Positions 1 to 64,000 of a stretch of 64,000 nucleotides of DNA are shown in pieces. This DNA is from Halothiobacillus neapolitanus c2 (lineage in GTDB: Bacteria > Pseudomonadota > Gammaproteobacteria > Halothiobacillales > Halothiobacillaceae). Within the stretch, counting starts at the first letter, position 1; each line of letters opens with the position of its first letter. The stretch spans positions 186,001-250,000 of the forward strand of contig NC_013422.1 in NCBI RefSeq assembly GCF_000024765.1. The letters are read 5' to 3'. The translations under genes were made by a program, and so were the position numbers. The notes beneath the pieces were generated by a model. The model had not been told where the DNA came from. It did no database searches and was given only the letters and a program-made list of their open reading frames with translations.

Positions 1-1
1 T

Positions 2-892
2 CGGTTATTGATTGGCTTGCTGACCGGTGGGCATTTGCTGGTCGAAGGGCTACCGGGCCTGGCGAAAACCACGGCGGTCAAGGCATTGGCCGAGGGCGTG
101 CATGCGCGTTTTAAACGCGTACAATTCACGCCCGATCTGTTACCGGCCGACTTGCTGGGCAATGAGATCTATCACCCGGAAACCCGCACGTTTACCTTCG
201 AGGCGGGGCCGCTGTTCAACGAAATCATTCTCGCCGATGAGATCAACCGCGCGCCGGCAAAGGTGCAATCGGCGCTGCTCGAAGCCATGGCCGAACGGCA
301 GGTAACGGTGGCGGGCGAGAGCCGCAAATTGCCGGCACTGTTTTTGGTGATGGCCACGCAGAACCCGCTGGAGCAATCGGGCACTTATCCGCTGCCCGAG
401 GCGCAACTCGATCGCTTCATGTTGCATGTTTCGCTTAGCTATCCCGAGCGGCAGGATGAATACGACATTCTGGCGCGCACGCTGGCAGGCACTTTGGGTC
501 GAGATGATGACGAGGCGACGGGTTTGACCGTTGATGAAGTGCTTAACGCCCGTGCCGATGTACGAGCCGTGCATTGCGATGCCGCTTTGCAGCGCTGGGT
601 GGTGGATGTGGTTGCCGCCACGCGCGCGCCTGAGAAGGCATCGGATGCGCTCGAATCGCTGGCAGGCATGGTTCTGGTTGGCGCATCCCCGCGTGGGGCG
701 CTGGCCTGGGTGCAATCGGCACAGGCGCTGGCTTGGCTCAACGGGCGTGATTTTATCGTGCCGGATGATTTGCTGGAATTGGCCGGTGATGTGCTGCGCC
801 ATCGTTTGATCTTAAGCCCGAAAGCGCTGGTTTCGGGATTGAGTCGGGATGCCATCATCACACGGCTGTGCGCTGAAATTCCTTTCCCGTGA
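2..892 (+). CDS. MoxR-family AAA+ ATPase (5' end outside the window)
   Basis: This is an AAA+ ATPase of the MoxR family, thought to act as a chaperone that matures or inserts metal or cofactor into partner proteins together with VWA-domain proteins. The Walker A motif GLPGLAKT lies about 15 residues into the visible part and the Walker B motif IILADEINRA about 60 residues later, followed by the sensor stretch VMATQNPLEQSGTYPLPEAQ that is typical of MoxR. About 295 residues are visible against roughly 320-340 for the family, and the frame is open to the window edge, so the N-terminus is missing. A TTG at position 8 is not convincing as a start because family members begin further upstream. It heads the Bat-like operon, but a MITE-like repeat now separates it from the DUF58 gene. 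Confidence 0.93.
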   Translation, partial: RLLIGLLTGGHLLVEGLPGLAKTTAVKALAEGVHARFKRVQFTPDLLPADLLGNEIYHPETRTFTFEAGPLFNEIILADEINRAPAKVQSALLEAMAERQVTVAGESRKLPALFLVMATQNPLEQSGTYPLPEAQLDRFMLHVSLSYPERQDEYDILARTLAGTLGRDDDEATGLTVDEVLNARADVRAVHCDAALQRWVVDVVAATRAPEKASDALESLAGMVLVGASPRGALAWVQSAQALAWLNGRDFIVPDDLLELAGDVLRHRLILSPKALVSGLSRDAIITRLCAEIPFP

Positions 893-905
893 TGCCCGCG
901 CTTAA

Positions 906-1048
906 GGGTGCCTCGAAAAACCGTTACGAGCATGTTCGAGTGCAAGGAGCCGCGCAGTGAGCAACGAGACATATCAAATAGATAGGCGAGGCGTGAACGA
1001 GCACGTGACGCCGCAATCGGACAGCGCAGTAGGTTTTTCGAGGTGCGC
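906..1048 (+). repeat. MITE-like repeat, family 1, copy 1
   Basis: This is a 143-bp non-coding insertion between the moxR stop and the DUF58 start. It begins GGGTGCCTCGAAAAACC and ends GGTTTTTCGAGGTGCGC, so the ends are inverted repeats. The interior carries the block ACATATCAAATAGATAGGCG, which is also found in the second copy at 36802-36965 on the opposite strand. The flanks TTAA (902-905) and TGAA (1049-1052) resemble a 4-bp target duplication with one mismatch. No reading frame suggests a transposase, so it would have to be mobilised by an IS elsewhere. Confidence 0.8.
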
Positions 1049-1054
1049 TGAACT

Positions 1055-2128
1055 GTGAATACACTCCGTTATCTTTTCCATTCCTTGAAAAACCGCAGCA
1101 CACATCATGCGGCGGGCGAGCCTGTTGATGCCGTAGCGCCCACCTCCGCGGTCATTGAAACCGCATGGCAGCTCGGTGGGCAGCTCCCGCCACTCGCCTC
1201 TGAACAACTGCCCGCCGCGGTCTGGTTTCCGGGCGATCAGCGTGCGGTGCGGCTCGGGCAGGGCATGGATTTCGAGTCATTGCGCGCCTATCAACCGGGC
1301 GAGCCATCGCATCTGATCGATTGGCGCATCTCCGCGCGAACGCCGGAACCCGTGGTGCGGGTTTTCCGTGAACCGGCCCAGCGCCAATGCCATATTGTGC
1401 TCGATACCAGCGACTCGATGTTCTTCGGCACGCGCCGTCAGCTCAAAATAACGCAGGCGCTCACCGTGGCGCATCTGTTGACGGCCGCCGCACTGCACCA
1501 GAACTTATCGGTAGCCCTGCACACGCCGGGTTTGGCGAACCGCGTGCCGCGTCATCCGGCAACAAGCCGAGCCGCGCTGCTCAATCAGCTTCAAGAAATT
1601 GGCCAGTGGTTAGCGCCACCGGCCACGCCGCAACCGATCGACTGGACGGGTTTTCGCGGCCGGATGCAAGGCTGCCTGCCCGAGGGGCAAATCGTCATCG
1701 TGCTCAGCGATTTTCAAACCGACTTTACCGAAGATGCCAGCTTGATGGGCTGGTTACCCCTGGCGAAAAAGCAGCGCTTGATGCTGCTGTCGGTGATCGA
1801 TCCCGCCGAACGCCTGCTGCCAGATATGGGTGCGGTTACCTTCATGGCCCAACCGCCGCAACGGCTCGACACCCATGACCCCGCCGTCCGCGCCGAACTG
1901 AGCGAGCGATTCACCCGTCGCCAGTCCGCCGTTCGCGCGTTTTGCCAAGGGGTTGGCGGATTGTTTGATGAAATCCAGACCGTCACCGATGTGCCTGCAC
2001 TCATTGATGGTTTTGGCGAATTGCTGCTAACAGGCCATAGCCGCCAAAGTGCGGAGCAGCCCCAACATCATCCCGTGAATAACGCCCCGAATCGTGCATC
2101 GAACCGTTCGATGGGTGCATCGTCATGA
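1055..2128 (+). CDS. DUF58 domain protein of the Bat/MoxR operon
   Basis: This is a DUF58 family protein of 357 residues, usually encoded with MoxR ATPases and VWA proteins. The diagnostic block (GEPSHLIDWRISART, about residues 86-100) is present, followed by a VWA-like half with the sequence HIVLDTSDSMFFG (about residues 113-125), which resembles a MIDAS DxSxS motif. There is no signal peptide, so it probably works in the cytoplasm or at the membrane with MoxR. The start is the GTG at 1055, immediately after the repeat. The stop overlaps the next ATG by 4 bases, which indicates translational coupling. Confidence 0.92.
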   Translation: MNTLRYLFHSLKNRSTHHAAGEPVDAVAPTSAVIETAWQLGGQLPPLASEQLPAAVWFPGDQRAVRLGQGMDFESLRAYQPGEPSHLIDWRISARTPEPVVRVFREPAQRQCHIVLDTSDSMFFGTRRQLKITQALTVAHLLTAAALHQNLSVALHTPGLANRVPRHPATSRAALLNQLQEIGQWLAPPATPQPIDWTGFRGRMQGCLPEGQIVIVLSDFQTDFTEDASLMGWLPLAKKQRLMLLSVIDPAERLLPDMGAVTFMAQPPQRLDTHDPAVRAELSERFTRRQSAVRAFCQGVGGLFDEIQTVTDVPALIDGFGELLLTGHSRQSAEQPQHHPVNNAPNRASNRSMGASS

Positions 2129-2670
2129 ATCAGGATGCGATGATTCATCCGCCCGATGGCTTGCCCGATGGCGCACCCAAGGGGCTGGTTGATGTCTGGA
2201 TGCCGAACGCGCCCACTGCCGCTTCGCATGCCAAAGCCATGCTGGGTCATGCAATTGAGCATCACGCGGTGGGGATTGTGGTCTGGGGGCTGTTGCTTGG
2301 AGTATTGATCGGGTTCGCTATCTGGTTTTGGCGCGATTGGCGTGGCCGTGTTCTGCGTTGGCAGATTCGCCGTTTGCAACACCTGCTGCGGCGTCATCCC
2401 GATCAAGTGCCGGAACCGCTGGGCGCGGCATTAACATGGGCCCTGTCGAAGTATTTTCAGCCGCGTTATTTCAAGGCAAGCTCCGCGTTGGACAGACGCG
2501 CTTTGTCGCCCGATTGGCGGACGCTGGTCATGCGGCTGGATATCTTGCGATTCGGTCCAAAAGCGGCACATGAGGATTGGTTTGCTTTGCTGCGTGCCAT
2601 GCAGGAATGCTCGCGCCGCAACGCTACGGCGGCGGCCACCGCCCAAGTGAACCGGATGCCGCACTCATGA
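2125..2670 (+). CDS. DUF4381-like single-pass membrane protein
   Basis: This is a 181-residue protein with one strong membrane segment at about residues 52-72 (VGIVVWGLLLGVLIGFAIWF). A basic cytoplasmic region rich in Arg and Trp follows (WRDWRGRVLRWQIRRL). Size, topology and position between DUF58 and the first VWA gene fit the DUF4381 family. Such proteins are regular members of MoxR-DUF58-VWA operons, but their molecular role is not known. The gene overlaps its upstream neighbour by 4 bases and ends 8 bases before the next gene. Confidence 0.8.
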   Translation: MNQDAMIHPPDGLPDGAPKGLVDVWMPNAPTAASHAKAMLGHAIEHHAVGIVVWGLLLGVLIGFAIWFWRDWRGRVLRWQIRRLQHLLRRHPDQVPEPLGAALTWALSKYFQPRYFKASSALDRRALSPDWRTLVMRLDILRFGPKAAHEDWFALLRAMQECSRRNATAAATAQVNRMPHS

Positions 2671-2677
2671 GGCGCCT

Positions 2678-3697
2678 ATGAGCGGGTTCGACGGGATGAC
2701 TTCTTTGGGTATGACTTCTCTGGGCCTGACCTCTTTGGGTATGGCATCTCCCTGGTGGTTGCTGGCACTGCTGCCGCTGCCTTGGGCGTTCGCGCCGCTA
2801 AAGCGTTACCTCACCCACCGCCCCGCTGCCATCATGCTACGCCACCCCTTGATTGTTGATCATCAGCACACGCCGCCACCGGCACGCCGCGCTGGCTTGA
2901 TCGTTGGGTTGTGGCTGGCCAGCTATGCCGCTTTGGTGATCGCGCTGACCCATCCGGTATGGCAGGGTGAGTTTCTGCCCGCCCCCCCACCAGCGCGTTC
3001 CATCCTGTTGTTGGTGGATGCCAGCCCGAGTATGCAAGCCGAGGATTTTCCTGCCGGAAAAGATCGCTTTATTGCGCGTATCGATGCGATGAAACAGGGC
3101 TTGTTGCGCTTTATCGCGGCCCGACCACAAGATCGGTTTTCGGTGATCGTGGTGACTAATTCAGCGGGCACCTTGGTGCCGATGACGACCGATCATGCCG
3201 TGCTCGATTACTGGATTCGCCAGTTACGCGCTGGCATCAACGGCTCGGATACGGCACTTGGCGATGGCTTGGCCATGGCAATTCGCAGCATTGCCGCGCA
3301 AAGCCAGGCCGGTCAGCCCGCGCCCTTGCTGGTGGTCTGGACCGATGGGTTCAGCACCGGCGGCTTGATGACACCGGCCGAAGCGCTGGCATTGGCACGC
3401 GCCTATGGCATCAAGCTGTTTACCGTCAATCTCGCCCCCAAAGGCAGCCCGCCCGATCAAGGCCAGCCTAGCTTGGCGCAATTGGCCGACTTGACCGGCG
3501 GCAAGCCGATTTTAGCGAGCGATCTGGCTGCGATGAATGCTGTGACCGACCAGATTGCAGCGAGCGTTGCGCCAAAATCCGCCACCCCGACCGAGCGGCG
3601 GCACATTCCCCTGTATGCCGGTTTTGTGATTCTGGCCACGGCGCTCTTTTTATGGGCGCAGATTCTATTATGGCGTGAGCCAGAGGCAGCGAGTTGA
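2678..3697 (+). CDS. VWA-domain membrane protein, BatA-like
   Basis: This is a 339-residue BatA-type protein. It has an N-terminal membrane segment (WWLLALLPLPWAFAPL), a second one near residue 80, a von Willebrand factor A domain and a C-terminal membrane segment (FVILATALFLWAQILLW). The VWA domain has an intact MIDAS motif DASPSM at about residue 112, so it can bind a divalent metal and a ligand, probably a partner processed by MoxR. The N-terminus carries an unusual near-repeat of the type GMTSLG repeated four times before the first membrane segment, so the true start may be one of the later ATG codons. It overlaps the next gene by 4 bases. Confidence 0.9.
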   Translation: MSGFDGMTSLGMTSLGLTSLGMASPWWLLALLPLPWAFAPLKRYLTHRPAAIMLRHPLIVDHQHTPPPARRAGLIVGLWLASYAALVIALTHPVWQGEFLPAPPPARSILLLVDASPSMQAEDFPAGKDRFIARIDAMKQGLLRFIAARPQDRFSVIVVTNSAGTLVPMTTDHAVLDYWIRQLRAGINGSDTALGDGLAMAIRSIAAQSQAGQPAPLLVVWTDGFSTGGLMTPAEALALARAYGIKLFTVNLAPKGSPPDQGQPSLAQLADLTGGKPILASDLAAMNAVTDQIAASVAPKSATPTERRHIPLYAGFVILATALFLWAQILLWREPEAAS

Positions 3698-5658
3698 GCA
3701 TGTTGTCATCAACGGCCAATATATTCGGGCTGCACGACGTGCTTGTGTGGTTGTCGCAGCGCCCGCTTGTGATGCCGCACTTGGCCGAACCGCTGTGGCT
3801 TGGCCTACTGCTGGTGCCCTTGGCGCTATTCATCTGGCGCTGGCGCGCGCGGCAAAAAATACTCAACTATGCCGATGAATCCTTGCAACACTGGGCGATG
3901 CAGCGCGCGTCGCAAGCGTCAACCACTTGGGCTGGTCGCCTTCGAGGTCGATTGATCCCGTCTTTTTGGCTGCTGTTCTGGTTCTCGCTGGCGCTCACAC
4001 TGGCCGGGCCTCAGGTGATGAAAGCCAAGAATGAACAGTTGGCGACACGGCCACCGGTGCTGTTTGTGGTGGATGACACTGCTGCCATGAGCGTGGCGGA
4101 TGTCAGCCCGAATCGTCAATCACGCGCTACCGCCCTGCTGGAATTACTTGGGCAAGCGCTCAACACGCATCGCTTGGGCTTGATGATCGATAACGGCGAG
4201 GCAGGATTGCTGCTGCCGCCCACGGGCGATGCGAATCTGTTCGCGTTTTATCTCAAGCAATTAGCGCACTTGGCCCATCCTTTGGCCGTGCCGCATCCCG
4301 ATCGTGCGTTTGACTGGATTGCCCAGATGCCTGACATGCGCGGCGGTGTGGTTGTTTGGTTGACCAGTGGCGATGCCAACAGTTTTCAAGGCGCCTTGGG
4401 TAGCCGTGAACTGGCCGCCGCACAGGCATTAAACAAAGCCGACGTGCGCTTGATTGCCGTAACGGTCGCCGGAGCCGGTGGGCCACTGCTTAAAGATGGC
4501 TTGCCCTTGAAAAACACCCAAGATCAGGTGATTACAAGCCAGCCCGCGCCGCAACGGGTGGCGGAGTTGGCGAAGCTGACCGGCGGCGCGGCCACGCAAA
4601 CCCATACATTACCGCAGGATGTGGCGTTTATCCGTCAAGCGGTTAGCGCCGTGCCCAACCGCGCCCCGGATAAAAACTCAGCCAAGGCGCAGCGCTCCTT
4701 GCATGAGCTGCCCTTGATGCTGGCTTGGTTGAGTTTGCTGGCTCTGGCTGCACTATCGCTTGGGCTCAAGCCGCTGAACGGGTTTGTGGCTCGGCTGCTT
4801 CGGCCAAATAAGACAAAACCCCCGATCGCTGCTTTCCTTTTAGTGGCAATCCACGGTGCGCTGATGTCTGCACTCGTTGCCGGGTTATCGTTCGCACCGA
4901 GCGGCGCTTGGGCTGCCGATAAACCCAATCATACTGCCGCAACCTTTATGAGTCGTTCAGCCGATGATGCAGAAGTGGCTGCCGGTAATCGTGCGCTCAA
5001 AGCGGGCTCATACGCCCAAGCACAAGTCGCCTTCTCGGCCGCCAAAGGCTACGCCGCGCGTTTCGGTGCGGGCTTGGCCGCGTTTCGACGAGCCGATTAC
5101 GCGTTTGCGGTCGATCAATTACAGATGGCCGTTACCTTGGCGCACACGCCAACACAAAAAGCACAGGCCGCGTTCAATCTCGGCGATGCGCTCACTCTCG
5201 CGGGGCGCTATGCCGAGGCCCGCGACGCGTTTACCTATGTGCTATCCATCAAGCCGCCTGATGAAACCCTTACAGCCGCCGCACTGACCAATCGCGGCAT
5301 TGTGCAAAAAATGCTGCAATCCTTTGCGAAAAATGGCAAAAACAGCACGCGTTTCCAGGGTCATCAAGCGGCAAAATACGGTTATTTCAAGGATCCGGAA
5401 AAAAGCCGAATGGATAAAGAAATTCAAAAATCCCAGGGCGCGAGCGCGGGCTCGTCACAAGCATCGACAACCGCAACCCAGCCCACCACGCCGTTTGCCC
5501 TGAATGCGGCGACCGAGAGCAGCGCCCGCTCCAAATTGACTTTGATTCATGATGCGCCCGCCCCGTTGCTCGATGGCCTATTGCGCCAGCAGCCGTACCA
5601 TCTGCCGACCCTCACCGCGCCGGGCAAAAATCAGGCAATGCCAGCAGGTGCGCCATGA
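3694..5658 (+). CDS. VWA and TPR membrane protein, BatB-BatC-like fusion
   Basis: This 654-residue protein combines a BatB-like VWA domain with a BatC-like tetratricopeptide region. N-terminal membrane segments lie around residues 28-47 and 90-105. The VWA domain follows, then two more membrane segments near residues 345-360 and 380-400. TPR-like helices lie at about residues 430-540 (GNRALKAGSYAQAQVAF, AFNLGDALTLAGRYAEARDAF). The MIDAS position reads DDTAAM instead of DxSxS, so metal binding by this VWA domain is doubtful. The C-terminal 100 residues are low-complexity and Ser/Ala/Thr-rich. The gene overlaps both neighbours by 4 bases. Confidence 0.9.
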   Translation: MSMLSSTANIFGLHDVLVWLSQRPLVMPHLAEPLWLGLLLVPLALFIWRWRARQKILNYADESLQHWAMQRASQASTTWAGRLRGRLIPSFWLLFWFSLALTLAGPQVMKAKNEQLATRPPVLFVVDDTAAMSVADVSPNRQSRATALLELLGQALNTHRLGLMIDNGEAGLLLPPTGDANLFAFYLKQLAHLAHPLAVPHPDRAFDWIAQMPDMRGGVVVWLTSGDANSFQGALGSRELAAAQALNKADVRLIAVTVAGAGGPLLKDGLPLKNTQDQVITSQPAPQRVAELAKLTGGAATQTHTLPQDVAFIRQAVSAVPNRAPDKNSAKAQRSLHELPLMLAWLSLLALAALSLGLKPLNGFVARLLRPNKTKPPIAAFLLVAIHGALMSALVAGLSFAPSGAWAADKPNHTAATFMSRSADDAEVAAGNRALKAGSYAQAQVAFSAAKGYAARFGAGLAAFRRADYAFAVDQLQMAVTLAHTPTQKAQAAFNLGDALTLAGRYAEARDAFTYVLSIKPPDETLTAAALTNRGIVQKMLQSFAKNGKNSTRFQGHQAAKYGYFKDPEKSRMDKEIQKSQGASAGSSQASTTATQPTTPFALNAATESSARSKLTLIHDAPAPLLDGLLRQQPYHLPTLTAPGKNQAMPAGAP

Positions 5659-7094
5659 GTTGGGTTACGTGTATCTCTATGCCAGTATTTTGGGTAAATA
5701 TTAGGCGGTTCTTTCTGCTCTTGGTCTTCGCCGGTGGTGGGTTAATGGGGCAACCAGCCTGTGCCTTTGATATACCCACGCCACAAAATCAACCCAAAAC
5801 CATCAACACGACACCATTCGGCGTGCCGCAAGATTTTGGCCCCGTTACCGCCTTGCCGCCGATAACCGATCTGGATACCCAATCCGGTGCGGGGCATTTG
5901 CCCGACGGTATGACGGTGCAAACCCGCATTACGCCCATGCCCAACGCCACGGCCAATGGATTTTTAGAGCGCGCGCCGTTTTTGGTCACGCTTACCATCA
6001 CCGATCGCAATAAAACATTGGCCTCCTTGACCCTGCATCGTCCTTATGGCGAGCATATTCAAACGCGACGCATCGATATCGATCAGCAACTGCGCTCAAT
6101 CGATGGCCGCATGGCAAACGTGCGTGTGTACCGATTCGCCGTCACACCTCTGGCGGCGGGCGACATCGAACTCAAATTCGCTGAGATGACCTTCCGTGAA
6201 GTTGGCGATTCGGCCACGCGCTACGCATTCATTCCCGTGGCCCGAACGCTTACGGTGCGCCCTTTGCCGGGGTTTTGGCCCGCCTATTTGCCCGTGACGC
6301 CGAGGCTTGCGATTTCATCGGAGCCACTTCCGAAGTTGGCTGCGGGCCAACCGGTGGATTGGGTGCTGCACATTACCGGCCAAAACCTCACGACGTATGC
6401 CTTAAGCAAATTGTTGGACGAACAATTGATCGGCACCGCTGCACTCGGTGTGGGCCATGCCGAAATTCGCCGCGCGACCGACGACAAACCCCCAGCGGAT
6501 GATCCGCTGGCGCAGACTTTCACTGTGCGCATCTCGCTGTTACCCGATCCACAGGGACAAGGAGACACCAACGGAATGCTACCCGAATTACGCTTGCCGT
6601 TTATCGATAGCACAGTTGCCGATCCCGGTCAGCATATCAGCGAGACAGTGCTGCCCGCGCGTTCCATTAGTTGGCCCGCCCCGGCCAGTGCCCGCGTGTT
6701 AGATGCGGTGCAATTTTGGTGGTGGCGCGTTTTGCTTTTGCTCGTGGTGGCTTATGGTTTGGGTTATGCGCTGAATGATGCGCGAAAACGGTGGCAGCGA
6801 CGTTGCCAGCACCGAGCCGCTCAAGTTGAACTGGCCGAGCTGGATACGCCGAGAGCTGTTTTGCATCGATTGCGCCAATTAACGGGGGAATCGAGCATCA
6901 AAGGCATGATCGAGCGCGCGCCCAATCCAAGATTTATCGCCGCACTACAGGCCCTTGATGCGGCCTGTTATGGCAATAGTGATGGACCCGTATCGGAAAA
7001 CTGCTTGGATAACTGGCCGCAAACGCATCAGGAATTGGTGCGCTGGCTGCCGAAAGTGTTTTTCAATGCACCACGTCCAACGGCATCTGATTAG
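5655..7094 (+). CDS. BatD-like protein
   Basis: This 479-residue protein ends the operon and fits the BatD position. It has a signal-like hydrophobic N-terminus (FFLLLVFAGGGLMGQPACAF), a long periplasmic beta-rich region, a single membrane segment near residues 355-373 (WWWRVLLLLVVAYGLGYAL) and a basic cytoplasmic tail. BatD proteins are linked to the VWA proteins of the same operon, with a role in envelope stress or oxygen tolerance inferred from other bacteria. Sequence conservation in this family is low, so the call rests mainly on topology and context. The stop overlaps the convergent thioredoxin-fold gene by 4 bases. Confidence 0.75.
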   Translation: MSWVTCISMPVFWVNIRRFFLLLVFAGGGLMGQPACAFDIPTPQNQPKTINTTPFGVPQDFGPVTALPPITDLDTQSGAGHLPDGMTVQTRITPMPNATANGFLERAPFLVTLTITDRNKTLASLTLHRPYGEHIQTRRIDIDQQLRSIDGRMANVRVYRFAVTPLAAGDIELKFAEMTFREVGDSATRYAFIPVARTLTVRPLPGFWPAYLPVTPRLAISSEPLPKLAAGQPVDWVLHITGQNLTTYALSKLLDEQLIGTAALGVGHAEIRRATDDKPPADDPLAQTFTVRISLLPDPQGQGDTNGMLPELRLPFIDSTVADPGQHISETVLPARSISWPAPASARVLDAVQFWWWRVLLLLVVAYGLGYALNDARKRWQRRCQHRAAQVELAELDTPRAVLHRLRQLTGESSIKGMIERAPNPRFIAALQALDAACYGNSDGPVSENCLDNWPQTHQELVRWLPKVFFNAPRPTASD

Positions 7095-7690
7095 TTCAAC
7101 CCGGGTCCGTTCTTGCTGCCATCGCATTTTTTCTGATTGGGATGTTTGGCGCAGTCGGTGGCGAGGTTGATGTCCTTGCTTAGGTAGTAGTCGTAGAATT
7201 CGTACGCAGTCCCTTGGATTGAGGTAATGCGCGAGCCATCCGGCGCAAGGAACAGAATATAAGGCACACCGCGAACTTCCAGCTTGTTGGCAAGATGGGG
7301 GTAATCGTGTTCTTTACCATCAAGGCCGATGTATTTGGTGTCGCCATCCACCAACACACGGCGAATGAGCAAGCGGCCTTTGAATTCAGGATCAAGTCGC
7401 ATCGGGATCAAAAATTGATTGTCTACCTGCACACAATATCCGCAGTAGCTGGCATGAAAGAAGATCATCATGGGGATCTTTTTCTCACGCATCACGGCAA
7501 AATCGGCGGGTAAATTAGTGAGATGATCGACATAGGCGACATTACCGACCATTTCGACACCGCTATCGGAGTCGCCCCCGTTTTGCGCAGCGGCATAAAC
7601 GGGCGTTGCGATAAAAAATGCCGTCATGAGCAGCATAAGCGAGAACCTGCGCCGTGCAGATGCGCGGTGGTGTGTTGGCATTTTGGTCAT
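7091..7690 (-). CDS. Exported thioredoxin-fold protein with CGYC motif
   Basis: This is a periplasmic thioredoxin-fold protein of 199 residues with the redox motif CGYC (C83, C86), preceded by PMMIFFHASY as in SoxW-like or DsbE-like proteins. The cis-Pro loop is visible as VRGVPYILFL. A signal peptide (RRRFSLMLLMTAFFIATPVYA) follows the chosen ATG at 7690, which has a GGGGGAG ribosome-binding site. The longer open frame to 7804 lacks one. It probably reduces or protects periplasmic cysteines. The C-terminus adds two more cysteines (TDCAKHPNQKKC). The gene converges on the Bat operon; a SoxW-type role in sulfur oxidation is possible but no sox gene is adjacent. Confidence 0.85.
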   Translation of the reverse strand: MTKMPTHHRASARRRFSLMLLMTAFFIATPVYAAAQNGGDSDSGVEMVGNVAYVDHLTNLPADFAVMREKKIPMMIFFHASYCGYCVQVDNQFLIPMRLDPEFKGRLLIRRVLVDGDTKYIGLDGKEHDYPHLANKLEVRGVPYILFLAPDGSRITSIQGTAYEFYDYYLSKDINLATDCAKHPNQKKCDGSKNGPGLN

Positions 7691-7769
7691 TTGATCTCCC
7701 CCGATCATTGAAATTGGGCTTTGCGCCTCGAATGATGTACTAAGTTTTATTATGTAGCCCATGTTCAAG

Positions 7770-7890
7770 CAGAGGCTCCGCGCCGCACAAGGCTGCGCCA
7801 GCATGAACGAACGGTTACGTGATTACTCATGAAGAAAATCAAAATTTTTTGATTTTGACCCCGGAAATTCCGTAACGGAATTCTTCTGCG
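7770..7890 (+). repeat. Palindrome-cluster repeat, family 3, copy A (degenerate)
   Basis: This intergenic stretch matches the better preserved copies near 13560-13702 and 48200-48475. Shared blocks in order are CATGAACGA, GATTACTCATGAAGAAAATC, an A/T palindrome AAAATCAAAATTTTTTGATTTT, and a short inverted repeat GGAAATTCCGTAACGGAATT. The first palindrome is diverged. It contains no gene. Boundaries are approximate. Confidence 0.6.
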
Positions 7891-7955
7891 GTTCTTATAC
7901 TCTCTTATAAGATAAAAATTTGATAGAGCCACTTGATTCGCGGACTGAAAACGAG

Positions 7956-7980
7956 CAAAGCCCGCAGTGAGCGGGCTTTG
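7956..7980 (-). terminator. Hairpin downstream of the HiPIP gene
   Basis: A perfect 10-bp stem (CAAAGCCCGC / GCGGGCTTTG) with a 5-base loop lies 35 bases past the HiPIP stop. The following T-run on the minus strand is short (CTCGTTTTC), so it is a weak intrinsic terminator or an RNA 3' stabiliser. Confidence 0.6.
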
Positions 7981-8014
7981 AAACACGGTAAACGAATGCA
8001 ATGCAGCTTGGATA

Positions 8015-8362
8015 TCAACCCATTTTAACGTAAGAGCTGCACCAGCCTTTACTCGCGACATCTTTGCCAGGGAAAACGGCGCATGGCCCCCAATCGGCTT
8101 TGCGATCGCCTTGATACAGTGCGCAGTTATCGCAGGCGTCACCCGACTGATACGCCGAACTTTTGCTTTCAGAGGCAACTTCCACGTAGTTCAACGCCTT
8201 GGCTGTCGGATCGGAAGGCGACAGGTGCGGTAAGTCAGCGGCTACGGCCAGGCGCGCCATGCCCATGCCAGCCATTGGAATGAGCACGGCCGATTTAACG
8301 GCAACGCTCAGAAAATGACGACGGGTTGGCGAAGAGGCGCTGTCAGAATGATGAGTACTCAT
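8015..8362 (-). CDS. High-potential iron-sulfur protein (HiPIP)
   Basis: This is a 115-residue periplasmic electron carrier with one [4Fe-4S] cluster. The four cysteines are spaced C-x2-C-x13-C-x13-C in the C-terminal half (CDNC, GPC, GWC), as in HiPIPs. The twin-arginine signal (TRRHFLSVAVKSAVLIPMAG, ending near AVAA) shows export of the folded, cluster-loaded protein by Tat. The ATG at 8362 is chosen because AGGAG sits 7 bases upstream; the frame also allows a TTG six bases earlier. In sulfur oxidisers HiPIPs can pass electrons from sulfur-compound oxidation to the terminal oxidase; that role here is inferred. Confidence 0.95.
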   Translation of the reverse strand: MSTHHSDSASSPTRRHFLSVAVKSAVLIPMAGMGMARLAVAADLPHLSPSDPTAKALNYVEVASESKSSAYQSGDACDNCALYQGDRKADWGPCAVFPGKDVASKGWCSSYVKMG

Positions 8363-8495
8363 GTTCAATCTCCTGTGTGCTTTTTAGTGCCCTTATATAC
8401 TAGATTGTTTTGCTACCTTTTTCAGCCTTACTCCCGATTTTTTGTTCATCAGGCCATACTGTTTGCCATATCGCCGTTTCTTATCGAGGAGCCTC

Positions 8496-9998
8496 ATGTC
8501 TTTTACTTCCAAGCAGGACGATTCAAACTGGTATCTAGAGCAGACGTTGGCCTATGCCGTTGCTGACTTGTGTCTGCCCGCTCAAGCAGATCGGGTGCCG
8601 AATCCGCGAATGATCGCCTGGAACGAATCACTGGCGGCCGAGATGGCACTTGATTTGCCCAGCGAAGAGACCAGGGCACAGATTTTTTCGGGAAACATCA
8701 TACCCTCAGGCGCAGCGCCATCGGCCCAAGCCTACGCCGGGCATCAGTTCGGCAATTTTGTGCCGTTGCTGGGCGATGGTCGGGCTTTGCTGCTGGGGGA
8801 AGTGATCGATCGCCACGGAAAACGGCGCGATATTCAGCTCAAAGGCGCGGGGCGCACGCCGTTCTCGCGCGGCGGCGATGGCAAGGCGGCGCTTGGCCCG
8901 GTGCTGCGAGAATATCTGGTCAGCGAAGCCATGCATGCCTTAGGCATTCCGACGACACGCGGCTTGGCGGCGGTGACCACCGGAGAGACGCTGTGGCGCA
9001 AGGGCGAGGTGCCGGGTGCCATCCTCACAAGGGTGGCGGCAAGCCATATTCGGGTGGGCACCTTCGAGTTTCTCGCCGCGCGCGGTGGGGATGCCGTTCG
9101 GTTAAAGCAGCTCGCCGATTACGTCATCCATCGTCATTATCCTACCTTGAAGGACAGCGCCTTGCCCTATAGTGCGCTGCTCGAAGCGGTGGTCGATGCG
9201 CAGGCAAATCTAGTGGCGCGCTGGATGTCGGTCGGGTTCGTGCATGGCGTTATGAATACCGATAACACGAGCATCGCGGGCGAAACCATCGATTACGGCC
9301 CCTGCGCGTTCATGGAGGCCTATCACCCGAAAACGGTTTTCAGCTCGATTGATCTGCAAGGGCGTTATGCCTACGGCAATCAACCGAATATCGCGCGCTG
9401 GAATCTGGCGCGCTTTGCGGAAAGCCTGCTGCCCTTGATCGATACGGATGGGGACGCAGCGATCGCTCAGGCCAATGCCGTGCTGGCTGATTTCCCCGGG
9501 CGTTATTCCCAGCATTGGTTGGCGGCCATGCGCCCCAAGCTCGGTTTGAGTAGCGATACGGGCGTGAGCGATAGCGCCGATACGGAGCTGATTCACTGGT
9601 TCCTGGCGGCCATGCAGTCCGAAAGGGTCGATTTCACGAAAGGTTTCAGGCAACTATCGACGGTGGTGCGCGGTAATGTAGAACCGCTGCGCTCGCTGTT
9701 CAATGGCTCGGCAGATTTTGCCGACTGGCTTGAGCACTGGAATACGCGTATAGCGCAGGAAAAAGGCACGGCCGATGAGCGTGCCGAACGCATGGATGCC
9801 GTGAACCCGGTGATCATTCCGCGCAATCATCAGGTAGAAGCGATGATTGAAGCCGCGGTGCGTGAGGGTGATTTTTCGCCTTTTCACGCGTTGCTCGCGG
9901 CGGTCACGCATCCGTTTGAAGATCGCCCCGAGTGGCAGAACTATTGCGAACCGGCACCCGCGTCGTTTGGACCGTTCACCACATTTTGCGGCACCTGA
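8496..9998 (+). CDS. selO: SelO/YdiU family protein adenylyltransferase
   Basis: This is a 500-residue member of the SelO pseudokinase family, which transfers AMP from ATP to protein Ser, Thr or Tyr residues. Typical blocks are AYAGHQFGNFVPLLGDGRA (about residues 79-97), the nucleotide-loop region LKGAGRTPFSRGGDGKAALG, VHGVMNTDNTSI and YGPCAFMEAY. The protein ends in TFCGT, with a cysteine near the C-terminus at the place where eukaryotic SelO carries selenocysteine. The ATG at 8496 has GAGGAG upstream; an upstream in-frame start at 8442 has no such site. It converges with the OpgC-like gene, leaving only 12 bases between stops. Confidence 0.95.
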   Translation: MSFTSKQDDSNWYLEQTLAYAVADLCLPAQADRVPNPRMIAWNESLAAEMALDLPSEETRAQIFSGNIIPSGAAPSAQAYAGHQFGNFVPLLGDGRALLLGEVIDRHGKRRDIQLKGAGRTPFSRGGDGKAALGPVLREYLVSEAMHALGIPTTRGLAAVTTGETLWRKGEVPGAILTRVAASHIRVGTFEFLAARGGDAVRLKQLADYVIHRHYPTLKDSALPYSALLEAVVDAQANLVARWMSVGFVHGVMNTDNTSIAGETIDYGPCAFMEAYHPKTVFSSIDLQGRYAYGNQPNIARWNLARFAESLLPLIDTDGDAAIAQANAVLADFPGRYSQHWLAAMRPKLGLSSDTGVSDSADTELIHWFLAAMQSERVDFTKGFRQLSTVVRGNVEPLRSLFNGSADFADWLEHWNTRIAQEKGTADERAERMDAVNPVIIPRNHQVEAMIEAAVREGDFSPFHALLAAVTHPFEDRPEWQNYCEPAPASFGPFTTFCGT

Positions 9999-10010
9999 AA
10001 ACCGCCGGTA

Positions 10011-11153
10011 TCACCGAACAGGAATGAGCTGCGTCTGCCGCTGCCGTTTGGCACGAATATCCAGGCCGCAAGCCAGCGCCAACAGGATCAATATCAGGCT
10101 CAAACCGATCACATAACGCCAGAACAGCGGGTAGGTCATCTGGATTGGAATGGTGAGATAAATGAGCACCACATGCACGCTGAATACCGCCAAACTATGG
10201 CGCCCAAGGCAGGCAAACGGTTTCGGTAGTGCCCGTGCCCAGGCGGGCCAATTCACCTTGCGCGCCAGATACAGCAGCGTCCAGAATGTGTAGATCAGCG
10301 CGGCGATATTGACCAGCCGCAGCCAGGCCAGTTCGTGCCGATCCACCCAGGCGGGGTTCCAAAAGGCGGGCATGGCAATCAGCTCATGGCGAAGCCCAAA
10401 AAACAAAACCACCGCGACCATGGCGATGAGTGCGAGCACGATCTGCGGTTGCCGAGGCAGGCGTCGCTGGAACATGAGAACGCCCAGTGCGGTACCAAAG
10501 AAAAACAAAACCTGCCAAGTCAGCGGATCGAATTCACCGACCTGAAAGGGAAAGCCCATGCCCAAAGAGTCAGCGATGGTCGTACGCCAATGCCCACCAC
10601 CGACTACCTGCGAGAACAACCACCAGATAACCAGACTGACACCCAATACCAGCCAAACGCGCCCGGCGACTAATTGACGGATGATCCCCGGCGCGATAAG
10701 CACAAACAGCGCGTACATCGGCAGGATATCGAGCAGCGGCGGTTGGTAGATGAGCAACGTGCCGAGTATCAGCCCCAACGCGGGCGCCTCGGCGATGAAT
10801 TGTGCGTGGCTACGCCAGTCATCTGCCCAGCCGTTAGTGGCCCAAGTGTAGAGTGCAACGAACAGCAACAAACCCAGGTGACTGAGGTAGATGAGCCAAG
10901 CCCGTTTGCGCGCCTTGACGGCCATTGAGGCGGGGTCGCGTTGCTCGAGTTTGGCGTAGACCAGCCCGAAAACGGTGCCGGAAAGCAAAACAAAGCCCTC
11001 GGCATTGCTGAAAAATCCCAGTGGTTGCCACATCAGCCATTCGAAGGTGGGCCCAAAATGCCCAAGCGTGATGCCGATCAACATCAGTCCCCTTAGAAAG
11101 TCCAGATATAACAATCGGTTGGTTTGGGTTGGTTGAGTCGGCGTGTGGCTCAT
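10011..11153 (-). CDS. OpgC-like integral membrane acyltransferase
   Basis: This 380-residue protein has about ten membrane segments and the OpgC family start (LYLDFLRGLMLIGITLGHFG; SNAEGFVLLSGTVFGLVYAK). OpgC proteins add succinyl groups to periplasmic glucans; whether glucans are the substrate here is not known, since no opgG/H gene is in the window. The gene stands alone, divergent from ectA with a 180-base gap. That gap shares its promoter region with the ectoine operon, which is suggestive for a protein linked to osmoregulated glucans. Confidence 0.85.
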   Translation of the reverse strand: MSHTPTQPTQTNRLLYLDFLRGLMLIGITLGHFGPTFEWLMWQPLGFFSNAEGFVLLSGTVFGLVYAKLEQRDPASMAVKARKRAWLIYLSHLGLLLFVALYTWATNGWADDWRSHAQFIAEAPALGLILGTLLIYQPPLLDILPMYALFVLIAPGIIRQLVAGRVWLVLGVSLVIWWLFSQVVGGGHWRTTIADSLGMGFPFQVGEFDPLTWQVLFFFGTALGVLMFQRRLPRQPQIVLALIAMVAVVLFFGLRHELIAMPAFWNPAWVDRHELAWLRLVNIAALIYTFWTLLYLARKVNWPAWARALPKPFACLGRHSLAVFSVHVVLIYLTIPIQMTYPLFWRYVIGLSLILILLALACGLDIRAKRQRQTQLIPVR

Positions 11154-11335
11154 GGCGCGGGTTGTTCCGAAGGGTGTTGGAGCGGATTGCGAACGGGAGA
11201 TTAGTGCGTTTTTTACCCGTTTCCCGGGGCAAAAAGTCCGGCTGCGATTTGAAATTTGGCGCTCATCGCGTTAACCTCTTGACTCATTTGAATTAACGCA
11301 GCCGCCTTTTTGGGTGTAGCTGACGAAATAAAATC

Positions 11336-11824
11336 ATGACTTTAGACTATCGAGAACCGCGCCTTGACGATGGGGCGCGCATTCATCAGATGGTGCTTGA
11401 AGCGGGTACGTTGGATGTCAATTCGGCCTACCTTTATTTTCTGCTCTCGGATCATTTTCGCGACACCTGTGTGGTAGCCGAATCTGATTCGGTGCTCTGC
11501 GGATTTCTTACCGCATACCGCTTGCCCCGTGCGCCAGATACTTTGTTCATCTGGCAGGTAGCCGTTCACCCCGACTGGCGTGGACAGGGCATGGCTTCCG
11601 GTTTGCTCGAAGCGCTCACCGGGCGCGCCTGGTTCGACGACATTCGTCGAGTCGAACTCACCATATCCCCTGATAACACGGCTTCTCAGGCGTTGTTCCG
11701 TCGTTGGGCGGCGCGGCTGGATCGCCCACTCACGGTGTCGCCCTACCTTTCTTCAGAATTACTCAACGCAGGTCAGGACACCGGTCATCAACCGGAAGAT
11801 CTTTATTCGATCGCGTTGAGATGA
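11336..11824 (+). CDS. ectA: L-2,4-diaminobutyrate acetyltransferase
   Basis: This is EctA, a GNAT-fold enzyme that acetylates L-2,4-diaminobutyrate with acetyl-CoA in the second step of ectoine synthesis. The length of 162 residues is normal. The acetyl-CoA loop (VHPDWRGQGMASGLLEAL) and the family start (YREPRLDDGARIHQMV) are visible. It is the first gene of ectABC and ends 33 bases before ectB. No EctR-type MarR regulator or dedicated aspartokinase gene is present nearby, so osmotic control must come from elsewhere. Confidence 0.97.
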   Translation: MTLDYREPRLDDGARIHQMVLEAGTLDVNSAYLYFLLSDHFRDTCVVAESDSVLCGFLTAYRLPRAPDTLFIWQVAVHPDWRGQGMASGLLEALTGRAWFDDIRRVELTISPDNTASQALFRRWAARLDRPLTVSPYLSSELLNAGQDTGHQPEDLYSIALR

Positions 11825-11857
11825 GCCCCTTTACTTTCACTATCCGAGGAACCCTTT

Positions 11858-13147
11858 ATGGACATTGATCTGTTCGAAAAATACGAATCTAATGTACGCG
11901 GTTACATCCGTTCCTTCCCGACTATTTTCACCCGTGCCAAAAACGCGACAGTTTGGGACCACCACGGCAAATCGTACATTGATTTTTTCGGTGGCGCGGG
12001 GTCGCTCAACTACGGCCACAATGATCCTGCCGTGCAAGAAGCGATGATCGACTATATCCAGCGCGACGGCATGTTGAACGCGCTGGATAAAGCGACTGAT
12101 GCCAAATATCACTTTATCAAGAAGTTTCAGGAAACGATTCTGCTGCCTCGGGGGCTGGACTACAAGATCCAGTTCGTCGGCCCCACCGGTACCAACGCCG
12201 TGGAAACCGCGCTGAAACTGGCGCGCAAGGTCAAACAACGTTCAAAAATCGTCGCCTTCACCAATGCCTATCACGGGCATACGCTCGGTGCGCTCGCCGT
12301 GACCGGCAACGAGTTTTATCACGACGATTATTACGGCGTGCCACTGAACGTCACCAAGATGCCGTTTGATCAGTATTTCGATGAAGATGATCAAATGGAC
12401 AGCATCGACATGATGCGGCGGTATTACGAGGATGGCAGCTCGGGTTACGAAGTGCCGGCGGGTATTATTGTCGAGACGATTCAGGGCGAGGGCGGTATTA
12501 ACGTCTCCAGCATCGAATGGCTCAAAAAGCTCGAAAAAATGTGCCGCGATCTGGACATACTGCTCATCATCGATGACATCCAGGTCGGCAATGGCCGCAC
12601 GGGTAATTTCTTCAGCTTCGAGCGGGCGGGCATCACGCCAGACATCATCACCATTTCGAAATCCATCGGCACGGGCCTGCCCATGGCCATCGTGCTGATG
12701 CGCCCCGAAATCGATCAGTGGTCTCCGGGCGAGCATACCGGCACCTTCCGCGGCAACAGCCTCGCGTTCATCGCCGGGGCTACGGCACTCAAGCGTTGGG
12801 ACAACGATGAGTTCGCCAAGGAAATTCGTCGCAAAGGCGAATGGGTCGAGAAACGTTTTCGAGCGATCAAAGCCCGTTTCCCGGATCACATCAGCGATGT
12901 GCGCGGTTTGGGCATGATTTGGGGGATTGAATCTTCAATCGAGGGCTTCTGCAACGAAGTTTCCCGTGAAGCCTTCGAGCATGGCTTGCTCGCCGAGACG
13001 GCAGGCGCGACGGATCAGGTCATCAAGTTTCTCGCCCCGTTGACCATCTCCCAGGCGGAGCTGGACAAGGGGCTGGATATCCTGGAAGCCGCGATTGAAG
13101 CGACCGCCGCAAAACATCCCACAACCAAGCAAGAGGTTACAGCATGA
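11858..13147 (+). CDS. ectB: Diaminobutyrate-2-oxoglutarate transaminase
   Basis: This is EctB, a PLP-dependent class III aminotransferase that makes L-2,4-diaminobutyrate from aspartate semialdehyde with glutamate as donor. The 429-residue length is normal. Visible features are the phosphate-binding stretch GPTGTNAVETALKLAR, the cofactor aspartate in LLIIDDIQVGNGRTG, and the Schiff-base lysine in TISKSIGTGLPMA at about K268. The start has GAGGAA a few bases upstream. The stop overlaps the ectC ATG by 4 bases. Confidence 0.97.
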   Translation: MDIDLFEKYESNVRGYIRSFPTIFTRAKNATVWDHHGKSYIDFFGGAGSLNYGHNDPAVQEAMIDYIQRDGMLNALDKATDAKYHFIKKFQETILLPRGLDYKIQFVGPTGTNAVETALKLARKVKQRSKIVAFTNAYHGHTLGALAVTGNEFYHDDYYGVPLNVTKMPFDQYFDEDDQMDSIDMMRRYYEDGSSGYEVPAGIIVETIQGEGGINVSSIEWLKKLEKMCRDLDILLIIDDIQVGNGRTGNFFSFERAGITPDIITISKSIGTGLPMAIVLMRPEIDQWSPGEHTGTFRGNSLAFIAGATALKRWDNDEFAKEIRRKGEWVEKRFRAIKARFPDHISDVRGLGMIWGIESSIEGFCNEVSREAFEHGLLAETAGATDQVIKFLAPLTISQAELDKGLDILEAAIEATAAKHPTTKQEVTA

Positions 13148-13551
13148 TTGTTCGTCGATTGACGCCCGATATTTTGGGTACTGAGCGTGAGGTAGAAGCC
13201 GAGAATGGCAACTGGGTCAGCCGCCGGTTGGTGCTGGCCGATGATGGCGTCGGATTCTCCTTCCATGACACCATCATCCGTGCCGGAACCGAAACCTACA
13301 TCCATTACGCCAACCACATCGAGGGGGTGTATTGCGTTTCAGGTAATGGTGAAATCCACGACATTGCCAACGACACCACGCACAAGATCAGCGACGGCAT
13401 GATGTACCTGCTCAACAACCATGATCGGCACTACCTGCGGGGCGGCACGGAAGACATGCGCCTGATCTGCGTGTTCAATCCGCCGTTGACCGGCAAGGAA
13501 GTGCATGACGAGAACGGGCATTATCCGTTGTTGTTACCGGGTATCGATTAA
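13144..13551 (+). CDS. ectC: L-ectoine synthase
   Basis: This is EctC, a small cupin-fold enzyme of 135 residues that closes the ring of N-gamma-acetyl-diaminobutyrate to ectoine. Cupin features include YANHIEGVYCVSGNGEIHD and YLLNNHDRHYL. No ectD hydroxylase follows, so the window supports ectoine but not hydroxyectoine synthesis. Downstream lies a palindromic repeat and then a shared terminator with the convergent phosphatase gene. Confidence 0.97.
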   Translation: MIVRRLTPDILGTEREVEAENGNWVSRRLVLADDGVGFSFHDTIIRAGTETYIHYANHIEGVYCVSGNGEIHDIANDTTHKISDGMMYLLNNHDRHYLRGGTEDMRLICVFNPPLTGKEVHDENGHYPLLLPGID

Positions 13552-13559
13552 TGAAATCC

Positions 13560-13702
13560 TGAATAATTTCATCCTGAAATTTTCAGAGGACGAAAATCAA
13601 AAAATGTGATTTTTTATTTTCTTCATGAACAATCACTTGAGTGATCGTTCATGGCGGCACATCCCTATGCCGCACGGAATCTCTGATTTCATCAGAGATT
13701 CC
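13560..13702 (-). repeat. Palindrome-cluster repeat, family 3, copy B
   Basis: This non-coding stretch after ectC contains four successive inverted repeats: around TTTCATCCTGAAA (13567-13579); an A/T palindrome between about 13590 and 13620; a 30-base palindrome (13624-13653) with arms CATGAAC and GTTCATG; and a perfect 12-base stem with a TTC loop (13676-13702). The minus strand matches the interrupted copy at 48200-48475 block for block. It is the best uninterrupted copy in the window. Confidence 0.8.
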
Positions 13703-13745
13703 TAAACAATCGAGGATGCCTTCAGCGCTTGTTTTTTGAGCGTTC

Positions 13746-13780
13746 AAACGCCCGAGCTGATTAGCCTCGGGCGTTTTTTT
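13746..13780 (+). terminator. Intrinsic terminator of ectABC (convergent)
   Basis: A GC-rich stem (AACGCCCGAG / CTCGGGCGTT) with a 9-base loop is followed by seven T residues. Its 3' edge overlaps the stop codon of the convergent inositol-phosphatase-family gene. Confidence 0.9.
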
Positions 13781-14633
13781 ATGGGTTCAGCAATACGGCC
13801 AGCCACTCGTCCATCAACGATTCACTAACGGCAACAACCGCTGATCGTGGCGCAAGTTTGAGTTCATCATCCAGCGCGTCACGGTGGCCATCGAGCGCGG
13901 CCGAGGATGCGCCCGCTTCCAGTGCGATCAATTGCCCTGCGGCGTAGTCCCAGGGTTTTTGTTTGCCATGCACATAAACCTGAACACGTCCGGCCGCGAT
14001 CCAGCACCAGTCCAGAGCAACCGAGCCGATGGAACGCTGCGAAGCATACGGTGCATCTCCGGCGAGACGACACGCCAGCATTTTATTCAGGCGTTTGAAA
14101 TCGACGATGGCCAGACAGCGCGCCAACGGCAACGCGGGCAGTGTGCGTACATCCAGGCGGGTTTCGTTGAGGAATGCGCCGGAGCCGCGACGGGCGTGAA
14201 AGAGCTCATCGCGTTCGGGATCGTAAACGAGTCCGGCAATGACCCGACCGTGCTGAAGCAACGTGAGTGTGAGCGAGAACACCGGGAAGCCCGCACGGAA
14301 ATTACTGGTGCCGTCCAGCGGATCGACGACCCAGAGCGCCTGTTCTCCTGCAAGGCAGCGTGCCCAGGCAGCATTTTGTTCTTCGTCGGTCATCTCTTCG
14401 CCCAGAAAACCGATGGCAGGGAATCGCTCGGCCAGCCAGTCCTGAACGGCCGCTTGAACCGCGTGATCGACAGCCGTCACCCAGCTGCCATCCGCCTTGG
14501 TTTCGACCTCGGTTGCCGCCATGCTCATGTGCTGGCGGGCAATCCGGCGCATGGCTTCGCAGGTTTGAGGCCAATCGGCAGACCAATTCAAGCCCGAATC
14601 AACGGCTGGTAGATCTGGTTGGTTCGATGTCAT
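13779..14633 (-). CDS. Inositol-monophosphatase family protein
   Basis: This 284-residue enzyme belongs to the lithium-sensitive inositol monophosphatase superfamily. Metal-binding motifs are present: GEEM (about residue 78), DPLDGTSNF (about residues 104-112) and WDYAAGQLI (about residues 228-236). Substrates in this superfamily include inositol phosphates, histidinol phosphate and PAP; the sequence alone does not decide between them. It stands alone between the ectoine operon and a rhodanese gene. A role close to SuhB or to histidinol-phosphatase is possible. Confidence 0.88.
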   Translation of the reverse strand: MTSNQPDLPAVDSGLNWSADWPQTCEAMRRIARQHMSMAATEVETKADGSWVTAVDHAVQAAVQDWLAERFPAIGFLGEEMTDEEQNAAWARCLAGEQALWVVDPLDGTSNFRAGFPVFSLTLTLLQHGRVIAGLVYDPERDELFHARRGSGAFLNETRLDVRTLPALPLARCLAIVDFKRLNKMLACRLAGDAPYASQRSIGSVALDWCWIAAGRVQVYVHGKQKPWDYAAGQLIALEAGASSAALDGHRDALDDELKLAPRSAVVAVSESLMDEWLAVLLNP

Positions 14634-14738
14634 CTGGGTTTTTCCGGCCGATAAAAATGGGAGCGTACGATAACAAATCGAGATGCTGTCGATGAAACTT
14701 CCACTCTTGCCCAGTGTTGTGATGGCGTTTCAGATAAG

Positions 14739-15752
14739 TCATTTAAGACCAACGACCGGCAAGCCGTGGTGCTCCCAGTTGTACAGTGAACCTTCATAAG
14801 AACGTATATCGGAGTCACCGATGATGCGATTCAGAATGAACCATGCTCCGGCCGCGTATTGTCCCGTGTTGCAGTAGACGATCGCATCCGCCTTTGTCCG
14901 GCTATCCATTTCTATATCAAGCGCAGCCAGTACATTCCTGTACTGTTCGGGCGTGAGGAAGTGCCATGAGCCGTCCTCCGCTCGTGTGTACATCACTTCG
15001 GCAGGCAGGGCGGTGGCACCCTGAATTCGACCGGGCAGCGTAACGACTGGACTGTGCGTGATGCCCACAAATTGATCCAGTGGCCGTGCGTCCAGCACCA
15101 GTCCGCCCCGGTCGAGTTGACGGCGGACATCCGCCGTGTGCGCAAGGATAGAGGCGCGAGCGGGCTTCGCGCGCCAATGACTGCCACTGGCGGGGAAAAT
15201 GGTGTTTGTCGAAATCGGAAAACCCGCCGTGATCCAGGCATGAGTGCCGCCGTTGAGTAAAGCAATTTCGCTCGTCGGAACGCCATATACCGTCAACTCA
15301 AGTGCCAGCAGGGCGCCCTCTTGCAATGAGATGGCTGAATCGCCCGTCGGTGCAATGACAATCGGCTCGTTGGATTGCAGGCAGATGCTTTGCATCAGAG
15401 ACTGGAACTCCGCTGGGGTCGGGAACTGGAAATCCAGACTCAAACCATCGACCCGGTGGGTATTTCGCAGTGCCAGGAAATCTACTGAAAGCGCGCTTGG
15501 AATGTGCCCACCCACACGCTTTAGGTGTTTCTGTCCATTTTGCGTATAAAAAATCGGTGGCGTGCTGAGGCTGTCTGGATCGTCGCGCACGTCGACGATT
15601 TGCACGTCTCGGCTGTGCGCATGCAGCCACTGTGCACAGACCACAGGCCCCGGCAACGTGAGCATTGCTGTGGCATGTGCTTGAGTCGCTGCACAGGACA
15701 GAAAACTGAAAAAACACCAGAATGCGAATTTTCCAAGGCAACGTTGTCGCAT
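14739..15752 (-). CDS. Exported tandem-rhodanese sulfurtransferase
   Basis: This is a periplasmic protein with two rhodanese domains, 337 residues from the chosen ATG at 15752. A signal peptide follows (RQRCLGKFAFWCFFSFLSCAATQAHA). The second domain holds the active-site cysteine in IVYCNTGQYAA. The first domain has APTGDSA at the equivalent loop and therefore no catalytic cysteine, as is usual for tandem rhodaneses. It probably moves sulfane sulfur between thiosulfate and a thiol acceptor, which would suit a sulfur oxidiser, but the physiological substrates are not visible. The ATG at 15752 has AAGGG 8 bases upstream; in-frame starts at 15770 and 15845 lack a good site. Confidence 0.87.
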   Translation of the reverse strand: MRQRCLGKFAFWCFFSFLSCAATQAHATAMLTLPGPVVCAQWLHAHSRDVQIVDVRDDPDSLSTPPIFYTQNGQKHLKRVGGHIPSALSVDFLALRNTHRVDGLSLDFQFPTPAEFQSLMQSICLQSNEPIVIAPTGDSAISLQEGALLALELTVYGVPTSEIALLNGGTHAWITAGFPISTNTIFPASGSHWRAKPARASILAHTADVRRQLDRGGLVLDARPLDQFVGITHSPVVTLPGRIQGATALPAEVMYTRAEDGSWHFLTPEQYRNVLAALDIEMDSRTKADAIVYCNTGQYAAGAWFILNRIIGDSDIRSYEGSLYNWEHHGLPVVGLK

Positions 15753-15934
15753 GATCCAGCCCTTGTTCATGAGCAGAGTTTCAATCTGAACCGCACAAAA
15801 CCAGATCGCAAAGCAAATTTTTAGTGGTCGGTATCGAACCGCCAAATGTTAGAGAGCATTTATATTTGGCAAAGAGCCAGAGCCCCTGGAGTGTTTGCTC
15901 ATTTGAGCTTCAATGGGTGAAGAGAGCCGTGAAT

Positions 15935-15964
15935 AAAGCCATATTCGCATAATGGCTTTTTGGC
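15935..15964. terminator. Bidirectional-looking hairpin downstream of the DUF2076 gene
   Basis: The arms AAAGCCAT and ATGGCTTT enclose a 9-base loop, with TTTTT continuing on the plus strand. It lies about 80 bases beyond the stop of the minus-strand DUF2076 gene and before the rhodanese promoter region. The minus-strand T-run is poor. Confidence 0.5.
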
Positions 15965-16044
15965 CATGAGGCTGTTATTTCTGTTTCCCCGTTTTTATTT
16001 CCCGGGGTCGCTTATGAAAAGCAAGGCATTGGCCTCATGACTGA

Positions 16045-16794
16045 TCAAACCCAGTCATCATCGCCACCGCCGAACAAGCCATCAAATAATCCGCCGCCCG
16101 AGTTGCCCTGATCAAATAATCCACTGTTATCCGATTGCATCGGGTCAATCGGGTCGGCCATGGGGTCATCGAATGCCGAGCCGTTATCGGCCATGCTGGC
16201 GTTATCCCAACCGCCAGAAGCCGTATCTGCGCTCATGTCGGCAGGCGATTCATACACGTTTTCAGTGAGGCTCGTTACGTCTTCCACGGGTTGGTTGCCT
16301 GCCAGTGCGCTGCCACCCAAGCCACCGCCCATCAGGTGTTCAATGCCCTGAAACAGCAAGGCGCCGCCGAGAACGCCGGTCGCGGTGGCCGCTGCCGTGC
16401 CGAGAAAAGAGCCACCACCGAATGGCGGTCGCGTGGTCGATGTGGCGGCCTGTGACGTGGTCGCGGCGACGGCTGCGGGCTCGGCCCGACCGATCGGTTG
16501 TCCGTAGGCGTTAGTTTGTGTGGGGCGACTATCCGCAGCGTAACCGATCGACCCACCAAGAAAGCTGCCGGAGGCTTTGGCTTGGATGGCCTTGAGCTCT
16601 GCTTGGGCGCGTTCCAGCGACATTTCCAGCAACAGGTGCCGCTGTACCAGCAAGTAGGCGGCATCCGGCGTGGCGGCCAGAGTGTCTCGAATCAGCTGGT
16701 CTGCTTCAGGATCTTTTGCTGCCGCTGCGCCGGGTGCGGCTTCTTTCAACTTGTTCAACAAATCGGTGAGTAACGTGTGTTCTTGTGCGTTCAT
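16045..16794 (-). CDS. DUF2076 family protein
   Basis: This 249-residue protein belongs to DUF2076. The N-terminal helical part (NAQEHTLLTDLLNKLKEA) is conserved. A Gly/Ala-rich middle (SFLGTAAATATGVLGGALLF) could be a membrane-associated segment. The C-terminus is a flexible Asp/Gly-rich tail ending in GGGDDDWV. The ATG at 16794 is chosen because GAGAGG precedes it and because the family begins with this MNAQE stretch; the frame continues 32 codons upstream. The function of the family is unknown. The downstream gene on the same strand is the rhodanese, about 290 bases away, so an operon is not certain. Confidence 0.85.
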   Translation of the reverse strand: MNAQEHTLLTDLLNKLKEAAPGAAAAKDPEADQLIRDTLAATPDAAYLLVQRHLLLEMSLERAQAELKAIQAKASGSFLGGSIGYAADSRPTQTNAYGQPIGRAEPAAVAATTSQAATSTTRPPFGGGSFLGTAAATATGVLGGALLFQGIEHLMGGGLGGSALAGNQPVEDVTSLTENVYESPADMSADTASGGWDNASMADNGSAFDDPMADPIDPMQSDNSGLFDQGNSGGGLFDGLFGGGDDDWV

Positions 16795-16942
16795 AAGTGG
16801 CCTCTCGATGGGGGGGGCATAGCGCGTATTCATAGCTTGGATGGATCGCAACCGTTGAGGTTCCTCAGAACCGGTCAAGGAACCACTCACGAGTTAGTCG
16901 AGGATAATTTTCCCCAGCTGCAAAAGGGCGTGTCTGATAACT

Positions 16943-17884
16943 TTATGGGTGTGCAGCGTGGTCATGCCAAGCGCGCGCTGCGGACGCATCCCGGGTGATT
17001 TGCTCCATCAATGCCTCAAGAGAGCTGAATTTTTGTTCGTCGCGCAAGGGATGACAAAACGCCACTCGCACCATCTGGCCGTAGATATCCCGATCGAAAT
17101 CAAATAAATGCACTTCCAGTCGCGCGTCTTGCCCATCGACCGTTGGGCGCGTGCCCACATTCGCCACGCCGTTAACGATAGCGCCATCGGGCAGCGTTGT
17201 TTTCACCGCGAAGACGCCCCTCAGTGGCGAGAGCCTGCGATGCAATGCCACATTCGCTGTGGGAAACCCGAGTTGCCGTCCTCGTTTGTCGCCATGGATG
17301 ACTCGACCGCACAAGGTGAACGGCCGCCCAAGCAGGCGTGCCGCCCCAGCGACATCCCGTTCGGTCAGATGGCTTCGAATGCGGGTGGATGAAACGCGTT
17401 CGCCATCCAGCGCCCAGGTGGCGGCGGCCTGCACGGAAAAATCAAATCGCTGCCCGAGTTGTTCGAGCAGGGCGAAATCGCCTTGGCGGTTCTTCCCGAA
17501 TCGAAAATCGTCGCCAATGACGATGCGGCGCGCGTGGAGTGCGTCAACCAGTACCTGTTCGACGAATGCCTCGGCGGTCGATTGGGCAAAGGCCGCATTG
17601 AACGGATGCACCAGTAACACGTCCACCACCCCAAGTTCGGCAATGAACGCTGCGCGCTCGCGAAGCCGCGTCAGGCGGGCCACCGGAGCATGGGGTGCGA
17701 AAAACTCGCGTGGCAGTGGTTCGAAGATTAATACGACAAGTGGCAGCCCGAATTCTCGGGCCTGATCGGCGGCCTGTCTGAGGACGGCTTGATGGCCCAG
17801 GTGCACGCCATCGAAATTACCCAGCGTCACCACGCAGCCATCCGGGAAGGCGGGCAAGGCACACAGACCGCGAATCAGTTGCAT
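16943..17884 (-). CDS. ribF: Bifunctional riboflavin kinase / FAD synthetase
   Basis: This is RibF, 313 residues, which phosphorylates riboflavin to FMN and adenylates FMN to FAD in the cytoplasm. The N-terminal nucleotidyltransferase motif GNFDGVHLGHQ (about residues 22-32) and the ISSTRIR-like segment VSSTRIRSHL (about residues 163-172) are clear. The C-terminal kinase part has GDKRGRQLGFPTANV and the acidic end EVHLFDFDRDIYG. In many proteobacteria ribF lies beside ileS and lspA; here its upstream side is occupied by the restriction-modification element, so the usual neighbourhood is not seen. Confidence 0.97.
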   Translation of the reverse strand: MQLIRGLCALPAFPDGCVVTLGNFDGVHLGHQAVLRQAADQAREFGLPLVVLIFEPLPREFFAPHAPVARLTRLRERAAFIAELGVVDVLLVHPFNAAFAQSTAEAFVEQVLVDALHARRIVIGDDFRFGKNRQGDFALLEQLGQRFDFSVQAAATWALDGERVSSTRIRSHLTERDVAGAARLLGRPFTLCGRVIHGDKRGRQLGFPTANVALHRRLSPLRGVFAVKTTLPDGAIVNGVANVGTRPTVDGQDARLEVHLFDFDRDIYGQMVRVAFCHPLRDEQKFSSLEALMEQITRDASAARAWHDHAAHP

Positions 17885-18103
17885 AAAACAGGCTCAGTTG
17901 GTGGATCGATCGAGCCGATGTTTTATCACAAAACGCGGGTGGCCGGATAAAATCGGATTTAGGCATCCACGAAAACCATCGCGAGGGGCTCGAGTGCATC
18001 GCAGCTGGGGTGTGGCGACTGATATATCAAATAATTAAGCGTCATGCAGCGAAATTGAAATTCATAGTAGAATCGCCCTAGTTTTAACTTTAGGAATCAC
18101 TAA

Positions 18104-18946
18104 GTGAATAAAAAGTCAGATTTCGAAAAAGCATTAAAAGAGTTTGTTACGACCTTGCAAGGCTACATAAGCAGCGAGGATGGGCAATGGACTATAAAAG
18201 GCTTTGTAGATATGTATAAGAATATCTACACAATTTCGTCGGACACTAAAATTATTTCAAAAATACTTGAGATACACATTTTCCCAAAGTTGCTGGAGCT
18301 TTCAGAAAAGCATGGCTACAAAATAGTCCTTGCTGATCATCAGAACTACTATCCAGATATATCATTCGTTGATAATGACGATGATTCTGTCCGATTCGCT
18401 GTCGATTTTAAAACTACATATCGTCAGCCCAGTAAGCCTCATTTATGCAATGGTTTTACATTAGGGTCTCATGGTAAATATTTTGAGGACAGGACTAGCA
18501 CAAAGAACATCCAGTTTCCCTATGGATCATATTCTGGGCACTACTGCTTAGGAATTATATATGACAGAGTGGATTCTCGTGATATAGATGAGACTAAAAT
18601 ATACAGTTTGGATTCATTAACATCTATTACATCGGTGGTTGGTAAATTTAGTTTTTTTGTTGCCGAGAAGTGGCGAATAGCCAGCGATAAGAGTGGGAGT
18701 GGAAATACGGCCAATATTGGCAGCATAAATAATATTGCTGATATTATCGAAGGTAAGGGGATGTTCTCCAATCTCGGAGAAGAGTGGTTTGACGATTATT
18801 GGATGAACTATAAAAAGATTACGGTTCCTGATGGTAAAGGAGGGACAAAAAAAATTACAAATCTCAAAGAATTTGTTGCTTATAGAAAAGGGGATGTATC
18901 TCTAATCGTGCCAAAACAAAATCGTACACCTGGAAAGTCGAAGTAA
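18104..18946 (+). CDS. Type II restriction endonuclease, EcoRV-like
   Basis: This 280-residue protein closely resembles R.EcoRV, which cuts GATATC to blunt ends. The shared blocks are SDTK near residue 47, KHGY, NYYPD (P84-D85), VDFKTTY (D101 and K103, matching the EcoRV catalytic D74, D90 and K92), TKNIQFPY, and [12 protein letters not shown] (DNA-contacting Q/R-loop region in EcoRV is elsewhere). It is about 35 residues longer than EcoRV, mainly at the C-terminus. The start is a GTG with AGGA 8 bases upstream. Its stop shares one base with the methyltransferase ATG. No controller gene is seen. Base composition suggests horizontal transfer. Confidence 0.93.
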
Positions 18947-19860
18947 TGAAGGTTTCAGTGCCGCCTATAAAATCGCAAGGAATTAAGACAAAGTTGGTTC
19001 CTTGGATAAAAAGCTTAGTTCCAGAAAAGTTCAGAGGCCGCTGGGTCGAGCCCTTCATGGGTACCGGTGTGGTTGCTTTCAATGTTGCTCCCGATAAAGC
19101 ATTGATGTGCGATACAAATCCTCACCTGATTAACTTCTACTCTGCTATTAAGTCTGGAGCAATTACACCAGAAATAGTTCGAGGTTATCTTGTTAAAGAG
19201 GGCGCATTGCTTCAAGAGAAAGGTGGCGAGCATTATTACAGTATTAGGGAGCGTTTCAATGAGAGCCACAGCCCTTTGGATTTCCTTTTTTTAAATCGAT
19301 CAGGTTTTAACGGGATGATTCGATTTAACCGAAAAGGCTGGTTTAATATTCCATTCTGTAAAAAACCAAACCGCTTTGCTCAGGCATATGTCACTAAAAT
19401 TGTGAACCAGGTGTCAAGCGTTAGCAGGTTGATCGCCGCTAAAGATTTTGATTTTAAGTGTCAATCTTTTGATGAAACGATTTCAGAGGCAAAGACTGGC
19501 GATATTATCTACTGTGATCCACCTTATATAGATAGACATGCCGACTATTTTAATTCTTGGGATGAATCACATGAAATATCTCTTTTTAAAAATCTTTCTG
19601 AAGCGCGGTGTGATTTTATTCTATCAACATGGCACCATAACGACTACCGAAAGAATGAATACATAGAATCGCATTGGAACAATTTTAACATTCTAACTAA
19701 AGAACACTTTTATCATGTTGGTGGTAGTGAAAAAAATAGAAATCCAATGATAGAAGCAATAGTTACAACAATTGATACAAAGCTATATGAGTATCCAGAG
19801 GCTCCAAAGCAAGAACAGCTAACACTACTCGAGCCAAAGCTTCATTACAAAAGCGCATAA
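18946..19860 (+). CDS. DNA adenine-N6 methyltransferase, M.EcoRV-like
   Basis: This 304-residue class D12 (alpha) adenine methyltransferase is the protective partner of the upstream nuclease and closely resembles M.EcoRV, which methylates the first adenine of GATATC. The N-terminal motif [15 protein letters not shown], the SAM-binding [10 protein letters not shown] (about residues 34-43), [19 protein letters not shown] and the catalytic DPPY at residues 191-194 are intact. The overlap TAATG with the nuclease gene means both are translated from one message. Codon use and AT content match the nuclease gene and differ from ribF and the efflux operon. Confidence 0.95.
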
Positions 19861-20009
19861 CAAAATATCGCACTCGGATTAATTTTCCGCTGCGCTCCAA
19901 ATTTACCGGTGAGTACAGCGACAGGCGAGCTAGCGAGCATCCCGCAAGGCGGCAATCGGGTCGCTGACTGCAGCCAGCTTCGCGTTCAGTAATTTTTTCG
20001 AAGTACCCC

Positions 20010-20315
20010 CTAATCAATCATGCCCGTAGCCAACGGAATGCGCCACCAGCGGATGCCTGCATTCCGGAAGTTCGCGCGCAAGTGGTCGATAATCCGGTTC
20101 GCTGTGGGTTCATCGGTAAACAGGCTCAGGCGGATGAGTGGGGCGGTGCCTTCGACCTGCTCCGCAACGCTCAAGCCATGGTGCGTATCGTTGTGTCCGC
20201 GTACATTGCTCACCAAAAAAAGGGGGTAATCGGCAAGCTCACTTAATTGATCGACGAGCTCGCCCTCAAGGGATTGCCTGGCGATGAGCGAGAGCATGAG
20301 GGCGTTGGGTATCAT
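20010..20315 (-). CDS. DUF3240 family protein linked to metal efflux
   Basis: This 101-residue protein belongs to DUF3240, small cytoplasmic proteins often encoded directly after CzcA/CusA-type pumps. The start overlaps the pump stop by 4 bases, so it is translated as the last gene of the operon. Its fold resembles small PII-like or ferredoxin-like regulators in the family, but no function is proven. The stop codon abuts the right edge of the restriction-modification element, so the C-terminus (LATGMID) may have been set by that insertion. Confidence 0.8.
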   Translation of the reverse strand: MIPNALMLSLIARQSLEGELVDQLSELADYPLFLVSNVRGHNDTHHGLSVAEQVEGTAPLIRLSLFTDEPTANRIIDHLRANFRNAGIRWWRIPLATGMID

Positions 20316-23300
20316 GCCTTGGCCTCCGGTAATGGTTGTTGCGCACGGCGCTGATCGGAAGATTGGCCGAACCGTTTATACAAAATCGGCAGCAGGATGA
20401 GCGTGAGCAGGGTAGAGGTCACCAGCCCACCGATGACCACAACGGCCAAGGGGCGCTGAATCTCCGAACCGGGGCCGGTGGCGAACAAGAGCGGCACCAA
20501 GCCCAAAGCGGCAATGGAAGCTGTCATCATGACGGGGCGCAATCGACGCAGCGCGCCTTGTCGAACCACCTGTTCGATGTCTAGGCCCTGTGCGGCCAGC
20601 TGGTTGAAATAGGAAACCAGCACCAAGCCGTTCAATACCGCAATGCCCAGCAGGGCGATAAACCCGACCGATGCGGGCACCGAAAGATATTCCCCGCTGA
20701 TATACAGGGCGACCACACCGCCGATCAGGGCAAACGGGATGTTGGCAAACACCAGCGTGGCCTGACGAACGGAATTGAAGGTGGTGAACAGCAACACGAA
20801 AATCAGCCCCAGTGCGATGGGCACGACAATGGCGAGGCGTGCGGCGGCGCGTTGCTGGTTTTCGAACTGGCCGCCCCATTCCAGACGGTAGCCTGTCGGC
20901 ATCTCCACCTTCTCGGCAATCTGGTTCTTGGCATCGGCAACGAAGTCGGTGAGCGCGCGCCCGGAGACATTGGCGCGCACCACGGCAAAGCGCGAGCCCA
21001 TCTCCCGGGTAACGAAAACCGGGCCGGTGGTACGTTCGACGATGGCCAGATTCGAGAGCGGTTGCACGGTTCCGTTCGGCAGGGCGATGGGTAAAGAGCT
21101 CAGTTTCTGCGGTGCGTCGGTCAGTGCATCGGCCCGAATCAGAATCGGCGTTCTGGCCACACCTTCCTGCACGATGCCGGCCAGTTGGCCTTCGATCTGG
21201 GCGCGCAGGATGTCTTCCAGTTGATTGACGGACAGCCCGTTGCGTGCGGCAGCGGCCTGGTTCACGGCAATGTTGAGATACAACAAGCCTTCATTGTCGG
21301 TTGTGGCTACGTCCTGAGCGCCGGGAATCGCGCTGACGACGGATTTGATTTCGTTGCTCAGCGTATTGATTTCGGTCAAATCGCTGCCGAAAATTTTAAT
21401 GGCCAGATCGCCGCGCGAACCGGTCAGCATTTCGGAGACCCGCATTTCGATCGGTTGGGTAAAACTGAAATTAAAGCCGGGCAGGGTGCTGATCACGGCA
21501 CGAATTTTTTCGCGCACTTCATCGATGCTACTCGCCTGCCACTGATCCTTGGGTTTGAGGATGATGAAGGTGTCTGTGTCGTTCAGGCCCATCGGATCAA
21601 GGCCGAGTTCATCCGATCCCGAGCGACCTACGATTTGCGCAATTTCCGGCACCTTCGCCATCAGGGTTTTCTGAATATTGGTATTGAGCGCGATCGTGGT
21701 GCCGAGGTTGGTCGAAGGCAGATTTTCCACCTGCATGACGATGGTGCCTTCATCGAGACTCGGCATAAAGGTTTTACCGATCTGGGTGTACAGCAGGCCC
21801 GCCACCACAAGCCCCGCGATGGCCACCGCCACGACAGGCAACGGGCGTTTCAACGCGAAGTTGAGCGCCGGTTCGTAAATGCGATGCAGTTGACGCACAA
21901 GCCAGGGTTCGTGATCGGTCACCTTGCCGAGGATCAAGGATGCAATCACCGGAATCAGGGTAAGTGAGAGAACCAACGAGGCACCCAGCGCAAAGATAAT
22001 GGTCAGCGCGACCGGCGAGAACAACTTGCCTTCCAGCCCTTGCAGCGACAGCAGCGGCAGGAACACGAGCATGATGATGAGAATGCCGGAAAACACGGGG
22101 GCGGCGACTTCACGCACCGAGCGATACACGATGTGCAGGCGCGGCAGATTGGGGTGTTTGTGCGCTTCGGCCAGATGCGCCACGGTGTTTTCGACCACGA
22201 CGACGGCGGCATCCACCAGCATCCCGATGGCAATCGCCAGGCCACCTAGGCTCATCAGGTTCGCGCTCATGCCGAACTGCTTCATCAGGATGAAGGTGAT
22301 GAGCGCGGCCATCGGCAAGGTGAGCGCGACCGTAACGGCAGCGCGCAGATTGCCCAGAAAAAGAATCAGAAGAATGAGCACCAGCACCACGGCTTCAAGC
22401 AGGGCCTTGCTGACGGTATGCACGGCTGCATTGACCAGATCGGCACGGTTGTAGAATACGTTGATCTTAAGATCGGGTGGCAGGCTCGGCTTGATTTCGG
22501 CCAGTCGCTGCTCGACACCCGCCACGACCGCGCGTGCATTGGCGCCGCGCAGAGTCAATACCAGACCTTCAACGGTTTCGCCCTTGCCACTGTGCGTCAC
22601 GGCGCCCAGGCGGGTGATCGCGCCGATGCGCACCGTGGCGACATCACGCACATGAATCGGTTGGCCGTTATGTTGTGCGATGACGAGGTTGCCCAGATCA
22701 TCCAGCGTCTTGATCCGCCCTTCGGAACGTACCAGCCAGGCTTCTTCGCCCACATCCAGCCTTCCGGCGCCGTCATTGCGGTTGTTCTGCTCGATGACCC
22801 GCATCAGATCATCCGTTGTCAGCTTCTGTGCTGCCAGTTGCGTCGGGTTCGGGATAACCTCGAACGTGCGAACAAAGCCGCCCAGAGAATTGACATCGGC
22901 AACGCCCTTGACCGCACGCAGCGCCGGGCGGATCACCCAATCGAGCAGATGCCGCCGCTCGGTCAGCGAGAGCGTGGGGCTTTGGAGCGTGAACATGAAG
23001 GCTTCGCCCAGTGGCGTCGTGATCGGCGCGACGCCGCCAGTCGTGCCGGCAGGTAAATCACCGCGGGCGGAAGACAAGGCTTCGTTCACCTGCTGCCGCG
23101 CCCAGTAAATATCGGTGCCTTCGGCAAAATCGAGCGTAATCACCGATATGCCGTACTTGGAGGTCGAACGCAGCATGGTCTGGTTCGGGATGCCCAGTAA
23201 GGATGTCTCCAGTGGCGCGGTAATGCGGGTTTCGACTTCCGTCGGCGTGACACCGGGGGCTTTGAGGATGATCTGTACCTGGGTTGGCGAAATATCCGGG

Positions 23301-23416
23301 TAGGCGTCGATTGGAATGGTGGAAAAGGCCATCCAGCCGAAACCAGCGACCAGTATCGCAGCCAGCAGCACCATGAGGCGTTGGGCGAGCGAGAAGGCAA
23401 TGAGACGATTTAACAT
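20312..23416 (-). CDS. Heavy-metal RND efflux pump (CzcA/CusA family)
   Basis: This 1034-residue inner-membrane transporter is the proton-driven pump of a tripartite heavy-metal exporter. Twelve membrane segments and two large periplasmic loops fit the HME-RND family. The fourth membrane segment reads AIAIGMLVDAAVVVVEN, with one aspartate and one glutamate; it lacks the DFG-D pattern of typical Zn/Co pumps. The periplasmic region carries RVSEMLTGSRGDLAIKI rather than a clear CusA-like methionine triad, so the metal is not decided. It overlaps its membrane-fusion partner by one base and DUF3240 by four. Confidence 0.94.
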   Translation of the reverse strand: MLNRLIAFSLAQRLMVLLAAILVAGFGWMAFSTIPIDAYPDISPTQVQIILKAPGVTPTEVETRITAPLETSLLGIPNQTMLRSTSKYGISVITLDFAEGTDIYWARQQVNEALSSARGDLPAGTTGGVAPITTPLGEAFMFTLQSPTLSLTERRHLLDWVIRPALRAVKGVADVNSLGGFVRTFEVIPNPTQLAAQKLTTDDLMRVIEQNNRNDGAGRLDVGEEAWLVRSEGRIKTLDDLGNLVIAQHNGQPIHVRDVATVRIGAITRLGAVTHSGKGETVEGLVLTLRGANARAVVAGVEQRLAEIKPSLPPDLKINVFYNRADLVNAAVHTVSKALLEAVVLVLILLILFLGNLRAAVTVALTLPMAALITFILMKQFGMSANLMSLGGLAIAIGMLVDAAVVVVENTVAHLAEAHKHPNLPRLHIVYRSVREVAAPVFSGILIIMLVFLPLLSLQGLEGKLFSPVALTIIFALGASLVLSLTLIPVIASLILGKVTDHEPWLVRQLHRIYEPALNFALKRPLPVVAVAIAGLVVAGLLYTQIGKTFMPSLDEGTIVMQVENLPSTNLGTTIALNTNIQKTLMAKVPEIAQIVGRSGSDELGLDPMGLNDTDTFIILKPKDQWQASSIDEVREKIRAVISTLPGFNFSFTQPIEMRVSEMLTGSRGDLAIKIFGSDLTEINTLSNEIKSVVSAIPGAQDVATTDNEGLLYLNIAVNQAAAARNGLSVNQLEDILRAQIEGQLAGIVQEGVARTPILIRADALTDAPQKLSSLPIALPNGTVQPLSNLAIVERTTGPVFVTREMGSRFAVVRANVSGRALTDFVADAKNQIAEKVEMPTGYRLEWGGQFENQQRAAARLAIVVPIALGLIFVLLFTTFNSVRQATLVFANIPFALIGGVVALYISGEYLSVPASVGFIALLGIAVLNGLVLVSYFNQLAAQGLDIEQVVRQGALRRLRPVMMTASIAALGLVPLLFATGPGSEIQRPLAVVVIGGLVTSTLLTLILLPILYKRFGQSSDQRRAQQPLPEAKA

Positions 23417-24552
23417 TATTCGCCACCCATGCCCATTCCCATGGACAGAGCCTTGAGCTGGCTGATGCCCGAGCTCACCACGCGATCACCCGGCTCAAAC
23501 TGCCCCGTCACGAATGCCTGTCCGTCGGCTTCGCCCACGCGGGTAACGGGGATCGAGAAATAATTCTGGCCGCGTTGCACGAATACGTGGGTGTTGTCGT
23601 CAAGTTCGGTCAGTGCACTGATCGGCAGAGACGCCGCAGGTTTGGCTTGCTCGACCCACAGCGTGGCAGTCGAGACTTGACCCGGCCGGAGGGTCGCGCA
23701 TGGCGCGTTCGGACGCGCGCGCAAGGTGATAAGTTGGTTGGTCGGATCGACTGCAAGATCCATCAGTTGAACGGAGGCGGATTCAGGGCAGCCGGCGATT
23801 TTGAGTTCGGCCTTTTGCCCGGCGGCGGGTGCTTTATTCGGTGAAATAGCCAGCAGCCACCACTGATCCTGGGTCGCGGTGATATCGAAGAGGGATTGTC
23901 CGGTCGTGACGCGTTCGCCCGGCATCACCATCCGTTGCGTGATCACACCGGTGATCGGTGCGCGCACGCCCAGATTGATACCGCCATTCTGCGCTGAGCT
24001 ATCCGCGCCCGCCGCCTTGAGCCGCGCGCTGGCGGCTTTAAGTTCGGCTGATGCCATTTGCGCCTCGCCCCGAGTGGCTTCCAGCCTTTTTTTGGCAATC
24101 AGCCCGTCTTTAAACAGCGCGGTGTCGCGGTTCAGGTTTTGTTGTGCGAGCGTGACCTTGGCCTTGGCCATCTGCCATTGCGCCATGGCATCGCCGAGCT
24201 GGGCGCTGGCGATTTCAAACAGGATGTCACCTGCCTGCACCGCCTGCCCAACTTGCGGCAACGTGCCCATCACTTGGCCATCAGCCGGTGCCGAAACCTG
24301 CATGCTGGCTTGATTGCTGGATGCGGCACTGATGGTCACCATGCCTTGGGTTACGGGGACTTGTTTTGAAAATTCGATGGGCTGTGTTTTGACGTTCAGA
24401 TTCGGCCGCATGGCATCAGGGATGGTGATCGCCGTAGGGCTTGATGCCTCAGCGGCGGCTAGGCTGTTCGTCGAGACGGTGGCCGATATGGCCAAGAGGG
24501 CCAAGGCGGTGGTGCGCATCAAGGTCAAGCTGGTGTGTTTGTGTTGGTTCAT
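23416..24552 (-). CDS. Efflux RND periplasmic adaptor subunit (CzcB/CusB-like)
   Basis: This 378-residue membrane-fusion protein links the RND pump to the outer-membrane channel. It has a signal peptide ending near STNSLAAAEA, a barrel-sandwich hybrid region (VSAPADGQVMGTLPQVGQAVQAGD), a helical hairpin at about residues 130-190, the second lipoyl half (LGVRAPITGVITQRMVMPGERV) and beta-barrel domains. The C-terminus ends with three Met and Gly residues (MGMGMGGE), which might bind metal weakly. It overlaps the upstream gene by 4 bases. Confidence 0.92.
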   Translation of the reverse strand: MNQHKHTSLTLMRTTALALLAISATVSTNSLAAAEASSPTAITIPDAMRPNLNVKTQPIEFSKQVPVTQGMVTISAASSNQASMQVSAPADGQVMGTLPQVGQAVQAGDILFEIASAQLGDAMAQWQMAKAKVTLAQQNLNRDTALFKDGLIAKKRLEATRGEAQMASAELKAASARLKAAGADSSAQNGGINLGVRAPITGVITQRMVMPGERVTTGQSLFDITATQDQWWLLAISPNKAPAAGQKAELKIAGCPESASVQLMDLAVDPTNQLITLRARPNAPCATLRPGQVSTATLWVEQAKPAASLPISALTELDDNTHVFVQRGQNYFSIPVTRVGEADGQAFVTGQFEPGDRVVSSGISQLKALSMGMGMGGE

Positions 24553-25937
24553 TGAGAATCCCGGTTTGCGGCGGGCATCAAGCCCAATGTTTGTTTCAGG
24601 CTGCTCTGGTCTGCCTGATAGGCGATATGCGCCAGGCGGGCTTGCAGGCGGGCATCGGCGGCTTCGCGCTCAAAATCGAGCAAGCGCGTCCAGTCGAGCT
24701 CGCCCAGTCGAAGTGCCTTTTGTTTGAGCGTTAAGGTCTTTTCTGACAGCGCGGCACGGCGGTCGAGTTGTGTCAGGCGTGAAGGCCAGGCGGCAATGCG
24801 TTGGCGCAGCGCCATGACTTCGCCAAGTATCTGCTGGGTGTTCTTGATCAGCGCGACCTGAGCCGTGGCTCGCTGCTGCGCCATCTCGGCTAGGGCTGGG
24901 TCGCGGTATTTCTGACCGCCGAACGGAATGCTCAAGGTCAGTTGCAGACTGTTGTCATAAGGTACGCCGCGGTCGCCGCGATCTCGCTTAACGCCCAAGC
25001 CGATTTCGGGGGTGCCAGCGCCTGCCGCGCGTTCAGCTTCGATGCGGGCCGTGCTCATGCCGACTTCGCTCGCCATCTGGCGCAGCAGTGGCTGCTGTGC
25101 GAGCAGGCCGTCAGGCGTGTTCAGTTCGGGATTGTTCAACAGGGCCTGTTCAGTCGGGGTGACTTGCCCCAGATCGAGCGGGAGTTGGCTAGTGCCGGTC
25201 AACTGTTGCCAACGGGTCTGGATGGTGTCCAGTTGCATCTGTGCGGCCGTAACTGCCTCCTGCACAGCCAGCGCTCGGCTTTCAACGCTCATCCGGTCGA
25301 CTTCGGCCGCTTCGCCATGCTTGAGCTGCTTTGTGACAGCAGCGAGGTCGCGCTGCATGATCCGGTTGCGTTCCTTGGCTGTGGATAGTTCGACTTCTGC
25401 ACGGCGCCAATCCCAAGCCATCTGGCGCAAATCGCCAAGCAGGATGAGGCGATTGGCTTCGGTGCGTGTCTTGGCGCTGAGCGCGGACTGCTCGGCAAGG
25501 GCGCGCCATGCATCAGACTGCCCAAAGCGGCGCAGTGGCAGGCGGACACCTATTTCCATTTCATTGGCACCGAAATCACTCATGAGGCGATCGCTGCGGT
25601 ACAAGCCATCGACAACCGGAGCGCCTGCCAGAATGCCATTTGCCCGTGCCTGTTCCGACTCGAATCGAACTCTGTCCGCCTCGGTCACCAGATTCTGCTC
25701 TATGCGCTGTTCGGTTTGATTGATTAGTTGTGCCCAGGTCTTCTGAGCGGGCTCGGTTTGGGGTGGCGCGGCAGCCCAAGCAGTGCCGCTCAGTAGCGTT
25801 AAACTCAAATTGATGATCAGAGCCAAGCCCAAACCCTTTCTCCCTGGCGGAATGGACGGTGCGAATGAAACGCCGCTTTTGGCAGGCTGTGTGGATTTGA
25901 TGAGGAAGGACATCCTCATGGCTGCTGTTTTTTTCAT
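24549..25937 (-). CDS. TolC-family outer-membrane efflux protein (CzcC/CusC-like)
   Basis: This 462-residue protein is the outer-membrane channel of the tripartite metal exporter. It has two long coiled-coil repeats typical of the OEP family and a hydrophobic export signal (LGLALIINLSLTLLSGTAWAA) that sits about 37 residues after the first ATG. The start at 25937 has no strong ribosome-binding site, and an ATG at residue 9 is a reasonable alternative. It is the first gene of the efflux operon, which runs czcC-czcB-czcA-DUF3240 and diverges from the response regulator. Confidence 0.9.
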   Translation of the reverse strand: MKKTAAMRMSFLIKSTQPAKSGVSFAPSIPPGRKGLGLALIINLSLTLLSGTAWAAAPPQTEPAQKTWAQLINQTEQRIEQNLVTEADRVRFESEQARANGILAGAPVVDGLYRSDRLMSDFGANEMEIGVRLPLRRFGQSDAWRALAEQSALSAKTRTEANRLILLGDLRQMAWDWRRAEVELSTAKERNRIMQRDLAAVTKQLKHGEAAEVDRMSVESRALAVQEAVTAAQMQLDTIQTRWQQLTGTSQLPLDLGQVTPTEQALLNNPELNTPDGLLAQQPLLRQMASEVGMSTARIEAERAAGAGTPEIGLGVKRDRGDRGVPYDNSLQLTLSIPFGGQKYRDPALAEMAQQRATAQVALIKNTQQILGEVMALRQRIAAWPSRLTQLDRRAALSEKTLTLKQKALRLGELDWTRLLDFEREAADARLQARLAHIAYQADQSSLKQTLGLMPAANRDSQ

Positions 25938-25969
25938 GGGTGTATTAAACGCGATGACTGTAGCGTGGG

Positions 25970-25987
25970 TGTTTCATGGATGTTTCA
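25970..25987. promoter_or_regulatory. Direct-repeat operator candidate for the OmpR-type regulator
   Basis: Two identical heptamers TGTTTCA (25970-25976 and 25981-25987) are separated by 4 bases, giving an 11-base period. OmpR/PhoB-type regulators bind direct repeats with this spacing. The site lies in the 153-base gap between the efflux operon and the regulator gene, where it could control both. Confidence 0.45.
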
Positions 25988-26090
25988 GTATGTAACGACT
26001 GGCCGGTGATGATTGACGCTCGTCGGCACAGAGGGGACACTCTGCCCTCCTGCCATCCATGGCAGATTTTAGATAATAGCAGGTAATTGC

Positions 26091-26882
26091 GTGATGACAG
26101 ACACTATCCACGATTCGGCCATTTCGCCCAATGCGCCGCGCATTTTGGTGGTCGATGACGATCCCGGCATTCAGACGTTGCTCGGTCGGTATCTGCGTGA
26201 GCAGGGTTTCGACGTGCGTGTGGTGGGCAGTGGCGCTGAAATGGATATCGCGCTGGCTGCGGACCCGCGCGTAGATTTGCTTGTGCTGGATATCATGTTG
26301 CCCGGTGAAGATGGCCTGAGCATTGCCCGCCGGCTTGACCCAAAAACGCGGCCACCTGTCATTATGCTCTCGGCGCGAGGTGAGGATATCGACCGGATCG
26401 TCGGCCTTGAAATTGGTGCGGATGATTACGTGCCCAAGCCTTTTAATCCGCGTGAGTTGCTGGCAAGAATTCGTGCTGTTTTGCGTCGACAGCGCATGGA
26501 GCCTGATGCACGTGGCAAACAAGATGAGCGTATCCGTGTGGGTGATTTCGCCATCGATCCGCAGACGCGCCAAGCGTTCCTTTCTGACGGGGCGCTGGAT
26601 CTCACGCATGGTGAGTGGCAGTTGTTACAGTTCTTCATGGAGCGACCGAACCGAGTCATCAACCGTGACCAGATCATGGATTACCTCAAAGGGTACGAGC
26701 GTTCGGCGTTCGATCGCAGTATCGATGTGCGCATTACCCGTCTGCGGCGCAAAATAGAAACCAATCCCACGGAACCGCGTTATCTCGTGACAATCTGGGG
26801 TGAGGGATATCTGTTCGCGCCATCGGGTCGCAGTCCGCGTTCGCCGGACGCCTCAACGGCTGTGGTGGGCGAGCGGACGTGA
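26091..26882 (+). CDS. OmpR/PhoB-family response regulator
   Basis: This 263-residue two-component regulator has a receiver domain with an acidic pocket (VVDDDP), phosphoacceptor D67 in LLVLDIMLPGEDG and conserved K117 in DDYVPKPFNP. A C-terminal winged-helix DNA-binding domain follows (LTHGEWQLLQFFMERPNRVINRDQIMD). The sequence is close to OmpR in type. GTG 26091 and ATG 26094 are both possible starts. The stop overlaps the kinase gene by 4 bases. Because the metal-efflux operon diverges from it, metal-responsive control is the likely output, though an OmpR-type osmotic role cannot be excluded. Confidence 0.93.
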   Translation: MMTDTIHDSAISPNAPRILVVDDDPGIQTLLGRYLREQGFDVRVVGSGAEMDIALAADPRVDLLVLDIMLPGEDGLSIARRLDPKTRPPVIMLSARGEDIDRIVGLEIGADDYVPKPFNPRELLARIRAVLRRQRMEPDARGKQDERIRVGDFAIDPQTRQAFLSDGALDLTHGEWQLLQFFMERPNRVINRDQIMDYLKGYERSAFDRSIDVRITRLRRKIETNPTEPRYLVTIWGEGYLFAPSGRSPRSPDASTAVVGERT

Positions 26883-28294
26883 TCCGAAAAAACCGCACGC
26901 CGCGTGTATGGAGTTTGTTCTCGACAACGGCGCTGACCCTAATAGCCAGCGTGAGCTTTATTCTCGTATTCGCCTTGAGCGCCGTAACCTGGTTTGCCAT
27001 GGTGCCGATGGCCAAGCGTTCCGCCGATGATCTGGCGGCCTTGATCGTGCTCTCAGCGCAGACTTGGGTTGAGCTGCCCAAAGACGCCCAACCGCTTTTA
27101 GCCGCCGAGCTCAAGGATCAGCATGGCATTGAGATAGAAGAAATCCAGACACTGAGTCGGCAACATGGCACCGTATTGCCCTATGTGCGCTTTTTGCACG
27201 ATGCGGTTGTTCGGCGCTTGAATGCGTGCCCGCCCAACACGAAAGACCCCGCAACGGGAGAGTGCGTGTACATGGGCATACTTCCCAATAATGCGGGTTA
27301 TTGGTTGGAATTGCCGATGGCCGATGATGTTCTGCGCTTCGAGTTCTCACCGGATCGTGTGGGCTACCGCATTCCTTTTACGCTCGGCATCATCTTGATC
27401 GGCGGGATCGTGCTTACCCTTATTCTGGCGCTGTTTTTGACGCGTCGGCTCACGCGCCCGGTCAGCCAGCTTGCAGAGCAGGTCAGCCGAGGTTTGCCCG
27501 ATGCGCCTCTCCCGTTGACCGGACCGCAGGAGACCCGAGTGCTCATTGATGCGGTTAATCGCCGATCTGCCGAAGTGGCGCGGCTACTAGAGAATAGAAC
27601 CGTATTGCTGGCCGGGATCTCACATGATCTGCGCACACCGCTCACGCGTTTGAGCCTCGGTCTGGCGTTGACGCAAGACGATATCGAGCCGGCGCTGCAA
27701 GCCCAGATGCAGGCTGATATCGAACAGATGAATCGGTTGATCGCTGAGGTTTTGCACATTGCACGAGGAGTGAGTCAGGACAGCAGTGAGCCGATCCCGT
27801 TGTATCCGTGGTTGACACGATTTGCTGCCGAATGGGAACAAAGAGATACGGGAATTGCACTCATGGTGGACGAGGCTACCAAGATGTTAGAAATCGATGT
27901 TGCCACGGATAGCCTGCAACGGATTCTGGATAATCTGGTCGAAAATGCGCATCGTTATGGCCGCCCACCCATCATATTGCGTTCCGTGCAGACCGAGGAT
28001 GCACAAATATTGTGCGTTGAGGACGAAGGGCAAGGATTGACCGTTGCGGAAATCGGTCGCCTGCGTGAGCCCTTCGCTCGCAAGGATGAGGCCCGATCCG
28101 GCGTAACCGGCTACGGATTGGGCCTGAGCTTGGCGCAGGCCTTGGCTCAAGCGCAGGGGTGGACGCTTGATTTGTACGCTCCGGGCGAGCACCCCTATAC
28201 CCCTGATGGCCTCATGCCCAAAGGGTTGGTAGCATGTCTTCGCTTACCAAGAGCCGTCGCGCCTGTTCGTCCGCTTTCACCGAGAAACATATAA
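26879..28294 (+). CDS. EnvZ-like sensor histidine kinase
   Basis: This 471-residue inner-membrane kinase pairs with the upstream regulator. It has a membrane segment at about residues 18-42, a periplasmic sensor of about 125 residues, a second segment at about 167-188, a HAMP domain (RRLTRPVSQLAEQVSRG), the H-box with H249 (LLAGISHDLRTPLTRL) and an ATP-binding domain with N-box LDNLVENAHRYG and G-boxes EDEGQGL and GYGLGLSLA. The sensor loop contains two cysteines (NACPPNTKDPATGECVYM) that could form a disulfide or bind metal. The start is a GTG overlapping the upstream stop. Confidence 0.93.
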   Translation: MIRKNRTPRVWSLFSTTALTLIASVSFILVFALSAVTWFAMVPMAKRSADDLAALIVLSAQTWVELPKDAQPLLAAELKDQHGIEIEEIQTLSRQHGTVLPYVRFLHDAVVRRLNACPPNTKDPATGECVYMGILPNNAGYWLELPMADDVLRFEFSPDRVGYRIPFTLGIILIGGIVLTLILALFLTRRLTRPVSQLAEQVSRGLPDAPLPLTGPQETRVLIDAVNRRSAEVARLLENRTVLLAGISHDLRTPLTRLSLGLALTQDDIEPALQAQMQADIEQMNRLIAEVLHIARGVSQDSSEPIPLYPWLTRFAAEWEQRDTGIALMVDEATKMLEIDVATDSLQRILDNLVENAHRYGRPPIILRSVQTEDAQILCVEDEGQGLTVAEIGRLREPFARKDEARSGVTGYGLGLSLAQALAQAQGWTLDLYAPGEHPYTPDGLMPKGLVACLRLPRAVAPVRPLSPRNI

Positions 28295-28396
28295 GTTAAC
28301 GCTCCAAAATGCGTTTTCTGACCGCGCGAAGTAATGTGAGCGACTGGGCGAACCGTTTCTGTCTGGGATTTTCCGATCAGTCCGTTTTGCGGCTTT

Positions 28397-28413
28397 TGCA
28401 CTAAAAAAGTACA
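28397..28413 (+). promoter_or_regulatory. NtrC-binding site candidate upstream of glnA
   Basis: The 17-base sequence TGCACTAAAAAAGTACA fits the dyad TGCACY-N4-TGGTGCA with three mismatches. It lies about 170 bases upstream of the sigma-54 promoter candidate. A second half-spaced dyad, TGCACTTATGGTGCG, lies at 28440-28454. Upstream placement of paired sites is usual for NtrC enhancers. Confidence 0.45.
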
Positions 28414-28563
28414 TAATTTTGGTGATCAAGTTTTATTTGTGCACTTATGGTGCGCCAACTCGGGTTGTGTCCGAGCTTTACAGTCCGTGTGCGTGATGCA
28501 ATAACGCTTACTTATCAAAGTGTTATTGGGCTGTTTTTATCGAATTTTCTGTGTTTTGCTTTT

Positions 28564-28579
28564 AGGCATGATTCCTGCT
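28564..28579 (+). promoter_or_regulatory. Sigma-54 promoter candidate of glnA
   Basis: The sequence AGGCATGATTCCTGCT keeps the invariant GG and GC with exactly 10 bases between them and matches most of the TGGCAC-N5-TTGCW consensus. Transcription would start near 28590, giving a leader of about 95 bases before the glnA ATG. The rest of the 392-base gap between the kinase gene and glnA holds only the NtrC-like sites. Confidence 0.6.
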
Positions 28580-28685
28580 TTTATTGCCAAGACACGCGTT
28601 TGGTTCGATGATGCGCACTGCATGGTCTGTCTCACACGCGCTTTGCATCTGCCTAATTTAGAAAACTGTCCCTTTGGAGGAATTC

Positions 28686-30095
28686 ATGTCTGTAAGTCAT
28701 GCGATGAAAATGATGGAAGAAAACGGCGTCAAGTTCGTCGATTTCCGCTTTACCGATACCCGTGGCAAGCAACAGCACGTCACATACCCCGCCGGGCGCG
28801 TGGATGAAGACAGCTTTGAATCCGGCATCATGTTTGATGGTTCGTCCATCGCTGGCTGGAAGGGTATCAATGCCTCAGACATGATTCTGATGCCCGATGC
28901 CGGCTCTGCGGTCATGGACCCGTTCTCCGAAGAATCCACCATGATTCTGATCTGCGATGTCATCGAGCCGGACACCATGCAGGGTTATACCCGCGATCCG
29001 CGTTCCGTTGCCAAGCGCGCCGAAGCCTATATCCAGGCTTCCGGTCTGGCGGACGTTGCCTATTTCGGTCCGGAAAATGAATTTTTCGTGTTCGACGACG
29101 TGCGCTGGGGCAACGAAATGTCCGGCTCTTTCGTCAAGATCGACTCCAAAGAAGCCGCTTGGAATACCGGTAAAGAATATGAAGATGGCAACATGGGCCA
29201 CCGTCCCGGCGTGAAAGGCGGTTATTTCCCCGTTCCGCCCGTCGACTCACTGCATGACTTGCGTCAAACCATGTGTCTCGTGCTTGAAGATATGGGCCAG
29301 ACCGTTGAAGTGCACCACCACGAAGTGGCTACGGCCGGTCAGTGCGAAATCGGAGTGGCGTTCAACACACTCGTCAAGAAAGCCGATGAAGTCCAGAACC
29401 TCAAGTACGTACTGCACAACGTCGCGCACAGCTATGGCAAAACCCTGACCTTCATGCCCAAGCCCATGTTCGGCGACAACGGTTCCGGGATGCACGTGCA
29501 TCAGTCCATGGCCAAAGACGGCAAGAACCTGTTCTCTGGCGACAGCTATGCCGGCCTTTCAGAAATGGCGCTGTATTACATTGGCGGTATCATCAAGCAC
29601 GCGCATGCGCTCAACGCATTCTGCAACCCGTCGACCAACAGCTACAAGCGTCTGGTACCCCACTACGAAGCACCTGTGAAGCTCGCTTACTCCGCGCGTA
29701 ACCGCTCGGCGTCTATCCGGATTCCGTTCGTATCCAACCCGAAAGCACGCCGGATCGAACTGCGCTTCCCCGACTCTACTGCAAATCCGTACCTGGCATT
29801 CGCTGCCATGTTGATGGCGGGTATCGACGGGATTCAGAACAAGATTCACCCAGGTGAAGCGGCCAGCAAAAACCTGTACGATCTGCCGCCAGAAGAAGAG
29901 AAGAACATTCCGGAAGTGGCGTTCTCACTGGACGAAGCGCTGGATGCACTGGAGAAGGATCGCGAGTTCCTCAAGCGTGGTGATGTGTTCTCCGATGATC
30001 TGATCGATGCCTACCTTGAACTCAAGCGTGGCGAAGTCCAGCGCTTGCGCATGTTGCCGCATCCGGTCGAATTCGAGATGTACTACAGCCTCTAA
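28686..30095 (+). CDS. glnA: Type I glutamine synthetase
   Basis: This is GlnA, 469 residues, a dodecameric enzyme that makes glutamine from glutamate, ammonia and ATP. Visible signatures are the N-terminal block [29 protein letters not shown], the ATP and glutamate site [23 protein letters not shown] and the adenylylation tyrosine Y398 in NLYDLPPEE. The last feature shows GlnE-type covalent control. The ATG at 28686 has GGAGG 7 bases upstream. It is monocistronic, between a sigma-54-like promoter and a perfect terminator. Adjacent glnL/glnG genes are absent. Confidence 0.98.
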
Positions 30096-30131
30096 TCGCT
30101 AAGGAAAGCCGCTCAGATTTACTCTGAGTAG

Positions 30132-30167
30132 AACTAAAAAACCCCGGATATCCGGGGTTTTTTAGTT
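30132..30167. terminator. Perfect 36-bp palindromic terminator between glnA and tspO
   Basis: A perfect inverted repeat has the core CCCCGGATATCCGGGG, flanked by six A on the left and six T on the right, then AACT/AGTT. It can end transcription from both convergent genes. The core contains a GATATC site, the sequence expected for the EcoRV-like system of this genome. Confidence 0.93.
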
Positions 30168-30268
30168 GTTGTCAAAAGATACGCAATCACGGGCTAGTGG
30201 AATAAAATATATATACATTTCATGGAGCTGCGCCAAAGGCTCTTGCAATAGGGGCTCGGGTGAATCGA

Positions 30269-30736
30269 TTACGTCCGTCGGTTGAGCCAGCAAACCGACG
30301 CGTTCAGATACAGCGCGATCAAAAGCCAGATCAAATAAGGCACAAGCAACAGACCGGCCCAGGTATCGACCTGAACGAAAAGCCAGGTGTTTATACTGAC
30401 GAGCGTGATTAAAACCAAAAGATCGATCAAGGCCAACCCGGTTCGGTGCAGCCCGAAAAACAACCACGACCACGCGGCATTAAAGACGAGTTGGGCGGCA
30501 TAAATGATCAAACCCGCTGTGCGAAGATCAGACGGTTCGGCCAGCCACACCCATGCTGCGGCCACTGCCATCATCGCGTACAAACTAATCCAGACAACAG
30601 GAAAAACCCAGTTCGGCGGCAAGCCCACCGGCTTTTTAAGCTCGGCATACCATCGATCAGGCCGAAAACGCCCACCGCTGGCGGCCACCAGTATCACGAG
30701 TACAAAGCTAATGGCATAAACCAAAAAAGAAGACAT
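30269..30736 (-). CDS. tspO: TspO/MBR family membrane protein
   Basis: This 155-residue protein has five membrane segments and the TspO hallmark sequences (WYAELKKPVGLPPNWVFPVV, FNAAWSWLFFGLHRTGLA, LLVPYLIWLLIALYLN). Bacterial TspO proteins bind porphyrins or cholesterol-like ligands and affect tetrapyrrole handling and stress responses. The ATG has AAGGAT upstream. It is monocistronic, sharing the glnA terminator on its 3' side. Confidence 0.94.
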   Translation of the reverse strand: MSSFLVYAISFVLVILVAASGGRFRPDRWYAELKKPVGLPPNWVFPVVWISLYAMMAVAAAWVWLAEPSDLRTAGLIIYAAQLVFNAAWSWLFFGLHRTGLALIDLLVLITLVSINTWLFVQVDTWAGLLLVPYLIWLLIALYLNASVCWLNRRT

Positions 30737-30868
30737 GGGATTGATCCTTGTTTGTTTCCAGACATTGGGTTTATTTCGCTAGTGCAAGTAAAGCACAGCG
30801 ACTGAGATAAAGGCATCTCAATAATTCCAAGGATTGGGTGTTTTGGGGCTCCCTGGGTTTGATCGCCC

Positions 30869-30905
30869 AAAAAAACGGCATGTAACCGGTTAAAGATACA
30901 TGCCG
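30869..30905 (-). terminator. Intrinsic terminator of dabBA
   Basis: On the minus strand the stem CGGCATGT / ACATGCCG with a 14-base loop is followed by seven T residues, about 30 bases after the dabA stop. The loop contains its own small palindrome AACCGGTT. Confidence 0.88.
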
Positions 30906-30935
30906 CGAAGAAACTTAGAGTGCACAGGTGGCGCG

Positions 30936-33419
30936 TCAGATCGGTTCCGGTCGCCAGTCACCGTGGGCATGACGGCGATGCGGGATGCCGTTGTCATCGA
31001 TATGCAGGATGTGCATCCAGCGGTTGTTGATTAACGCGTTCAGCATGTCGTGACCGGCAATAATTTTATCGATTTCTGCAATGGGCGCCTCAATGTACGC
31101 CGAGAGCCGCAGCGGTTCGTGCCGCCACTGTTCACCATCGTGCAGCGATTGCATGGCAAGACCAACTCGCAGGTCGCCGCCATTGCCTTCAATCACCCCG
31201 ACGGTGCCGCCGACCACATTATGCAGCACTTTATTGCCCGCCCCTTGATGCAGATTATCGACCGTGGAGCCGTAGTATTGCAGGTTGATCCAGTTTGCGA
31301 CGATCAAGGGCGCGGTCATGATGACGTTCAAAACGCCAAACTCCTTATCGTGTCGCCAATCGTAATCATGCAGGAAGGCGCGGCCGCCAAGATCCAACCC
31401 GCGCGTGCGCCAGCGGGGTGCGGCGATGAAGGCAGCATTGCCGGCTAGCCCCCATTCCGGCCGTACTTGCGACCAGTCTCGCCCTCGGAACGTGGCCTGT
31501 TTTTCGGCATCAACGGTATCGACTTGGGCCTCAAGCGTCACCAAACGCTCCAGACGAGTGAGCTCACCGGCTTGTTTGAGCGCCTGGGTCAAGGATGACA
31601 ATTGATCACTCTCGATGCCTGATTGATCCAAATCCAGTAGTTCGATGTGGTCTGTGGTGGTGTCGTGCAGGGCGGCCACGAACCGGGTGTCACGCGGGAT
31701 GGCAATACCCCGTTCGATCAGCCCCAGTCGCACGGCGGCCTCATTGAGCAACTGCACCGCGACGCGAGCATTCACATCGCCTGCCTGACCGGCGCAGGCA
31801 CCGCAATCCAACCCCGCGCGATGCGGGTTGTTGGTGGTGGAGCTGCCGTGTCCGGCGAGCAGGACGATGGGCGCAAAGGTGTGCGTTAACCCCAGCCCGC
31901 GGAGTACTTTTTCGGCCAGATCGACTTTTTCCTGCGTCGATAGTGCGCCGCCATCGAGTTTGACCAATTGGGGATGCAAACGCGCACGCTCCTCAGGGGT
32001 AAGCCCGGGGGCATCAGGCGGCAGCGATGAGCGATGCCAACCCAGTGAATCGGCCAGCAAACGCGGCACGTAGCTCAAGCCTGCGGATTCGACAAAGGTG
32101 AAGCACGAGGCGGCGGAAAGTTTGAATTGCTTCCAGATGGCCCCTCGGCTTTGTCGGGCATGGCGATGTTGGGCAATGGCCGGATCGCCCGTCTCCTGCG
32201 CACGGTAGGCGGGGTTGATGAGCACCGGGTTTTGTAGCCGAGCCTCTGATTCGCCCATGCGGCAATAATCAATCGGCAGGCCGAAAAAACCGGCAAAACC
32301 GATGGTTTCGAGCCCCGGGCTGCTGGCTTCGAGGTGGCGGCGGAACACCTCGGAACGCACGTCAATGCAAAACGCGGCCTGAACAGTCGGGCGTTCGGCT
32401 TGCTGATCGGGTGCATCGGCAGGCTGGCGGTTCAAGCCGGCATTGATCCGGCGTCGAAACGCCTGCTCGGCGGCCGCCAGCAGGATTTCATCGATCCGGC
32501 TGGATTGAGCCTTAGTCGAAGCAGTAGCTGTCGCCGAAGGGCTTGCGACCAATTTGGCCGGATCAAACCAATCGTTTAGCTTCGCGCGCCATTGTTGCCG
32601 TCCAGCCGAGCTGGTTTCTTTGATCACCAAAGCAACCCAGACCAAGCGAATGATCAGCAAATCGCGTAAATCGTGTTGCGACTCGCCGTGCAAACCGGCT
32701 TGAAAGTGTAGATAGCGGCACCAGCTCGCCCAGCCACCGATGGTTTTTAATAAGGTGAACAGGTAGTCGGGCAGGCGACTTTCGGGCAGATTGATCTGGT
32801 CCAGCGCCCAGAACAATGCATCAATGGCATCGCTTGGGACGGCAAGCAAGTGTTGGCGAACCTGCTTTAAGCCGACGGCGCTGGCGCTGCGGTTAATCAA
32901 GGTGTAGCGGCGCCATTGGGCGAATAAACTGGCACTGGCTTCTTTGGGTAAGTGCCAGAGGGCTTGCCCGCGATCATAGTAGTTGGCCATGAACTGGCTG
33001 ACTTGCTCGATGACAAATTCAGATACTGGCGGCGCGTCGCGGCGATCGAGCTCGTTTGTGACCAAAGGCAGCGCGGGTGCAGGTTGTCGATGGACGGCCA
33101 GTTGCTGCTTGATGGTATCAAGGCTAATTGATGGGTCCAGTTGCTGCGCCGCCTGCGCCAAATCGTCATCGGTGATTTCCCCTTGGGCGATCTTGTCGGC
33201 AAACCAGCCGTGATCCATAAATAGGGATTCGCCCACGGTTTGTTCCAGATACCGACCCACCGTATCAAAGGGTTGATCAATCAAACCAAGATAGGGGTTT
33301 ACGGCGACAAACGAATCCAGTGGCCAGATGGGCGCGATGCGCAGGCAGGCTTTGTCAATCAGGTCAACAATGTGGTTTCGTTGCGCTTCGCTGCGTTGTA
33401 ATGATGTCAGGGTCGTCAT
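30936..33419 (-). CDS. dabA: DabA, inorganic-carbon accumulation subunit (DUF2309)
   Basis: This 827-residue protein is the soluble, carbonic-anhydrase-like subunit of the DAB inorganic-carbon pump. With DabB it is thought to hydrate CO2 to bicarbonate in one direction, driven by the cation gradient. The catalytic zinc-site residues known from Halothiobacillus DabA2 are at the same numbers here: C351 and D353 in FCIDVRSEVFRRH, H524 in LLAGHGSSTTN and C539 in AGLDCGACAG. The protein has no membrane segment and works at the inner face of the cytoplasmic membrane. It follows dabB by 45 bases and is ended by a strong terminator. Confidence 0.97.
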   Translation of the reverse strand: MTTLTSLQRSEAQRNHIVDLIDKACLRIAPIWPLDSFVAVNPYLGLIDQPFDTVGRYLEQTVGESLFMDHGWFADKIAQGEITDDDLAQAAQQLDPSISLDTIKQQLAVHRQPAPALPLVTNELDRRDAPPVSEFVIEQVSQFMANYYDRGQALWHLPKEASASLFAQWRRYTLINRSASAVGLKQVRQHLLAVPSDAIDALFWALDQINLPESRLPDYLFTLLKTIGGWASWCRYLHFQAGLHGESQHDLRDLLIIRLVWVALVIKETSSAGRQQWRAKLNDWFDPAKLVASPSATATASTKAQSSRIDEILLAAAEQAFRRRINAGLNRQPADAPDQQAERPTVQAAFCIDVRSEVFRRHLEASSPGLETIGFAGFFGLPIDYCRMGESEARLQNPVLINPAYRAQETGDPAIAQHRHARQSRGAIWKQFKLSAASCFTFVESAGLSYVPRLLADSLGWHRSSLPPDAPGLTPEERARLHPQLVKLDGGALSTQEKVDLAEKVLRGLGLTHTFAPIVLLAGHGSSTTNNPHRAGLDCGACAGQAGDVNARVAVQLLNEAAVRLGLIERGIAIPRDTRFVAALHDTTTDHIELLDLDQSGIESDQLSSLTQALKQAGELTRLERLVTLEAQVDTVDAEKQATFRGRDWSQVRPEWGLAGNAAFIAAPRWRTRGLDLGGRAFLHDYDWRHDKEFGVLNVIMTAPLIVANWINLQYYGSTVDNLHQGAGNKVLHNVVGGTVGVIEGNGGDLRVGLAMQSLHDGEQWRHEPLRLSAYIEAPIAEIDKIIAGHDMLNALINNRWMHILHIDDNGIPHRRHAHGDWRPEPI

Positions 33420-33464
33420 GGTCGAAATCCTCGGGTAAATGGTGTGTGCCTTTGTGGCAGGGAT

Positions 33465-35120
33465 TTACGGCTCGATACCGGATGGGTTAGGCGGAATCAC
33501 GGCGCAGGATTTTTTCGGTGCGCGGCCAACTTTCTCCGGCCAGAAACGGAAGGCCAAGCGTTCGACCCAGCGGTCGAGATACAGCCCGTTATTGAGGTGA
33601 ACAAACAAGGCGAATTGTCGCTCCGGGCTCATCAAGGTTTTGCCGGGGCCTTGAAGCCAGGCAACAAACAGGAAGGTTATGATCGTGATCGCCATCAACA
33701 GCAGATCGAGCAGCGGCGCACGTTGCGGTGTCGCGGCCAGCGTGTCGGCAAAGCCTGTGATGAACACCTCATGCAGGAAGACATACACGCCGGTCATGGC
33801 GATTGCCGCGCCTGCGGCGACCAGAATTTCACGCCATGTGCCATGGCTCAATGCCTTGAGCATCAACTGAGCGGTCGCCAAGGCGATGATGGTCAGCACG
33901 GCGGGCAACATCGGCTCCTGATCGATCGATAAACCCATCGCCGCCGCGATACCGAGGGTGAACAAGCCGCTCACAATCACCGTGGTAAACCAGGCCACAA
34001 CAGAGATTGGGCGGTTTTTGAGCACTTTGGCCTGACGCAGGTGATCGGTCATGCTGCCCGAGGACAAGAACGCATGGGCCTTGTAGAGCGAGTGGCCAAC
34101 CAAGTGCAGCAAGGCCAAGCCAAACAACCCCAAACCCAGTTCGAGCATCATGAAGCCGAGCTGAGCGGCGGTAGACCAGGCCAGTGATGATTTGATCGCC
34201 GATTGGGTCAGCATGACCAACGAGCCGATAGCCAAGGTCATCAAACCAATCAGGGCCAGAAGCAACAGGGCGGTACCGTCGGCGGCCAATAATTCGCTGG
34301 TGCGCAGCACAATGATTGCCCCGCTGTAAACGACACCGGCGTGCATGAGCGCGGAAACCGGCGTGGGTGCTTCCATGACCTGAATCAGCCAGCCATGAAA
34401 CGGAAATTGCGCGCTTTTAAGGATGGCGGCCAGCACGATCAGCCAAGCAGCCACGTGCAACGCAATGGATAGGTGGTCTTGCGCATGAACATAGGCGCTG
34501 ATTTGGCTGAACTCCAAACTACCGATTTGATGACCGATCAAGACGGTGGCCGCGAGCAAAAGGGCGTCGGCAGTCCGGCTGAAAATTGATTTTTTATGTG
34601 TGGCCATGATCGCGCGCGGCCGATCGGCATAAAAAGAAAGCAGTCGATGCAAACCAAAACCGGTCGCAATGATGGCGAGGGTGAATAATCCCAAATTGCC
34701 TGATATGACGACCAACAGGAAAAATCCGCCGGTGACCGCCAGCAAGCGGAAAAAGCGGGCCTGCTGGGGATCACCATCGAGATACTGCACGCTGTAGCGG
34801 GCAATCACGCTAAGCACAAAACTAACCAGACTTGCCAGCACCAGAGTCAGGCCATTGACTTGAATTGAAAGCGCCAATAATCCCAATCCGGCAGGGAGGC
34901 TACCGGCACCGAGCATCAGATTCTGTTGCCTTGCAAATAGAAAACTGACGACAGCGAGCAGGGCCAGGCCAAAGGCCGCAAAACTGGTCCATTGAACCCG
35001 TTGCCGATAAGCGCGCGCATAAGCAGCACCTTGCTTGGGTTTGATTACAGCGGCCATAAGGAGCAGTGCGGGCATGGCCAGCAGGAGAAGACCGGTTGTG
35101 TGGCTGAACTCTATAGTCAT
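33465..35120 (-). CDS. dabB: DabB, membrane subunit of the inorganic-carbon pump (NDH-5-like)
   Basis: This 551-residue protein is related to the proton-pumping NuoL/MrpA subunits of complex I and antiporters. It has about 14 membrane segments. The conserved proton-channel region is visible around LKSAQFPFHGWLIQVMEAPTPVSALMHAG (the Lys and His positions of the antiporter family) and SGAIIVLR, LAWSTAAQLGFMMLELGLGLF. With DabA it couples cation flow to bicarbonate accumulation. It is the first gene of the operon, divergent from a LysR-type regulator. Confidence 0.96.
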   Translation of the reverse strand: MTIEFSHTTGLLLLAMPALLLMAAVIKPKQGAAYARAYRQRVQWTSFAAFGLALLAVVSFLFARQQNLMLGAGSLPAGLGLLALSIQVNGLTLVLASLVSFVLSVIARYSVQYLDGDPQQARFFRLLAVTGGFFLLVVISGNLGLFTLAIIATGFGLHRLLSFYADRPRAIMATHKKSIFSRTADALLLAATVLIGHQIGSLEFSQISAYVHAQDHLSIALHVAAWLIVLAAILKSAQFPFHGWLIQVMEAPTPVSALMHAGVVYSGAIIVLRTSELLAADGTALLLLALIGLMTLAIGSLVMLTQSAIKSSLAWSTAAQLGFMMLELGLGLFGLALLHLVGHSLYKAHAFLSSGSMTDHLRQAKVLKNRPISVVAWFTTVIVSGLFTLGIAAAMGLSIDQEPMLPAVLTIIALATAQLMLKALSHGTWREILVAAGAAIAMTGVYVFLHEVFITGFADTLAATPQRAPLLDLLLMAITIITFLFVAWLQGPGKTLMSPERQFALFVHLNNGLYLDRWVERLAFRFWPEKVGRAPKKSCAVIPPNPSGIEP

Positions 35121-35136
35121 CGTTTGATCCTCAACT

Positions 35137-35155
35137 AAGGTGTGTAAATCACCTT
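35137..35155. promoter_or_regulatory. Inverted repeat in the dabB leader
   Basis: The dyad AAGGTG-N7-CACCTT lies 17-35 bases upstream of the dabB ATG. It could be an operator for the divergent LysR regulator or a small hairpin near the ribosome-binding site. The 290-base intergenic region is otherwise AT-rich and holds no other strong dyad that I could see. Confidence 0.4.
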
Positions 35156-35410
35156 ATGCACTGTCTTGCCATAAGACCAATTCAAGTTTAATGAAACACA
35201 TATAGGGTTGAGGTTATGAGTTGTGGTTGATCGCAGCTTGTTTTATAGGGTTGGGTTTTTTAGTTAATAAAACCAATTATTTGCGTGTGCTTTGTGTTTT
35301 ATGGATGCAATGGAGCGGTGCTTTTGTGTGGAAAAGTATTGGGTTTTCTCTATGCCTCTGCTGTAAAGTTCCGATAGGTGCTAGGTTTGCAAGCTACTTG
35401 GGGAAACGAT

Positions 35411-36358
35411 ATGACCGATGCGGCGACACTCGGCGCGCGCAAATTGTTGCGTCACGCCACTTTGCGACAGGTTGAAGTGTTTGAATCGGTGGCGCGGCAT
35501 GTGAGCTTCACGCGCGCGGCGGAAGAACTTCATCTCACGCAGCCTTCGGTTTCGGCACAGGTGAAAAGCTTGGCGGAGGTGGTCGGCGAACCCTTGTATG
35601 AACAAGTCGGGCGGCGGATTTATCTCACCGATGCCGGCCAGATTGTTGAGCGCAGTTGCCGTGAAGTGATCGATATTTTATCCAATGCCGAAATGTCGCT
35701 CAGTGAATTAAACGGGATGCGCAAAGGGCGATTGCGCTTATCGGTGATCACCACAGCCAAATATTTTGCACCGCTGGCGTTGGGTGATTTTTCATTGCAG
35801 TACCCTGATATTGATCTGGAACTCGTGATTTCTAATCGCGATACGCTCCTAAAACGCATTGAAGATAACCGCTCGGATTTGTATGTCATGGGGCAATTGC
35901 CGCGCACGCGACTTGATCTGGAAGTGATTCCGTTTGCGCCCAACCCATTGGTGGTGATCGCGCATCGGGATCACATCTTGGCAAAAGAGCGCAATATATC
36001 CATGGAACGCATCGCGCAAGAGTCTTTTATCATGCGTGAACCCGGTTCAGGCATTCGCCATAAGGTCGAAGAGCACTTCGCCCGCCACCAGCAAAGTATC
36101 AAAACGCGTCTCGTGCTCGATGGTAATGAGGCAATCAAGCATGCGGTCGCTGGGCGATTAGGCATTTCGGTGGTGTCCGCTCATGCCTTAAATCTTGAAA
36201 ACAGCCAAGAGCCGCTCGTGAAGTTGGATGTGCAGAGCTTTCCGCTTCAGAGCATGTGGAATATTGTCTATCCCCGTGGAAAAGCGCTGTCGGTGGTTGC
36301 TCGCCAGTTTCTGTCGTTTCTCAAAATTCATGGCGGCGATTATTTGCACATTGGTTGA
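35411..36358 (+). CDS. LysR-type regulator (CbbR-like) of dabBA
   Basis: This 315-residue protein has an N-terminal winged helix-turn-helix (LRQVEVFESVARHVSFTRAAEELHLTQPSVSAQVKSL) and a C-terminal effector domain (VITTAKYFAPLALGDFSLQYPDIDLEL), the pattern of CbbR regulators that sense metabolites of the Calvin cycle. The ATG at 35411 has GGGGAAA just upstream; the frame continues 11 codons further without a better site. It is divergent from dabB, which makes control of the carbon pump by low CO2 the most likely job. Control of more distant CO2-fixation genes cannot be excluded. Confidence 0.93.
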   Translation: MTDAATLGARKLLRHATLRQVEVFESVARHVSFTRAAEELHLTQPSVSAQVKSLAEVVGEPLYEQVGRRIYLTDAGQIVERSCREVIDILSNAEMSLSELNGMRKGRLRLSVITTAKYFAPLALGDFSLQYPDIDLELVISNRDTLLKRIEDNRSDLYVMGQLPRTRLDLEVIPFAPNPLVVIAHRDHILAKERNISMERIAQESFIMREPGSGIRHKVEEHFARHQQSIKTRLVLDGNEAIKHAVAGRLGISVVSAHALNLENSQEPLVKLDVQSFPLQSMWNIVYPRGKALSVVARQFLSFLKIHGGDYLHIG

Positions 36359-36447
36359 TAGAACGGCCCAATTTCAAGATTCGGTTTAACCATTTTTAAA
36401 ATTGATATATCATAATTATAAGTTATCAAATAGAGGTGTTTTTAACC

Positions 36448-36801
36448 ATGACCGGTACATATCCCGAAAAAGCCCAGCCTTCTGCTTCGCGGCTTTTGCG
36501 CCACTTAAACGTCATGACCTTGGTGGAGGGCGCTTCTCTGATCGCCTTGGTTTTAATAGCCGTTCCCATAAAATACGGTCTTGATTTTCCCCTGGCCGTG
36601 AAGGTGGTCGGCCCGATTCATGGCGCTTTGTTCGTTTGGACCATGGGTGTGCTTTTGGTGAGTGTGATTGCCGGACGCCTGGCCATTTCCAAAGGTGCGG
36701 GTGTGTTTTTGGCCGCACTTATCCCTTTTGGTGGCTTGTGGTCACACCGGTTGCTGGATCGAGAGCTCGCTCATCATGAGCCTAAAAGCCCAGTGAAATA
36801 A
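36448..36801 (+). CDS. DUF3817 family membrane protein
   Basis: This 117-residue protein belongs to DUF3817. It has three membrane segments (VEGASLIALVLIAVPIKYGL, GPIHGALFVWTMGVLLVSVIAG, GAGVFLAALIPFGGLW) and the characteristic HG motif in the second. Function is unknown. The ATG at 36448 has GAGGTG upstream and is preferred over a GTG at 36436. Its TAA stop is directly followed by a MITE-like insertion and lies within that insertion's target duplication. Confidence 0.88.
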   Translation: MTGTYPEKAQPSASRLLRHLNVMTLVEGASLIALVLIAVPIKYGLDFPLAVKVVGPIHGALFVWTMGVLLVSVIAGRLAISKGAGVFLAALIPFGGLWSHRLLDRELAHHEPKSPVK

Positions 36802-36965
36802 GGGCGCCTCGAAAAACCTACTGCGCGCCCCGATTGCCGCGTTGGGCGGTGCTAACGCAAAGCTGGCGTCAGCCCGCTCCCTCGCCTATCTATTTGATAT
36901 GTCTCGGTCGCTGCGCTCCGGCCGCCTTGCACTCGGGCCGCTCGTGACGGTTTTCCGAGGCACCC
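36802..36965 (-). repeat. MITE-like repeat, family 1, copy 2
   Basis: This 164-bp element starts GGGCGCCTCGAAAAACC and ends GGTTTTCCGAGGCACCC. It is flanked on both sides by ATAA (36798-36801 and 36966-36969), a perfect 4-bp target duplication. On the minus strand it aligns with the copy at 906-1048, including ACATATCAAATAGATAGGCG and CGCAGTAGGTTTTTCGAGG. Compared with copy 1 it has about 20 extra interior bases (GCCAGCTTTGCGTT region). There is no coding capacity. Confidence 0.88.
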
Positions 36966-37049
36966 ATAAATTAGCAGCCCGCCGGGCTTGCCTCCAACCC
37001 TGTTATAGTGCGCCTTGCGATCGCTTGGCCACTGAGACAGGGTTTTTTT

Positions 37050-37448
37050 ATGACCATTTCTATTGATGTGAATGATGTTGAATTCACAGCCATCCGGTCT
37101 CAGGGTGCGGGCGGGCAGCATGTCAACAAAGTTTCTACGGCCATTCATCTACGCTTTGATATTCGCGCCTCGGCTTTGCCTGATGAAGCCAAAGAAAAAC
37201 TCTTGGCAGTCTCCGATTCGCGCATTAGTCGAGACGGCGTGATCGTGATCAAGGCGCAACGCTTTAACAGCCAGGACAAAAACCGTGCTGATGCGCTGGC
37301 GCGTTTGCAAGCGCTGGTGGCTCAAGCCCTTCGCCCCGTCAAACCACGCAAGCCGACCAAACCCACCCGCGGCGCGCAATTGAAGCGCTTGGCGAAAAAG
37401 GTGCAACGCGGCCAGACCAAACTGCTGCGCGGACGCGTTGTCGAATAA
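37050..37448 (+). CDS. arfB: Alternative ribosome-rescue factor ArfB (peptidyl-tRNA hydrolase)
   Basis: This 132-residue protein is ArfB/YaeJ, which enters stalled ribosomes and frees the nascent peptide. The catalytic GGQ motif lies at residues 21-23 in SQGAGGQHVNK. The basic C-terminal tail (KPRKPTKPTRGAQLKRLAKK) that inserts into the mRNA channel is complete. ATG 37050 is preferred because it precedes the family start (ISIDVNDVEF). The gene lies just past a repeat and 18 bases before the YaeQ gene. Confidence 0.96.
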   Translation: MTISIDVNDVEFTAIRSQGAGGQHVNKVSTAIHLRFDIRASALPDEAKEKLLAVSDSRISRDGVIVIKAQRFNSQDKNRADALARLQALVAQALRPVKPRKPTKPTRGAQLKRLAKKVQRGQTKLLRGRVVE

Positions 37449-37466
37449 ACTCAGGATTCTTCCGTT

Positions 37467-38009
37467 ATGGCGCAAAAAGCGACTGTCTATAAAGTCGATC
37501 TCGATATTTCTGATATGGATCGGTCGTATTACCTAAGCCATCACCTGACGCTGGCCTTGCATCCCTCGGAAACCGAATCGCGCATGATGTTCCGCCTGCT
37601 GGCCTTTGCACTGAATGCGCAGGAAGCGTTGCAGTTCACGCGCGGGCTATCGGCGGATGACGAACCGGACATCTGGCTCAAAGACCTCACGGGCGCGATT
37701 GATCTGTGGATCGAGGTGGGTTTGCCGGACGAGCGCCGTCTGCGCAAGGCCTGCGGGCGGGCAAAACAAGTACTGGTTTACGCATACGGTGATCGTGCCG
37801 TGTCCGTATGGTGGGCAAAATCTGCACGCGAGTTCGCACGGCTCGACAACCTGCGCGTGTTTTCCATTGATGATGAGTCGCTTGACGGGCTAACCGCACT
37901 GATAGGCCGAGGGATGCATCTGTCCGTCAGCATTCAGGATGGCGATATCTGGTTCTCTGACGGTGAGGGCAATGTGCCGATAACCGTTCGTTCGTTGCAA
38001 CCTGCATGA
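37467..38009 (+). CDS. yaeQ: YaeQ family protein
   Basis: This 180-residue cytoplasmic protein belongs to the YaeQ family, which has a PD-(D/E)XK nuclease-like fold. The sequence YKVDLDISDMDRSYY at the start, LAFALNAQEALQFTRGLS, DEPDIWLKDLTGAIDLWIEVGLPDERRLRKACGRA are conserved. The nuclease-like acidic and lysine positions appear in the DEPDIW and IDLWIEVG regions. No enzymatic activity has been assigned in the family. Its position after arfB suggests co-transcription. Confidence 0.92.
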   Translation: MAQKATVYKVDLDISDMDRSYYLSHHLTLALHPSETESRMMFRLLAFALNAQEALQFTRGLSADDEPDIWLKDLTGAIDLWIEVGLPDERRLRKACGRAKQVLVYAYGDRAVSVWWAKSAREFARLDNLRVFSIDDESLDGLTALIGRGMHLSVSIQDGDIWFSDGEGNVPITVRSLQPA

Positions 38010-38237
38010 TTTTCTGGTGATTTCAGGCCCTGTCTCTAAGGCGAGGATCAGGCTGAACTGGATTGCTCCAGCAACCTATTGAGGTTGATGAAATTTTGTT
38101 TGTTCGCATCCCGATTACCTTGTTATGCGTAAGTTAAGACAGCGCTGCACTTGTGTGCGCGCCGACAGGGTAACTCGCGTAATAACATCTTGGATGCGTA
38201 CAGCGAATTTTGAGTTAAACCACAAAGGTTATTGGTT

Positions 38238-39791
38238 ATGAAGCGATACACGCGTTGGGTCGGGCTATTTTCTGTGCTGCTGCTGTTGCCGCAATGGGCA
38301 CAGGCTGCGGACATTCACTGGCAGCCTTATGGCCCGGCTGTGTTTGCAAAGGCCAAGGCAGAAAACAGGTTGATTTTGCTCGATATGGTGGCGGTGTGGT
38401 GCCACTGGTGCCACGTGATGGAAGATAAAACCTATTCCGATCCCGCAGTCGCCAATGAGATCAACGCGCATTTCGTTGCGGTCCGGGTGGATCACGATGC
38501 GCGCCCAGACTTGGCGGAGCGTTATCGCAATTATGCCTGGCCAGCCACGATTATCCTTCGGCCAGATGGCGGCGAGGTGCTTCGCAAAGCCGGTTATATC
38601 CCACCTGAGCGGATGATGAAGCTGTTGCATCAGGCAGAACAGTTGCCCGTGTTGGCACCTGAACCCGAGCAGGTGGCCGATGCTGCTCCGTCGTCAGGAG
38701 ATCCACTTAGTTCGACTGTTCGCAACATGCTGATTCGCAATCATCTCTCGCTCAATGATCCCGTGTTGGGTGGCTTGAAATTGCCACAAAAGTTTCTGGT
38801 TGAGGGTGAGGTGCGCTGGGATATGTACTTGGCCGCCCACGGCGACAAACAAGCAAAAAAACGAGCAATCGCTTATCTGAATGCGGCCTTGAAATTAATC
38901 GATCCGGTGTTTGGTGGAGCCTATCAGTATTCAACTCATGGTGATTGGCAGCATCCACATTTTGAAAAAATTATGTCAGTCCAGGCTGATTATCTGCGGG
39001 TCTATAGTCAAGCCTATACTCAATTTGGCGATGATCGCTACCGCCAAGCGATTGCAGCGATTGCAGGCTATCTCAATCAATTTTTAAGCGCGCCAGATGG
39101 TGGTTTTCATCCGAGTCAGGATGCCGATTTGGTCCAAGGAGAAAAGGCCAATACCTATTTCGCCAAAGACCGCGCGGCGCGCCTTGCCGAGGGGGTACCC
39201 CGTGTCGATCCGCACCAATACACCGCACAAACAGCCATGGCAATAGAGGGGCTGCTGGACGCGTATCACGCCACGGGCGATCGGCAATATTTCTTCCGAG
39301 CCATGGCAGGGCTGGACTGGGTGTTGCGCCATCGACGCTTGGATGATGTTGGATTCAAGCATGATGCGAAGGATGTCGCGGGGCCTTATTTAATCGATAA
39401 TCTGTATATGGCACGGGTTTATCTGGCGCTTTATCGCATTACCCAGACGCCGATGTGGTTGACGCAGGCCGAACAATTGGGTGATTGGATCAGTACGCAT
39501 TTCACTCGGTCTGAGGGCGGTTTGTTCAGTGCCGTGCCCGATGGCACACCAGTGTTACCTGTGCCGCAAGTTGATCAAAACCTGCAGGCGGCTGGGTTCT
39601 ATTTGGGATTAGCGCAAGCGAGTCGAAAACGGCATTATCTTGAAACGGCGACGAATATTCTGGCTTATTTGGCGCGTCCGGCGGTGGCATCCGCGCGGTC
39701 TTCCAATGCAGGTATTTTGCTTTATGACGCCCAGCGTGACGCGCTGGCTAAATCATTGCCCAAGAAAACGAAGGATGCGCCTGCTTCCTGA
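38238..39791 (+). CDS. Exported DUF255 / thioredoxin-like protein
   Basis: This 517-residue protein has a signal peptide (WVGLFSVLLLLPQWAQAA), an N-terminal thioredoxin-like DUF255 domain with CHWC at C55-C58 followed by HVME, and a large alpha-toroid-like C-terminal region as in YyaL/SSP411 proteins (the repeated YLRVYSQAYTQFGDDRY and VYLALYRITQTPMW helices). DUF255 proteins of this kind are normally cytoplasmic and about 650-700 residues; here the signal peptide and shorter length mark a periplasmic version. Substrate unknown. Confidence 0.85.
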   Translation: MKRYTRWVGLFSVLLLLPQWAQAADIHWQPYGPAVFAKAKAENRLILLDMVAVWCHWCHVMEDKTYSDPAVANEINAHFVAVRVDHDARPDLAERYRNYAWPATIILRPDGGEVLRKAGYIPPERMMKLLHQAEQLPVLAPEPEQVADAAPSSGDPLSSTVRNMLIRNHLSLNDPVLGGLKLPQKFLVEGEVRWDMYLAAHGDKQAKKRAIAYLNAALKLIDPVFGGAYQYSTHGDWQHPHFEKIMSVQADYLRVYSQAYTQFGDDRYRQAIAAIAGYLNQFLSAPDGGFHPSQDADLVQGEKANTYFAKDRAARLAEGVPRVDPHQYTAQTAMAIEGLLDAYHATGDRQYFFRAMAGLDWVLRHRRLDDVGFKHDAKDVAGPYLIDNLYMARVYLALYRITQTPMWLTQAEQLGDWISTHFTRSEGGLFSAVPDGTPVLPVPQVDQNLQAAGFYLGLAQASRKRHYLETATNILAYLARPAVASARSSNAGILLYDAQRDALAKSLPKKTKDAPAS

Positions 39792-39819
39792 TGGGTGCAG
39801 AGATGAATGGATATATTAA

Positions 39820-39849
39820 GGGCACTTTGAAAGGTTTTTCGATGTGCCC
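39820..39849. repeat. Solo terminal-repeat hairpin (MITE relic or terminator)
   Basis: A 30-bp sequence consists almost only of the two family ends facing each other (GGGCACTTTGAAA and TTTTTCGATGTGCCC), flanked by TTAA and TTAT. It forms a hairpin 29 bases after the DUF255 gene and could serve as its terminator. I read it as an extreme internal deletion of the 110-164 bp elements. Confidence 0.55.
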
Positions 39850-40040
39850 TTATTTATTCGATTATTTGATTAGAATGTGACGGTAAATAACTAGCAATAT
39901 TAATTATTTTATTAACAATCAAGTGGTAATTAAAAGTTCACCTTAATGGCACAAAAACTTCACGTGTCTGACTTAGTTTACTTCGGTCTCAAGTCGAACA
40001 GATTTGAACATGAACGAATAAAACTTGTGGAGCCATTATC

Positions 40041-41918
40041 ATGAACAAAAATATCCTCGCGCTGGCCATTGCCGGCGTCTTTTCGCTCGGTTTGGCCGGC
40101 TGCAATAGCTCGGACGATACAACCGCAAGCGCAACGCCTGAACCTGCCAACCCAGCACCGACCGGTACCACACTGGCAACCCCGACGGGTGCGGCTCAGA
40201 ATGAATTCATGGTTGCGACCGATTTCACCGTGCCGGGGTACACAAGTAACCTCAATGGGGCCTCAGACACGTTGCAAACAGCTGCGGTCGATGCGGCCAA
40301 AACCCAGCCTTTTGGTTTTCACAAGCTGGTCGCCACCGGTTACGAAGACAATAACGAAACGTTCGGCTGGATCAAAGATAAAGACAAAAAGGGACTGGTG
40401 TTCGCTGATGGCAGCAAATACATCTGTAATGGCACCAACCAAGGCGTGGGTTCTGGTTTGGACAACTCATCGCTGATCAAGCAGGCCGATGGCAGTTTGC
40501 GTCTTGTTGCGCAGTTCGAGTGCCAGGTGGGTGCAATGTACACCGCCGGTATCGATCAGGATGCCGTGACGGGTGCATTGAGCATGAAGCCAAACAGTCT
40601 GCAATTCATCGACCAGTCATCCGAGTTTGGCGGCTACACCCATTGCGCCGGCATGGTCACGCCGTGGAATACGCATCTGGGCTCGGAAGAGTATGAGCCG
40701 AATGCGCGCCTGGACAGCCAGACCTCTGTGGGCAAGACGGACGACACTTTCTACAACGCCACTTTCCCGTTCTGGACGGGGTCGGTCGATTCGGCTCAAA
40801 ACAACGATCCAGCCACGGGCATGAACCCGTATTTCTACGGCTGGATTCCGGAAGTCAAGGCCGATGGCACAGGCTTCACCAAGCATTACAGCATGGGTCG
40901 TGTATCGCACGAACTGGCGTATGTGATGCCGGATCAAAAAACCGCGTACCTGTCGGATGACGGCACCAACGACGGGTTCTACAAATTCGTGGCTGACAAA
41001 GCGGGTGATTTGAGCGCGGGCACTTTGTATGCGGCCAAGTTCACGCAAACTGATGCCACGGCTGGCGGTAAGTTCACTCTGAGCTGGATTAGTCTCGGTC
41101 ATGCAGACGATGCCACAATTCGTGCGGAAGTGGCTAAGCGCCCGGTGTTCGATGATTTGTTTGCGACGGCCACACCCGATGCGACAACCAATGCCTGCCC
41201 TGCCGATTTCACCCGAATCAATACCGAAGCGGGCTTGGAGTGCTTGCAAATCAAAACGGGCATGGATGAGATCGCTTCTCGCCTGGAAACCCGTCGTTAT
41301 GCGGCCATGATGGGTGCGACCACTGAGCTGCGCAAGACCGAAGGCATTACCTTCGACGCGGCGACGAAAACCATGTATGTGGCAATTTCCTCAATCGAGC
41401 GCGGCATGGAAGATGGGTATTCCACGGTGAAGAAGACCGATAAATACGACAAAGGCGGCAACAACGATATTCGTCTGCCAGCCAATACCTGCGGTGCCGT
41501 CTATGCACTGCCTGTTGATACCAACTACAACGCGACCGCATGGAATGTGGTGATCGCGGGCACGCCCACAACCTATGATGCCAACTCGCCTTACACGAAT
41601 AACTATTGTGATGTGAATGGGATTGCCAACCCGGACAACATCAACATGATCCCCGACACCAGTCTGCTGATGATCGGCGAGGACAGCGGTGCGCACATCA
41701 ACAATGTTTACTGGGCGTATGACCTCGATACGAAGTCGCTCAAGCGGGTGTTGACAGTTCCCAAGGGCGCCGAAGTCACCTCTACCTTCTGGTATCAGTT
41801 CGGCAACTTCGCTTACCTGAGCGTGGTCGGTCAGCATCCTTTGAAAAAAGAGAGCACCGCGACACCTGACCAGAAGCAAACCCTGCTCGGTTACATCGGG
41901 CCGTTCGTTAAGAACTGA
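40041..41918 (+). CDS. PhoX-like (DUF839) lipoprotein phosphatase
   Basis: This 625-residue protein resembles PhoX, the calcium- and iron-dependent alkaline phosphatase family. The lipobox LAGC sets C21 as the lipidated cysteine, so it is a lipoprotein, unlike the Tat-exported PhoX of many bacteria. Family motifs include THCAGMVTPWNTHLGSEEYE, GRVSHELAYVMPDQKTAYLSDDG and EDSGAHINNVYWAYD; the metal-binding glutamates and the Cys of PhoX fall in the first of these. No Pho box was evident upstream. It begins a run of three exported proteins on the same strand. Confidence 0.85.
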   Translation: MNKNILALAIAGVFSLGLAGCNSSDDTTASATPEPANPAPTGTTLATPTGAAQNEFMVATDFTVPGYTSNLNGASDTLQTAAVDAAKTQPFGFHKLVATGYEDNNETFGWIKDKDKKGLVFADGSKYICNGTNQGVGSGLDNSSLIKQADGSLRLVAQFECQVGAMYTAGIDQDAVTGALSMKPNSLQFIDQSSEFGGYTHCAGMVTPWNTHLGSEEYEPNARLDSQTSVGKTDDTFYNATFPFWTGSVDSAQNNDPATGMNPYFYGWIPEVKADGTGFTKHYSMGRVSHELAYVMPDQKTAYLSDDGTNDGFYKFVADKAGDLSAGTLYAAKFTQTDATAGGKFTLSWISLGHADDATIRAEVAKRPVFDDLFATATPDATTNACPADFTRINTEAGLECLQIKTGMDEIASRLETRRYAAMMGATTELRKTEGITFDAATKTMYVAISSIERGMEDGYSTVKKTDKYDKGGNNDIRLPANTCGAVYALPVDTNYNATAWNVVIAGTPTTYDANSPYTNNYCDVNGIANPDNINMIPDTSLLMIGEDSGAHINNVYWAYDLDTKSLKRVLTVPKGAEVTSTFWYQFGNFAYLSVVGQHPLKKESTATPDQKQTLLGYIGPFVKN

Positions 41919-41974
41919 TTCATCCAGAATCAAAATGGCGGCGCTTAGCCGTCATCGCCCAAGGCCGATATGAG

Positions 41975-41999
41975 GGCCGATGATTCATCGGCCTTTTTT
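41975..41999 (+). terminator. Intrinsic terminator after the PhoX-like gene
   Basis: The stem GGCCGAT / ATCGGCC with a 5-base loop is followed by six T residues, 57 bases beyond the stop. An overlapping arm AAGGCCGAT upstream at 41961-41969 could compete for pairing. Confidence 0.85.
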
Positions 42000-42103
42000 C
42001 CATCGATGTTTCAGTATCAACCTCTGCTGCATCAAGCCTCGATGGAAAAAAGTCATTCTGGTTCGACCAGACCCCCCATGCTGTTCAAATCGAGGGTATC
42101 CCC

Positions 42104-43846
42104 GTGCGCCGTTCTGTTGATAAAACCATCCTGATTACTTCACTGGTGGCATTGCCTTTCTTGCTTGCGAATTGTGGCGGCAGCGGAACGGATACCGCCA
42201 AAACGACTACTTCCGATGGGGCTGCCGACAAAACGGTCGTGTCACTCAACAGTGATGCCATGCTCAACCCGGCCGCCTACATCCCGCCTCAGTGCTACAC
42301 CCAAACCCGTGATGAAACGGGCGCGTTCGCTGGAAAATCCTCAAACCCCTGTTTTGCCTGTCACAACATGGGCAAAGAGCCCAATTACACCAACGACGCA
42401 GATCTTCAGCTCACCTACGCCATGCCGGCGTTTGCGCAAAAGAACAACTGGTCGAATCTGTTTATCGACCGACGCCCGGAAATCGCCGCGATCGACGACG
42501 CAAAAATCCTCGAGTACGTTCGTCAGGATAACTACCACGATGCCGCCGGTCTGGTGGCACTTCAACGCGTATTGAACGCACCATTGCCCGCCGGATGGGA
42601 CGCTAACGGTGATGGCAAATGGAATGGATACATTCCCGATGCTTACTTCAGTTTCGACGAGACCGGTTTTGACCACGCGCCGGACGGCAGTTACACCGGC
42701 TGGCGTGCCTTTGCCTACGCGGCCTTTCTCGGCACCTTCTGGCCGACCAACGGCAGCACCGATGATGTGCTCATTCGCCTGGCATCCGCGTTCCGCGAGA
42801 AAACCGACGGCACGTTTGATCTGACCATCTACACCGTCAACCTAGCCATCATGCAGGCGATGATCCAACGTCAGAACGTGCCGATTGCAGCAGTCGATGA
42901 ACGGATCTTCGGTGTCGATCTCAATCGGGACGGCCAACTCGGTACAGCAACGCAGATCACCTACGATTGGTCGCCCACGGAAGGGCGAAACATGCAGTAT
43001 GTGGGGCTGGCTGGCGAGCACCTGGCTCAAGGTCAAGTGCATATCGCAGCGGGTTTATACCCTGAAGGCACCGAGTTCATTCATACCGTGCGCTATCTCG
43101 ATCCGGTGGGCGGCGAGGTGGGCATCGGCATGTCCGCACGGATGAAAGAAGTGCGTTATGCCGTGAAACGGGGCTGGAATAATTTTGCCCAGTTGAAGAG
43201 CTATGCCGATGGCGAGGTGCTGGAAGACATGCGTTTTCCTGATCGCTTGCGGCGCTTTGTCGGCAACATCGAAACCGGGCTGCAAAATGGCACCGGCTGG
43301 TATTACGCGGGCTTCATCGAGGACAAGCAGGGTGATCTGAGGCCACAAAGCAAAGAGGAATTGAGCGCCTGCATGGGCTGCCACAGTGCCCTGAGCGTAA
43401 CCACCGATTCAAGCTTCGCCTTCCCCCGCAAACTCAACGCGGATCAAGCCGACGGCTGGTACCACTGGACGCAACGCGCCAAGGGCTTGAACGGCTTGCC
43501 GGAACCCCAATACGCCAACGGGGTGTATGAATATACCCATTACCTTGATATCAACCATGCAGGCGACGAGTTCCGCGAAAACAAAGAAGTCATCGCCAAA
43601 TTCTACGGCACCGGTTCAACGCTCATACCGGCTGAAGTTGATGCCTTGCATCACGATATCGGCACCTTGCTTTTGCCTTCCAAAGAACGCGCCATCGCGC
43701 TCGATAAAGCCTATTACCTGATCGTGCAAGAGCAAAGCTTCAACAAAGGCCGTGATGCCATCATCGAGCCGCCGGTCAATATTCACAAAACCGTGGGCGA
43801 GGATGAAGCTACGGGTGTGAACGAGATTTATCTAATTCCACGTTGA
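42104..43846 (+). CDS. Diheme c-type cytochrome lipoprotein of unknown function
   Basis: This 580-residue exported protein has a lipobox ending at C24 (LLANC) and two CxxCH haem-c motifs, CFACH at 83-87 and CMGCH at 423-427. The two haems are separated by 335 residues without a recognisable peroxidase (MauG/CcpA) core, so I do not assign an enzyme activity. The intervening region has WDANGDGKW and DLNRDGQLG, which resemble calcium-binding loops. The start is GTG with GAGGG upstream. It lies between the PhoX-like lipoprotein and an endonuclease/phosphatase-like protein. An outer-surface electron-transfer or oxidative role is possible. Confidence 0.75.
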   Translation: MRRSVDKTILITSLVALPFLLANCGGSGTDTAKTTTSDGAADKTVVSLNSDAMLNPAAYIPPQCYTQTRDETGAFAGKSSNPCFACHNMGKEPNYTNDADLQLTYAMPAFAQKNNWSNLFIDRRPEIAAIDDAKILEYVRQDNYHDAAGLVALQRVLNAPLPAGWDANGDGKWNGYIPDAYFSFDETGFDHAPDGSYTGWRAFAYAAFLGTFWPTNGSTDDVLIRLASAFREKTDGTFDLTIYTVNLAIMQAMIQRQNVPIAAVDERIFGVDLNRDGQLGTATQITYDWSPTEGRNMQYVGLAGEHLAQGQVHIAAGLYPEGTEFIHTVRYLDPVGGEVGIGMSARMKEVRYAVKRGWNNFAQLKSYADGEVLEDMRFPDRLRRFVGNIETGLQNGTGWYYAGFIEDKQGDLRPQSKEELSACMGCHSALSVTTDSSFAFPRKLNADQADGWYHWTQRAKGLNGLPEPQYANGVYEYTHYLDINHAGDEFRENKEVIAKFYGTGSTLIPAEVDALHHDIGTLLLPSKERAIALDKAYYLIVQEQSFNKGRDAIIEPPVNIHKTVGEDEATGVNEIYLIPR

Positions 43847-43933
43847 GAAGATGGAAAAAATGAGCGCTCTCCCATGGGCCAAGTTATGAATGGAAAGCAC
43901 TGACCACATTGATGTTGATGAGGAGCCGATTTA

Positions 43934-46051
43934 ATGAAACGTTTATTTTTGTTTGTCTTTGCGTTGGTTTTATCGCTTGGCCATTTGCCAATCGTGAACG
44001 CGACCACTTTTTTCTCTGAAGATTTTGCGAGCAAATCACTCGGACAAATGACCACTGTCAATGTCGCTTCGAATGCCAATTGGGTGTATGGCAGTTACCA
44101 AGGCGATGATTTTGCCAAGATGAATGGCTACGGCGCAGATGTGGCAAGTGATGACTGGCTGCTGACGCCCCAAATTACTCTGCCTGCCGGTGCGGCCGCC
44201 AATCTGTTTTACACCACGATTAAAGGTTTTGATGGTCCCGCGTTGCAAGCGATGATATCTACCGATTACGATGGCTCAGGCACGCCAACCGCTGTGCAAG
44301 CAGCCACATGGACAACGCTGGGCGGTGCGCTGCCGACCAACACAACGGGTTACTCGTCCGCCACATCATCTGGTCCCGTCGATTTGTCGGCCTACGCCGA
44401 TCAAAAGGTCACGATTGCCTTTCATTACACATCGACTGGTACGGTCAGCGGGGCGGCGGCGACATGGGAGGTGCTTGATGTTCAGGTCGGCGATGGTGGA
44501 GCGGCCCCTTCGGTGGCGGCCAGCGCCAGCGAAACCTCGGTGTTGACACAAACTCCATTGACCTTTAATGCCAAAATCAACGGTGGCACACCACCGCTGC
44601 AAGCGGTTTGGCAGTTTTCTGATGGACTCACGCAGACCGGTGCGCAAGTCCAGCATCAGTTCCTCAACCCGGGTGATTACACCGCTACAGTCACCGTTAC
44701 CGACGCCAATGGCCTTTCAGCGACAAGTGCACCTGTCAACGTTACTGCGCTAAAGCCTCAAGCTTACGTATTGCCTGAGCCTAAAGGTACCCTCCGTGTT
44801 GCAACTTTTAACACCTATCTCAATCGCACGGTAGAAGGTGAGCTGGCGGCTGATCTGGGCGCGGGCGATGCGCAAGCGGCTGCGGTAGCCGAGATTATCC
44901 AGCGCGTACGGCCTGATGTAATTTTGCTCAACGAATTCGATTACGATCCGAGTGGTGATGCCTTAGATTTGTTTGAACGCCGTTATCTCGCCATTGGGCA
45001 AAATGGCGCGCATTCTATCCAATATCCTTACCACTATGTTGCGCCCGTCAACACGGGGGTGCAATCCGGTAAGGATCTTGATCACAACGGTACGCCGGGC
45101 GATCCGGGCGATGCATTTGGCTTCGGCAGCTTCCCCGGTCAATATGGCATGGTGATCTTATCGATGTATCCCATCGAAGCAGACAAGGTCCGCACTTTCC
45201 AGAAGTTTTTGTGGAAAGACATGCCCAATGCCCTGTTGCCCAAGAATCCTGATGGGAGCAGCTACTACACTCCGGCTGAATTGGATGTATTCCGCCTGTC
45301 ATCGAAATCGCACTGGGATGTGCCCGTCTATGTGAATGGTAAAACGCTACACATACTGGCCAGCCACCCGACGCCCCCCGTATTTGACGACGGCACCCTC
45401 GGCGTAGACAAAGATGTGGTGGATTGGAACGGCACACGCAATCACGATGAGATCCGGCTCTGGGCCGACTACATTGATCCCGCAAAAAGTGGTTACATCG
45501 TTGACGATAAAGGCGGCAAAGGCGGTTTATCGGCCAACGCACGCTTCGTGATTGTCGGTGATGAAAACGCTGATCCGAAAAAAGGAGATTCAACCAATAA
45601 GGCGATCCTGCAATTATTGGATAACCCGTTGGTAACCGACACTGATCCGACATCCATTGGGGCACTGGATAATACTGATGCCCGTTTTGGTGCCAGTGCG
45701 GATGACACCATTGAAGATGGCCTGCGCCTCGATTACGTGCTGCCTTCGACCTTTGGCGTCACAGTCGATCAAGGTCAGGTTTTCTGGCCGGGACGCACAT
45801 ATGATTTATCCCGCTTGACGGGTTTCCAGACCGTGATCAGCTCCGATCACCGGATGAACTGGCAAGATATGACGCTTAACGTAACCGCTGTCGATGACGT
45901 CATGCCCAGCGAGCCAGCCCCCGATTCTGGCAACACCGCCACATCGAATGACGGCGGTTCCGGTGCTGTGGGTCCTTGGGCACTATTGTTATTGACAGGC
46001 CCCCTGTTGCTGGCGCGAATCATCCGTCGCAAGCACAACAATCCAGCCTGA
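43934..46051 (+). CDS. Exported PKD / endonuclease-exonuclease-phosphatase protein with C-terminal anchor
   Basis: This 705-residue protein has a signal peptide, an N-terminal choice-of-anchor J-like beta domain (about residues 25-185), a PKD domain (about 195-270, containing WQFSDGLTQTGAQVQHQFLNPGDYTATV) and an endonuclease/exonuclease/phosphatase domain (about 285-655, LRVATFNTYLNRT, VILLNEFDYD, HILASHP, VIVGDENADP, SSDHRMNW). The metal and catalytic Asn, Glu, Asp and His positions are kept. The C-terminus has DGGSGAVGPWALLLLTGPLLL followed by RIIRRK, resembling a GlyGly-CTERM sorting signal. It may hydrolyse extracellular nucleic acid or phosphoesters, with PhoX-like protein releasing phosphate. 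Confidence 0.85.
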   Translation: MKRLFLFVFALVLSLGHLPIVNATTFFSEDFASKSLGQMTTVNVASNANWVYGSYQGDDFAKMNGYGADVASDDWLLTPQITLPAGAAANLFYTTIKGFDGPALQAMISTDYDGSGTPTAVQAATWTTLGGALPTNTTGYSSATSSGPVDLSAYADQKVTIAFHYTSTGTVSGAAATWEVLDVQVGDGGAAPSVAASASETSVLTQTPLTFNAKINGGTPPLQAVWQFSDGLTQTGAQVQHQFLNPGDYTATVTVTDANGLSATSAPVNVTALKPQAYVLPEPKGTLRVATFNTYLNRTVEGELAADLGAGDAQAAAVAEIIQRVRPDVILLNEFDYDPSGDALDLFERRYLAIGQNGAHSIQYPYHYVAPVNTGVQSGKDLDHNGTPGDPGDAFGFGSFPGQYGMVILSMYPIEADKVRTFQKFLWKDMPNALLPKNPDGSSYYTPAELDVFRLSSKSHWDVPVYVNGKTLHILASHPTPPVFDDGTLGVDKDVVDWNGTRNHDEIRLWADYIDPAKSGYIVDDKGGKGGLSANARFVIVGDENADPKKGDSTNKAILQLLDNPLVTDTDPTSIGALDNTDARFGASADDTIEDGLRLDYVLPSTFGVTVDQGQVFWPGRTYDLSRLTGFQTVISSDHRMNWQDMTLNVTAVDDVMPSEPAPDSGNTATSNDGGSGAVGPWALLLLTGPLLLARIIRRKHNNPA

Positions 46052-46108
46052 TTTAGAACGGTGATAGGCCGCTCGTGAATGGGGCGGGTAAACGGAAATG
46101 GCTGATAG

Positions 46109-46147
46109 AAATAATGCACCTTGATGGAAATCAACGGTGCATTATTT
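46109..46147. terminator. Strong hairpin between convergent genes
   Basis: The 12-base arms AAATAATGCACC / GGTGCATTATTT enclose a loop that itself pairs TTGAT with ATCAA. It lies 58 bases past the endonuclease-family gene and before the end of the convergent gene at 46259. It could terminate both. Confidence 0.8.
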
Positions 46148-46258
46148 ATTGCGGGCTCTTGGGCGCGGGTTGAGGCTCGAATGCCGAGGATGAGTATCCG
46201 TTTTTTACTCCAGCGTTTGGTTGGCTGAACCGATGTGGTTTAAAGCATGATTGTTCGT

Positions 46259-47416
46259 TTAATTTTTTAATGCCCAAGGTGCTTGCAAGATCGTCACGGT
46301 ATTCTCTCCCCGACCTTCATGTACGATGACCAGCTTTTTACCATCCGCGCTGAAACTGGCGCCTTCCCATTGCTCAATGGATGGCAGGGAAACCGATGCG
46401 AACGGCTTTTGCAGTGCCGTTGGCCAATCCTCTTTCGCCCTGCGGTAGAAGTAATACACCGCGCTGTAGGTCAGGATGGCCAACAGGTGCCCATCGGGCG
46501 TGAGCGCCATGGCGGTTGGTTGATCGGCGTACGGGCTGGTGAATGGATGCAGCAGCCAACTGACGAGATCCGGGGCGGGCAGCGTGGGTAGATTGGCAAT
46601 GAATCGCGCTGTGACGACCGCTGCTTTTTTCTCCTGCGCACTGATGGGCTTGCCGTCGCTGAGGTTTACGCGTGATGTCAGCGGGATTGCGAACAGCCGC
46701 GCCGATTTTTCGCGTTTGGTGAGAATCAGGAACTCTCTGTGTTCGGCATCAAACACCAGCGATTCGGCATCATGGCCGCCGCTAAAGCCGCCTTGGCGTC
46801 GCGGTGCGGGTACTTGATCGGAATAACGAAAACGGATGATCGCCGTTGGCCTCTGAGTGATATTGGTTTTGAGCGCCACAGGTTCTGGAACAAACCACAG
46901 GCGATAATCAGGCCAAGTGCCGCGATTGTCGCCGATGTCGCCGATCACGAGCGTCGGGTTGCCATCCAGATCAAGGTGGGTGATGGCTTCCCAATCGCGT
47001 TGCCGAACGCCATCGAGTTTGAGTGTGCCGAGCAATTTGCCATCGTTATTGATGGCGAACAGGAGCGGCACACCTTTTTTAGAAGAAGCCGGCAGGTTGA
47101 TGTTGTCGTTATGCGTCCAGTAGACGCCAACATGCTGCGGTGAGCGGGTCAGGCCACTGGCTTCATCGACGATGGCCGGCAATGTTGCCGCAAAGGTGCT
47201 GTGGCCGATAAAAAACAGCAGACAAAACAATGCCGCCAATCGATAAGTGGGAAGCTCGAAAAACCCGTCATTCCCGCGTATGCGGGAATCCAGCTTATTG
47301 ATTTTTCTGGGTTCCAGCTTACGCGGGAACGACGAATAACGGGTATTTCGAGGTGCCCAAGTGTCAATTGGCGGCAGGCTTGCCCGCAAGACGGAGCGGA
47401 AACTCAATCGCTGCAA
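46259..47416 (-). CDS. Exported conserved protein, beta-propeller-like; MITE inside its N-terminus
   Basis: The mature part (from about ATLPAIVDEASGLTRS) looks like a six-bladed esterase-like phytase or SdiA-regulated type propeller (EASGLTRSPQHVGVYWTHNDN, LVIGDIGDN, HDAESLVFD, PTAMALTPDG, WEGASFSADGK). No enzymatic function can be assigned. The frame opens with TTG at 47416. Codons 20-57 come from a 110-bp repeat plus its 4-bp target duplication. Removing these 114 bases restores MQRLSFRSVLRASLPPIDT joined to YRLAALFCLLFFIGHSTFAA, a normal signal peptide. A TTG just before LAALF is an alternative start that would avoid the insert. Confidence 0.72.
   Translation of the reverse strand: MQRLSFRSVLRASLPPIDTWAPRNTRYSSFPRKLEPRKINKLDSRIRGNDGFFELPTYRLAALFCLLFFIGHSTFAATLPAIVDEASGLTRSPQHVGVYWTHNDNINLPASSKKGVPLLFAINNDGKLLGTLKLDGVRQRDWEAITHLDLDGNPTLVIGDIGDNRGTWPDYRLWFVPEPVALKTNITQRPTAIIRFRYSDQVPAPRRQGGFSGGHDAESLVFDAEHREFLILTKREKSARLFAIPLTSRVNLSDGKPISAQEKKAAVVTARFIANLPTLPAPDLVSWLLHPFTSPYADQPTAMALTPDGHLLAILTYSAVYYFYRRAKEDWPTALQKPFASVSLPSIEQWEGASFSADGKKLVIVHEGRGENTVTILQAPWALKN
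47249..47358 (-). repeat. MITE-like repeat, family 2, copy a (inside a coding region)
   Basis: This 110-bp element starts GGGAAGCTCGAAAAACCCG and ends TATTTCGAGGTGCCC, with the internal inverted repeats ATTCCCGCGTATGCGGGAAT and a second set TTCCAGCTTACGCGGGAA. It is flanked on both sides by AAGT (47245-47248, 47359-47362), a perfect 4-bp target duplication. It shares its ends with family 1. Confidence 0.9.
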
Positions 47417-47427
47417 TTACCCTGAAA

Positions 47428-47628
47428 TTACTCGGCTGATTTGCCTTTGGTATTCAGGCCGAGCAGCGTGTATGCCGGGCAGAAATTGAACAGACCGGTC
47501 AGTAACGGGATGATCCCGATATAACCCCAATAGCCAACGACTTCAGGCTTGAACACCGACAGGGCGATGAGCGCGAGACCAACAACAATCCGCAGAATCT
47601 TATCGATTGAACCAACATTTGTTTTCAT
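47428..47628 (-). CDS. DUF2892 (YgaP-like) inner-membrane protein
   Basis: This 66-residue protein belongs to DUF2892 and matches the membrane half of YgaP-type proteins without the rhodanese domain. It has two membrane segments (ILRIVVGLALIALSV, WGYIGIIPLLTGLFNFCPAYTLLGL) and the typical NVGSIDKILR start and CPAY motif. ATG 47628 is chosen for its GGAG site; the longer frame to 47673 lacks one. In sulfur oxidisers these proteins are common next to sulfur-transfer genes; here it is followed by unrelated exported proteins. Confidence 0.88.
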   Translation of the reverse strand: MKTNVGSIDKILRIVVGLALIALSVFKPEVVGYWGYIGIIPLLTGLFNFCPAYTLLGLNTKGKSAE

Positions 47629-47703
47629 TACTGAACTCCGGATAAATAAAGGGGAACGGTTTAGGCAGGGCATGAACTTTTGTAGTGCCTTGAGAACCTT
47701 AGA

Positions 47704-48051
47704 TTACTTCGGTCGCTTGTGATGTTTCACCAGGTGGATTGCGTGCCCGTGCTCAAAGTACACGGTAAACTCGGGATAGACCCAGCGCGTGATCGGCGGC
47801 TGATACTTGGTGCCCTTTGCCGGATCGGGCGCCAGTTTCCTGCTGGGCTGGCCGAACTTTTTCGTAATCTGATTCATGGAAAGACCATGAACGTAATACG
47901 TTGAGCCGGGTTTGGCCTGGTTGATGTCCGGCCGCATGACCAACTCATCGGCCGATGCGACTTGCGCACCCATGACGAGCGCGACACCAATACCGATTGC
48001 CGACAGGTTGCGGGCAAAACGAGAGAAAAAAGGCGAGGTCCGTTGATCCAT
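47704..48051 (-). CDS. Conserved periplasmic protein (SmpA/OmlA-like small domain)
   Basis: This is a small exported protein of 115 residues. A signal peptide follows the ATG at 48051 (FFSRFARNLSAIGIGVALVMGAQVASA), with AGGAG 8 bases upstream. The mature part (GLSMNQITKKFGQPSRKL, PPITRWVYPEFTVYFEHGHAIHLVKH) resembles a family of about 100-residue proteins known from Pseudomonas and relatives, with an SmpA/BamE-like fold. No function is established. The upstream frame to 48123 is not supported by a ribosome-binding site. Confidence 0.75.
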   Translation of the reverse strand: MDQRTSPFFSRFARNLSAIGIGVALVMGAQVASADELVMRPDINQAKPGSTYYVHGLSMNQITKKFGQPSRKLAPDPAKGTKYQPPITRWVYPEFTVYFEHGHAIHLVKHHKRPK

Positions 48052-48199
48052 AACAACAACTCCTAAGTGGGGGCAAGACATAATCTTCCAGGGGTGTTCA
48101 GTCCGAGGTCTGACCGAGTGCACATAGGAGATAGTGTAACGCGCTCTGAATCATTTCGGTACTCCTGCGGTCATAGTGGAGCCGAGGCTGCTAAACTGC

Positions 48200-48475
48200 T
48201 CGGTGTTTTAAGAAACCCCTGATTGAATCTGGGGTTTCTCGCAGCACAGGGATGTGTTGCCATGAACGATCACACAAGTGAAGCTCGAAAAATCCGTCAT
48301 TCCCGCGTAGGCGGGAATCCAGCGCCTTGATTTTTCTAGGTTCCCGCTTTCGCGGGAACGACGAATCACAGGTATTTCGATGTACCCATAAGTGATTGTT
48401 CATGAAGAAAATCAAAAATCGTATTTTTTATTTTCGCTCTCTTAAAATTCCAGGATGGAATTATTCAGAGTTTTC
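48200..48475 (+). repeat. Palindrome-cluster repeat, family 3, copy C (interrupted)
   Basis: This long non-coding leader upstream of lolC contains a stem-loop around 48211-48238 (GAAACCCC / GGGGTTTC), CATGAACGATCACAC, then after the insert AAGTGATTGTTCATGAAGAA, an A/T palindrome and AAAATTCCAGGATGGAATTATTC. The blocks follow the order of the uninterrupted copy at 13560-13702 (read on its minus strand). The central palindrome is split by a family-2 element at 48280-48389. Confidence 0.75.
48280..48389 (+). repeat. MITE-like repeat, family 2, copy b (nested in family 3)
   Basis: This element begins AAGCTCGAAAAATCCGTC and ends GGTATTTCGATGTACCC, and carries the inverted repeat ATTCCCGCGTAGGCGGGAAT. 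AAGTG occurs just left of it (48276-48280) and again on its right (48390-48394), so the insertion duplicated the target at the centre of the family-3 palindrome. Its outermost G residues are partly lost, so the exact edges are uncertain by 1-2 bases. Confidence 0.85.
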
Positions 48476-48503
48476 TTAAATCAAAATCCAGCGGATACAC
48501 GGC

Positions 48504-49751
48504 ATGTTTCGATCTTTTGAATGGCTCATCGGCTTGCGGTACACCCGCGCCAAGCGGCGTAACCGGTTTGTCTCCTTCATATCGGCCACGTCGATCATCG
48601 GCATCACGCTGGGGGTGACGGCGCTGATCGTGGTGATCTCGGTGATGAACGGGTTTCAGGATGAATTGCGGCACCGTATTCTCGGCATGACGGCGCACGC
48701 CACCATCAGCGAGAACGGTCAGGCTTTGCAGGACTGGCGTTCACTTGCGAAAAAGGTCCAGAACGAGCCGGATGTGATGGCGTCAGCACCCTACGTTCAG
48801 GCCGAAGCGATGCTCTCGGCCCAACCGAATGTCTCCGGGGCGATCATCCGCGGCATCGAGCCGAAGTATGAGGACGCGGTGACCGACATTGGCAAGCACA
48901 TGGTCGCCGGTTCGTTGAGTGATCTCAAACCGGGAGGATTCGGCATTGTGCTTGGTGAGGCGCTGGCCCAAAGCCTTGGCGTGGCGGTGGGCGACAAGCT
49001 CATGCTCATCACCGCCAATGTCGCGGTCACGCCCGTGGGTGGCTTGTTGCGTCAGCGGCAGTTTACCGTGGTCGGCATCTTCAAGGTCGGTATGTACGAA
49101 TATGACCGCGGTTCGGCATTCATCGATCTCAAGGATGCGCAGGCCCTATTTCGAATGGGCGATGGTGTGACCGGTTTGCGGCTGAAACTCGATGACATGT
49201 TCCGCGCGCCTTGGGTTGCGCGCGATTTGAACCTCAAGCTCGGCAACCCGTACTGGACGACCGACTGGACGCAGGCGAACGGCAATTTCTTCCGCGCGGT
49301 ACAGACCGAACGCACCGTCATGTTCATCATTCTTTCACTGATTGTCGCCGTCGCGGCGTTCAACATCGTATCCACCCTGGTGATGGTGGTAACGGACAAG
49401 CGCGGTGACATTGCGATTTTGCGCACGCTCGGCGCAAGCCCCGGCAGCATCATGCGTATTTTCTTGATTTCCGGCACCGTAATCGGTCTGATTGGTACGC
49501 TGATTGGCGTGGGTTTCGGGGTGCTGATCGCGTCGAATGTCGAAACCATCGTGCCGTGGATTGAGCACCTTACCGGTACCCAGTTCATGCCCGCCGACGT
49601 GTACTACATCAGCGAAGTGCCTTCCCGATTGGATTGGAACGACGTGTGGCACGTCGGCTTGATGGCCTTCGGGTTGTCCTTCCTCGCCACGATTTATCCT
49701 GCCTGGAGCGCCTCACGCGTGCAACCAGCCGAGGCTTTGCGTTATGAATAA
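48504..49751 (+). CDS. lolC: Lipoprotein-releasing ABC transporter permease LolC/LolE
   Basis: This 415-residue inner-membrane protein is the permease of the LolCDE system that extracts mature outer-membrane lipoproteins and hands them to LolA. It has the family start [47 protein letters not shown], a large periplasmic domain, and three C-terminal membrane segments. Only one permease gene is present beside the ATPase, as in bacteria with a LolCD-type homodimer, unless a lolE copy exists elsewhere. It overlaps lolD by 8 bases. Confidence 0.95.
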
Positions 49752-50451
49752 ACCATCCCAAGCCGCGCCAACACCCGATATCGTGCTCGAAACGCGCCAC
49801 CTGCATCGCACCTATCGTGAAGGCGATCTTGTCGTGCCCGTACTCAAGGGGATCGATCTGGCCGTCAAAAAGGGTGAAATGCTCGCCATTGTCGGTGCGT
49901 CCGGTTCCGGTAAATCCAGCCTGCTGCAATTGATGGGCGGGCTGGATAAACCCACGGGTGGCGAGGTCTGGCTGGCCGGGCACTTGCTGTCCACGCAGAG
50001 CGAAGCGGCACGCGGCACGCTGCGCAATCGTCATCTTGGCTTTGTTTATCAGGCGCATCACCTGTTGCCCGAATTTTCAGCGCTCGACAACGTCGCCATG
50101 CCGCTGTTGATTCGTCGGTTGCCTCGGGTCGAAGCGCACGCACGTGCCCGGGGGATGCTCGAAGCCGTCGGGCTGGGTGCGCGAGGGGAGCATCGTCCCG
50201 GAGAGCTCTCTGGCGGTGAACGTCAGCGGGTCGCCATTGCACGCGCGCTGGTGACCGAACCGGCGGTGGTTCTGGCCGATGAACCGACCGGCAACCTCGA
50301 TAGCCACAGCAGTGACAGTGTCTTCAATGCCATGGTGTCGCTGAATCAGCGGTTCGGAACCGCCATCGTGCTGGTCACGCACGACAACCAACTGGCGGAA
50401 CTCATGCAGCGGGTGTTGGTCATGCACGATGGTGTGTTAAAACCGCGTTGA
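49744..50451 (+). CDS. lolD: Lipoprotein-releasing ABC transporter ATPase LolD
   Basis: This 235-residue ATPase powers LolC. Walker A is [23 protein letters not shown] (G-x4-GKS), the Q-loop is [20 protein letters not shown], the ABC signature is [15 protein letters not shown], Walker B is [11 protein letters not shown] and the H-loop is VTHD. The LolD motif ([19 protein letters not shown]) separates it from other transporters of the MacB family. It is the last gene of the pair, with a 130-base gap before the sucrose operon. Confidence 0.96.
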
Positions 50452-50580
50452 GCGTCTGTGCGCCGCGTGGGGGTGGCCATTTAAGCAAACTATGATAGTG
50501 TCCTAATAACCTGTGCTCGGCGCCCGGCGTGCGCCAGCGGTTGATGGACGTGATTGGTTTTGCTTGAAAGGGGTTCCTAG

Positions 50581-52059
50581 TTGGCACAGAAAAACCCGGA
50601 TTCCTGTTTTCAAAATCCCAAGTACGCGGGCTTTTCGCCTGCGCTCGATGATGCCTATCGCCTGATCGACAGCGCCCTGATCTATTACCAGGGCCAGATC
50701 GTCGGCACCGTCGCCAGCACCGACCACACCGCACCGGCCGTCAATTACAGTGATTGCTTCGTGCGGGATTTCTTCTCGGCGGGGTTGATCATGCTGCTTG
50801 AGGGGCGGGCTGACATTGTGCGCGCGTTCTTGCACGTAATCATGCAGCTTCGTGGCCAGCAGGAGGCGCTGGAAGGTCAGCAGATCGCGCCGGGCGTCCT
50901 GCCGGCTTCATTTCGCGTCCATCGGGATGCCGATGGAGAAGAAACCATCATCGCCGATTTTGGCGACCGGGCCATCGGTCGGGTCGCCCCCGTCGATTCG
51001 ATGATGTGGTGGGCCGCTTTGCTGCGCGCTTACGTGCGGTACACCGGCGACGAAGCCTTTGCCCACACGCCGGAAATCCAGCGCATGTTGCGGATGATTC
51101 TGAGCCTTTGCCTGCAAAGCCGTTTCGAGGTTTTCCCCACCTTGCTCGTGCCCGATGGTTCCTTCATGATCGATCGGCGGATGGGGGTCAACGGCCATCC
51201 GCTGGAAATTCAGGCGCTGTTCGACATGACGCTGTGTTGTGCCGATTTGCTGGTGCCGGAAGAGGGCAGCCAGTGGCTGATCGACCTGGCGCATCGTCGG
51301 CGCGTCGTGCTGCGACAATACCTGCAACGGTATTACTGGCTCGATATGGACGTGCTCAATCGCATCTACCGGTTCTCGACCGAAATGTTCGGCGAAGACG
51401 TCGAAAATCTGTTCAACATCTATCCCGAATCGATCCCCGAGTGGTTGCCGGAATGGCTGCCGGATGGCGCTGGCTATTTTGTCGGCAATCTCGGGCCGGG
51501 GCGCGTGGATTTTCGCTTTTTCTCTCAGGGTAATCTTTTGATGCTGGTGTCCGATCTGGCCTTGCCCGAGCAGGTCAAAGGATTGATGAATCTGATCGAC
51601 CTGCGCTGGAACGATCTGATCGGCCGGATGCCGATGAAGCTGGTCTATCCGGCCATCAAGACCCACGAGTGGCGCTTGATCACCGGTTCGGACCCGAAAA
51701 ATATTCCTTTGTCTTATCACAATGGCGGCAACTGGCCGGTGCTGATCTGGCCCTTCGTCGCTGCGGCCATCAAGGCGGGCCGTTACGACATGGCTTCTCG
51801 CGCCTGGGCCGAGGCCGAGGAACGCTTACTCAAAGACAACTGGCCCGAATACTACGACGGCCGCACTGGGCGGCTGGTGGGTCGGCGTTCCAATGTCCGC
51901 CAGGTCTGGAGCGCGACGGGGTTGCTTCTGGCGAGGCATTTTCTTGACGAGCCGGATGTATTGAATCGCCTGGGTTTTGCACCTCAGCCGCCGGATGATC
52001 CCGAACTGATGGGCGCTCAATGGACGCCTCAAGGTACTCAACATGGAGGACCGCGATGA
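50581..52059 (+). CDS. GH100-type neutral/alkaline invertase
   Basis: This 492-residue enzyme resembles glycoside hydrolase family 100, which splits sucrose to glucose and fructose in the cytoplasm at neutral pH. Sequences such as NYSDCFVRDFFSAGLIMLLEG, APVDSMMWWAALLRAY, RRMGVNGHPLEIQALFDMTL, FRFFSQGNLLMLVSDL and SYHNGGNWPVLIWPFVAAAIKAGR are conserved among plant and cyanobacterial members. The start is a TTG with AAAGGGG upstream. Its stop overlaps the sps start, so turnover and synthesis of sucrose are controlled together. No signal peptide is present. Confidence 0.9.
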   Translation: MAQKNPDSCFQNPKYAGFSPALDDAYRLIDSALIYYQGQIVGTVASTDHTAPAVNYSDCFVRDFFSAGLIMLLEGRADIVRAFLHVIMQLRGQQEALEGQQIAPGVLPASFRVHRDADGEETIIADFGDRAIGRVAPVDSMMWWAALLRAYVRYTGDEAFAHTPEIQRMLRMILSLCLQSRFEVFPTLLVPDGSFMIDRRMGVNGHPLEIQALFDMTLCCADLLVPEEGSQWLIDLAHRRRVVLRQYLQRYYWLDMDVLNRIYRFSTEMFGEDVENLFNIYPESIPEWLPEWLPDGAGYFVGNLGPGRVDFRFFSQGNLLMLVSDLALPEQVKGLMNLIDLRWNDLIGRMPMKLVYPAIKTHEWRLITGSDPKNIPLSYHNGGNWPVLIWPFVAAAIKAGRYDMASRAWAEAEERLLKDNWPEYYDGRTGRLVGRRSNVRQVWSATGLLLARHFLDEPDVLNRLGFAPQPPDDPELMGAQWTPQGTQHGGPR

Positions 52060-54410
52060 ACGACACGCCAGCGCACGCGAAAGAGCGCCCCGCCGAAACG
52101 CGGCCAGAGCCAATGATCGAGCCCAAGATTGAGTCCACGGTCGAGTCAAGTGCCGAGGGGCGCAAGCCCGGGCTGTACATCGTTCTTATTAGCGTGCACG
52201 GACTGATTCGCGGTTCTGAACTGGAACTCGGGCGTGATGCCGACACGGGCGGCCAAACCCTGTATGTGGTCGAACTGGCAAGGGCGCTGGCGAAGCATCC
52301 GGTTGTTTCGCGCGTGGATCTGTTCACGCGACTCGTGCGGGATGATCGTGTCTCGGCGGACTATGCCCAGCCGGAAGAATCGCTGGCGGACGCACCGAAT
52401 GCACGGATTGTGCGGGTGCCTGCCGGACCGGACGAATATCTGCCCAAGGAACAACTTTGGGATCATCTGGATAGCTTGAGCGATCATGCGCTCGATTATA
52501 TTCGCCAGACTGGGCTCAAACCCGCACTGGTGCATAGTCATTATGCCGATGCCGGTTACGTGGGCATGCGGCTGTCGTTGCAGCTGGGCGTGCCGCTGGC
52601 GCATACCGGTCACTCGCTCGGGCGGGTCAAGCGTCAGCGTTTGCTGGCCAGTGGCGAGTCCGCCAAGGTCATTGAGCAGAAATATGCGCTCTCCCGCCGG
52701 ATCCGCGTCGAAGAGGAAGTGCTCGCGGCGAGCTCGCTGGTGGTGGTGAGTACGCAGGATGAAATCGAAACCCAGTATGGTCTGTACGATTGGGCCGATC
52801 CCTCGCGCATGGAGGTTATTCCGCCGGGCGTTGATCTGACGCGGTTCGATCCAAAAATCACCGGGCCGATGCCTATTGCCGATGAGTTGGCCCGGTTTCT
52901 CCGCGAGCCGGACAAGCCCGCCATCCTTGCCTTGTCCCGCCCCGACGAGCGCAAGAACATCGCCACGCTGGTTCATGCCTACGGCCGCAACCCCGCGCTG
53001 CAAGACGTCGCCAATCTGGTCATCGTGGCAGGAAACCGGGATGACATCCGCGACATGGACCCGGGTTCCCGACAGGTCTTGACTGAAATTCTTCTGTTGA
53101 TCGATCGCTATGATCTGTACGGCAAGGTCGCCTATCCACGCCATCATCAATCGCAAGATGTACCCGATTTTTATCGTTGGACAGCGCAAACCCGTGGTGT
53201 ATTTATCAACCCCGCGTTGACCGAGCCCTTCGGCCTGACCCTCATCGAGGCCGCTGCCTGTGGTTTGCCCATTCTGGCAACGGAAGATGGCGGGCCACGG
53301 GACATCATCCGGGCTTGCAAAAATGGTGAGCTTATCAATCCGCTGGATGCCGAGGGTATGGGCGAACAGTTATTGGCCTTGCTGACCGATACGGCGCGTT
53401 GGGACAGCTATGCGCGCAATGGGATCAAAGGGGTGCGTCATCATTACACCTGGCCCGCGCACGCCGAACAGTACTTCGAGACGCTTGCCTCCATGCCGTT
53501 GCACCAGCAGACCAGCGCACCCGCCGGGGCTTCTGAAACCGCTGCACATGCCGCATCCACGCCGATGACCGCCGATCGCATGATTCTTATCGATGATCGC
53601 ATTCTGAATACGGATATTGATGTCGCCGCTCTGCGCGAATTGATTGGCCTGCTGCGACGTCACCGGCGACAGGTGGCATATGGATTGGTTTCCGATCGTC
53701 CCCGCCACGACATTCTTGCCCTGCTCAAAAAGCAGGGTTTGGTCGTGCCCGACGTGTTGATTACACGGGGCGGTACGCAAATTCATTACGGTGCACGCCT
53801 GTCTCGCGATAAGGGCTGGAGTCGGCACATCAGTTACAGCTGGCAAGGGGACCGTGTGTATGAGTTGCTGGCCGAAACGCCCGGCGTGCGCCTATCTGGT
53901 CGTAGCCACCAGGGCCTGTACGCCGTGCATGCCTACATTGATGATCCGGATGTATTCGCGGGCCTGAATGAGTTGGCCGATGCGTTTCATCAAGCGGATA
54001 TTTCCGCGCGACTGACCGCATTGAACGAACGGGAGTTTCTGGTAACGCCGCAACGCGCATCCAAAGGCTTTGCGATTCGTTATCTCGCGGCCCAGCATGA
54101 CATTGCACTGATGAATATGCTGGTCGTGGGGAGCGCCGAAGCAGACAGCGATCTTCTGGGCGGCAATGTACTGAGCGCGCAGCTCTGTGCCGAACCGGAT
54201 GAAGAGTGTGTGGTTCAGGGTGCGGATAACTCGATTTATTGCCCGTCGGCCAGTGGCGTGGCGGGTATTCGCGCGGCAATGGATTTTTATGATTTTCTGG
54301 GCGAGTGCCGCGCGCCGTCCACCGATCCCGAGGCCGGTGGCGCCAACGACGAGCCCAAACCCGCGACTGCGGCGTCGGGACCGGCATCATCCAAGGAGGA
54401 CGAAGTATGA
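52056..54410 (+). CDS. sps: Sucrose-phosphate synthase with C-terminal SPP-like domain
   Basis: This 784-residue enzyme makes sucrose-6-phosphate from UDP-glucose and fructose-6-phosphate. The GT-B domain starts with LISVHGLIRGSELELGRDADTGGQ, has GHSLGRVKRQRLL, and the E-x7-E motif TEPFGLTLIEAAACGLPILA. The C-terminal 270 residues are a haloacid-dehalogenase-like SPP domain, but its nucleophile motif reads IDDRILN and its last motif GSAEADSD, so catalytic aspartates are missing and it is probably structural or regulatory. The ATG at 52056 has GGAGG upstream. It overlaps spp by 4 bases. Confidence 0.93.
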   Translation: MNDTPAHAKERPAETRPEPMIEPKIESTVESSAEGRKPGLYIVLISVHGLIRGSELELGRDADTGGQTLYVVELARALAKHPVVSRVDLFTRLVRDDRVSADYAQPEESLADAPNARIVRVPAGPDEYLPKEQLWDHLDSLSDHALDYIRQTGLKPALVHSHYADAGYVGMRLSLQLGVPLAHTGHSLGRVKRQRLLASGESAKVIEQKYALSRRIRVEEEVLAASSLVVVSTQDEIETQYGLYDWADPSRMEVIPPGVDLTRFDPKITGPMPIADELARFLREPDKPAILALSRPDERKNIATLVHAYGRNPALQDVANLVIVAGNRDDIRDMDPGSRQVLTEILLLIDRYDLYGKVAYPRHHQSQDVPDFYRWTAQTRGVFINPALTEPFGLTLIEAAACGLPILATEDGGPRDIIRACKNGELINPLDAEGMGEQLLALLTDTARWDSYARNGIKGVRHHYTWPAHAEQYFETLASMPLHQQTSAPAGASETAAHAASTPMTADRMILIDDRILNTDIDVAALRELIGLLRRHRRQVAYGLVSDRPRHDILALLKKQGLVVPDVLITRGGTQIHYGARLSRDKGWSRHISYSWQGDRVYELLAETPGVRLSGRSHQGLYAVHAYIDDPDVFAGLNELADAFHQADISARLTALNEREFLVTPQRASKGFAIRYLAAQHDIALMNMLVVGSAEADSDLLGGNVLSAQLCAEPDEECVVQGADNSIYCPSASGVAGIRAAMDFYDFLGECRAPSTDPEAGGANDEPKPATAASGPASSKEDEV

Positions 54411-55288
54411 CATCCACCGACATCACACCTTCGGCCATTTTGTTGTGCTGCGATCTGGATCGCACGCTCATTCCCAACGGCGCGCAGCCGGAATCACCCG
54501 AAGCACGTGCTCGGTTGCGGGCGCTGTGTGCGCATCCAGACATCCATCTGGTGATGGTGTCCGGTCGGCATATCGAGCTTGTGCTCGAAGCCATCGATCA
54601 ATGGGATTTGCCGCAACCCGATTACATCATCGGCGATGTCGGCACCACGATTTACACGCACCCCGAGCCGGAAGAAGGCCCACCCGATTCCTGGGCGATG
54701 TGGCGTTCGTGGGCGGCTGAGCTCGGCCCGGACTGGGGCGGTATGACCCACAATGACATCACCGACCTGTTCCGTGATATCGAGGCCATCAAACCGCAAC
54801 CGATCGATCGACAAGGCGTATTCAAAGCCAGTTACTTTGTCGATATCGATGCCAATTCGGAAATTCTGGAAGCAGAGTTGGTTCGTCGTTTATGGCAATT
54901 GGGCGTCAATGCCCGTTTGATCTGGTCGGTCGATGAGGCGGCGCACACCGGCTTGCTGGATGTGCTGCCAGCCAGTGCCAGCAAACTGCACGCCATTGAA
55001 TTTTTGAGCGCGACACAAAAGTACCCGATGGCACACACAGTGTTCGCCGGGGACTCGGGGAATGATCTCGAAGTGTTGGGCAGCCATATCCAATCCGTTC
55101 TGGTGGCCAATGCGCCGGAAGACGTCCGTGCACGTGCGCTGGCGCTGGCCGAATCGGCCGATGTTGCCCACTCGCTTTATCTCGCCCGAGGCGGATTGTT
55201 CGGTATGAATGGCAACTACTCGGCCGGTGTGCTCGAAGGCTTGGCTCATTTTCTGCCCGAAACATTGCCGTGGATGGAGTTGGAGTAA
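54407..55288 (+). CDS. spp: Sucrose-6-phosphate phosphatase
   Basis: This 293-residue HAD-superfamily enzyme removes the phosphate from sucrose-6-phosphate, completing sucrose synthesis. The nucleophile motif CDLDRTLIP near the N-terminus, VMVSGRHIELV, GDVGTTIYTH and the metal motif FAGDSGNDLEVLG are intact, in contrast to the degenerate copy fused to the synthase. The ATG at 54407 has AAGGAGG upstream and overlaps the synthase stop. It is the last gene of the sucrose operon. Confidence 0.95.
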   Translation: MTSTDITPSAILLCCDLDRTLIPNGAQPESPEARARLRALCAHPDIHLVMVSGRHIELVLEAIDQWDLPQPDYIIGDVGTTIYTHPEPEEGPPDSWAMWRSWAAELGPDWGGMTHNDITDLFRDIEAIKPQPIDRQGVFKASYFVDIDANSEILEAELVRRLWQLGVNARLIWSVDEAAHTGLLDVLPASASKLHAIEFLSATQKYPMAHTVFAGDSGNDLEVLGSHIQSVLVANAPEDVRARALALAESADVAHSLYLARGGLFGMNGNYSAGVLEGLAHFLPETLPWMELE

Positions 55289-55364
55289 TCGAACCGGTTG
55301 CCGACTGTATCGTCTACAAAGCTTGGCATCGAGCTTATCCGGTGTGATTTCAAGGTAATGGAAC

Positions 55365-55381
55365 CTCTGATTAAATCAGAG
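55365..55381. repeat. Isolated palindrome, possible family-3 remnant
   Basis: CTCTGATTAAATCAGAG lies 77 bases after spp and resembles the 12-base stem at the end of family-3 copy B (GGAATCTCTGAT). It may be a short remnant. It may also serve as a weak terminator, though no T-run follows. Confidence 0.4.
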
Positions 55382-55390
55382 CTTCATTAA

Positions 55391-55500
55391 GGGAAGCTCG
55401 AAAAACCAGTCATTCCCGCTTAGGCGAGAATTCAGCGCCTTGATTTTTCTGGGTTCCTGCTTTCGCGGGAACGACGAATCAAGGGTATTTCGAAGTGCCC
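55391..55500 (+). repeat. MITE-like repeat, family 2, copy c
   Basis: This 110-bp element starts GGGAAGCTCGAAAAACCAG and ends TATTTCGAAGTGCCC, with internal inverted repeats ATTCCCGCTTAGGCGAGAAT and CTGCTTTCGCGGGAA. It is flanked by TTAA on the left and TTTA on the right, a diverged target duplication. It lies between the sucrose operon and the MscS gene and provides their only sizeable intergenic sequence. Confidence 0.88.
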
Positions 55501-55530
55501 TTTAATTATTCCATCAAGAGGACAGTCTCC

Positions 55531-56199
55531 ATGAGTGGTCTTGATCAGTTTTTTCTTGCTTTGGGTCAATGGTTGAAGGAATGGCAGGCACTCGTTCCCT
55601 TTTTCCTGTTGCTGATTTTCGGCGGCGGCTCGGTATTGCTCGCGCAAAGGTTTCTGCGTCGGCATTTCAACCGAATGGTCAGCCACGCGCCGATTTCACC
55701 GGGTACATTGCTCATTCTGCGCCGGGCGATCAGTCTATCGCTTTGGGCTGTGTTGGCTTTGCTGCTGTTACGCCAGGCCGGGGTCAACGTGGACGGCATC
55801 TGGACCATGCTCGCCAGTATGCTGGCCGTGATCGGCGTCGGCCTGCTGGCCGTGTGGACCATGGTGTCGAACATCACCGCCAGTCTGTTCATCTGGATCT
55901 GGCGCCCCTACGAACTGGGCGAAACCATCGAAATGCTGCCGAACAATGTCAAGGGCCGCGCGGTAGACCGCAGCCTGATGTTCACCACCCTGCGCGAAGC
56001 GGACGGCACTCTCCTGATGATTCCGAATAACCAGTTTTTTCAGAATGTGACCCGACGCTGGCCCAATAGAACCCGCGTCACGGACTACGAAGCCTGGGAA
56101 GCCGAGCGCAACTTAGGCGCAGCGGAATATGCCAGTCACCCTGCATCACCGAATCCCGCAGTACCTGACAGCAGCCCTAAGGATGATGTCGTGACCTGA
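55531..56199 (+). CDS. MscS-family mechanosensitive channel, small
   Basis: This 222-residue protein is a short MscS-type channel. It has three membrane segments (about residues 18-36, 62-82, 93-115). The third is glycine- and alanine-rich like the pore helix. The beta domain follows (RPYELGETIEMLPNNVKGRAVDRSLMFTTLREADGTLLMIPNNQFFQNV). Such channels open on osmotic down-shock and let solutes escape. Its place right after the sucrose operon fits release of compatible solute. The ATG at 55531 is chosen; the frame continues upstream into the repeat. Confidence 0.9.
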   Translation: MSGLDQFFLALGQWLKEWQALVPFFLLLIFGGGSVLLAQRFLRRHFNRMVSHAPISPGTLLILRRAISLSLWAVLALLLLRQAGVNVDGIWTMLASMLAVIGVGLLAVWTMVSNITASLFIWIWRPYELGETIEMLPNNVKGRAVDRSLMFTTLREADGTLLMIPNNQFFQNVTRRWPNRTRVTDYEAWEAERNLGAAEYASHPASPNPAVPDSSPKDDVVT

Positions 56200-56271
56200 A
56201 ATTTGGCGTGGCCTACTCCTTGCTAATGTTCTTTACAAATCACGAAAAGAACACACCGAAGGAGTCACACC

Positions 56272-56757
56272 ATGCTTACGGTTTCCGGACATAAGGTTAT
56301 CCCCGCCCATCATGAGCGGGGCTTTACCCTGATCGAACTGATGATCACCATCGCCATTATCGGCATTCTGGCGAGTATCGCGCTGTTCGCCTATCAGGAT
56401 TACATCATCCGTGCGCAAGTCAGCGAAGGCGTCACCTTGGTTTCCGGACCGGAATTGGCGCTGGCCGAATGGACGGGCGGCCATCCTAATTTCCCCAATA
56501 GCGGTAACCCCGGCAACAACACCTCGTTGGGGCTTGCTGCTCCGGGTTCGATTTCAGGTAGTTATGTGCAATCCGTCGCCGTCATCAATGGCGGTAAGAT
56601 CGAACTGACCTACGGCAACAAAGCCAACGCTGCCATTGCTGGCGCGGCCAAAAAATGCACCTTGTCTCCCCTGACCAGCGCCCCGGGCGCCATTCGCTGG
56701 CAAGTCGATTCCTGCGGTTTCAATTCTCGATATTTGCCCCAAGCCTGGCGCCCTTGA
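56272..56757 (+). CDS. Type IV pilin-like protein
   Basis: This 161-residue protein has a prepilin leader of 17 residues ending in HERG, cleaved before [21 protein letters not shown], with the conserved Glu at mature position 5. The globular part is Gly/Asn-rich with a C-terminal disulfide pair ([15 protein letters not shown]), as in PilE/PilA. No other pilus genes are near. It may be a major or minor pilin used with an assembly system elsewhere. Confidence 0.92.
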
Positions 56758-56808
56758 GTCCCTTGGCGAGCGCGCCAATTACGCGCTTACCCGCGCATAG
56801 CCCTCCCC

Positions 56809-57095
56809 GTTGAAAAAGCCAACCTGCGCACAGCCGCCCACTTTGAAAAGAATAGCCGCACAAAACTTCCCCCTTTGAAAAAGGGGGATTGAGGGGGATT
56901 CAGAAAGCCAAATGCAAGCCTCATCAAATCCCCTCTGCCCCCCTTTGCTAAAGGGGGGGTGAGGTGCGTTTGTTGAAGTTGTGGTGCTCCGTTGAAAAAG
57001 CCAACCCGCGCATAGCTTCCTACTTTGAAAAGAATATCCGCACAAAACTTCCCCCTTTGAAAAAGGGGGATTGAGGGGGATTTGCAAAACCAAGA
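56809..57095. repeat. Two direct repeats of about 100 bp with CCCCCTTT/AAAGGGGG hairpins
   Basis: Copies at about 56809-56908 and 56990-57095 share CGTTGAAAAAGCCAACC, CACTTTGAAAAGAATA, CCGCACAAAACTTCCCCC and the hairpin CCCCCTTTGAAAAAGGGGG followed by ATTGAGGGGGATT. A diverged hairpin lies between them (CCCCCCTTTGCTAAAGGGGGGG region, 56940-56959). The region after the pilin gene up to mtgA holds only these repeats. Confidence 0.85.
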
Positions 57096-57321
57096 GCAAG
57101 CTTTATCAATTCACCCCCTTTTTTCCAAAGGGGACATCTTTTCCAGCGGAGTGATACTAATTCCTGTCAAAATAAAACAAAATTCAGTACGCGTGATGCA
57201 AAAATTGTCATTTTTTGCCATCTTTTACGGCACGGCGCTTATCCACGCCCAGTACAGTAATTTCATCATCACCGCGCTTCTGATGGATCATCCGTTCAGA
57301 AAAATACCGTATGCTTCACCC

Positions 57322-58044
57322 ATGCCTTCTACCAAAAAATCCCGACGACCCATCCGGCGGCTGATCTTCCTGCTCTTCGCACTGGCGCTCTTAGTCTTTG
57401 TCTTGGTGCAAGCGTGGTTTTATGTGCAGGTCTGGCAGCTACGCACGCACAACCCGCAAACCACGGCGTTTATGCGGGAACGGCTGGCCTTGATTCAAGC
57501 GGTAAATCCCAAAGCAAAACTGGATTATCACTGGGTAAATTACGCCGCCATTGCGCCCATTGCCAAGCGGGCGGTGGTTGCTTCGGAAGATGATCGCTTT
57601 ATGGAACACTACGGGTTTGATTGGACCGGCATTCAGGATGCCTTCGAGAAAAATCTGGCCGAGGGCGAGTTTGCGGCAGGCGGCTCCACCATCAGCCAGC
57701 AATTGGCGCGCAATCTGTTTCTCTCGCCCAGCAAGAATCTCTGGCGCAAGGGCGAGGAGGCCATCATTACCTTGATGCTGGAAACCACGCTGGGCAAGCG
57801 GCGCATTCTTGAGCTATATCTCAATGTCGTCGAATGGGGTAATCTTTTGTACGGCATCGATGCGGCCAGCCACTATTATTTCCATAAATCCCCGGCGGCA
57901 CTCACGCCCCACGAGGCCGCGTTTTTGGCCGCCATGCTGCCCAATCCGCGGTTTTATCAGGACAATCCGGGCAGTCGCGGCCTGCAAAAACGTATCCGCG
58001 CTGTCGAGGGACGCATGAACTATTCGCGCATACCGCCCCAATAG
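57322..58044 (+). CDS. mtgA: Monofunctional peptidoglycan transglycosylase
   Basis: This is MtgA, a GT51 glycosyltransferase of about 240 residues that polymerises lipid II into glycan strands. One N-terminal membrane anchor ([22 protein letters not shown]) precedes the periplasmic domain. The catalytic motifs [32 protein letters not shown] and [14 protein letters not shown] are present, including the essential glutamate in the EDDRF motif. Starts at 57283 or upstream in the repeat are possible; the ATG at 57322 is preferred because it gives a normal N-terminus, but no good ribosome-binding site marks it. Confidence 0.95.
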
Positions 58045-58072
58045 AATTCAACTCGGAAGGAATCATCCTAAA

Positions 58073-59356
58073 GTGAAGAGCAAGGAAGCCGCTGAACCCA
58101 TCATTGCTGTCATCGGCCTAGGCTATGTCGGCCTGCCGCTCGCGGTCGAGTTCGGCAAAATACGCCCCGTGATCGGCTTTGATGTTGATGCCACCCGCAT
58201 TGACCAATTAAAAAGCGGCCACGACCGCACGCGCGAAGTCGAGCCGGATGAGCTGCAAAACGCCCGCCACCTGAGTTATACCGTCGATCCTGCCGATCTG
58301 CGAAAAGCCAGCCTATTTATCGTCACCGTGCCCACGCCGATTGACGCGCACAAACGCCCGGACCTCAGCCCGCTGATCAAAGCCAGCGAAACCGTCGGGC
58401 GCGCGCTCAAACGCGGCGATATCGTGATTTATGAATCCACCGTCTACCCCGGCGCCACCGAAGAAGACTGCGTGCCGGTGCTCGAACAATACTCCGGCCT
58501 GCGCTTCAACCACGATTTTTACTGCGGCTACAGCCCAGAGCGCATCAACCCCGGCGACAAAACCCACCGCCTGCCCGCCATCAAAAAAGTCACCGCCGGT
58601 TCCACCCCTGCCGTGGCCGAAGCGGTCGATGCGCTCTACCGGCAAATCATTACCGCCGGCACCCACCCAGCGCCCAGCATCCGCGTGGCCGAGGCCGCCA
58701 AGGTGATTGAAAACACCCAGCGCGATGTCAATATCGCGCTCATCAACGAACTGGCCATCTTATTCGGCAAACTCGGGCTCGATACCCAAGCCGTGCTCGA
58801 AGCGGCGGGCAGCAAATGGAACTTCTTGCCGTTTCGCCCCGGCCTGGTAGGCGGCCACTGCATCGGCGTGGACCCGTACTACCTCACCCACAAAGCCCAG
58901 CAAGTCGGCCATCACCCTGAAATGATATTGGCCGGTCGCCGCATCAACGACGGCATGGGCGCGTATGTGGCCGGCCAACTCATCAAAGCCATGCTGAAAA
59001 AAGGCATCACCGTACAAGGCGCGCGCGTACTCGTGCTGGGGCTCACCTTTAAAGAAAACTGCCCCGATCTACGCAACACCCGCGTCATTGATGTGATTAC
59101 CGAACTCAAAGACTACGGCCTAACCGTCGATGTGCACGACCCTTGGGCCGATGCCGCTTGCGCACGGCATGAGTACGGACTTGAGCTTACCGCCACGCCA
59201 CCATCAAATACCTATGAAGCCATCGTGCTGGCCGTTGCCCATCGAGAATTCAGAACCTTGGGCGCACCAGCCATTCACGCACTCGGCAAAGAACAGCATG
59301 TGCTCTACGACCTCAAACACCTCTTTCATGCCGATGAAGCCGACATTCGGTTGTAA
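58073..59356 (+). CDS. tviB: Nucleotide-sugar dehydrogenase (TviB/WbpA-like)
   Basis: This 427-residue enzyme oxidises the C6 hydroxyl of a UDP-sugar to a carboxylate using NAD. The Rossmann motif [17 protein letters not shown] is at the N-terminus and the catalytic cysteine is in [13 protein letters not shown]. The family includes UDP-GlcNAc and UDP-GalNAc dehydrogenases; sequence type favours the N-acetylated sugars as in Vi antigen or B-band LPS. The start is a GTG with GGAAGGA upstream. It opens the polysaccharide cluster. Confidence 0.9.
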
Positions 59357-59386
59357 CTGCTGGGTTCGCAAAAAAAAGGGCCATAA

Positions 59387-59555
59387 CCTCCCTCTCCCCT
59401 CGTGGGAGAGGGAGGGCTTTGCCAGCTTCGCGTTGGGGGTGAGGAGGTAAAGTCAGCACCCCCATCCCAACCTTCCCCCATCAAGCGGGAAGGAGCCAAA
59501 ACTTCCTCTCCCGCGGGAGCGGGCGGGCTTCGCCAACTTCGCGTTGGGCGTGAGG
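59387..59555. repeat. Two copies of a CTCTCCC/GGGAGAGGG dispersed repeat
   Basis: Copies at 59387-59444 and 59502-59555 share the order: CCTCTCCC with a facing GGGAG arm, GGGCTTTGCCAGCTTCGCGTTGGG (second copy GGGCTTCGCCAACTTCGCG) and GTGAGG. The sequence between tviB and the antitoxin gene consists mainly of these. The hairpin in the first copy (CCTCTCCC...GGGAGAGG) could act as a terminator for tviB. Confidence 0.75.
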
Positions 59556-59652
59556 GAGCGAAGACTCAAATGGCATAGAACATTTGCCACAAACCCACAT
59601 CCAAGCTACGTTACTCCCTGAAATCAGGCAAAAAATGATAGAGCCACACATC

Positions 59653-59952
59653 ATGCGTCTAACCCCAGCCGTGCAGCACACCATCAAAACCACCGCAGCC
59701 GAAGTTTTTGGTGCGGAGGCCAAAATTAGCCTGTTCGGCTCACGCACCGATGACACACGCAAAGGCGGCGACATTGATCTGCTGGTCGAACTACCCAGCC
59801 CCCAGTCCGAGGTGCAACGCAAGCGCTTAAGCTTCGTCGCGCGCCTGCAACAACGCCTGGGCGACCAACCTATCGACGTGCTCATAGTGCAACCCAACAC
59901 CCAAAAACAAGCCATCCACGAAGTCGCACAAGCCACGAGCATCCCCTTGTGA
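59653..59952 (+). CDS. mntA: MntA-type minimal nucleotidyltransferase antitoxin
   Basis: This 99-residue protein is a minimal nucleotidyltransferase. The active-site pattern is FGSRTDDTRKGGDIDLL (G29-S30, D40, D42), with a third acidic residue in PIDVLIV. MntA antitoxins of this kind neutralise HepT by AMP transfer to a tyrosine in its active loop. Starts at 59584 and 59635 are also open; the ATG at 59653 is chosen because it gives the usual short N-terminus (MRLTPAVQHTIKTTA). The stop overlaps the hepT start by 4 bases. The system is embedded in a polysaccharide cluster. Confidence 0.88.
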   Translation: MRLTPAVQHTIKTTAAEVFGAEAKISLFGSRTDDTRKGGDIDLLVELPSPQSEVQRKRLSFVARLQQRLGDQPIDVLIVQPNTQKQAIHEVAQATSIPL

Positions 59953-60482
59953 ACACCAACCAACTTTCTGATCGCGCACGTTTTTTAGCCACGCTGCGCA
60001 TTGTGGCCAAAGAAAGCGCGCATCTAGAATGGAGTCAGCAACGGCTCTTCAGCCAACCCATCACCCCCGCCTGGGTCGAAGCGCTCGACACGCACCCCGA
60101 ACTCGCTGAACGGTTGGAGGCCTTTGTGTCCCGCTATGGCCGCCTGCAAGACACCATTGCCGACAAACTACTGCCACGCTGGTTACGCGCACTGGCCGAA
60201 CGCCCCGGCAGCCAGATCGAAGTGCTCAATCGTGCCGAGCAACTTGGCGTACTCGAAGATGTTTCTCAATGGCTCGAAGCAAGGCAACTGCGTAATACGC
60301 TAATCCACGAATACATGGAAGACAGTGCCACCTTTGCAGAAAACATCCAACTAGCCGAACAGTACAGCCACCTGCTGCTGGCAACCTACCAACGCATACA
60401 CAACGATGCCGCCACGCGCTTAAATATCGCCCCGCATGAATTGCCGGAACACACAGGATACCCCCAGCATGATCGCCCCTAA
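59949..60482 (+). CDS. hepT: HepT-like HEPN toxin
   Basis: This 177-residue all-helical protein carries the HEPN RNase signature RNTLIHEY (R115, H120, Y122, i.e. Rx4HxY). Y122 is at the position AMPylated by MntA in known pairs. Its length exceeds many HepT proteins (about 130-145 residues); extra helices are at the N-terminus. The start is a GTG overlapping mntA, and the stop overlaps the following methyltransferase gene by about 14 bases, so the pair is in one transcript with polysaccharide genes. Confidence 0.88.
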   Translation: MNTNQLSDRARFLATLRIVAKESAHLEWSQQRLFSQPITPAWVEALDTHPELAERLEAFVSRYGRLQDTIADKLLPRWLRALAERPGSQIEVLNRAEQLGVLEDVSQWLEARQLRNTLIHEYMEDSATFAENIQLAEQYSHLLLATYQRIHNDAATRLNIAPHELPEHTGYPQHDRP

Positions 60483-61197
60483 ACTCCGCCGCCTTCTTGG
60501 TGGACTCCGCCAAACCCCACTGCACCCGCAATGGTTGGTATTCAAAGACACGCGACAGCAAAAACAACGCATTGCAAAGCGTATTCAGGGGCGCCTGCTC
60601 GATATAGGTTGCGGCGAAAAACCACTTACCCCGTTTCTGAGTGCTGGCGTGAACTACATCGGCCTCGACTACCCACCCACCGTCGCCAAAGGTTACAGCG
60701 GCAAGGCGGATGTCTTTGGCGATGGGCAACGCCTACCCTTCGCGGACGCCAGCTTCGACTGCATCACTATCCTCGATGTTATGGAGCACCTACCCAACCC
60801 TGAAGCAGCCTTTGGCGAGATGCTGCGCGTACTCAAACCCGGCGGCATCCTCATTAGCCAAACTCCGTTTCTCTACCCGCTGCACGACCTGCCGCATGAT
60901 TTTCAACGCTGGACCGGCGAGGGGCTAAGCCAGTTCACCCAACGCCATCCGGCTGATCTGATCGAACGGCACCACCACAGCAAACCGCTGGAAACCGCCG
61001 CCATATTGACCAACCTCGCACTGGCCAAAGGCATGTTGGACAGCCTGCACGCCAAGCATCCCGGACTGCTGCTCTTGCCTTTAGTCATACTGCTCGTACC
61101 CATCATCAACCTCGCAGGCTGGGCGTTCGCTCGCCTGTTACCGGATGAAGGCTTTATGCCGCTGGGTTACACCGCTGTATTCAAGAAACGCGCATGA
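60469..61197 (+). CDS. SAM-dependent methyltransferase (type 11) with a C-terminal membrane segment
   Basis: This 242-residue protein has a class I methyltransferase fold: motif I is LLDIGCGEKPLTPFLSAG, with CITILDVMEHLPNPE and LRVLKPGGILISQTPF later. A strong hydrophobic stretch near the C-terminus (LLLLPLVILLVPIINLAGWAF) suggests attachment to the inner membrane. Such enzymes in polysaccharide clusters methylate sugars or lipid-linked intermediates. The ATG at 60469 lies inside the hepT gene. It overlaps the next gene by 4 bases. Confidence 0.85.
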   Translation: MIAPKLRRLLGGLRQTPLHPQWLVFKDTRQQKQRIAKRIQGRLLDIGCGEKPLTPFLSAGVNYIGLDYPPTVAKGYSGKADVFGDGQRLPFADASFDCITILDVMEHLPNPEAAFGEMLRVLKPGGILISQTPFLYPLHDLPHDFQRWTGEGLSQFTQRHPADLIERHHHSKPLETAAILTNLALAKGMLDSLHAKHPGLLLLPLVILLVPIINLAGWAFARLLPDEGFMPLGYTAVFKKRA

Positions 61198-62333
61198 AGC
61201 TGTTGATTGTAACCACCTCATACCCGGATGACAGCGACGGCGCAGCGGCGGCGGGTGTTTTTGTGCGCGATTTTGCCTTAGCCTTGGTTGAACAGGGGCA
61301 TCAAGTAAGCGTCATCGCGCCCAGCCAGACCAGCCGAATAACCGACGAAAATAACGTGCGCGTGCAACGCTTTGCGGTTCCCAAATTGCCGCTTTCATTA
61401 CTCAAACCCCATGATCCGCGCGATTGGACGGCCATAATCCACACGCTACGTCAGGGTCAGCACCATGTGAATCACATCTGCGCCACATACCGACCTGACT
61501 ACATCTTCGCGCTTTGGGCGCTACCCAGTGGCGCATGGGCACGGCAAGCATCCCGACGCTACGGCGTACCCTACGGGACGTGGGCATTGGGTAGCGACAT
61601 CTGGAGCCTAGGCAAAATCCCGCTCATCCGCCAAGGGTTGCGGCATGTATTGCGCCACGCCGCGCACCGCTATGCCGACGGCCTGCAACTGGCGCAGGAT
61701 GTGACAGACATTAGCGGCCTGAACTGCGATTTCCTACCCAGCGCAAGGCGGCTGCTTGTAACCAACCCACGCACCATCGCGTCCACGCCACCCTACCGAC
61801 TGGCCTTCCTCGGCCGCTGGCACCCCAACAAGGGCATCGACCTGCTGCTTGAGGTACTTGAACAACTGACCGATAACGATTGGCAGCGCATCGAACACCT
61901 ACGCATTTTCGGCGGCGGCGCCATGCACGCCCAAGTACATCAGCACTGCGCCCGCCTGATTGCGCTTGGTCGCCCCATTGAAATTGGCGGATTTCTCGAC
62001 CAAAGCGCCGCATCCGAACTCCTGAACTGGACCGATTTTGTACTGATTCCTTCGCGCATCGAAAGCATCCCGGTCATTTTCTCAGACGCCATGCAAGCCC
62101 GTCGCCCGGTGATTGCCATGCCGACCGGCGATCTTCCCGCTCTGCTCAATGAACACGGCTGCGGTGAGGTCGCCGCAGACATTTCGGCAGCCGCTTTTGC
62201 ATTCGCCCTGCGCAAGGCCTTGCAATCCAACGCCAGCGAATATGCCTCCGGGACTCAAAGTGCCTGTGCACGCTTTGATATTGCTGAATCTGCTCGGCGG
62301 TTTACCCGCAACATAGAACTGAGATCACAATGA
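61194..62333 (+). CDS. GT4-family glycosyltransferase
   Basis: This 379-residue cytoplasmic GT-B glycosyltransferase probably adds a sugar to a lipid-linked surface glycan. The N-terminal domain has ITTSYPDDSDGAAAAGVFVRDFALAL-like acceptor features (LLIVTTSYPDDSDG) and the C-terminal domain has LAFLGRWHPNKGIDLLLEVLEQL and the donor-binding region VLIPSRIESIPVIFSDAMQARRPVIA with the E-x7-E type arrangement. The linkage and donor cannot be told from sequence. It overlaps both neighbours by 4 bases. Confidence 0.9.
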   Translation: MKLLIVTTSYPDDSDGAAAAGVFVRDFALALVEQGHQVSVIAPSQTSRITDENNVRVQRFAVPKLPLSLLKPHDPRDWTAIIHTLRQGQHHVNHICATYRPDYIFALWALPSGAWARQASRRYGVPYGTWALGSDIWSLGKIPLIRQGLRHVLRHAAHRYADGLQLAQDVTDISGLNCDFLPSARRLLVTNPRTIASTPPYRLAFLGRWHPNKGIDLLLEVLEQLTDNDWQRIEHLRIFGGGAMHAQVHQHCARLIALGRPIEIGGFLDQSAASELLNWTDFVLIPSRIESIPVIFSDAMQARRPVIAMPTGDLPALLNEHGCGEVAADISAAAFAFALRKALQSNASEYASGTQSACARFDIAESARRFTRNIELRSQ

Positions 62334-63076
62334 GCGAATTTACAACACCAACAACCGATCCGCGCTGGGGAGCCGATAAACGCAATATAAAGGCGGAGCA
62401 GATTGCGCATATTTTGGAAAATTTGGGCCGCGTCAAACTCGAACAATCAAACGTCCTTGATATTGGCTGCGGAAGCGGGGGAATAGCCGCACATTTAGCA
62501 CCGCGTGTTCAGTCCATGACCGGCATGGACCCTGAACCATGGCCACGTTGGGATATATGGCTTGAGGCGCATCCCAACCTAAAATTTATGCAGGGAAGTG
62601 TCGAAAGTAACAGCCTCGAACCACATTCCTTTGACGTGATTATTTGTAATCAAGTGTACGAACACGTCCCCGACCCACAAGCACTTATCCAGCTCATTGC
62701 ACGGCTTATAAAACCGGAGGGCATCGTGTACTTTGCAGGACCCAATCTTCTTTTCCCCATAGAGCCGCATGTGTTTTGGCCATTCGTACATTGGATTCCA
62801 AGAGAACTAGCCATAAAAATCATGAAAGCATTTAGAGCAAAATATATTGATTATCTCGATGCTTATTCAACTCATTATTGGAAGTTAAAATCATGGCTTT
62901 CGCCTCAGTTTGAAATAAAAAATGCCATCCCCTTTTTAATACGAGAAACTCATCCCGTCATCAAGGATAAAAAAACACTAACAAGCCACATTCCGAGTAG
63001 TGTTTTATCCATCCTGACCCCGTTGACACCTGGCTTTGTTTTCCTGCTCAAACCCCGCGAAAATGTGATGAAATGA
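62330..63076 (+). CDS. SAM-dependent methyltransferase
   Basis: This 248-residue class I methyltransferase has motif I in VLDIGCGSGGIAAHLA, an acidic GMDPEPW after the second strand, and the later block DVIICNQVYEHVPDP and RLIKPEGIVYFAGPN. It is the second methyltransferase in the cluster and probably modifies a sugar or lipid carrier of the same glycan. From here on the DNA becomes more AT-rich than the rest of the window, a common sign of exchanged polysaccharide genes. It overlaps both neighbours by 4 bases. Confidence 0.88.
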   Translation: MSEFTTPTTDPRWGADKRNIKAEQIAHILENLGRVKLEQSNVLDIGCGSGGIAAHLAPRVQSMTGMDPEPWPRWDIWLEAHPNLKFMQGSVESNSLEPHSFDVIICNQVYEHVPDPQALIQLIARLIKPEGIVYFAGPNLLFPIEPHVFWPFVHWIPRELAIKIMKAFRAKYIDYLDAYSTHYWKLKSWLSPQFEIKNAIPFLIRETHPVIKDKKTLTSHIPSSVLSILTPLTPGFVFLLKPRENVMK

Positions 63077-63999
63077 GCTGGAGAAAAAAACCAATCTGGT
63101 TGATCCTTGCAGCCCTAATCACGCTGGGAAGTTTTATCTGGCTAGTTCTGTTGCTTAAAGATGGCTTTATTCAAATAATGGAGCAAGGAATGAGCCTGAA
63201 TACACCAGCGCTCGCGTTGTCTTGGATTCTTGCCGTTGCTGCAACCTTCATCACATCCCAAATTTTCTTCAACATAATGCAGGCATCTGGAGCCAGGTTT
63301 TCATCATTTCATGAAGCGTGTGAGCTTAACTTTACCGCGCAAGTCATGCGGCATCTGCCAGGACGTTTTTTTGGTGTTGCTTACCAAGTTGTCAAAGCCA
63401 AACATGTCGCAAATACTGCGGAGTGGATTTGTGGAAATATCGCCATCATCCTGCTTTCAACTTGGCTTGCGCTGGTTTTTTCATCAATTATTCTGATTGC
63501 TCTGGAAAAAAACATGGCCCTCGCCTTTATGATATTGATATCCACTTTATCTGCACCATTTATTATTTACGGCATAAATTTGTTGCTAGGTCATTTCAGC
63601 TCGAAAAACCAAAAAATCGAAAAATTTATTAAAATATTCCATGCCGTGCCAAAAGCCCTTTTCTCTGCCAAGGGCCGCCGCGCTCTAGCATGGGGAACCA
63701 TTTCATGGTGTGTATATGCAATGGCTTGGGCGGCTTTCGGCGAGGCTCTACCCTTGGAAAGTTGGCACGATGGTTTAATCCTTGGCGCCCTGTACACGCT
63801 GGCTTGGGCGATTGGTTTTTTCAGCCTCATTACACCATCGGGCTTAGGCGTGCGCGAACTTGCCTTTGCCCTGCTGGCATCAAGCTATCCACCGGAAATT
63901 TTGCTCTTTGTAAGCGTTGCCGCTAGATTAGGCTTAATGCTAGCCGACTTTGTTTTGGGTATTGTGTTTTTAGTGACTGCGAAGCGTGAGATTTTATGA
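63073..63999 (+). CDS. Multi-pass membrane protein, flippase/LPG-synthase-like (YbhN family)
   Basis: This 308-residue protein has about eight membrane segments and resembles the lysylphosphatidylglycerol-synthase N-terminal/YbhN family. Typical stretches are LNFTAQVMRHLPGRFFGVAYQVVKA near the N-terminal third and SLITPSGLGVRELAFALL near the C-terminus. Such proteins in glycan clusters are often suggested to move lipid-linked intermediates, but this is not proven. The stop TGA at 63997-63999 overlaps an ATG at 63996, so the next gene of the operon begins in the last 5 bases of the window. Confidence 0.8.
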   Translation: MSWRKKPIWLILAALITLGSFIWLVLLLKDGFIQIMEQGMSLNTPALALSWILAVAATFITSQIFFNIMQASGARFSSFHEACELNFTAQVMRHLPGRFFGVAYQVVKAKHVANTAEWICGNIAIILLSTWLALVFSSIILIALEKNMALAFMILISTLSAPFIIYGINLLLGHFSSKNQKIEKFIKIFHAVPKALFSAKGRRALAWGTISWCVYAMAWAAFGEALPLESWHDGLILGALYTLAWAIGFFSLITPSGLGVRELAFALLASSYPPEILLFVSVAARLGLMLADFVLGIVFLVTAKREIL

Positions 64000-64000
64000 C

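Follow-up and report, generated by a model that had tools for sequence, protein, structure and literature searches.

In Halothiobacillus neapolitanus c2, a 110-bp MITE of the IS5 type appears to have inserted into the loop of a terminator or attenuator hairpin that doubles as signal-peptide code, with the stem, the T-rich tail and the reading frame all kept, and with an extension that would be cleaved off; we hold this reading to be fairly probable. The non-autonomous element would have been moved, probably, by an IS5-family transposase with the same terminal repeats. It would have landed in the loop of a hairpin acting as a terminator or attenuator downstream of a YgaP-like gene, a hairpin that would also code for the first part of the signal peptide of the following gene. 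The 114 added bases would leave the frame intact, the stop-free minus-strand frame would yield a basic peptide suited to the cytosolic n-region of a Sec signal peptide, and the insert would be removed with the signal peptide upon export, so that the mature protein would be unchanged. The DNA analysed, called the window below, is a stretch of 64,000 nucleotides (186001-250000 of the single-contig, 2,582,886-bp genome); unless otherwise stated, coordinates are those of the window.

The element occupies positions 47249-47358. The first-pass annotation had described it as a MITE with a 4-bp duplication, and its boundaries proved exact: direct reading of the flanks finds AAGT on one side (47245-47248) and on the other (47359-47362), and the element belongs to a family of about 86 copies. 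Taken in the orientation of the family consensus, the copy lies on the plus strand; it is the minus-strand frame that adds WAPRNTRYSSFPRKLEPRKINKLDSRIRGNDGFFELP, of net charge +5, to the host gene. Left ends of the family were found at 86 places in the genome (24-base end pattern, up to 3 mismatches) and at none in the reversed control, while a DNA search recovered at least 40 copies of near-whole length, including this one, the others being 89-95% identical. Delimited copies are mostly 110 bp long with 4-bp duplications, 64 out of 78 being exactly 110 bp. The family has the properties of a MITE, namely inverted ends (GGGAAGCTCGAAA / GGGCACCTCGAAA), no transposase and some 86 copies, as well as a target duplication of fixed length (4 bp in most copies) and four empty orthologous sites. 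An Rfam search gave no meaningful match at 47249-47358. Many insertions are common to this genome and the related genome G001, which places some of the family's activity ahead of that split; the copy studied here implies activity after it as well. Two further copies lie in the window, both on the plus strand: one at 55391-55500, obtained by family search and delimitation, and one at 48278-48387, 1 kb from the copy studied here, which is centred on a 13-bp inverted repeat (CATGAACGATCAC...GTGATTGTTCATG). Elsewhere in the genome, four units with common ends form a head-to-tail array that repeats about every 92 bp (L088, 951-1335; genome C1:515450-515834).

The likely source of transposase is an IS5-family element of 1277 bp, present in two identical copies (L122, 1764-3040, and L167). 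Its transposase scores 307.9 bits against NCBIfam NF033581, for a cut-off of 140, and its terminal repeat GGGCACCTCGAAA matches the MITE ends. The two differ in that the larger element carries a transposase and that the likeness is confined to the outer 17-25 bases; moreover, the 4-bp duplication was looked for at the flanks of both IS5-family copies and was not found.

The host gene is a minus-strand ORF (46259-47416) of 385 codons with the insert, counted from the most upstream TTG. As had been proposed, the element plus its duplication (110 + 4 = 114 bases) is in frame and has no stop on the minus strand, the ORF being open through it. Once the element and one AAGT are removed, the gene reads MQRLSFRSVLRASLPPIDTYRLAALFCLLFFIGHSTFAATLP. 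The hydrophobic core and putative cleavage region LAALFCLLFFIGHSTFA lie at 47189-47239, and the signal-peptide features (basic n-region, hydrophobic core, cleavage motif LAALFCLLFFIGHSTFA|A) were read by eye. The claim that removal joins a short start to the signal core agrees with the arrangement in the two sister genomes, G002 and G001, whose orthologues have 90% and 87% protein identity, respectively. Both are without the 38 codons, as had been anticipated: they read ...LRAKVPPIHTYRSAALFCLLFFIGHS(T/A)FAATLP, compared to ...LRASLPPIDTYRLAALFCLLFFIGHSTFAATLP here with the element removed. The protein had no match in Pfam or NCBIfam and no PDB relative by sequence search. Its AlphaFold model has a mean pLDDT of 86.7, and beta-propeller proteins are among the PDB matches listed for the model, with modest TM-scores of 0.4-0.5; the protein is thus a predicted beta-propeller, in keeping with its earlier description as propeller-like. 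The next gene upstream, on the same strand, encodes a YgaP-like transmembrane protein (PF11127; 47428-47628), and the hairpin follows its 3' end.

If the gene were decaying in this lineage, the insertion could have been tolerated simply because the gene is little used. Both sisters have GTG at the start position where this genome has CTG, and the dN/dS of this lineage, obtained by branch arithmetic, is near 0.26, compared to 0.125 between the sisters. However, the whole 313-codon body is intact, and its dN/dS is 0.20 and 0.23 relative to the two sisters. We conclude that the gene is still under purifying selection, and we consider its decay very unlikely as the explanation of the insert.

The earlier description did not see that the target is a conserved terminator-like hairpin, which would offer an RNA-level reason for the site tolerating the insert. 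On the minus strand, the host hairpin consists of a 5' arm TGCCGCCAATTGA (47364-47376) and a 3' arm TCGATTGGCGGCA (47231-47243), both conserved with compensatory changes in the genus, followed by a T-rich tail TTGTTTTGTC (47221-47230) that is terminator-like and also supplies hydrophobic-core codons. The empty site reads TGCCGCCAATTGA-CACTTA-TCGATTGGCGGCA and then TTGTTTTGTC, the duplicated AAGT being inside the loop. The relatives compared were Halothiobacillus genomes (labelled G001, G002, G003, G005, G007 and so on). A hairpin with a T-rich tail is found at the same position in seven others, eight genomes in all, and it lies downstream of the YgaP-like gene in the relatives, to the extent that the upstream sequence was covered. 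In all eight genomes the downstream reading frame runs through the hairpin, so that the arms and the T tract serve at the same time as codons for the first part of the signal peptide.

Pairing is maintained in 90.4% of the cells of the eight-genome alignment, and 7 of the 13 pairs have changed on both sides. The covariation score was 0.508, compared to 0.243 for shuffles and at most 0.146 when partners were slid. A G+C-rich stem-loop with a T tract, 3' of a gene, is present in all eight genomes. The T tract is strong in G007, G005 and G003, and weaker here and in the others. A consensus terminator scan, separate from the alignment, called terminators at the hairpin in G007 and G003; none was called in G001, whose loop is longer than the 8 allowed by the scan and whose T tract is interrupted by a G. 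From these sequence features, the hairpin between the YgaP-like and propeller genes probably serves as an intrinsic terminator or attenuator and doubles as signal-peptide codons.

Alternatively, the hairpin could serve translation-level control or be a by-product of codon choice, rather than act as a terminator, and the insertion in its loop would then be a coincidence. The target preference of the family bears on this possibility. The target consensus is symmetric (A.T.AC-NNNN-GT.A.T around the duplicated four bases, which the site at 47249-47358 fits in part), and such symmetry would by itself favour palindromes; in addition, the average target has less structure than the sequence around it (mean -8.1 compared to -9.8 kcal/mol). 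Against this alternative, six insertions are centred on long inverted repeats where 0.93 would be expected (P = 0.0002, motif-keeping permutation), although some of these long-inverted-repeat targets resemble one another. The seven double-changed pairs also encode different amino acids, and tracts of 7-8 T follow the stem in G007 and G003. Overall, we find this alternative doubtful. Hairpin targeting as a family-wide rule was rejected, since targets are less structured than nearby sequence and only a tail of the copies is centred on long inverted repeats.

The insertion is at the symmetric centre of the hairpin, so that both arms can still pair and the T-rich tail still follows. The filled minus strand is predicted to fold as one long hairpin, the host stem being closed around the element stem, at -91.2 kcal/mol, compared to -51.4 kcal/mol for shuffles (z = -9.2). 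With the host stem still closing around the element, an insertion at the loop centre can leave the stem, the T tract and the frame intact.

Whether the 38 codons are read depends on the start codon. A start adjoins the hairpin in G001 (GTG after GAGGGCAAAA), in G007 (ATG) and in G002 (GTG with a weaker upstream motif), and the sister gene start is likely the GTG at the hairpin base. In this genome CTG stands in place of that GTG, and upstream of it only TTG codons could serve as in-frame starts, none with a well-spaced Shine-Dalgarno sequence. A start at the internal TTG (47237-47239; MAALFCLLFFIGHSTFA...) would leave the element untranslated, confined to the 5' leader and the hairpin. This would resemble the situation of most other open-frame copies near genes, which stop short of a clear start (as before the dapF-like and proA-like genes), and it would fit with the upstream starts in this gene being non-ATG. 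The internal TTG, however, has no usable Shine-Dalgarno sequence, the nearest GAG being about 15 bases upstream, and a signal peptide initiated there would lack any basic residue ahead of its core. Furthermore, the frame is open through the hairpin in the seven relatives, with starts adjoining or preceding it in all but one draft genome. An untranslated element is therefore improbable in our judgement, and an upstream TTG or CTG start with read-through of the element appears more likely. The earlier proposal that the insert was tolerated as coding sequence stands as regards its position, in frame before the signal-peptide core of a gene with a dN/dS of 0.20-0.23, whereas translation of the 38 codons is something we infer, since every plausible start here is a weak TTG or CTG.

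An open-frame survey across emptied sites, based on a simple codon score, was carried out on the 78 delimited copies of this genome and 19 copies of G001; by this score a few intragenic copies may have been overlooked. Most copies were intergenic or upstream of clear starts. Several other open-frame crossings (dapF-like, proA-like) were not counted as in-frame genes, on account of their clear downstream starts. Beyond the propeller gene, three in-frame intragenic copies were found, each with an empty orthologue. In a TesA-like GDSL lipase (Pfam; L102, 972-1790; element at genome C1:12923-13032), which begins with AGGAGG-6-ATG and MKFLWLL, the insert follows codon 7 and precedes a hydrophobic core with a lipobox-like LIAC; it is common to this genome and G001, and not present in G002. 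In a YceI protein (Pfam) of G001 (L127, 960-1748), starting MYTASLIPTWSRV, the insert follows codon 13, within the signal peptide, and the sequence resumes as KSTTRSMATLALIAAMFGAASNVFA; the site is empty in this genome and in G002, and the ATG is conserved. Both genes have a Shine-Dalgarno motif and a conserved ATG upstream of the insert. The third is a PGM-like protein, named by eye, with the insert (L021, about 1501-1610) following MNKLHLSILGLHPEPRFEEDKSHK at about codon 24 in this genome and G001; the site is empty in G002, the N-terminal pattern is recognisable in G007, and the protein has no evident signal peptide and is apparently not exported.

Three of the four in-frame inserts (propeller, TesA/GDSL and YceI) thus precede a signal-peptide core, with a peptide charge of +4 to +5, and cleavage should in these cases remove the added residues. 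The PGM-like case led us to reject the idea that only signal peptides tolerate the element; cleavage of the signal peptide is not the sole route to tolerance.

The open frame itself is a poor guide, and was rejected as a sign of selection because most copies have it. In the consensus, three of the six frames are open, and a full-length copy with its 4-bp duplication always keeps the frame. The same frame is open in 60 of the 78 copies, and when the consensus is given seven random substitutions the frame stays open in 82% of cases. With three of six frames open, finding it open in four out of four non-mobile genes is only about a 1-in-16 event. The position of the inserts is the stronger signal: all four lie within approximately the first 24 codons.

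According to a recent review, it is not unusual for MITEs within genes to be fused to them in frame, the palindromic elements of Rickettsia (RPEs) being the extreme case, and nearly half of the RPEs of R. conorii are inside genes (PMC10969869). A likeness to these elements had been suggested from the propeller gene, and the three additional in-frame copies strengthen it. RPEs are short palindromic repeats of about 100-150 bp, in many copies, inserted in frame in unrelated genes and read as peptide (PMC10969869), and the present MITE is likewise found in frame in unrelated protein genes, four in number. It differs in its host, in being mostly intergenic with its four in-frame copies so close to the start, and in having a 4-bp duplication, IS5-like ends and an apparent source transposase in the genome. 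The comparison is one of behaviour, not of sequence, and suggests an IS5-type MITE behaving like an RPE rather than a member of that group. In Coxiella, QMITE1 and QMITE2 overlap ORFs or are fused with them in frame, and QMITE1 encodes basic peptides, which makes them similar, although their size and direct-repeat length are different; the parts of that report consulted describe no case, among these or other bacterial MITEs in ORFs, of an element lying inside a conserved terminator-like hairpin or a signal-peptide n-region (PMC5896051). Literature searches for MITEs in Halothiobacillus and for RPEs with signal peptides found nothing, and a search for MITEs in signal-peptide n-regions returned only a plant genome paper. 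Intragenic in-frame MITEs are therefore already known; what is unusual here is that the element lies within a conserved terminator-like hairpin which also codes for a signal peptide.

These loci suggest that selfish DNA is probably turning into protein code outside Rickettsia, and four genes can be seen in sister genomes both with and without the insert. From them, rules can be proposed for the survival of such insertions, which would favour N-terminal leaders and RNA hairpin loops, and the coincidence of a conserved terminator-like hairpin with signal-peptide code is directly testable. A broader scheme may be put forward tentatively, and we think it rather unlikely in full: a genus-wide terminator would also be the signal-peptide code of the next gene, and a palindrome-preferring MITE would repeatedly create translated N-terminal extensions in such loops or leader codons, changing expression or export while leaving the mature protein untouched.

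Other copies of the family were seen in different relations to genes. At three places (L081, around 1097; L129, around 1103; L094, minus strand), the right end CGAGGTGCCC adjoins an ATG and places a Shine-Dalgarno-like GAGG motif 5-7 bases upstream of it; two of these three junctions are orthologous between two species. Two copies, judged by eye, seem to interrupt integrase-like genes (L025, about 1000-1110; L023, about 1503).
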